This document shows, one piece after another, positions 1 through 34,131 of a stretch of DNA of 34,131 nt (position 1 is its first letter; each line of letters opens with the position of its first letter). The notes beneath the pieces are model-generated. The model saw nothing but the letters and a program-made list of their open reading frames with translations. It was not told where the DNA came from and made no database searches. Origin of the DNA: Sporichthya sp. Its GTDB lineage: Bacteria > Actinomycetota > Actinomycetes > Sporichthyales > Sporichthyaceae. A program made the translations under genes and the position numbers. The stretch spans positions 11,384 to 45,514 of the forward strand of contig NZ_JACDFE010000005.1 in NCBI RefSeq assembly GCF_013815995.1. The letters run 5' to 3'.

Positions 1-19
1 GGGCCGGACGCTGCTGCTC

Positions 20-1183
20 ATGTCTGCTTCCCTGCCGGTGCGTCGCGCCTTCCTGCTCTCATTCGCCCTCGCCGCGAGCACTGCCGCCCCGTTGCTCGCC
101 GCCCCCACCGCCCAGGCCTCGGCCTGCGGCACGGTGCTGTCGGCGACGAAGAACGGGGGGGACGCCGCGTCCCTGGTCAGCGCCAACTGCTCCAGCAACG
201 ACGGCGCCCAGTACGTCTCGTGGGGTGTGGACGCGCCCGGCGGCGGCAACGACCTGGGTGCGGCTTCGGTGAACGACACCTACGTCATCACCCTCGACAC
301 CGGCACGACGATCCCACGGGTCTCGGACACCAAGGGCGCCGGCGTGACGGTCAACCGCGTCAAGGCCGATGACGGGCACTGGCACGTGACCATCACGGCC
401 AAGCCGGTGCTCGCCACCGGCGATTGCAAGCAGAACAAGACGCCGTGGACCTGCCCGGAAATCGCCACCAAGCAGTGGGACGGCTACCTCGGCGGTCAGC
501 TCACCGACTACGGCACCTGGGAGGACGCCCGCCAGCGCGCGGCGTTCTTCGGCATGGACTACAGCTCGAACATCGACGCCGGCTCGATCCCGCCGCAGAT
601 CGTCAAGGACTCCGCGGGCGCGGAGATGATCTTCCTGGAGCTCGCGAACTCGCACTTCCAGAAGACGCCGGCCACCACGGTGTTCAAGGGTCAGGTCAGC
701 GTGGTGATCCCGAACAACTTCCTCAAGCTGGTCTACGAGATCGACGACCCAGCCTCGCTCACCACCGCCGGGCTGGACCCCGAGATCAGCGGCAAGGGCG
801 GCGGCACCGTCACCATCGTGGACACCGGTAGCGCGCTGCGGGTGGACGTGGCGAACCTGACCTTCTCCCAGCGCAACGTGAAGGTGCACCGCGGCAACAT
901 CAAACCCGGCAAGCCGGGCAAGCTCTCGGCGGACCGGAAGAACGCGTCCGCGGTGAAGCTGAGCTACAACCGGGCCAAGGCCCGCGGCTCGAAGATCAAG
1001 GGCTACACCGCGACCTGCATCGCTAAGAAGGGCCCGAAGCATGTCGTGACGGTCAACGACAAGCGGCCGTCCACGACGGTGACCGGCCTGCACGCAAACA
1101 CCGAGTACACCTGCAAGGTGCGTGCCCGCTCCAAGGCCGGCAACGGCGGCTGGGCGAAGATCTCGGTCGCCAAGAAGCCATAG
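20..1183 (+). CDS. Secreted protein with C-terminal fibronectin type III-like domain
   Basis: Sec-type signal peptide (MSASLPVRRAFLLSFALAASTAAPLLAAPTAQASA); C-terminal KIKGYTATC...TTVTGLHANTEYTCKVRARSKAGNGGWA is FN3-like. Confidence 0.75.
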   Translation: MSASLPVRRAFLLSFALAASTAAPLLAAPTAQASACGTVLSATKNGGDAASLVSANCSSNDGAQYVSWGVDAPGGGNDLGAASVNDTYVITLDTGTTIPRVSDTKGAGVTVNRVKADDGHWHVTITAKPVLATGDCKQNKTPWTCPEIATKQWDGYLGGQLTDYGTWEDARQRAAFFGMDYSSNIDAGSIPPQIVKDSAGAEMIFLELANSHFQKTPATTVFKGQVSVVIPNNFLKLVYEIDDPASLTTAGLDPEISGKGGGTVTIVDTGSALRVDVANLTFSQRNVKVHRGNIKPGKPGKLSADRKNASAVKLSYNRAKARGSKIKGYTATCIAKKGPKHVVTVNDKRPSTTVTGLHANTEYTCKVRARSKAGNGGWAKISVAKKP

Positions 1184-1190
1184 GTACCGC

Positions 1191-1236
1191 GACGTCCGAT
1201 GATGCGAGCGCTATTGCGCTCGCTTTTTCGGACGTC
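1191..1236. repeat. Composite palindrome, copy 1 of family A (outer GACGTCCGA/TCGGACGTC, inner GCGAGCGC-TATT-GCGCTCGC); may act as a terminator
   Basis: Perfect 9-bp outer arms (1191-1199/1228-1236) and perfect 8-bp inner stem (1204-1211/1216-1223), just after the CDS stop and with a TTTTT run inside. Confidence 0.75.
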
Positions 1237-1300
1237 AGCCGTCAGGCTTCGCGGGTGCGCTGACGCCCTGATCCCGGGGTGATCACTTAGGCTCGCCGAC

Positions 1301-2805
<1,505 letters not shown>

Positions 2806-2809
<4 letters not shown>

Positions 2810-2883
2810 AGGAGCGCAGCGAGTTCATGATGAATATCGAATCGGTCCCCGCGAGGACGAAGTCCGTGGCGGTGACTCGATGA
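2806..2883 (+). CDS. Candidate 25-aa mini-ORF MKERSEFMMNIESVPARTKSVAVTR between tldD and pmbA
   Basis: ATG at 2806 overlaps the tldD stop (ATGA 2806-2809); TGA 2881-2883 overlaps the pmbA ATG (ATGA 2880-2883); GGAGG at 2794-2798 with 7-nt spacing. Confidence 0.4.
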
Positions 2884-4271
2884 GTTCGCACATGATGGGC
2901 CCGCAGCAGATCGTCGAGAAGGCGCTCGGGCTCTCCACCGCCGACGGCTGCCAGGTGATTGTGTCCGAGGACAGCGACGCCAACCTGCGGTGGGCCGGCA
3001 ACACCCTGACCACCAACGGGGTCAGCCGCTCGCGAGGCGTCACGGTGATCTCGACCGTCGGCGGCGCCGTGGGTGTCGTCTCCCGCAGCAACCCGGACAC
3101 CGAGGCGCTGGCCGAGATGGTCCGCGCCGCCGAGGACGCGGCCCGGCGCAACGACCCGGCCGAGGATGCCGGGCCGCTCGTCACCCCGGAGCAGGCGCCG
3201 TCCGTCCCCGGCTGGGACAACGCGCCCGTCGAGACCTCCATCGGGGTCTTCTCCCACCTCGCCACCGGATTGGGGGCGGCGTTCGAGCGGGCCCGCAGCG
3301 CAGACCAATTGCTGTTCGGGTTCGCCTCCCACAACCTGAGCACGACCTACCTCGGCACCTCGGCCGGGATCCGGCTCCGCCACGTGCAGCCGACCGGCAA
3401 GGTCGAGATCAACGCCAAGAGCGCCGACTACGCGCGCTCCGCCTGGGCCGGAACGGCCACCCGCGACTTCACCGACGTCGACGTCGCCGCCCTGGACGCC
3501 GAGCTCACGGTGCGCCTGGGCTGGGCCGAGAAGGCGATCGCCCTGGACGCGGGGAGCTACGAGACGATCCTGCCGCCGAGCGCGGTGTCCGACCTGATGA
3601 TCTACGCCTATTGGACCGGAGCCGGCCGCGACGCGGCCGAGGGCCGGACGGTGTTCTCCGCCCCCGGTGGTGGCACCCGGGTGGGCGAGCGTCTCACCGA
3701 CGCCAAGCTGACGCTGCGCAGCGACCCTGGGGCGCCGGGCCTGGAGTGCTGCCCGTTCGCGGTCGCCGGTTCCTCGTCGAGCATGTCCTCGGTCTTCGAC
3801 AACGGCCTGGCGATGGGCGCCACCGACTGGATCCGCAATGGCGAGCTCACCAACCTGATCAACACCCGCTTCACCGCGGCCAAGACCGGTGGCGCCGTCG
3901 CCCCGCCGATCGACAACCTGATTCTCGGCGCCGAGTCCCCCGGTCCCTCGCTGACCGAGATGATCGCGGGCACCTCACGGGCGCTGCTCCTGACCTGCCT
4001 GTGGTACGTCCGAGAGGTGGACGCCCAGACCCTGCTGCTCACCGGCCTGACCCGCGACGGGGTCTACCTGGTCGAGCACGGCGAGGTGGTCGGGGCCGTG
4101 AACAACTTCCGGTTCAACGTCTCCCCCGTCGACCTGCTCGGCCGGATGACCGAGATCGGCCCGACGCAGCCGTGCCTGCCGCGCGAGTGGAGCGACTACT
4201 TCACCCGCGCCGCGATGCCCCCGGTCCGCGTCGACGGTTTCCTGATGAGCTCGGTATCTCAGGCCTCCTGA
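2880..4271 (+). CDS. pmbA: TldD/PmbA family protein, PmbA/TldE subunit
   Basis: Start MSSHMMGPQQIVEKALGLS; adjacent to tldD; PmbA-like C-terminus (GEVVGAVNNFRFNVSPVDLLGRMTEIG). Start moved inward from the ORF track. Confidence 0.85.
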   Translation: MSSHMMGPQQIVEKALGLSTADGCQVIVSEDSDANLRWAGNTLTTNGVSRSRGVTVISTVGGAVGVVSRSNPDTEALAEMVRAAEDAARRNDPAEDAGPLVTPEQAPSVPGWDNAPVETSIGVFSHLATGLGAAFERARSADQLLFGFASHNLSTTYLGTSAGIRLRHVQPTGKVEINAKSADYARSAWAGTATRDFTDVDVAALDAELTVRLGWAEKAIALDAGSYETILPPSAVSDLMIYAYWTGAGRDAAEGRTVFSAPGGGTRVGERLTDAKLTLRSDPGAPGLECCPFAVAGSSSSMSSVFDNGLAMGATDWIRNGELTNLINTRFTAAKTGGAVAPPIDNLILGAESPGPSLTEMIAGTSRALLLTCLWYVREVDAQTLLLTGLTRDGVYLVEHGEVVGAVNNFRFNVSPVDLLGRMTEIGPTQPCLPREWSDYFTRAAMPPVRVDGFLMSSVSQAS

Positions 4272-4314
4272 CCCACTCGCAAGAATGCATCTCCTGCGAG
4301 GAAGTGACGGAGCA

Positions 4315-4638
4315 TCAGCGTGGGATGTGCAGGATCGCGGCGGTCGGGGTGATCCACAGCTCCGTGCCGCGCAGCTCGGCGGTGCCGTCCACGATCAGCG
4401 AGTGCTTGGTCGCGTCCGCGTTCGGATAGAGCAGCGCGACGATCTGACCGTCGGCCGCCTTCTGCGTCCCGGCCCCGGCCTTGTCCACGACCAGCATCGG
4501 CCCGTCCGCTCCCTCGTCGACGCGCGGCCGCTGCGCCAGGAAGCGCGGCTGCCCGGCGGCGGAGACGCTGACCAGGAACGACAGGTCGTACTTGGCGATG
4601 GTGGCGGGCAGATCGGCGATCGCGACAGGAATGCTCAT
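4315..4638 (-). CDS. Pyridoxamine 5'-phosphate oxidase-like (FMN-binding split-barrel) protein
   Basis: Short beta-rich protein with LSFLVSVSAAGQPRF...IVALLYPNADATKHSLIVDGTAEL. Confidence 0.6.
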   Translation of the reverse strand: MSIPVAIADLPATIAKYDLSFLVSVSAAGQPRFLAQRPRVDEGADGPMLVVDKAGAGTQKAADGQIVALLYPNADATKHSLIVDGTAELRGTELWITPTAAILHIPR

Positions 4639-4664
4639 GACTCCAGCCTAGGCACGGAAGACAA

Positions 4665-4708
4665 CGCGCCCGCCTCCCGGCGGGCCGGGTGGCCGGGTGG
4701 CGGGCGCG
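4665..4708 (-). terminator. Hairpin downstream of the 4763-5290 gene
   Basis: Perfect 10-bp arms CGCGCCCGCC (4665-4674) / GGCGGGCGCG (4699-4708); no strong U-tract. Confidence 0.35.
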
Positions 4709-4762
4709 TCGACCGCTCGTGCGATCCGGTGCGTGACCGGAAGTCTGTTACCGCAAGTCTGC

Positions 4763-5290
4763 TTAGCGGAAGTTCTTGGCGTAGCCATCGCAGTACAGCG
4801 TCGAGGCGCCGAGCAGGAACGCCTTGCTCTGCTGCTTGCTGTAGCCACCGCCCGCCGCGACCTGATTGATCATCGTCTTCGGCGCAGTGCCGTCCTTGAG
4901 GAAGTCGCACGCGGTCGTCGCGGCGGTCGCCGGGCTGCTGGCCGGCGTGATCTTGATGCCGACCTTGCCGAGGTAGTTGATCAGCGCGGTGCGGCGCCCG
5001 GCGACGCTTACGCCCTTGAGCTTGTCGGCGGCCGCGGCCGCCTTCTCCTCGTAGGTCAGCTGCGGCTTGGCGGCCACCGGCTTCGCGGCGTTGTCGGTCA
5101 CGGCCGGGCTGTTCGCCCCGGTTGCCAGCGGGTCAGTGCCACTGTTGCCACCGAAAGCCATGTACAGGCCGGCGACGAGGGCGGTCACGACGACGCTGAG
5201 CATCAGCACGCGGGCGACGGTACGACCGAAGCTCTGCTTCTCCGCGGACTCGGCCTCAGCCGTGTGGTCCTGCTCCAGCATCAGACTCAC
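4763..5290 (-). CDS. Membrane-anchored DUF732-like protein
   Basis: Single TM helix (VARVLMLSVVVTALVAGLYMAFG) and C-terminal ACDFLKDGTAPKTMINQVAAGGGYSKQQSKAFLLGASTLYCDGY. Confidence 0.55.
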   Translation of the reverse strand: MSLMLEQDHTAEAESAEKQSFGRTVARVLMLSVVVTALVAGLYMAFGGNSGTDPLATGANSPAVTDNAAKPVAAKPQLTYEEKAAAAADKLKGVSVAGRRTALINYLGKVGIKITPASSPATAATTACDFLKDGTAPKTMINQVAAGGGYSKQQSKAFLLGASTLYCDGYAKNFR

Positions 5291-5390
5291 GAGTTCCCCT
5301 CCCGATCCACCAGGTGTCAGGAACTCCGACGCACGGTCGGGGGTCGCAGGATCCCCCGATCGCGGAAAACCTCAATTGATCTACGCAGTG

Positions 5391-6803
5391 TCAGGATGCA
5401 GGCGCAGAGCGTGAGCGGATCGTGGCCCAGACCAGCCAGATCGTGAGAGCGAGTCCGATTCCGGCCCCGATCCCGAAGGTCCGGTCGTAGCCCGCGTCGG
5501 TGGCCAGGCCACCGGCGGTGTGCGCGGCCAGCAGCGCGCCGACCATGGCGGACGCGATCGAGCCGCCGACCTGGCGCAGCACGCCGTTGGCCGCCATCGA
5601 GCTGCCGAGCTGGTCCCCCGGCACCGCGCCCAGCAGCAACAGCGGCATGGTGCTCAGCGCGACGCCCACCCCCAGCCCGAGCACGAACATCCCGAATATC
5701 AACTGCCAGGTCTCGGCGTGGTGGCCGTAGAGCCCCGCGTTGGCCACGACCACCGCGACGGCGCCGATGACGAGCACCGCCCGTGGTCCGGCCCGGCGGG
5801 CCAGCCGCACCCCGATCCGGCTGGCCAACTGGCTGCCGATCGAGAGCGGCAGGATCACGAAGCCGGCCGCGAAGGCGCTCAGGCTCGGCCCGTAGCCCGC
5901 ACCCTCCGGGCTCTGCGCCAACGTGCCCGACGCCGCGAACGAGCCGAACATGGCCAGCCAGAAGACCAGCGCGGACACCTGGGCCAGTCGCACGTCCGGC
6001 AACCGCAACAGGTCGAGGCGGACCAGGGGGGCCGGCGCCCGGAGCTCCCAGCGCACCCAGAGCGTGAGCAGCACCGCGCTCGCGGCCAGCAGGCCAGGGG
6101 TGGCCGGTGAACTCCAGCCCCACCGGGTGCTCTCGGCCAGCGCCAGCAGGCCGGAACCGAGACCCACCCCCAGCAGCACGGCGCCGCCGACGTCGAACGG
6201 ATCGGTCGCGCGCTGCGCGGGCGGTGAGTGCGGGAGCACGAAAGGCACCACCACCAGCGCACTGCCGGCGAAGGCCACGGCGATCCAGAACGCCGCCCGG
6301 TAGTCGCCGTACTCGGCCACCGCCCCGGTCAGCGGATACCCCAACCCGATCCCCGTCACAGCGGTCACCGACAGTGCGGCGACCCCGGCCTGCAAGCGCT
6401 CCACCGGCAGGTGCCGGCGGGCGAGCGTCATCGTCACCGGCACGATGCCGAACGTGACGCCCTGCAGACCGCGTCCGAGAAGCAGCACCGCGAAGTTGGT
6501 GGCGGTGGCGGCCAGCAGGGAGCCGAGCGCGACCACACCCAGCGCGGCGAGCAGAACCTTGCGCGGGTCGCCGCGGTCAGCCAACCGTCCCAGGACCGGC
6601 GTGGAGACGGCGGCGGTGAAGGAGGAAATGGTCAGGATCCACTGCCCGGTGGACAGCGAGACCCCCTGCGCCTCGGCGATCGTCGGGATCAGCAGCACGC
6701 CCAGTGAGCTGATCACCGCGGTGCACAGGCCGCAGTAGATCAGGACCGGCAGGACGAATCTCGACGATTCGGTGGGCGACGCAGGGGGCGCGCCCGCCCC
6801 CAC
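5391..6803 (-). CDS. MFS transporter (DHA2-like multidrug efflux)
   Basis: Multiple hydrophobic TM segments; GRLADRGDPRKVLLAALG MFS signature. Confidence 0.85.
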   Translation of the reverse strand: MGAGAPPASPTESSRFVLPVLIYCGLCTAVISSLGVLLIPTIAEAQGVSLSTGQWILTISSFTAAVSTPVLGRLADRGDPRKVLLAALGVVALGSLLAATATNFAVLLLGRGLQGVTFGIVPVTMTLARRHLPVERLQAGVAALSVTAVTGIGLGYPLTGAVAEYGDYRAAFWIAVAFAGSALVVVPFVLPHSPPAQRATDPFDVGGAVLLGVGLGSGLLALAESTRWGWSSPATPGLLAASAVLLTLWVRWELRAPAPLVRLDLLRLPDVRLAQVSALVFWLAMFGSFAASGTLAQSPEGAGYGPSLSAFAAGFVILPLSIGSQLASRIGVRLARRAGPRAVLVIGAVAVVVANAGLYGHHAETWQLIFGMFVLGLGVGVALSTMPLLLLGAVPGDQLGSSMAANGVLRQVGGSIASAMVGALLAAHTAGGLATDAGYDRTFGIGAGIGLALTIWLVWATIRSRSAPAS

Positions 6804-6847
6804 CTAACGGACCGTCAGGACCGTCCGCACGCTCGGGGGAGCGCCGA

Positions 6848-7060
6848 TCACGGGTCCTCGAGGCGGAAGCCGAGCTTCATCCCCACCTGGTAGTGGTCGA
6901 GCGCCCCGTCCCGCACGTAGCCGCGGATCTCCGTCACCTCGAACCAGTCGATGTGCCGCAACGTGGCGCTGGCGCGGGCGATGCCGCTCCGGATGGCCTG
7001 CTCGATGCTGTCGGGCGAGGTGCCCACCAGCTCGGTGATCCGGTACGTGCGCTCGGACAT
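6848..7060 (-). CDS. Dodecin (flavin-binding)
   Basis: 70 aa, MSERTYRITELVGTSPDSIEQAIRSGIARASATLRHIDWFEVTEIRGYVRDGALDHYQVGMKLGFRLED matches the dodecin pattern. Confidence 0.92.
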   Translation of the reverse strand: MSERTYRITELVGTSPDSIEQAIRSGIARASATLRHIDWFEVTEIRGYVRDGALDHYQVGMKLGFRLEDP

Positions 7061-7200
7061 CGTCGTCTCCCTGGCTCACGGCATTCCGATCATGGGCAGC
7101 TGCCGGTGTCTGCACCGGCATCGTCTCGTGTGGCCGTGAGCCGGCCCACAGCGGCACCCCGGGATGGTCGGGTCGACCCGATCGGACGTACCTTGATGAT

Positions 7201-7518
7201 GTGCACAACAAGGACCGCGGCAAGCCGGGCCAGGAGGTCTACACCGTCTCCGGCGTGCGCTCGAGCCTGACCGACGACGTGAAGCTGCGCACCCGCAAAT
7301 ACGCCTTCTCGATGGCGGTCCGCACCGCCTGCTTCCTCGGCGCGATCGTCACCGAGGGCACGCTGCGCTGGATCCTGTTCTGCGGCGCGATCGTGCTGCC
7401 CTACGTTGCGGTGGTCGCCGCCAACAGTGGCCGGCCGGCGGCCGGAAACGCCCCGCCGCCAGTGCAGCTGCCGCTTCGCACCCAGCTGCCCCCACTTCAA
7501 CCCGAAGAAGGCTCATGA
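7201..7518 (+). CDS. DUF3099 membrane protein
   Basis: YTVSGVRSSLTDDVKLRTRKYAFSMAVRTACFLGA...RWILFCGAIVLPYVAVVAAN typical of DUF3099; GTG start. Confidence 0.8.
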   Translation: MHNKDRGKPGQEVYTVSGVRSSLTDDVKLRTRKYAFSMAVRTACFLGAIVTEGTLRWILFCGAIVLPYVAVVAANSGRPAAGNAPPPVQLPLRTQLPPLQPEEGS

Positions 7519-7556
7519 CTTTCGGCAAACAGCCAGATTCACCCGGGAAACGCGTG

Positions 7557-7652
7557 TAATACTCGCGTCACAGCCTGAAGAAACAGCTGGTCAGGCTCCC
7601 GGAACGCAACGCCGGGCGACTTCCCCCGTGGTCGCCCGGTGTTGCTCTGTTT
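7557..7652 (+). ncRNA. Candidate two-hairpin small RNA with promoter-like sequence and terminator-like 3' end
   Basis: Extended -10-like TGTAATACT (7555-7563); hairpin 1 AGCCTGA/TCAGGCT (7572-7578/7591-7597); hairpin 2 GCAACGCCGGGCGAC/GTCGCCCGGTGTTGC (7606-7620/7631-7645) with C5 loop, then TCTGTTT. Confidence 0.5.
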
Positions 7653-7789
7653 AAGGCGGCCTTCGGCCGCGTCGCGCTACGCGCGCTGGTGGTGACCGTT
7701 CCGGTCTCCCGCTCCTTCGGTCGCGCTCGACCTGCACGCCACACACTCAGCGTGCTCGCATCGGGGGCGCGGCGCCCCGCGTGCTCGCG

Positions 7790-7881
7790 GTCCAGCTCGC
7801 TCCGCTCGCGGACCCCCGGAGTACCGCCTCGCTTGCTCGCGTCCGGCTCGCTCCGCTCGCGGACCCGCGGAGTACCGCCCT
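7790..7881. repeat. Tandem direct repeat (two ~40-nt units, 51-nt period) GTCC(A/G)GCTCGCTCCGCTCGCGGACCC(C/G)CGGAGTACCGCC
   Basis: Near-identical units starting at 7790 and 7841; lies between the sRNA candidate and the moaA stop. Confidence 0.75.
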
Positions 7882-7884
7882 GAA

Positions 7885-8880
7885 CTAACCGCCGATGGCG
7901 GACATGGGGCGGTCGGGCTGCAGGAAGCTCGGGTCGTCGATGCCGTGGCCGGCCTTCTTGCCGCGCATCGCGACCTGCCAGCGCACGGCGAGCTCGGAAT
8001 CGGTGGCACCGGCGCGCATCGCGGCCCGCAGGTCGGACTCCTCGCGGGCGAACAGGCAGTTGCGGACCTGGCCGTCGGCGGTGAGGCGCACCCGGTCGCA
8101 GTCGCCGCAGAACGGGCGGGTGACGCTGGCGATGATGCCCACGGTCGCCGGACCGCCGTCGACGAACCAGCGCTCGGCCGGTGCGGAGCCGCGGATGCTG
8201 GAGGGCTCGGGGGTCAGGTTGTAGCGGCGCTGGAGCTTCTCGAGGATCTCGTCGGCAGTGACCATGTCCGCGCGGTTCCAGCCGTGCTGGGCGTCCAGCG
8301 GCATCTGCTCGATGAACCGCAGCTCGTAGCCACGCTCCAGGCAGAACTGCAGGAGCTTCTCGGGCTCCTCGTCGTTCACGTCGCGCATCAGGACCGCGTT
8401 GACCTTCACCGGGGCCAGGCCGGCATCGGCCGCCGCCGCCATCCCGCGCACGACGTCCTCGAACCGGTCGCGCCGGGTGAGGGTGTGGAAGAGCTCGCTG
8501 TCCACGGTGTCGAGCGAGATGTTGACCCGGTCCAGGCCGGCGTCCTTGAGCGGGCGCGCGAGGCGCTCCATGCCCAGGCCGTTGCTGGTGACCGACATCA
8601 TCGGGCGCGGGTCGAGCTTGGCGACCTCGGAGACGATCCCGACGAAGCCGTTGCGGACCAGCGGCTCGCCGCCGGTGAAGCGGACTTCCTCCACGCCGAG
8701 GCGAGTGACGGCGATGCCGATCAGCCGGACGATCTCTTCGTCCGTGAGCAGCTGCGGCTTCGGCAGCCAGTCCAGGCCTTCGGCCGGCATGCAGTAGGTG
8801 CACCGCAGATTGCACTTGTCGGTGAGCGACACGCGCAGATCCTTGGCCACGCGGCCGTAGGTGTCTGCCAACTTCAGCAA
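7885..8880 (-). CDS. moaA: GTP 3',8-cyclase MoaA (radical SAM)
   Basis: CNLRCTYCMPAEGLDWLPK radical SAM CxxxCxxC; second cluster motif CGDCDRVRLTADGQVRNCLFA. Confidence 0.95.
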   Translation of the reverse strand: MLKLADTYGRVAKDLRVSLTDKCNLRCTYCMPAEGLDWLPKPQLLTDEEIVRLIGIAVTRLGVEEVRFTGGEPLVRNGFVGIVSEVAKLDPRPMMSVTSNGLGMERLARPLKDAGLDRVNISLDTVDSELFHTLTRRDRFEDVVRGMAAAADAGLAPVKVNAVLMRDVNDEEPEKLLQFCLERGYELRFIEQMPLDAQHGWNRADMVTADEILEKLQRRYNLTPEPSSIRGSAPAERWFVDGGPATVGIIASVTRPFCGDCDRVRLTADGQVRNCLFAREESDLRAAMRAGATDSELAVRWQVAMRGKKAGHGIDDPSFLQPDRPMSAIGG

Positions 8881-8928
8881 GGGGATCTCCAGGGGATGTT
8901 GATCCGGGCGGGGACCAGCTTCTTCAGA

Positions 8929-8946
8929 GTAGTCCGGATCGGACTA
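8929..8946. promoter_or_regulatory. Inverted repeat GTAGTCCG-GA-TCGGACTAC-type upstream of moaA
   Basis: Arms GTAGTCCG (8929-8936) and CGGACTAC (8940-8946 region), about 50 nt upstream of the moaA start. Confidence 0.35.
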
Positions 8947-9170
8947 CCCGACACCCGATTCAAGCTTCTGACCTGCGGCGATGTTCCCTCGAGAGTCCGA
9001 ATTGCCAGGTTCGTGCCCCGCATCTGCGAGGCCGCTGCAGATCATGTGACTGCATCACCGAGGGTGGTAACTGCCGATGCCTAGCAGTTGGTCTTGAGGC
9101 CAAACTTTCTCAGGAAGGACTCGGACCCTCTCCGAAAGGTGGCCCCGCACCGGGTCGTTACGGTGAGCCC

Positions 9171-9944
9171 GTGTACCGGTTCCTGCTGACGCCACGGTGG
9201 ATCGCGTTGCTCGTCGTCGCGCTGCTGACGGTGCCCGGCTGCCTGTGGCTGGCCGGCTGGCAGTTCGACCGTTTGCACGACGCCGAGCAGGAGAACTCCC
9301 AGGTGCGGGACAACTCGAAGGCACCGGCGCTGCCGTACGGCGAGCTGTCGCCGGTGGGGTCGGCGGTGAGGCCGGCGGACGAGTACCGAGCGGCGACCGT
9401 GACCGGCCGTTACGACGTCGAGCATCAGCTCTACGTGCGCAACCGCCCGCGCGACGGCAAGCAGGGCCTCCAGATCCTGACCCCGGTCATCACCACGGCC
9501 GGGGCGGCCGCGCTGGTGGACCGGGGCTGGATCAGCGCACCGATCGAGGGCGACCCGGCCCCGCCGGAGACCCCGGCGGGAACGGTCACCGTGACCGGTT
9601 ACCTGCGCCCCACCGAGGACCCCCGTCCGGCCGACGACCTCCCGTCGGCCCAGGTGCTCCGCATCGACGTGCCGGGGATCGCCGCGACGCTGCCCTATCC
9701 CGTCTACGGCGGGTACCTGGAGCTGGCCAGCCAGGAGCCGGCGGTGCCGGTGGTGGACGGCCGGTTCTCCCCCAACCCGAAGGAACTGCCGGATTCGAGC
9801 AGCGAACTGCTGCACCTCTCCTACGGCTGGCAGTGGTACGTCTTCGCGATGATCGGCCCGATCGGGTTGATCCTGCTGGCCCGGCGCGAGGCCGCCGAGC
9901 TGCGGTCCGCGTCAGCGCGCCAGGAGCGCGGGCAGCACGTCTGA
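9171..9944 (+). CDS. SURF1 family protein
   Basis: N-terminal TM with LTVPGCLWLAGWQFDRLHDAEQEN; VTGRYDVEHQLYVRNRPRDGKQGLQILTPV...ALVDRGWI; C-terminal HLSYGWQWYVFAMIGPIGLILLARRE. Confidence 0.9.
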   Translation: MYRFLLTPRWIALLVVALLTVPGCLWLAGWQFDRLHDAEQENSQVRDNSKAPALPYGELSPVGSAVRPADEYRAATVTGRYDVEHQLYVRNRPRDGKQGLQILTPVITTAGAAALVDRGWISAPIEGDPAPPETPAGTVTVTGYLRPTEDPRPADDLPSAQVLRIDVPGIAATLPYPVYGGYLELASQEPAVPVVDGRFSPNPKELPDSSSELLHLSYGWQWYVFAMIGPIGLILLARREAAELRSASARQERGQHV

Positions 9945-10670
9945 GATCTCCTCGCGCACCAGCGCGGCGGCCATGTCGTCGTAGGGCGTTCGATCGGCGT
10001 TGACGATCACCAGCCTGGCCCCGCGCGAGACGGCGACCTCGCACAGTCCGGCGGCCGGCTGCACCTGCAGCGAGGTGCCGACCGCCAGGAAGACGTCGCA
10101 GTCGGCGGCCGCCCGGACGGCGGAGTCCAGGGCGTCGGCGCGCAGCGCCTGGCCGAAGGAGATGGTGGCGGCCTTCAGGATGCCGCCGCAGATCTCGCAC
10201 GGCGGGTCCGGCTCCCCGGCCGCGACCCGGGCCAGCCCCGCCTCCATGGTGGTGCGCGCGTTGCAGGTCAGGCACTCGACGCCGAACAAGGTGCCGTGCA
10301 GTTCCAGCACCCGTGCCGGGTCGGAGCCGGCCCGCTGGTGCAGCCCGTCGATGTTCTGGGTGAGCAGGGCCCGCAGCCGCCCGGCGCGCTCCAGGTCGAC
10401 GAGCGCGAGGTGGCCGGGGTTGGGCTGCGCGGTCCAGGCCGGGTGGTCGCGGCGGTTGATCCAGGCCGTCACCCGCAGCTGCGGGTCCCGGACGTACTCG
10501 TCGAGGGAGAACATCCGCTGCGCATCGGGGTTGAGGGTCCAGACCCCCTGCGGGCCGCGGAAGTCCGGAATCCCGGAGCCGGTGGAGATTCCGGCGCCGG
10601 TGAGGGCGGTGACCCGCTCGGCGGCACGGAACCAGTCGGCCACCTCGGCCACGTCGGTCATCGCTGTCAT
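9912..10670 (-). CDS. Sir2 family NAD-dependent protein deacylase
   Basis: ALTGAGISTGSGIPDFRGPQG, TQNIDGLHQRAGS, CxxC zinc pairs (CLTC...CEIC), VGTSLQVQPAAGL. Confidence 0.95.
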   Translation of the reverse strand: MTAMTDVAEVADWFRAAERVTALTGAGISTGSGIPDFRGPQGVWTLNPDAQRMFSLDEYVRDPQLRVTAWINRRDHPAWTAQPNPGHLALVDLERAGRLRALLTQNIDGLHQRAGSDPARVLELHGTLFGVECLTCNARTTMEAGLARVAAGEPDPPCEICGGILKAATISFGQALRADALDSAVRAAADCDVFLAVGTSLQVQPAAGLCEVAVSRGARLVIVNADRTPYDDMAAALVREEISDVLPALLAR

Positions 10671-10695
10671 GAGGCTGTCACCGGGCCGATTTTAA

Positions 10696-10705
10696 CGTGA
10701 TCACG
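10696..10705. promoter_or_regulatory. Palindrome CGTGATCACG in the divergent sir2/SDR intergenic region
   Basis: Perfect 10-bp palindrome next to a TAAAAT -10-like element on the minus strand. Confidence 0.3.
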
Positions 10706-10797
10706 CTTGGTGATGTTGATCTTGAAATCCGAAGCTCCCTCCTACCTTCGCCGGACGGACCTGTGTCCCGGGTCCCTGACTCGGGCAGGATGCCGCC

Positions 10798-11559
10798 ATG
10801 GACCTGGGGCTGGACGGGCGCGTCTACGTGGTGACCGGCGGAAGTCGGGGTCTGGGCTTCGCGACGGCGTCGGTGCTCGTCTCCGAGGGGGCGCGGGTGG
10901 TGCTGGCCGCACGCGACGAAGCCTCGGTGACCGAGGCCGCGCAGAAGCTCGGGTCGGACGTGGCGTTGGGGCTGGCCGAGGACCTCGGCAAGCCGGGCAC
11001 CGCCGAGCGCCTGGTGGCCGCGGCCAACGCCCGTTTCGGCCAGTTCGACGGCGCGCTGATCAGCGTCGGCGGGCCGCCGGCCGGCACCGCGATGGACACC
11101 ACGGACGACCAGTGGCGCACCGGCTTCGAGACGGTGTTCCTCGGCGCGGTCCGTACCGCCCGGGCCGCCGCGAACGGCCTCGGCGACGGCGGCTCGATCT
11201 GCCTGGTGCTCTCCAGCTCGGTGCGCTCGCCGATCCCCGGGCTCGCCGTCTCCAACGGCCTGCGGCCGGGCCTGGCGATGGTGGCCAAGAGCCTGGCCGA
11301 CGAACTCGGCCCGCGCGGGGTGCGGGTGAACGCGCTGCTGCCGGGCCGGATCGCGACCGACCGGATCCGCGAACTCGACAGCCTGGGCGGCGCCGACCCC
11401 GAGGAGAACCGGGCGAAGCACAGCAACGCGATCCCGCTGCGGCGCTACGGCGAACCGACCGAGTTCGGTCGCGCCGCGGCCTTCCTGCTCAGCCCGGCCG
11501 CGTCCTACCTGACCGGCGTCATGCTGCCTGTCGACGGCGGAGCGCTGCGCTCCCTCTGA
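10798..11559 (+). CDS. SDR family oxidoreductase
   Basis: VVTGGSRGLGFATA Rossmann motif; C-terminal SPAASYLTGVMLPVDGGALRSL. Confidence 0.9.
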   Translation: MDLGLDGRVYVVTGGSRGLGFATASVLVSEGARVVLAARDEASVTEAAQKLGSDVALGLAEDLGKPGTAERLVAAANARFGQFDGALISVGGPPAGTAMDTTDDQWRTGFETVFLGAVRTARAAANGLGDGGSICLVLSSSVRSPIPGLAVSNGLRPGLAMVAKSLADELGPRGVRVNALLPGRIATDRIRELDSLGGADPEENRAKHSNAIPLRRYGEPTEFGRAAAFLLSPAASYLTGVMLPVDGGALRSL

Positions 11560-12013
11560 ACGCCCGGGCCTGCCGAGCTTCCGAGACCAGCAGCACCGGG
11601 ACGCCCACCGTGCGGGCGGCAATCACTGCGATGTCGACCGCACCCGGCACGTCGAGCCAGCCGTCGAGCACGACAACCAGGTCGGCGGCGGCGGGGGCAG
11701 CGGCGTTCGCGGCGCGCCCGGTTCGCAGCTCGTCGACGCCGACCTCGGCGCCACGCCACCACAGCTGCTCATGGGGGCTGGTCACCTCGGCGCCGAGGGC
11801 CCGCAGCTCAGCAGCGGCCGCTTCGAACGCAGCGTCGACGGGGTGCGCGATCAGGCCCAGGTCGAACAGGCCGGCGGCAAGGGCCGCGTAACCGGCCGGG
11901 TCGAGGCACGTACGCGGTCCGGCCAGGTAGACCCGGACCCCATCGAGATGGCCCCAGGTCACGCCACTGTAGGTAGCAACGCGATCACCGGCAGTCGTCG
12001 GAATCGTCCGCAT
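11519..12013 (-). CDS. Nucleoside 2-deoxyribosyltransferase / DUF4406-like protein
   Basis: VRVYLAGPRTCLDPAGYAALAAGLFDLGLIAHP...AADLVVVLDGWLDVPGAVDIAVIAARTVGVPVLLV; ATG at 12013 preceded by GAGGAGG with good spacing. Confidence 0.6.
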   Translation of the reverse strand: MRTIPTTAGDRVATYSGVTWGHLDGVRVYLAGPRTCLDPAGYAALAAGLFDLGLIAHPVDAAFEAAAAELRALGAEVTSPHEQLWWRGAEVGVDELRTGRAANAAAPAAADLVVVLDGWLDVPGAVDIAVIAARTVGVPVLLVSEARQARAFRGSAALRRRQAA

Positions 12014-12067
12014 GTGCACCTCCTCGTCCACCGCATATCGGCGGAGAGGCCCCAGACGTTTCTGTGA

Positions 12068-12085
12068 CTCACCCGTACGGGTGAG
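12068..12085. promoter_or_regulatory. Perfect 18-bp palindrome CTCACCCGTACGGGTGAG
   Basis: Self-complementary; between the two small Rossmann-like genes. Confidence 0.5.
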
Positions 12086-12112
12086 AGCGCAGCGTGAACG
12101 TCAGGTTGAAGG

Positions 12113-12595
12113 TCAGGACTGGACGAGCGCCCGCAGCGGCACCGCGGGGGTGCCGCAGCGCTGCGCCTGCGCAAGCACGTTGGCGTCGTTCTCGTACTGC
12201 CCGGTCAGCACGATCAGGTCGGCGGTGCGGACCTGATCGTCCGTCGGCAGCCCGGCCGAGGCCGGCTGGTCGAACTCGGTCGGTCCAATGTCTTCGAGGA
12301 CGACGACGATCCCGGCGGCCCACATCGCCTCGACGGCGGAGACCCACTGCAGGTCGTTCTCCAGGCCCACGACGTGGACCTTGACCCGGCGGAAGATCGA
12401 GCCGTAGACGACGGCGGCGACGCGCTCGGCGTCCCGTACTCCGGCGTAGACCAGGCGGGCGGCGCGCAGCTCACGGGAGGCGTCGGTCTCCTCGGAGAGC
12501 CGCGACCGGCTCCACGAAGGGTCCGGGGACTCCCCCTCGGTCGAGAACGCCTCAAACGGCGACTCGGCCCCGTACTCGCGCTCGAACTCCGACAT
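12113..12595 (-). CDS. Hypothetical Rossmann-like protein (possible deoxyribosyltransferase-like fold)
   Basis: Alternating beta/alpha pattern VKVHVVGLENDLQWVSAVEAMWAAGIVVVLEDIGPTEF...TADLIVLTGQYENDANVLAQAQRCGTPAVPL. Confidence 0.55.
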   Translation of the reverse strand: MSEFEREYGAESPFEAFSTEGESPDPSWSRSRLSEETDASRELRAARLVYAGVRDAERVAAVVYGSIFRRVKVHVVGLENDLQWVSAVEAMWAAGIVVVLEDIGPTEFDQPASAGLPTDDQVRTADLIVLTGQYENDANVLAQAQRCGTPAVPLRALVQS

Positions 12596-12747
12596 CTACT
12601 CCCCCATGGCCGCTCACCGGGCGCTTCTGACCAGCACTGGCCCGACCGGTAGCGCTATGACGCAGGGGGGTTCCGTGCGGACTCCACGAGCCCGGAAACC
12701 ATACGTTCGGATGATCTTTCGTTGAGCCGTACGAGGAGACCTTCGCG

Positions 12748-14601
12748 TCAAACCGGGGCGAACTGGGTCCGGTAGAGCTCGGCGTAAAGGCGCCCGGCGG
12801 CGAGCAGTTCGGCGTGTCGGCCGCGCTCGACAATGCGGCCGGAATCGACCACCAGGATCTGATCCGCCGCCCGCACCGTGGACAGCCGGTGCGCGATGAC
12901 GATCGAGGTGCGCCCGGCCAGCGTGTTCGCCAGGGCCCGCTGCACCGCCGCCTCGGACTCCGAGTCCAGGTGCGCGGTGGCCTCGTCCAGCACCACCACC
13001 GCGGGCGCCTTGATCAGCAGGCGGGCCAGGGCCAGGCGCTGCTTCTCCCCGCCGGAGAGCCGGTAGCCGCGGTCACCGACCACGGTGTCCAGGCCTCGCG
13101 GCAGCGATTCGACCAGCTCGAGGATCTGGGCGTCCCGACAGGCGGCCAACAGCTCCTCATCCGTGGCGCCGGGCTTGGCGTAGCGCAGGTTGGACCGGAT
13201 CGTGTCGTGGAACATGTGGGCGTCCTGGGTGACCACCCCGACGGTGTCGTGCAACGACGCGAGCGTGAGGTCGCGGACATCGACGCCGCCGACCCGTACC
13301 TCGCCGGCGGTGACGTCGTAGAGCCGGGCGACCAGGTGGGAGATCGTGGTCTTGCCGGCCCCGGAGGGCCCGACCAGCGCGACCAGTTGGCCGGGTTCGA
13401 CCCGGAAGCTGGCGTCGAAGAGCACCTGCTCGGACGGGCCGCGCTCGCGAATCGCGATCGACTCCAGCGAGGCGAGTGACACCTCGTCAGGTCCGGGGTA
13501 GCGGAAGTCGACCGAGTCGAACTCGACCGCGACCGGGCCGGGCGGAACCCTCTGTGCGCCGGGCCGCTCGGCGATCATCGGGGCCAGGTCGAGTACCTCG
13601 AAGACCCGGTCGAAGGAGACCAGCGCCGAGGCCACGTCGACCCGCACGTTGGCCAGGGCGGTCAGCGGTGCGTAGAGCCGGCTGAGCAACGCGGCGAGCG
13701 CCAGCAGGGTGCCGACCGAAAGCTCCCCGGAGATCGCCAGGTTGCCGCCGACGCCGTAGACCACCGCGGTGGCCAGCGAGGCGACCAGCACCATCGAGGC
13801 GAAGAAGAACCGGTTGGCCATCGCGATCTTCACGCCGATCTGGCGGACCTCCGCGGCGGCGTCGTCGAAGCGCGCCGTCTCCTCCCCGGGCCGGCCGAAG
13901 AGCTTGACCAGCAGGGCGCCGGAGACGTTGAACCGCTCGGCCATCGTGATGTTCATATCGGCGTTGAAGTCCATCGATTCCCGGGTCAGTTCCTGCAGCC
14001 GCCGCCCGACGTACTTGGCCGGGATGACGAACACCGGCAGCATCGCCAGCGCCAGGAGCGTGACCTGCCAGGACAGGTAGAGCATCGCGATGGAGACCAT
14101 CACCAGGCTGACCGAGTTGGCCACGACGCCGGACAGCGTCGAGGTGAACGCGGACTGGGCGCCGAGCACGTCGCTGTTGAGCCGGGAGATCAGGGCGCCG
14201 GTCTGGGTCCGGGTGAAGAACGCGACCGGCATCTGTTGCACATGGGCGAAGACCGTGGTGCGCAGGTCGTAGATCAGGCCCTCACCGATCCGCGCGGAGT
14301 ACCAGCGCTGGATCAACGTGAGGATCGCGTCCGCGATGGCGATCACCGCAACCACGAGCGCGAGGGTGGTGACCAGCGAGCGGTCTCCCGGGATCACGCC
14401 GTCGTCGATGACCTTCCTGAGCAGCAGCGGCGTGGCGACGATGAGCATCGAGTCCAGCACGACCAGCGTGATGAACCACGCGATCCAGGCGCGGTAGGAC
14501 TGGGCGTACCCCAAAATGCGACGCGCCGTCCCCTTGGCCGCCTTGCCGGGCTTGACCTTGGTGTAGGCCCGGTAGGTCGACCACGGGGACAGCTGCGTCA
14601 C
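12748..14601 (-). CDS. ABC transporter, fused permease/ATP-binding (type IV exporter)
   Basis: N-terminal TM domain; Walker A GPSGAGKTT; signature LSGGEKQRLALARLL; Walker B VVVLDEATAHLD. Confidence 0.93.
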   Translation of the reverse strand: MTQLSPWSTYRAYTKVKPGKAAKGTARRILGYAQSYRAWIAWFITLVVLDSMLIVATPLLLRKVIDDGVIPGDRSLVTTLALVVAVIAIADAILTLIQRWYSARIGEGLIYDLRTTVFAHVQQMPVAFFTRTQTGALISRLNSDVLGAQSAFTSTLSGVVANSVSLVMVSIAMLYLSWQVTLLALAMLPVFVIPAKYVGRRLQELTRESMDFNADMNITMAERFNVSGALLVKLFGRPGEETARFDDAAAEVRQIGVKIAMANRFFFASMVLVASLATAVVYGVGGNLAISGELSVGTLLALAALLSRLYAPLTALANVRVDVASALVSFDRVFEVLDLAPMIAERPGAQRVPPGPVAVEFDSVDFRYPGPDEVSLASLESIAIRERGPSEQVLFDASFRVEPGQLVALVGPSGAGKTTISHLVARLYDVTAGEVRVGGVDVRDLTLASLHDTVGVVTQDAHMFHDTIRSNLRYAKPGATDEELLAACRDAQILELVESLPRGLDTVVGDRGYRLSGGEKQRLALARLLIKAPAVVVLDEATAHLDSESEAAVQRALANTLAGRTSIVIAHRLSTVRAADQILVVDSGRIVERGRHAELLAAGRLYAELYRTQFAPV

Positions 14602-14676
14602 GGTGCTCCTGGCGTAGTCATCTGATCCGATTTTAGTGACAGGACCACGGAGACGCTTCGCTGATCAATCAGGGGT

Positions 14677-15093
14677 TCAGTTCGCCCAGTCGGCGGAGCT
14701 CATGCCGTCGGCGTGACCGTCCGGCCACTGGACCAACTCGATCCGGTTGCCGTCCGGATCGACGATCCAGGTCGTGAGGAAGTCTGCAGATCCGTCGGGC
14801 GATCTCGGCACTTCGGCATCGATGCCCTGGTCGGCGAGCTCGGCGAGGGTGACGTCCATGGAGTCGACGTGGATGACGATGTGGTTGAGGTTGCTTCTGC
14901 CTTCAACTGCCGGCTCCCCGGGGTTGTGCACGAGTTCGATGGTGACGAACTCGTCGCCGGGAAGTTTGAGCATGGTCAGATGGCCCTGGCCGGACTCGGG
15001 GACGCTGCCGATGATCCCGTAGCCCACGGCGGTGTAGAACCCGATCGCGCGCTCAAGATCGGTAACGCGGAGGCCGATGTGCAGGGTCCTCAA
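14677..15093 (-). CDS. VOC family (glyoxalase-like) protein
   Basis: TLHIGLRVTDLERAIGFYTAVGYGIIGSVP...LVHNPG...NLNHIVIHVD...WIVDPDGNRIELVQW; TTG start at 15093 with perfect AGGAGG 7 nt upstream, so shorter than the ORF track entry. Confidence 0.85.
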   Translation of the reverse strand: MRTLHIGLRVTDLERAIGFYTAVGYGIIGSVPESGQGHLTMLKLPGDEFVTIELVHNPGEPAVEGRSNLNHIVIHVDSMDVTLAELADQGIDAEVPRSPDGSADFLTTWIVDPDGNRIELVQWPDGHADGMSSADWAN

Positions 15094-15104
15094 CCGTCGA
15101 CCTC

Positions 15105-15920
15105 CTAACGCCCGGCGGTGATCCGCGCCGTCATGGCGCGGATCAGCGGCACCTGGGTCTCGCGCTCCGCCCGGGCCTGCTCGATCGCGTCGCGGCGGTC
15201 TGCACCGAGCAGCAGTTCCTTCACCGCCACCCCGGGCGCCGGGACAGTCGCGAGCAACGCGGCCACCTGGGCCGCCACCGCGGACTCCAGCTCGGCGAGC
15301 GGAACCACGGCCTGCGCGATACCGAGACGGCCGGCTTCGGCCGCGTCGATCCAGCGCGAGGTCGCGCAGATCTCCAGCGCACGCGAGTACCCGACGCGGT
15401 CGTAGAGCGGCTTGGTGCCGGTCAGGTCCGGGATCAGGCCGAGCGCGTTCTCCTTCATGCAGAACTTGGCGTCGTCGGCGGCGATCAGCAGGTCGGGTGA
15501 GAGCGCGAGCTGGAAGCCACCGCCGACCGCCGCGCCCTGCACCGCCGCAATCGTGATCCAGCGCGGGTCCCGCATCCAGAGAAAGCCCTGCTGCCAGATC
15601 CCGATCCGCTCCGCGATCCCGGCGTCGTCCATGCCCGAGATGATCGAGCCCAACGAACCCTCGCCCGGCACGCCCTCCGGGCTGGCCAATCGCAGGTCCA
15701 GCCCGGCGCAGAAGGTCTGGCCCTCGCCCCGGATGACGACCACGCGCACCTCGGCCGGCAGGAGCTCCGGGACGGCCCCGAGAGCCAGCCACATCGTCGG
15801 CGTCATCGCATTGCGACGGTCCGCGCGGTCGAGCACGACCGTGGCCGCGGCCCCGTCGATCTCCAGGCGGATGCCGCCGGCGATGAGGACCTCGGACTTC
15901 ACCACGGTCATTTCGCTCAT
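15105..15920 (-). CDS. Enoyl-CoA hydratase/isomerase family protein
   Basis: LDRADRRNAMTPTMW, VVIRGEGQTFCAGLDL, AAVQGAAVGGGFQLALSPDLLIAADDAKF crotonase motifs; ATG at 15920 chosen over the longer ORF. Confidence 0.88.
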   Translation of the reverse strand: MSEMTVVKSEVLIAGGIRLEIDGAAATVVLDRADRRNAMTPTMWLALGAVPELLPAEVRVVVIRGEGQTFCAGLDLRLASPEGVPGEGSLGSIISGMDDAGIAERIGIWQQGFLWMRDPRWITIAAVQGAAVGGGFQLALSPDLLIAADDAKFCMKENALGLIPDLTGTKPLYDRVGYSRALEICATSRWIDAAEAGRLGIAQAVVPLAELESAVAAQVAALLATVPAPGVAVKELLLGADRRDAIEQARAERETQVPLIRAMTARITAGR

Positions 15921-15953
15921 GACGCCGACCCTACTGACCGTGCACAGACTCTC

Positions 15954-16013
15954 CCGATAGTGGAGTTGAACACCGGTCTCGGCGCTCGGGGCGGTGTCCA
16001 ACTCCACTATCGG
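15954..16013. repeat. Long inverted repeat with 22-bp arms
   Basis: CCGATAGTGGAGTTGAACACCG (15954-15975) / CGGTGTCCAACTCCACTATCGG (15992-16013), one mismatch, 16-nt loop. Confidence 0.8.
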
Positions 16014-16019
16014 CGCACA

Positions 16020-16054
16020 AAGAACCGGCCGACGCACGGCGACGGCCGGTTCTT
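16020..16054 (-). terminator. Terminator hairpin downstream of the HTH gene
   Basis: Perfect 12-bp arms AAGAACCGGCCG/CGGCCGGTTCTT followed on the minus strand by TTTG. Confidence 0.6.
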
Positions 16055-16081
16055 GTGTGCTCAAGCGGAGGTGTCCAGGCG

Positions 16082-16297
16082 TTAGGCCTTGACCTTGCCC
16101 CGGGTTGCGCCGCCACGGCCGCGGAGGGTGACTCCGGATTCGGTCAGCATGCGGTGGACGAACCCGTAGGAACGCCCGGTCTCCTCGGCGAGGGCGCGAA
16201 TGCTGCGCCCCTGGCCGTACTTCTTCTTCAGGTCGCCAGCAAGACGCTCTCGCGCGCTGCCGGTGACTCGGCTTCCCTTCCGAAGGGTTTCGGCCAC
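16082..16297 (-). CDS. Small helix-turn-helix DNA-binding protein (actinobacterial)
   Basis: VAETLRKGSRVTGSARERLAGDLKKKYGQGRSIRALAEETGRSYGFVHRMLTESGVTLRGRGGATRGKVKA; GTG at 16297 with GGAGG 7 nt upstream. Confidence 0.75.
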   Translation of the reverse strand: MAETLRKGSRVTGSARERLAGDLKKKYGQGRSIRALAEETGRSYGFVHRMLTESGVTLRGRGGATRGKVKA

Positions 16298-16480
16298 GGT
16301 GGTGCCTCCGATCGAACTGTCGCATAAACGCGAACCGGTCTCTGACCCCGAGACCTGCATGATCGGCTTGATGGACAGCAAAGGTGAGGGTGTTCCGCGA
16401 AACAGGTGACGCCAGGCATATGACGTACTGGCAGATGTCATGCCCTACCGGAACGAACTGGCCCAGATCGTCAAAAACGA

Positions 16481-18079
<1,599 letters not shown>

Positions 18080-18268
18080 GCCGTGCAGTAAGAGAAGCTC
18101 ACTGGCCGGAGTTTACCGGCGGTTCCGGCCGGAGATTCCCCACCGAACCCACGGGGCCTGTGGTCCGAATCACCCTCGGGCTACGCTGGTCCCGCCCGCA
18201 AACGAACCGTTCCGGCGCCTCCCCCACGTCCCGGGGGGTCGCAGGCAGACCGACTCGAAAGCTGGCGC

Positions 18269-19198
18269 ATGCTCGGAATCGACCCGAACCCGGACCTGTT
18301 CGGCCCGGCGTTCGTGATCGGGCTGGCCAACGCCGGGATCTTCAGCGTGCTGGCGATCGCCCTCGTGCTGACTTACCGGATCAGCCGCACGATCGGGTTC
18401 GTGCACTACGGCATCGCCGTCGTCGGGGCCTACGGCTACTACCACTTCACCGTCGAGTACACGATGCCCGGCTGGGTCGCGCTCGTCGTGGTGCTGGGCA
18501 TCGGGGCCGGCGTCGGAGCCGCCTACGGCCTGGTGATGATGAACGGCCGGATCGCCTTCCTGCCGCCGCTGACCCTGTCCACGGTGTCCATCGCCGCGAT
18601 GCTCATCATCGGCGCGGTCGCCACCGAGAACTTCCCGGTGGCCCCGGACGTGGCGATCAGCTCGAGCCCGTTCGGTGACGACAGCTTTCGGGTGTGGTCG
18701 TTCAACGTCACCGCGCACCGGTTCGCCTGCCTGCTGATCAGCGTGATCCTCGTGGTGTTCGTCTCGCTGTATTTGAACCGGACGCGGGCCGGGGTGAACG
18801 TCCGGGCGATCTCCGACGACGTCGAGGCGGCGCGGTGGTCGGGCATCCGGCTCTACCGGATCGGGGTCGGGTCCTACGCCGCGGCCGGCGCGATGGCCGC
18901 GCTCGCCGGCGCGCTGCTCGCCCCGCTCGCCGGCACCGACCTCTCGGCGATCCTGCTGGTGTTCTTCCGGGCGCTCACCGTCGCGGTCGTCGGCGCCTTC
19001 AGCAGCCCGGCCCTCGCGCTCTTCGGCGCGGTCGTGCTCAGCACCGTCGACAGCTTTGCCACAACCTCCGCGCTGGGCGACATCAACCCGGCCACCCGCG
19101 AGAGCATGATCTTCGCCGCTATGGTGCTGACCGCGGTCGCCGTCGCGGTCTTCCGCAACCGCAACTCTCCGCGCACGGCGTTGGCGATGCGGTCATGA
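18269..19198 (+). CDS. Branched-chain amino acid ABC transporter permease (LivH-like)
   Basis: Polytopic; ANAGIFSVLAIALVLTYRISRTIGFVHYGI and RAISDDVEAARWSGIRLYRIGVGSYAAAGAMAALAGAL. Confidence 0.88.
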   Translation: MLGIDPNPDLFGPAFVIGLANAGIFSVLAIALVLTYRISRTIGFVHYGIAVVGAYGYYHFTVEYTMPGWVALVVVLGIGAGVGAAYGLVMMNGRIAFLPPLTLSTVSIAAMLIIGAVATENFPVAPDVAISSSPFGDDSFRVWSFNVTAHRFACLLISVILVVFVSLYLNRTRAGVNVRAISDDVEAARWSGIRLYRIGVGSYAAAGAMAALAGALLAPLAGTDLSAILLVFFRALTVAVVGAFSSPALALFGAVVLSTVDSFATTSALGDINPATRESMIFAAMVLTAVAVAVFRNRNSPRTALAMRS

Positions 19199-21180
19199 GC
19201 GAGAACCCCTACAGCCGATCCCGGCCGCTGCTCTCCCTGGTGCGTCAGCCGCTCAACCTCGTCGGCGCCGTGGTCGCGATCGGCTGGATCTTCTTCGCCC
19301 CCGACTACCGCGTCTTCACCGTCACCACCGGGCTGATCATCGGCGTGCTCGCGCTCGGCGTGATGGTGATGGTGGGCTGGGCCCGCGAGATCAACCTGGC
19401 CGCGGCCGGCGTGTACGCGACCTCGCTGTACCTGGGGTCCTGGGTGTACCGGCCGGGGCCGAACGGCTGGGGTCATCCGCTGGTGATCGCGATCGTCGTG
19501 TCCGTGGTGATCGGGATCCTGATGATGCTCGCGGTCGCGCTGTTCAGCGTGCGGCTGTCCGGGGTCTACGTCATGGTGTTCACCCTCGGCGTGCAGATCC
19601 TGGTCGAGCGGATCGTCTTCACCCAGTACCGGCTCACCGGCGGCGACCAGGGCCTGGTCACCCCGAGCCCGAAGATCTTCGGCTACGAGGTCTCCAGCCA
19701 CGACGACCGCGCGTTCTATCTGTTCGTCCTGAGCGTCGTCGCGTTGGTGCTGATGTTCCTGCAGCGGCTCCGCCTCTCCCCCTACGGCCGGGCGATCATG
19801 CTGGTCGGCGCGGACCAGCAGGCCGCGGTCGCGGTCGGGGTACGACCGCTCAAGACCAAGGCCCTGGCCTTCGCCGTGTGCGGCGCGCTCGGTGGGCTGG
19901 CCGGCATCCTCGCCGCGACGCTCTACGGCAGCACCCCGGGGACGGTGAACTACACCGCGACGACGTCCCTGCTGTGGCTCTCGATCGCGATCCTCGGCGG
20001 CTTCGACTCGATGGCCGGCGTGCTCCTGGTGGCGGTCGCCTTCCAGTACATCCCGCTCCAACTGGAGAAGTTGCACGTCAACTACCAGCTGCTGGCCGGC
20101 ATTTCGCTGTTGGCCGGGGTGCTGTGCGGGTCCCGCGGGCTGGGCGGCCGGCTGCAGGACCTCTACCGCCGGCTGCGTTTCGGTCCGGCGGCGCAGCGGC
20201 GCTCTCGCCGTCCGTCCTCGTTCACCGCCGCGGCCGAGGTGCTGGCGCGTTCCGACGGCCTCACCGAACTGCGCGAGATCGGCCCGAGCGACGACGTCCG
20301 CCAGCTTGCCCTGGAGACGCTCGAGAGCTGGTTCCCGCCGCGGCGCACCGAACCCGTGGCGCTTGCGACCGAGGACATCCACCTGTCCTTCGGCGGTGTG
20401 CGTGCCCTGCGCGGGGCGAGCATCGAAGTGCCCACCGGGTCCTTCACCGGCTTGATCGGACCCAACGGCGCCGGCAAGACCACACTGTTCGACGTGGTGT
20501 CCGGCCTGACCAGGCCCGACCGCGGCACGGTGCGGATCTTCGGCTCCGACGTCACCCGCGACCAGCCGTGGGACCGGGCCGCCCTCGGGATGACCCGCAC
20601 CTTCCAGACCACCCGCATCGTCAAGGAGCTCTCGGTCGCAGACAACCTGCTGGCCGGGGCGGGACTGCGGATCCGGGGCAGCCTCGCCCAGTTCGCGGTG
20701 GGAATGCCGGCACCGTGGCGGCAGGTCCGCGAGGCCGAGGAGGCGGCGTGGGCGATTGCCTGCCTGCTCGACATCGAACGGTACTGGGACGAGCGGGTCG
20801 GCGAACTGGAGTTCTCGGCCCGCCGGCGTACCGAGCTCGGCCGGGCCCTGCTGTCCGGCCCGCAGATCCTGCTGCTCGACGAGCCGACCTCGGGCCTGGA
20901 TCCCGCGTCCTCCGGCGCCCTGATCGGCCTGGTCCGCCGGCTGCAGGCCGATCTGGGACTCACGGTGCTGTTGGTCGAGCACTACGTGAAGGCCGTCCTC
21001 GACGGCTGTGACCTGGTCTACGTTCTGGCGGAGGGTCAGATCCTCGCGCACGGCGAGCCGGGCACGATCGCCGCCGACGCGCAGGTGCAGGAGCGCTACC
21101 TCGGGGCCGGCCGTGGCGAGGCCACCACCGGGTGGCGGGAACGCCTGGCTGATCCGGCGGGGGCCGGCAATCGTGGCTGA
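19195..21180 (+). CDS. Branched-chain amino acid ABC transporter fused permease/ATP-binding protein (LivM-LivG)
   Basis: N-terminal LivM-like permease (RAIMLVGADQQAAVAVGVRPLKTKALAFAVCGALGGLAG) continuous with LivG-like ATPase (GPNGAGKTTLFDVVSGL, LLLDEPTSGLDP); ATGA overlap with the livH stop. Confidence 0.88.
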   Translation: MSENPYSRSRPLLSLVRQPLNLVGAVVAIGWIFFAPDYRVFTVTTGLIIGVLALGVMVMVGWAREINLAAAGVYATSLYLGSWVYRPGPNGWGHPLVIAIVVSVVIGILMMLAVALFSVRLSGVYVMVFTLGVQILVERIVFTQYRLTGGDQGLVTPSPKIFGYEVSSHDDRAFYLFVLSVVALVLMFLQRLRLSPYGRAIMLVGADQQAAVAVGVRPLKTKALAFAVCGALGGLAGILAATLYGSTPGTVNYTATTSLLWLSIAILGGFDSMAGVLLVAVAFQYIPLQLEKLHVNYQLLAGISLLAGVLCGSRGLGGRLQDLYRRLRFGPAAQRRSRRPSSFTAAAEVLARSDGLTELREIGPSDDVRQLALETLESWFPPRRTEPVALATEDIHLSFGGVRALRGASIEVPTGSFTGLIGPNGAGKTTLFDVVSGLTRPDRGTVRIFGSDVTRDQPWDRAALGMTRTFQTTRIVKELSVADNLLAGAGLRIRGSLAQFAVGMPAPWRQVREAEEAAWAIACLLDIERYWDERVGELEFSARRRTELGRALLSGPQILLLDEPTSGLDPASSGALIGLVRRLQADLGLTVLLVEHYVKAVLDGCDLVYVLAEGQILAHGEPGTIAADAQVQERYLGAGRGEATTGWRERLADPAGAGNRG

Positions 21181-21850
21181 CCCGCGGCTGGAGCTGAAGG
21201 GCGTGCGCGCCGGATACGACCGGGTGCCGGTGGTCTTCGACGTCGACCTCGGCGTCGCCCCCGGGGAGATCGTGATCCTGGTCGGTGGCAACGGCGCCGG
21301 CAAGTCCACTCTGCTACAGGCCGTGATGGGGACGGTCGCGGTGCTCGCCGGCGAGATCCGCTACGACGGCAAGCGGATCAACCGCTGGCCGGTGGCGCGG
21401 CGCGCCCGGGCCGGGATCAGCTACTCCCCCGAGGGCCGGCGGGTGTTCTCCACCCTCACCGTCCGGGAGAACCTCGACGCCGGCGCCTCGCACATCGCCA
21501 CCCGGCGATTGCGCGACCAACGGGCCGAGGTCTTCTCCTACTTCCCGATCCTCTCCGACCGGTCCGACCAGCTGGCCGGCACGTTGTCCGGCGGCGAGCA
21601 GCAGATGCTGGCGATCGGCCGCTCCCTGATGTCCGGGCCCGACCTGATCCTGGTCGAGGAGCCGTCCCAGGGCCTGGCCCCGGTGATCGTGGACCGGGTC
21701 TACGGAACCCTGCAGCGGATCTGCCTGGACCGCGGCACGTCCGTGGTCATCGCCGAGCAGTTCCAGCAACTGCGCGAGTACGACTGCGACCGCGTGGTCA
21801 TCATCGACAAGGGCATGGTCCGCCCCTATGTCGCCGTCCCCGCGCCCTGA
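21173..21850 (+). CDS. Branched-chain amino acid ABC transporter ATP-binding protein (LivF-like)
   Basis: VGGNGAGKSTLLQAVMGTV, LSGGEQQMLAIGRSLMSGPDLILVEEPSQGLAPVIV; GTG at 21173 overlaps the upstream stop. Confidence 0.88.
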   Translation: MADPRLELKGVRAGYDRVPVVFDVDLGVAPGEIVILVGGNGAGKSTLLQAVMGTVAVLAGEIRYDGKRINRWPVARRARAGISYSPEGRRVFSTLTVRENLDAGASHIATRRLRDQRAEVFSYFPILSDRSDQLAGTLSGGEQQMLAIGRSLMSGPDLILVEEPSQGLAPVIVDRVYGTLQRICLDRGTSVVIAEQFQQLREYDCDRVVIIDKGMVRPYVAVPAP

Positions 21851-22128
21851 GTCTCAGCTGGCATCGTCCCACCGGTCCAGCCGGTCGTGGAGGCCTCGAA
21901 GCCCGAGGCCACCATCGCAAAGCCACCCTGCATTTCCGAACGGAGACCTTCGACGTCGTCGCGCAGACCCCGCAGGTCGGTCCGCATCTCGCGCTGGTCG
22001 TCTCGGATCGCACTGATAGTTCCGACATAGGCGCTGACTCGCGTCTCCAGATCCGGTGTCGGCGTCATTCTCGGATGCTGAGCCGAATCGGGCACCCGGG
22101 TCACTGCTCTCGGCGTACTTGTGGACAA
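21826..22128 (-). CDS. Small hypothetical protein with predicted coiled coil
   Basis: Heptad-like LETRVSAYVGTISAIRDDQREMRTDLRGLRDDVEGLRSEMQGGF; start uncertain (TTG 22128 or an internal ATG). Confidence 0.4.
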   Translation of the reverse strand: MSTSTPRAVTRVPDSAQHPRMTPTPDLETRVSAYVGTISAIRDDQREMRTDLRGLRDDVEGLRSEMQGGFAMVASGFEASTTGWTGGTMPAETQGAGTAT

Positions 22129-22133
22129 CCAGC

Positions 22134-22769
22134 TCAGGCGGGGTCGGTGAGGTGGATCGTCACGGCGCGGAACAAGGCCGGGGTCGCGAGCAGCACCACA
22201 TGCTTCGGGTCCGGGACCGTGAGGAAGCGCGGCTCTGCCGCGACGGCGGCAAACCCGGCCAGGCGGCGGTCAGCGAGCACCTTGTCCACCGCCTTGCGTT
22301 CCCCGCCGAGCACCAGGGCGTCCAGGGAACCGACGTGCGGAAGCAGGATCCGCGCGGCCACCTCGCCCGCGGTGTCGAGCGCGACGTCGACCTGGTTCTC
22401 CCGGCGCCGGGCGAAGCGCTGCTGCGACCAGCCCCCGGCCGAGGTCCGCCCGTGCACCTGCCTCGAGCCGACCTTGGACTCCGCCAGCTTCACCCCGTCG
22501 AACACCCCGGCCGCGTAGCCGCCCAGGCGCACCAGCAACACCCCCACCCGGCGGTCCGCGAGCACGTGCGCGCCCAGCGCCTCGACGGGATCACCGGCGG
22601 GCGCCCAGTCCCCGGCGAACGGGACCACGCACTGCGCCACCGTGCCGTTGCCCGCGGCCGCACGAATACCTTCGGGGGTGAGCTGAGCCTGCGTCAGACC
22701 GCCGTTGCGGTCAGCGAAATTGGCGAACCAGCGCGGGATCCGCTCGGCCTCGACCTCGACGGTGCGCAC
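22134..22769 (-). CDS. acVLRF1 family peptidyl-tRNA hydrolase / Vms1-like release factor candidate
   Basis: Characteristic GRTSAGGWSQQRFARRRENQ motif, VGVLLVRLGGYAAGVFDG, GGERKAVDKVLAD; start inferred at GTG 22769. Confidence 0.75.
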   Translation of the reverse strand: MRTVEVEAERIPRWFANFADRNGGLTQAQLTPEGIRAAAGNGTVAQCVVPFAGDWAPAGDPVEALGAHVLADRRVGVLLVRLGGYAAGVFDGVKLAESKVGSRQVHGRTSAGGWSQQRFARRRENQVDVALDTAGEVAARILLPHVGSLDALVLGGERKAVDKVLADRRLAGFAAVAAEPRFLTVPDPKHVVLLATPALFRAVTIHLTDPA

Positions 22770-22770
22770 G

Positions 22771-22818
22771 GGACGTCCGACAGAGTGAGCGTTATTGCTC
22801 ACGGCTGTTCGGACGTCC
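22771..22818. repeat. Composite palindrome, copy 2 of family A (GGACGTCCGA-CAG-A-GTGAGC-GTTATT-GCTCAC-GG-CTGTTCGGACGTCC)
   Basis: Outer and inner stems as read; same layout as 1191-1236. Confidence 0.75.
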
Positions 22819-22834
22819 GGTGCTTGCCGCGCCG

Positions 22835-23155
22835 TTAGACGTTGAAGCCCAGAGCGCGGAGCTGCTCGCGGCCGTCGTCGGTGATCTTGTCCGGACCCCA
22901 CGGCGGCATCCAGACCCAGTTGATCCGGAAGTCGGCGACCAGGCCTTCGAGGGCCTGGCGCGTCTGGTCCTCGATGACGTCGGTCAGCGGACAGGCCGCG
23001 GAGGTCAGCGTCATGTCGATCGTCGCGATGTTCGCCTCGTCGACACTGACGCCGTAGACCAGACCGAGGTCCACCACGTTGATGCCGAGTTCGGGGTCGA
23101 CGACGTCGCGCATCGCTTCGGTCAGGTCGTCCTCGGTCGGTGCGCTGGTGGTCAT
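22835..23155 (-). CDS. DUF59/MIP18 family (SufT-like) Fe-S assembly protein
   Basis: EAMRDVVDPELGINVVDLGLVYGV...MTLTSAACPLTDVIEDQ; ATG at 23155 overlaps the sufU stop. Confidence 0.88.
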   Translation of the reverse strand: MTTSAPTEDDLTEAMRDVVDPELGINVVDLGLVYGVSVDEANIATIDMTLTSAACPLTDVIEDQTRQALEGLVADFRINWVWMPPWGPDKITDDGREQLRALGFNV

Positions 23156-23601
23156 GACTGGGCTCCGTTCACGAGGGCTTGTGCGGTCGCGTCCTTCCAG
23201 GCCATCCAGGACAGTAACGCGCACTTGATGCGGGCTGGGTATTTCGAGACTCCGGCGAAGGCGACCGCGTCCTCGAGGACGTCCTCGTCGGGGGTGGCCT
23301 GACCCTTGGACTGCATGAGCGCCAGGAACTCGTTGTGCACGGCCATCGCCGCGTCGAGGTCCTTACCGATCAGCAGTTCGGTGAGCACGGACGCTGAGGC
23401 CTGGCTGATCGAGCAGCCGAGGCTGTCGTAGGAGACGTCGGCGACCTTGCCGTCGGCGACGTGCACCCGCAGGGTCACCTCGTCCCCGCAGGTCGGGTTG
23501 ACGTGGTGCACCTGCGCTTCGTACGGCTCCCGCAGTCCCTTGTGCCGGGGATTGCGGTAGTGGTCGAGAATGATCTCCTGGTAGAGCGCGTCAACGTCCA
23601 C
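23152..23601 (-). CDS. sufU: Fe-S cluster assembly scaffold SufU
   Basis: LYQEIILDHYRNPRHKG, NPTCGDEVTLRV, SYDSLGCSISQASASVLTELLIGK. Confidence 0.93.
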   Translation of the reverse strand: MDVDALYQEIILDHYRNPRHKGLREPYEAQVHHVNPTCGDEVTLRVHVADGKVADVSYDSLGCSISQASASVLTELLIGKDLDAAMAVHNEFLALMQSKGQATPDEDVLEDAVAFAGVSKYPARIKCALLSWMAWKDATAQALVNGAQS

Positions 23602-23604
23602 CGG

Positions 23605-24861
23605 TCACAACCCCCTCGCGAAGTACGCCTTCACGGCGTCCAACCCTTCGACCAGAGAATCGATTTCCTCGGGCTTGGTGTAGAGGTAGAACGACGCCCG
23701 GTTGGACGCGGTGACGCCGAAGCGGGCGTGCACGGGCCGCGCGCAGTGGTGGCCGCCGCGCACCGCGATGCCGTAGGAGTCCAGCACCTGGCCGACGTCG
23801 TGCGGGTGGATGTCGCCGAGTTCGAAGCTGATCGCGCCGCCCCGGTCGACGTTCTCGGTCGGCCCCAGGATGCGCACGCCCTCCACGCTCTGCAGGCGCT
23901 CCAGCGCGTACCCGGTGATGGCGTGCTCGTGGGCGGCTACGGCGTCCATGCCGATGCCGGAGAGGTAGTCGATGGCCGCGCCGAGCCCGACGGCCCCCGC
24001 GATCGGCGGGGTACCGGCCTCGAAGCGGTGCGGAGCCTCGGCGTAGGTCGAGCCCTCCATGCGGACGATCTCGATCATCTCGCCGCCACCCAGGAACGGC
24101 GGCAGCTGGTTGAGCAGCTCGGGCTCGGCGACGAGCACCCCGATGCCGGTCGGGCCGCACAGCTTGTGCCCGGTGAACGCGACGAAGTCCGCGGCCAGGG
24201 CGGTCAGGTCGACCGGCATCTGCGGCACCGACTGCGAGGCGTCCACGACGACGAGCGCCCCGACCTCGTGGGCCCGCCGGGTGATCTCGGCGACCGGGTT
24301 GATCGTGCCCAGGGCGTTGGACACCCAGGTCACGGCCACGACCTTGGTCCGCTCGGTGATCAGGTCGTCGATGTTCGACAGATCCAGGCGGCCCTCGTCG
24401 GTGATGCCGAACCAGCGCAGCGTCGCGCCGCGGCGCTCGCACGCCAGCTGCCACGGGACGATGTTGGAGTGGTGCTCCATCTCGGTGATGACGACCTCGT
24501 CGCCGGGACCGATGCCGTACGGGTCGCCGGCCCAGGTGAGGACGTTGGCGACGAGGTTGAGCGCCTCGGAGGCGTTCTTGGTGAAGATCACGCCGTCGCG
24601 GCTCGGGGCGTTGACGAAAGCCGCGACCTTGTCCCGCGCACCCTCGTACGCGGCGGTGGCTTCCTCACCGAGCTGATGCGCCGCGCGCGCCACGTTCGCG
24701 TTGTGCAGCGCGTAGTGCTCGGAGATCGTGTCGATCACCGACTGCGGCTTCTGCGAGGTATTGGCCGAGTCCAGGTAGACCAGCGGCCGGTCCCCGGACA
24801 GGCGTCGGTCCAGGATCGGGAAGTCCGCCCGGATCTTGTCGAGGTCGAGCAGCCCATTCAT
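23605..24861 (-). CDS. sufS: Cysteine desulfurase SufS
   Basis: FTKNASEALNLVAN, HHSNIVPWQ, DASQSVPQMPVD, FTGHKLCGPTGIGVL PLP-Lys motif, RGGHHCARP. Confidence 0.95.
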   Translation of the reverse strand: MNGLLDLDKIRADFPILDRRLSGDRPLVYLDSANTSQKPQSVIDTISEHYALHNANVARAAHQLGEEATAAYEGARDKVAAFVNAPSRDGVIFTKNASEALNLVANVLTWAGDPYGIGPGDEVVITEMEHHSNIVPWQLACERRGATLRWFGITDEGRLDLSNIDDLITERTKVVAVTWVSNALGTINPVAEITRRAHEVGALVVVDASQSVPQMPVDLTALAADFVAFTGHKLCGPTGIGVLVAEPELLNQLPPFLGGGEMIEIVRMEGSTYAEAPHRFEAGTPPIAGAVGLGAAIDYLSGIGMDAVAAHEHAITGYALERLQSVEGVRILGPTENVDRGGAISFELGDIHPHDVGQVLDSYGIAVRGGHHCARPVHARFGVTASNRASFYLYTKPEEIDSLVEGLDAVKAYFARGL

Positions 24862-24869
24862 GGCGATCG

Positions 24870-25646
24870 TCAGGCCCCGGCCTTGGCGAGGAACCGCTCG
24901 TAGCCCTCGGCTTCCAGCTGCTCGGCCAGCTCCGGGCCGCCCTCCTCGACGAACCGGCCGCCGACGAAGACGTGCACGAAGTCCGGCGCGATGTAGCGCA
25001 GGATCCGGGTGTAGTGGGTGATCAGCAGGACGCCGACCTCGCCGCCTTCCTTGGCCCGGTTGACACCCTCGGAGACGACCTTGAGCGCATCGATGTCCAG
25101 GCCGGAGTCGGTCTCGTCGAGGATCGCGATCTTCGGCTTGAGCAGTTCGAGCTGGAGGATCTCGTGGCGCTTCTTCTCGCCGCCGGAGAAACCCTCGTTG
25201 ACGTTGCGCTCGGCGAAGGTCGGGTCCATCGCCAGCAGCTCCATCGCGGACTTCATGTCCTTGACCCAGGTGCGCAGCTTGGGCGCTTCACCCGAGACCG
25301 CGGTCTTCGCGGTCCGCAGGAAGTTCGACACCGAGACGCCCGGCACCTCGACGGGGTACTGCATGGCGAGGAACAGCCCGGCGCGGGCGCGCTCGTCCAC
25401 GCTCATCGCGAGGACGTCGGCGCCGTCGAGGCTGATGCTGCCGCCGGTCACGGTGTACTTCGGGTGCCCGGCGATGGTGTACGCCAGCGTCGACTTGCCC
25501 GAGCCGTTCGGACCCATCACGGCGTGGGTCTCCCCCGGCTTGATCGTCAGGGTGACCCCCTTGAGAATCTCCTTGACGCCTTCGGCGCCATCTTCGGATT
25601 TTCCAGGGACCTGGACGTGCAGGTCCTTGATCTCCAGCGTGCTCAT
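24870..25646 (-). CDS. sufC: Fe-S cluster assembly ATPase SufC
   Basis: GPNGSGKSTLAYTIAGHPKY, GFSGGEKKRHEILQLELLKPKIAILDETDSGLDIDALK. Confidence 0.96.
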   Translation of the reverse strand: MSTLEIKDLHVQVPGKSEDGAEGVKEILKGVTLTIKPGETHAVMGPNGSGKSTLAYTIAGHPKYTVTGGSISLDGADVLAMSVDERARAGLFLAMQYPVEVPGVSVSNFLRTAKTAVSGEAPKLRTWVKDMKSAMELLAMDPTFAERNVNEGFSGGEKKRHEILQLELLKPKIAILDETDSGLDIDALKVVSEGVNRAKEGGEVGVLLITHYTRILRYIAPDFVHVFVGGRFVEEGGPELAEQLEAEGYERFLAKAGA

Positions 25647-25695
25647 GAAAGCGATGCTCCTGTAATTGCAGCGCAGCTGCGTCAGTTGCGGTCGG

Positions 25696-26808
25696 TCAGG
25701 CGAGGGTCTTGGCGAGCTCGGCGTCGATCGTGGCGAGCAGGCGGGTCTGGATCAGCGGGATGCCGATCCGGGCGATGATCTCGGCGAAGAATCCGCGGAC
25801 CACCATCCGGCGGGCCTCGGCCTCGGCGATGCCGCGCGACTGGAGGTAGAACAACTGCTCGTCGTCGAACCTTCCGGTGGCGCTCGCGTGCCCCGCACCG
25901 GCGACCTCGCCGGTGTAGATCTCCAGGTTCGGCACCGAGTCTGCTGACGCCCCGTCAGTGAGGATCAGGTTGCGGTTGAGCTCGTAGGTGTCGGTCCCGG
26001 TGGCGTTCTTGCCGATGATGACGTCACCGATCCACACGGTGTGCGCCTTGTCGCCCTGCAACGCGCCCTTGTAGGCCACGTTGCTCTTGCAGTTCGGCAC
26101 GGTGTGGTCGACGCGGAGGCGGTGCTCCAGGTGCTGACCGGCGTCGGCGAAGTAGAGCCCGAGCAGCTCCGCATCCCCGCCCGGCGCCGTGTAGTGCACC
26201 TGCGGGTAGAGCCGGACCACCGAGCCGCCGAAGGTCACCACGACTCCGCGCACGGTCGCGTCGCGACCGAGCATGATGCGCTGGTGGCCGAGGTGGACGG
26301 TGTCGTCGGCCCACTCCTGCAGGCTCACGAACGTCAGGTTCGCGCCGTCGCCGACATGCACCTCGACGGTGCCGGCGTAGGTGGCCGAGCCCTGGTGGTC
26401 GATCACCACCGTCGCGACCGCGAAGGGCTTGACGTCGATGACGATGTGGCCGTAGGCCACACCCTCGGCGCCCTGACCGCTCAGGGTCAGCACGGTGGGG
26501 GCAGGAGTCAGCTCCTGCGGAACCGTGATGACGGTGGCGGTGGTGAATCCTTCGAACGCCGCGGCCGCCACCCGGTCAGAAGGCGCGCCCGAACGGCCAA
26601 GCCTCGGATCGTCACGGCCGACGGTCTCAACGACGACGCCGTCAGGGGCGTCGACCTCGACCAGGACCTTGCCTTCGGGCTTGGCCGTGCCGTCGTGCAG
26701 ACCACGCAGGCGGCGCATCGGAGTGAAACGCCACTCCTCCTCGCGCCCGGTGGGCACGGGAAACTCCGTGGCGACGGTTCCAGCCGTCGCCATGTCAGTG
26801 CCGGGCAC
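25696..26808 (-). CDS. sufD: Fe-S cluster assembly protein SufD
   Basis: REEEWRFTPMRRL; C-terminal GHASATGRFDDEQLFYLQSRGIAEAEARRMVVRGFFAEI. Confidence 0.95.
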   Translation of the reverse strand: MPGTDMATAGTVATEFPVPTGREEEWRFTPMRRLRGLHDGTAKPEGKVLVEVDAPDGVVVETVGRDDPRLGRSGAPSDRVAAAAFEGFTTATVITVPQELTPAPTVLTLSGQGAEGVAYGHIVIDVKPFAVATVVIDHQGSATYAGTVEVHVGDGANLTFVSLQEWADDTVHLGHQRIMLGRDATVRGVVVTFGGSVVRLYPQVHYTAPGGDAELLGLYFADAGQHLEHRLRVDHTVPNCKSNVAYKGALQGDKAHTVWIGDVIIGKNATGTDTYELNRNLILTDGASADSVPNLEIYTGEVAGAGHASATGRFDDEQLFYLQSRGIAEAEARRMVVRGFFAEIIARIGIPLIQTRLLATIDAELAKTLA

Positions 26809-28220
26809 TAGCCCACGGCCCCTTCCATCTGAAGCTCGATCAGCCGGTTGAGCTCGAGCGCGTATTCCATCGGCAGCTCACGGGCGATCGGCTCCACGAA
26901 ACCGCGGACGATCATCGCCATGGCCTCGTCCTCGGTCATGCCGCGGCTCATCAGGTAGAACAACTGGTCCTCGGAGACCTTGGAGACCGTCGCCTCGTGG
27001 CCGAGGGCCACGTCGTCCTCGCGGACGTCGACGTAGGGGTAGGTGTCCGAGCGGCTGATCGTGTCGACCAGCAGCGCGTCGCAGCGCACCGTCGACTTGC
27101 TGTGGTGCGCGCCCTCCTGGACCTTGACCAGGCCACGGTAGGACGTGCGGCCACCGCCGCGCGCGACGGACTTGGACACGATCGCCGAGGAGGTGTGCGG
27201 CGCGGCGTGCACCATCTTGGCGCCGGCGTCCTGGTGCTGGCCCTCGCCGGCGAAGGCGATCGAGAGCACCTCGCCGTGGGCGTGCTCACCGGTCATCACG
27301 ACGCCCGGGTACTTCATCGTGACCTTGGAGCCGATGTTGCCGTCGATCCACTCCATGGTCGCGCCCTCTTGGGCGATGGCGCGCTTGGTGACCAGGTTGT
27401 AGACGTTGTTCGACCAGTTCTGGATGGTCGTGTACCGGCAGCGCGCGCCCTTCTTCACGATGATCTCGACGACCGCGGAGTGCAGCGAGTCCGAGGAGTA
27501 GATCGGCGCGGTGCAGCCTTCGACGTAGTGCACGTAGGCGCCCTCGTCGACGATGATCAGCGTCCGCTCGAACTGGCCCATGTTCTCGGTGTTGATCCGG
27601 AAGTAGGCCTGCAGCGGGATGTCGACCTTGACGTTCGGCGGCACGTAGATGAACGACCCACCGGACCACACGGCGGCGTTCAGCGCGGAGAACTTGTTGT
27701 CGCCGGCCGGGATGACCTTGCCGAAGTACTCCTTGAACAGCTCCGGGTGCTTCTTCAGACCGGTGTCGGTGTCGAGGAAGATGACGCCCTGCTCCTCGAG
27801 GTCCTCCCGGATCTGGTGGTAGACGACCTCCGACTCGTACTGCGCGGCGACACCGGAGACGAGGCGCTGCTTCTCGGCCTCCGGGATGCCCAGCCGGTCG
27901 TAGGTGTTCTTGATGTCGGCGGGCAGCTCGTCCCACGTCGTCGCCTGCTTCTCCGTCGACCGGACGAAGTACTTGATGTTGTCGAAGTGGATCCCCGACA
28001 GGTCCGAGCCCCACGTCGGCATCGGCTTCTTGTAGAAGAGCTTGAGACCCTTGAGCCGCTGCTCCAGCATCCACTCGGGCTCGTTCTTCAACCCGGAGAT
28101 GTTGCGGACGACCTCTTCGGACAGCCCGCGCCGGGCGGTGGCGCCGACGTCGTTGGCATCGGACCAACCGAAGTCGTATCGGCCGATGCCTTCGAGGGCA
28201 GTCTCGGTCGTGCTGGTCAT
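26808..28220 (-). CDS. sufB: Fe-S cluster assembly protein SufB
   Basis: [52 protein letters not shown]. Confidence 0.97.
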
Positions 28221-28936
28221 GACGTGGTCCTTCCGGTCGGTACATAGGTGGTGCAGACGCCGTCACCGTGGGCGATGGTGGCGAGTCGCTGGACATGCGT
28301 GCCGAGCAGGCGACCGAACGCCGCCGTCTCGGCCTCGCACAACTGGGGGAACTCCTCGGCGACGTGAGCCACCGGGCAGTGGTGCTGACAGACCTGCTCG
28401 CCGGCCGCGCCACCCGGGGCGGGGCGCACGCTGGCGGCGTAACCGTCCGCGGACAGGGCCTCGGCGAGGACGGCGGCCCGGTCGGCCGGGGCGACGGCGG
28501 CCAGCTGTGGCCGGTAGCGCTCCTCGATCTCGGCGACCCGGCGGATTGCGAACGCCTCGACGGCATGCGCGCCGGCGGTCTCGGCCAGAAAGCGCAGCGC
28601 CGAGGTGGCCAGGTCGTCGTAGGCCTGAACGAAGTGGTGGCGGCCGGTGTCGGTGACGACGAAGACCTTGGCCGGGCGGCCGCGGCCGCGTGAGGCCTGC
28701 CCGCGCTGCTCGGCCTCGGTGATCAGGCCGTCGGCCAGCAGGGCGTCGAGGTGCCGACGGACCGCGGCCGGGGTGAGTTCGAGCTGCTGGGCCAGATCCG
28801 CCGCGGTGGTCCGGCCATGCTCCAGGATGACCCGGGCGACCCGCTCGCGGGTGCCGGCGGTGACGTCCTCGACCGGCCCCAGGTCACGCGCCGAACTGCC
28901 CTGGTCGAGGGCGCGGTCGTCGCGGACGGTTTTCAC
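28217..28936 (-). CDS. sufR: Transcriptional regulator SufR-like (HTH, Fe-S)
   Basis: w[34 protein letters not shown]-terminal [21 protein letters not shown] cysteine cluster; heads the suf operon; GTG start at 28936. Confidence 0.9.
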
Positions 28937-29006
28937 AACACCGATGTTACCTAATTCCACGGCGTTGCCCAACCCAAAACGGACAACTTCAGCATAGATC
29001 CAACAC

Positions 29007-29025
29007 GTAGGCAAGGCTTGCCTAA
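29007..29025. promoter_or_regulatory. Palindrome resembling a DtxR/IdeR iron box (GTAGGCAAGGCTTGCCTAA)
   Basis: TAGGCAAG-G-CTTGCCTA, perfect 8-bp arms; matches consensus TTAGGTTAGGCTAACCTAA at 14/19 by eye, with symmetric deviations. Confidence 0.5.
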
Positions 29026-29075
29026 CTAAATCACCCGTCCGGAGGCATGCTCGGTCGATCCCTACACTGACCGCC

Positions 29076-29999
29076 GTGTCCGGGCCCGCCATCGAGATCT
29101 CCGGCCTGCGCAAGAGCTACGGCGGGCGGGCGGCGGTCGACGGGCTCGATCTCACCGTGCCGCGCGGCGGGGTGACCGCCGTCCTCGGGCCTAACGGGGC
29201 GGGCAAGACCACGACGCTGGAGATCTGTTCCGGGCTGCGGGTGGCCGACGCCGGATCGGTTCAGGTTCTGGGCCTGGATCCGCGCCGCGACCACGCCGCG
29301 TTGCGACCCCGGATCGGGGTGATGCTGCAGGCCGGCGGGGTGTACTCCGGCGCGAAGCCGGAAGAGATGCTGCGTCACGTCGCGGCGCTGCACGCGAACC
29401 CGCTGGACCCGGCGGCGCTGCTCGACCTGCTCGGCCTGCAGGATGCGCGGCGCACCACCTACCGGCGGATGTCCGGCGGGGAAAAGCAACTGCTCGCCCT
29501 CGGGCTGGCCGTCATCGGGCGCCCCGAACTGGCCTTCCTCGACGAACCGACCGCAGGCCTGGACCCGCACGCCCGCCGCCGCACCTGGGACCTGATCTCC
29601 TCGCTGCGCGAGCACGGCGTCACCGTCGTGCTCACCACGCACCTGCTGGACGAGGCGGAAGCGTTGGCCGACCAGGTGCACATCGTCGATCACGGCCGGG
29701 TGATCGCCGGCGGCACGCCCGCCGAGCTGACCCGGGTGGGGGTGTCCAACTCACTCACCTTCCGTGCCCCGGGCGGCCTGCCGGTGGCGGCGCTCACCGG
29801 CGCGTTGCCCGAGGGGACCGTGGCCACCGAGCCCTCCCCCGGCGTCTATGTGGTGTCGGGCCCGATGGACCCGACCACGCTGGCCGCGGTGACCTCCTGG
29901 TGCGCCGACCTGGGCGTGATGCCGGATGGGCTCCTCGTGGAACGCCGCAGCCTGGAGGACGTCTTCCTGGACCTGACCGGACGGGGGTTGGAGCCATGA
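29076..29999 (+). CDS. ABC transporter ATP-binding protein
   Basis: GPNGAGKTTTLEICSGL, MSGGEKQLLALGLAV, LAFLDEPTAGLDPHARR. Confidence 0.92.
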   Translation: MSGPAIEISGLRKSYGGRAAVDGLDLTVPRGGVTAVLGPNGAGKTTTLEICSGLRVADAGSVQVLGLDPRRDHAALRPRIGVMLQAGGVYSGAKPEEMLRHVAALHANPLDPAALLDLLGLQDARRTTYRRMSGGEKQLLALGLAVIGRPELAFLDEPTAGLDPHARRRTWDLISSLREHGVTVVLTTHLLDEAEALADQVHIVDHGRVIAGGTPAELTRVGVSNSLTFRAPGGLPVAALTGALPEGTVATEPSPGVYVVSGPMDPTTLAAVTSWCADLGVMPDGLLVERRSLEDVFLDLTGRGLEP

Positions 30000-30757
30000 G
30001 CCTGGACCTGTCCCCCGCGCCCGGCGCGGCGCCGGTCGCGCGGATGGTGCGCGCCCAGGCAGCCTTCGAGACCCGGATGATGCTGCGCAACGGCGAGAAC
30101 CTGCTGCTCACCGTCATCATCCCGACGTTGTTGCTGGTGCTGTTCTCGGCCGTCGACGTCGTCGACACCGGCCCCGGCGAGCGGGTCGACTTCCTCGCCC
30201 CCGGCATCCTCGCCCTGGCCGTGATGTCGACGGCGTTCACCGGGCAGGCCATCGCGACGGGGTTCGAGCGCCGGTACGGGGTGCTCAAGCGGCTCGGGGT
30301 CAGCCCGTTGCCGCGATGGGCGCTGCTGGCCGGCAAGACCCTCTCGGTGCTCGTGGTCATCGGGCTGCAGCTGATGCTGCTGGTCGCGACGGCCTTCGCG
30401 CTCGGCTGGGACCCTTCCGGTGACGTCGCCATGGTGGTCCCGCTGCTGCTGATCGGGACCGCGGCGTTCAGCGGCCTGGGCCTGCTGATGGCCGGCACGC
30501 TGCGGGCCGAGGCCACCCTGGCCGCAGCGAATCTGGTCTACCTGGTGCTGCTGATGTGCGGCGGCATCGTGATCCCGCTGGACAAGTTCGGCGGCGCCGA
30601 GGACGTGCTCGAGCTGACCCCCGCCGCCGCCCTCGCCACCGGCCTGCGCGACGTGCTCACCGGCACCGACGCCACCCCGTGGTCCGCCCTGCTCGTGCTG
30701 ACCGCCTGGGCCGCTCTGGCCTTGGCCGCCGCCGCCCGCTGGTTCCGCTGGGAGTAA
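29996..30757 (+). CDS. ABC-2 type transporter permease
   Basis: About six TM segments; ATGA overlap with the upstream ATPase; ATG at 29996. Confidence 0.85.
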   Translation: MSLDLSPAPGAAPVARMVRAQAAFETRMMLRNGENLLLTVIIPTLLLVLFSAVDVVDTGPGERVDFLAPGILALAVMSTAFTGQAIATGFERRYGVLKRLGVSPLPRWALLAGKTLSVLVVIGLQLMLLVATAFALGWDPSGDVAMVVPLLLIGTAAFSGLGLLMAGTLRAEATLAAANLVYLVLLMCGGIVIPLDKFGGAEDVLELTPAAALATGLRDVLTGTDATPWSALLVLTAWAALALAAAARWFRWE

Positions 30758-30761
30758 CCCC

Positions 30762-30821
30762 ACTCTGGTCGCGCGCTCGGGCCATCGCCTCGCCGCGATA
30801 GCCCTGCACCGCGGCCAGAGT
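30762..30821. repeat. Composite hairpin, copy 1 of family B (ACTCTGGTCGCG...GGGCCATCGC-CTCGCC-GCGATAGCCC...CGCGGCCAGAGT)
   Basis: 12-bp outer arms (one mismatch) and 10-bp inner arms (one mismatch); starts 4 nt after the permease stop. Confidence 0.75.
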
Positions 30822-30849
30822 CGCCGATCGGCCCGCCTACGATGACGCG

Positions 30850-31797
30850 GTGACGACGACTTCCGAGCGCTTCCGGCCCGGGACGCTGGGGCTGCGACGG
30901 CTGGCGTTGGCCTCGATCGTCGCGAACCTCGGCATCGTGGTGACCGGCGGCGCGGTGCGCCTGACCGGCTCCGGCCTGGGCTGCCCGACCTGGCCGCGCT
31001 GCCAGGAGGACTCCTTCGTCCCGACCGGCGAACTGGGCCTGCACGAGCAGATCGAGTTCGGTAACCGGATGCTCACCTACGTCCTCGGCGCGGTGGCGCT
31101 GGCGACCCTGATCGGCGCTTTCCGTTCCCGCCCCGCGCGGGCCGACATCCGTCGGCTGGCGCTGGTGCTGTTCATCGGCATCCCGACCCAGGCCGTCATC
31201 GGCGGGATCTCCGTCCTCACCGACCTGAACCCGTGGGTCGTCATGGGTCACCTGATGCTCTCGATGGTGCTGGTCGGCCTGTCCACAGTGCTCTATCGCC
31301 GGATCGGCGAAGGTGACGCTCCCCCGGCCCGACTGGTGCCGGAGGCGGCCCAGCGACTGGCGCTCGGCCTGCTCGCCCTGACCGCCGTCGTCCTCTACCT
31401 CGGCACGGTCGTGACCGGCAGCGGCCCGCACGCCGGGGACGTCGACGCGCCGCGCACCGGCCTCGACACCCACGTGTTCTCGATGGTCCACGCCGACTCG
31501 GTGATCGCCCTCGTCCTCGGCACCGTCGCGCTCAACGTCCTGCTGACCCGCAGCGGCGCCCCGCGCCCGGTCGTGGTCGCGGCCCGGGTGATGCTCGCGG
31601 TTCAGCTGGCGCAGGGCACCGTCGGTTACGTCCAGTACTTCACCGACCTGCCCGAGGTTCTCGTCGGACTGCACATGTTCGGCGCCGGCTGCCTGGTGAT
31701 CGCGACCGTCCGGCTCGTGCTCGCGACCCGGGTCCGCCCGGCCGCCTCGCCCGCCCTCGACGGGGGCATCACCGACCAGATCCCCGTCCCGGCCTGA
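30850..31797 (+). CDS. ctaA: Heme A synthase (COX15/CtaA family)
   Basis: VVTGGAVRLTGSGLGCPTWPRCQ, multiple TM, GSGPHAGDVDAPRTGLD, LHMFGAGCLV. Confidence 0.92.
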   Translation: MTTTSERFRPGTLGLRRLALASIVANLGIVVTGGAVRLTGSGLGCPTWPRCQEDSFVPTGELGLHEQIEFGNRMLTYVLGAVALATLIGAFRSRPARADIRRLALVLFIGIPTQAVIGGISVLTDLNPWVVMGHLMLSMVLVGLSTVLYRRIGEGDAPPARLVPEAAQRLALGLLALTAVVLYLGTVVTGSGPHAGDVDAPRTGLDTHVFSMVHADSVIALVLGTVALNVLLTRSGAPRPVVVAARVMLAVQLAQGTVGYVQYFTDLPEVLVGLHMFGAGCLVIATVRLVLATRVRPAASPALDGGITDQIPVPA

Positions 31798-31894
31798 CGG
31801 TCGTCCACAGCCCAGTCGCGAGGTCGAGGGTCATGTCGGTAGCCGGTGCAACGCTCCACCCGCGTCGACCGACGGCGCGGAGGGGCGGGACGCG

Positions 31895-32617
31895 ATGAGC
31901 ATCAACGGGGTAGCGCCGGATCGGGCCAAGTACCTCGCCCGGGTACGGGCACTGCTGGCCAAGGCCGAGTCCACGACGTTCGAGGAGGAGGCCGACGCGC
32001 TCACGGCGAAGGCCCAGGAGCTGATCACCAAGTACGCACTGGAGGCGCTGCTCGCAAGCGAGACGATGGAGCCGGGCAACGGGAACGGCGTCGAGACCCG
32101 TCGTTTGATTCTGAACGCGCCGTACGTGTCGGCGAAGGCGTCGTTGGTCGACGCGGTTGCGGGCGCCAACCGCTGCCGCTGCGTGTTCACCCCGGCCGAC
32201 GACCTGGTCACCCTCCTCGGCACCCCGGGTGACCTGGACGCGGTGGATCTGCTGACGACGTCGTTGCTCACCCAGGCCGAGGTCGCGATGCGCCAGCACC
32301 GCCGCGAGTTCGGCTACGGCGGCTCGTCGACGATCAAGTCCTTCCGCCGCGCCTTCCTGCTCGCCTTCGCCGTGCGGATCCGTCAGCGCCTGGCCGAGGC
32401 CGCCGCCGCCGTCGTTGCCGAATCCGCCGACCGGGACCGCCTCCTGCCTGTCCTGACCCGGCATGCCGCGGAGGTCGACGCCCGGGTCGCCGAACTGTTC
32501 CCGACACTGCGCACCGCACGGCGGTCCACGGTGTCGAACTCCGCCGGCTGGGCCGCCGGCAAAGCCGCTGCGGACCGCGCGCGTCTGCACAAGCGGCGGC
32601 CGGTCGGTCCCAGCTGA
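31895..32617 (+). CDS. DUF2786 domain-containing protein
   Basis: RVRALLAKAESTTFEEEADALTAKAQELITKYALE is the DUF2786 N-terminal pattern. Confidence 0.85.
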   Translation: MSINGVAPDRAKYLARVRALLAKAESTTFEEEADALTAKAQELITKYALEALLASETMEPGNGNGVETRRLILNAPYVSAKASLVDAVAGANRCRCVFTPADDLVTLLGTPGDLDAVDLLTTSLLTQAEVAMRQHRREFGYGGSSTIKSFRRAFLLAFAVRIRQRLAEAAAAVVAESADRDRLLPVLTRHAAEVDARVAELFPTLRTARRSTVSNSAGWAAGKAAADRARLHKRRPVGPS

Positions 32618-32829
32618 CTCAGGGAACGCGGCCCTCGAGCTTCGGTCGCATGACAACGCTCTCCTGCTCGTTCGCGTCCGTACGGGCACCCACGAACACA
32701 CGCTCTCCGCGCCTGGCGCGGAGGCAAAAGAGCCGCCGCCGACACGAGTTGTCCACAGATCCGCAACCGACGGTCGCGTAACCACCGGCGTCCGGGGTTC
32801 CCTCGCCCGACACGAGCGAGGGGGACCTG

Positions 32830-33006
32830 ATGAGCCGGCGGGGCAAACGAGAAGCGGACGTCATCCTGGGCGCGTTCGCGCGACGGGATCCGACTGACGA
32901 GGTGCGCCAACAGCTGCGCTGCAAGGACGCGGAGGTCATCGCCTTCGCGCCCTATCTGGCCGCTCGGCGGGGACATCCAAGCTCGACGCCGACCAAGCCC
33001 GCGTGA
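32830..33006 (+). CDS. Small hypothetical protein (58 aa), absent from the ORF track
   Basis: MSRRGKREADVILGAFARRDPTDEVRQQLRCKDAEVIAFAPYLAARRGHPSSTPTKPA; purine-rich GAGGGGGA upstream of the ATG. Confidence 0.35.
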   Translation: MSRRGKREADVILGAFARRDPTDEVRQQLRCKDAEVIAFAPYLAARRGHPSSTPTKPA

Positions 33007-33024
33007 CGCCGTGGCTACCCACCC

Positions 33025-33084
33025 ACTCTGGCTGCGTGGGCGGTCTATCCGTAGCCCGGCATAGCCCGTCCGCGCGCCCAGAGT
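33025..33084. repeat. Composite hairpin, copy 2 of family B (ACTCTGG...GGGCGGTCTAT...ATAGCCCGTCC...CCAGAGT)
   Basis: Perfect 7-bp outer arms; inner arms pair 9/11; shares CCCACTCTGG, ATAGCCC and CCAGAGTCG with copy 1. Confidence 0.65.
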
Positions 33085-33110
33085 CGGTCGCAAACCGAGG
33101 GGAGCGTTAG

Positions 33111-34010
33111 GTGGCGCCGCGTGCCTTCGTCCCACCGGAGCTGACGATCGGGCCGTTCACCCGTCGCACCGGACTGGCGGCCGGCCTGTCCCCTGAACAA
33201 CTTCGATCCCGCTGTTGGGTTCGCCTCTTCCGAGACGTCTACCTCCACGTCGCGATCCCCCTCACCGACAAAGTTCGGTTCGAGGCGGCCCGTCTCGCGC
33301 TGCCACCGGGCGCCGTCGCCACCGATCGCACAGCGGCCTGGTTGTTCGGCCTCTGGACCCCGCGCCCGGGCACACCGGTTCCGATGGAGTTCGGCGCACC
33401 TCGCGAGCGCGGCGCGCACTCGCGCGCCGGGGTCCGGAGCCGGCGGCTCACGCTCGACGAGGGCGACGTAGACCTCTGGAACGGGGTGCCTGTGACCACA
33501 CCGGAGCGCACCTGCTTCGGCCTGATGGCGAGAGCGAATGCCACCGAGAGCGTGGTGTGGGCCGACTCGTTCCTCCACGCCGGGTTGGTTACGCGCAGTG
33601 GAATGACGCGGTACGCCGACGAGCGACCGCGCCGCCCGTACGTGGCGCACGTCCGTGACGCACTCGCGCTGTCCCGGCCCGGTGCCGCGTCGCCTATGGA
33701 AACGCGACTCCGCCTTGTCGTGGTCGTCTACGGCGGCCTGCCCGAGCCGCCACTTCTCAACGAGGCCGTGTACGACGAGAAGGGGAACTTCCTCGGCAAG
33801 CCCGACATCGGGTACCTCCGCCCGGACTTCGGCCTGGAGTACGACGGCGACTACCACCGCGACCCGGATCAGCGCGCCGCCGACAATGTGAGGGAGAACG
33901 GTCTCGTCGTCGCGAACTTCCCGCTGCTCCGCTACGGGGCCTACGACGTGTACCAGCGGCCCGATCGCATCGTCGCCGAGGTCAGCGCGATGCTCCGCCG
34001 CGCGGCCTAG
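33111..34010 (+). CDS. AbiEi-like wHTH / DUF559 (Vsr-fold) endonuclease-like protein
   Basis: N-terminal GLSPEQLRSRCWVRLFRDVYLH...ATDRTAAWLFGLW; C-terminal KPDIGYLRPDFGLEYDGDYHRDPDQRAADNVRENGLV...RYGAYDVY. Confidence 0.75.
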   Translation: MAPRAFVPPELTIGPFTRRTGLAAGLSPEQLRSRCWVRLFRDVYLHVAIPLTDKVRFEAARLALPPGAVATDRTAAWLFGLWTPRPGTPVPMEFGAPRERGAHSRAGVRSRRLTLDEGDVDLWNGVPVTTPERTCFGLMARANATESVVWADSFLHAGLVTRSGMTRYADERPRRPYVAHVRDALALSRPGAASPMETRLRLVVVVYGGLPEPPLLNEAVYDEKGNFLGKPDIGYLRPDFGLEYDGDYHRDPDQRAADNVRENGLVVANFPLLRYGAYDVYQRPDRIVAEVSAMLRRAA

Positions 34011-34131
34011 TGGTCTGTCTGTGAATTAGCGCGGTATGATTGATCATGCCGATCAAGACAGCACCGGCGTTGCCGGTCAGTAGTGAGCAGCGCGCGGAGT
34101 TGGCCCGGATGGCGCGGTCCTCGACGCTGCC
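34008..34131 (+). mobile_element. Left end of an IS630-like insertion sequence (truncated by the window)
   Basis: TA at 34008-34009 followed by AT-richer GTGGTCTGTCTGTGAATTAGCGC, then the transposase-like N-terminus. Confidence 0.55.
34046..34131 (+). CDS. IS630-family transposase, N-terminal fragment (runs off the window)
   Basis: MPIKTAPALPVSSEQRAELARMARSSTL resembles the N-terminus of IS630-type transposases. Confidence 0.6.
   Translation, partial: MPIKTAPALPVSSEQRAELARMARSSTL

Follow-up and report, generated by a model that had tools for sequence, protein, structure and literature searches.

In the window (the whole stretch of 34,131 nucleotides analysed here), a gap between the convergent genes for a DUF3099 membrane protein and MoaA extends to position 7884 and holds, at its DUF3099 end (7555-7652), an extended -10-like element followed by two hairpins, one of 7 bp and one of 15-16 bp that resembles a terminator and has the loop CUUCCCCCGUGG. 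The initial annotation had described the flanking genes as convergent and had named these elements, CCCCC loop and tail included; all were found again at the same positions, with DUF3099 on the plus strand and moaA on the minus strand. The features of the locus are as follows.

6848-7060, minus strand: dodecin gene, a conserved neighbour that adjoins the RNA where DUF3099 is missing
7201-7518, plus strand: DUF3099 membrane-protein gene (PF11298, E 1.4e-20), a conserved neighbour directly upstream of the RNA
7548-7571, plus strand: 24-bp block AAACGCGTGTAATACTCGCGTCAC, which all three genomes of the genus share unchanged and which covers the promoter and the RNA start
7555-7563, plus strand: extended -10-like element TGTAATACT, with a predicted transcription start at about 7570
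7572-7597, plus strand: hairpin 1, AGCCTGA (7572-7578) with TCAGGCT (7591-7597), 7 bp and a 12-nt loop, from folding and alignment
7606-7645, plus strand: terminator-like hairpin 2 of 15-16 bp, better conserved than any other part of the RNA, with the arms GCAACGCCGGGCGAC (7606-7620) and GTCGCCCGGTGTTGC (7631-7645) and CCCCC in its loop
7621-7630, plus strand: loop of hairpin 2, UUCCCCCGUG, near-invariant between families and the proposed mRNA-pairing seed
7646-7653, plus strand: U-rich tail TCTGTTTA, with a predicted 3' end at about 7650-7653
7885-8880, minus strand: moaA, the far-side neighbour, usual but dispensable
9171-9944, plus strand: SURF1 gene, the outer member of the conserved neighbourhood

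No -35 element was found in front of the window's -10. A dyad, ACGCG-N9-CGCGT (7550-7568), surrounds the -10 inside the 24-bp block, is shared without change by the three genomes of this genus and could be an operator for a regulator of the sRNA promoter. By eye, CTCGCTCCGCTCGCGGACCC...GGAGTACCGCC-type repeats can be made out at 7730-7880, in the stretch that separates the RNA from moaA.

The RNA segment has a folding energy of -46 kcal/mol, which a comparison with 200 dinucleotide shuffles places at z = -5.0. Hairpin 2 alone in the window combines 14 or more pairs with a loop of 4-12 nt, and its GC stem (7606-7645) is followed by a U run (tail TCTGTTTAAG), as in an intrinsic terminator; the window's U tract is weak, and some relatives have longer ones on the same strand as the RNA. 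A terminator scan of the window gave one match against 0.9 expected. Because shuffled windows hold 0-2 such stems, a single strong hairpin is not rare in DNA this rich in GC and is weak evidence by itself, so weight was placed on comparison; the decisive evidence comes from conservation, synteny and covariation.

Conservation, synteny and covariation

The window's genome has four relatives in its family (G001-G004), two of them congeneric. The 24-bp block over the -10 and the RNA start is the same in both congeneric genomes while the surrounding DNA differs; the terminator loop is likewise identical, and the stems differ by paired changes (GCAACGCCGGGCGAC/GTCGCCCGGTGTTGC against GCGAACCGGGGCGGC/GCCGCCCCGGTTCGC). 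When 395 class genomes were searched at the plain DNA level, the inspected matches lay mostly in the dodecin/DUF3099/moaA/SURF1 neighbourhood. Eight relatives, all from other families than the window's, went into a covariance model, R1, which detected the window copy at 46.6 bits (E 1.9e-7, or 1.4e-6 in its own genome) and matched 148 of the 395 class genomes and 58 of 138 genera, all five genomes of the window's family included. A phylum-wide draw of 297 genomes gave 12 matches, 11 of them within the class (one marginal) and one, marginal, outside it. Carriers include Yinghuangia soli (L014), Mangrovactinospora gilvigrisea (L081), a Catenulispora MAG (L026), Kribbella sandramycini (L013), a Frankiaceae MAG (L028) and a Nocardioides (L040); a large carrier group from one genus (f18/g19) is probably Streptomyces, judging by the nearest named relatives. 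No convincing paralogue was found in the window's own genome, and when named genomes were searched with moaA as the anchor, the dodecin/DUF3099 neighbourhood and the RNA were both missing from most loci in Micromonospora and Pseudonocardiaceae. Single hairpins with the loop CUCCCCCCGUGG and different neighbours also matched the model in families f37 and f48 (L193:2487-2562, L194:2473-2566 and L195:2495-2590); these are doubtful relatives, or a different C-loop RNA, and were excluded from the alignment.

The conserved gene order is dodecin (-), DUF3099 (+), RNA (+), moaA (-) and SURF1 (+). Across the inspected loci, from 17 families, the RNA nearly always adjoins the dodecin, DUF3099 and moaA genes, and the window copy has this location, beside dodecin and DUF3099 and, as is usual, with moaA and SURF1. 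DUF3099 is the commonest neighbour; the RNA follows it or, in loci that lack it (family f13 and others), adjoins dodecin, and several fetched loci are without moaA. In one genus (L173:2333-2423, L202:2430-2518) the RNA adjoins TldD/PmbA peptidase genes instead of dodecin and DUF3099. No mention of DUF3099, nor of the scr18xx names guessed for this locus, was found in the literature searched.

These arrangements bear on two alternative explanations. Hairpin 2 might be a mere intrinsic terminator, perhaps bidirectional, of DUF3099 and moaA, as its place between convergent genes, its strong GC stem and its detection by the terminator scan at about the chance rate would allow; but the hairpins remain where DUF3099 or moaA does not adjoin them and also after relocation, and since the RNA outlives the loss of either neighbour, this reading is hard to sustain. 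Most relatives moreover have a -10 in the stretch that separates the hairpins from DUF3099. A terminator does not depend on a set loop sequence, whereas the loop of hairpin 2 is near-invariant across families; hairpin 1 covaries, and some relatives carry the loop two or three times. We therefore regard a terminator without an RNA of its own as quite unlikely. Alternatively, the RNA could be cut from the 3' UTR of the DUF3099 mRNA, with or without a promoter of its own, which would suit its start about 50 nt past the DUF3099 stop codon on the same strand and the frequency of DUF3099 as a neighbour. The conserved -10 elements and the retention of the RNA in genomes with no adjoining DUF3099 make such an origin improbable.

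Covariation was assessed in 57 distinct sequences (alignment A4), in which 96.0% of cells are standard pairs, and 25 of the 27 pairs have changed on both sides. The covariation score reached 0.41, compared with 0.06-0.10 for slid partners; as A4 was fitted to the model's structure, these values are biased towards that structure. A gapless check anchored on the loop alone (27 distinct hairpins) gave 98.9% paired positions, and its loops were exclusively UUCCCCCGUG, UCCCCCCGUG or UGCCCCCGUG. The CCCCCGU terminator loop thus hardly varies while its stem changes, and the window's CUUCCCCCGUGG (7620-7631) fits the family pattern (C/U/G)CCCCCGU. A -10 of the form TGN(A/C)A(T/G)A(C/A)T, from which a promoter is predicted, precedes the RNA in most of the 57 aligned relatives.

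The number of CCCCCGU-loop hairpins per RNA differs between lineages: one in the window, two in Streptomyces-like genomes and three in family f16. Hairpin 1 covaries in the relatives and is kept in the window's genus, where it has no C5 loop; in many families it bears a second, UCCCCCGU-type C loop, and no loop but that of the terminator is universal among the copies. In family f16 (L171-L176, L201-L203) all three loops contain CCCCCGU, with a TANNNT-type -10 ahead and a U-rich tail behind, and the extra hairpin shows compensatory changes. Family f13 (L095-L107) has an ACGGGGG(G) stretch upstream of hairpin 2, complementary to the CCCCCGU loop, which on sequence complementarity might form a self-pairing switch.

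That the conserved, structured RNA at 7555-7652 is real seems to us close to certain. The initial annotation read it as a stand-alone sRNA of about 80 nt with two stem-loops, a reading it would have abandoned had orthologous gaps lacked conservation or compensatory changes; in the relatives' intergenic regions the predicted -10, the two hairpins and the terminator loop are all retained and compensatory changes are numerous, which supports the reading.

Relation to 6C and other C-rich-loop RNAs

An RNA of this design invites comparison with 6C RNA (RF01066), known as B11 in mycobacteria and as scr3559 in Streptomyces coelicolor. Both are actinobacterial sRNAs with two GC hairpins and C-rich loops (in many of our relatives), the second hairpin being the terminator, and the loop in both likely pairs with G-tracts near ribosome-binding sites. 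They differ in that 6C has two stem-loops each with at least six C, whereas the window has one C-rich loop, with five; in the relatives the loop is usually C5 with constant flanks (UUCCCCCGU), C6 occurring in loop 2 of Streptomyces-like copies, and there are one to three C loops.

The Rfam check suggested in the initial annotation was run with Rfam 15 on the window and 29 relatives, and no family was reported at the gathering cut-off. The existence of many relatives with two C-rich-loop hairpins, and a best permissive 6C score of 26.2 bits in a Streptomyces-like copy, might suggest a diverged 6C RNA; yet every scanned copy stays below the 47-bit cut-off, and the window copy is unmatched by the 6C model even at E 10. 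In G001-G004 a true 6C RNA scores over the cut-off at a separate locus, as it does in other genomes, while the RNA described here lies at dodecin/DUF3099. Since true 6C is a separate gene in four sister genomes, identity with 6C was rejected; that the RNA is a diverged 6C is very improbable, orthology being refuted, and a shared origin through an ancient duplication is possible. The initial view, that the RNA is 6C-like in style and not a clear member, accords with these results. In the draft genome of the window (G000) no 6C over the cut-off was detected, though the relatives have one, through either loss or an assembly gap.

Streptomyces RNA 3202 (RF02833) likewise has two hairpins and C-rich loops, but the Streptomyces-like copy reaches 21.1 bits with this model, against a cut-off of 52, and is seen only at a permissive threshold. 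The weak 6C and Scr3202 scores reflect a shared style and possibly a remote kinship. A study of conserved, highly expressed Streptomyces sRNAs (Moody 2013, PMC3765725) describes C-rich loops in scr1434/sar6912/svr1031 and scr5583/sar2652/svr5279, and the RNA may already stand in such Streptomyces RNA-seq lists, unnamed or under an scr number.

Proposed mechanism and meaning

Our preferred reading, to which we give a probability of about two in three, is that the locus encodes a stand-alone trans-acting sRNA of about 80 nt with the terminator loop as its mRNA-pairing seed; its transcription and its action in trans are inferred. It is proposed that the regulatory sRNA gene runs from 7570 to about 7652 on the plus strand, and that it would be transcribed from its own extended -10 promoter just past DUF3099, with hairpin 2 serving as the RNA's own intrinsic terminator. 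The constant part of the family would be a rigid GC stem displaying the loop UUCCCCCGU, in which the exposed C5 would nucleate base pairs with ACGGGGGAA-like G-tracts that lie within or close to ribosome-binding sites, so that translation would be blocked and the mRNA left open to RNases; copies in other lineages that carry further hairpins with this loop would have additional binding sites.

This proposal is modelled on 6C/B11, whose C-rich loops bind G-tracts within the 5' UTRs of targets by base pairing (PMC10470900, PMC12395582). For the C-rich terminator loop of this RNA in mycobacteria, a block of translation and exposure of the mRNA to RNases have been shown. In M. marinum B11 the C-rich terminator loop is the mRNA-pairing seed (PMC12395582), and in M. 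abscessus B11 either loop is sufficient (PMC10470900). By this analogy the invariant terminator loop is the likely seed, and the RNA most likely switches off mRNAs by C-rich-loop pairing.

The putative target pattern ACGGGGGA was counted upstream of start codons in three genomes, where 27, 37 and 38 sites were found, compared with 31, 35 and 25 for the control CAGGGGGA. An example of such a site lies before an SPFH/Band-7 protein gene (L257). A reversed-pattern control alone gave an apparent tenfold excess, and this enrichment was rejected because the better control is equally common; targets are thus not demonstrated by this pattern.

The repetition of one loop would also suit a decoy or sponge RNA. 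The GGA hairpins of CsrB and RsmY bind CsrA, and CCCCCGU hairpins could similarly titrate a protein, in keeping with the same loop recurring on differing stems one to three times per RNA. However, the locus suggests no protein partner and none is known, the window copy has a single such loop, and the nearest studied analogue, 6C/B11, acts through mRNA pairing (PMC10470900, PMC12395582), which leaves this role unlikely and the pairing sRNA as our working interpretation.

To our knowledge, the usual sRNA chaperones are largely lacking in actinobacteria, and few of their sRNAs are understood. More tentatively, at somewhat less than even odds, a class-wide sRNA family that gains and loses identical CCCCCGU modules could be a global regulator that works without Hfq, alongside 6C but distinct from it; such a regulator is perhaps linked to the physiology of its neighbours, that is, flavin storage by dodecin, moaA and SURF1.

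The family is new to Rfam, and its C-rich-loop design resembles that of the known 6C/B11. It probably is a genuine regulator that has hardly been studied, widespread in actinobacteria and absent from Rfam 15. If the proposal is true, it would be a second family of C-rich-loop sRNAs beside 6C, present in about 40% of the genera sampled in the class (Streptomyces apparently among them), and its naturally occurring versions with one, two or three identical loops would allow the relation between loop number and regulatory strength to be tested.
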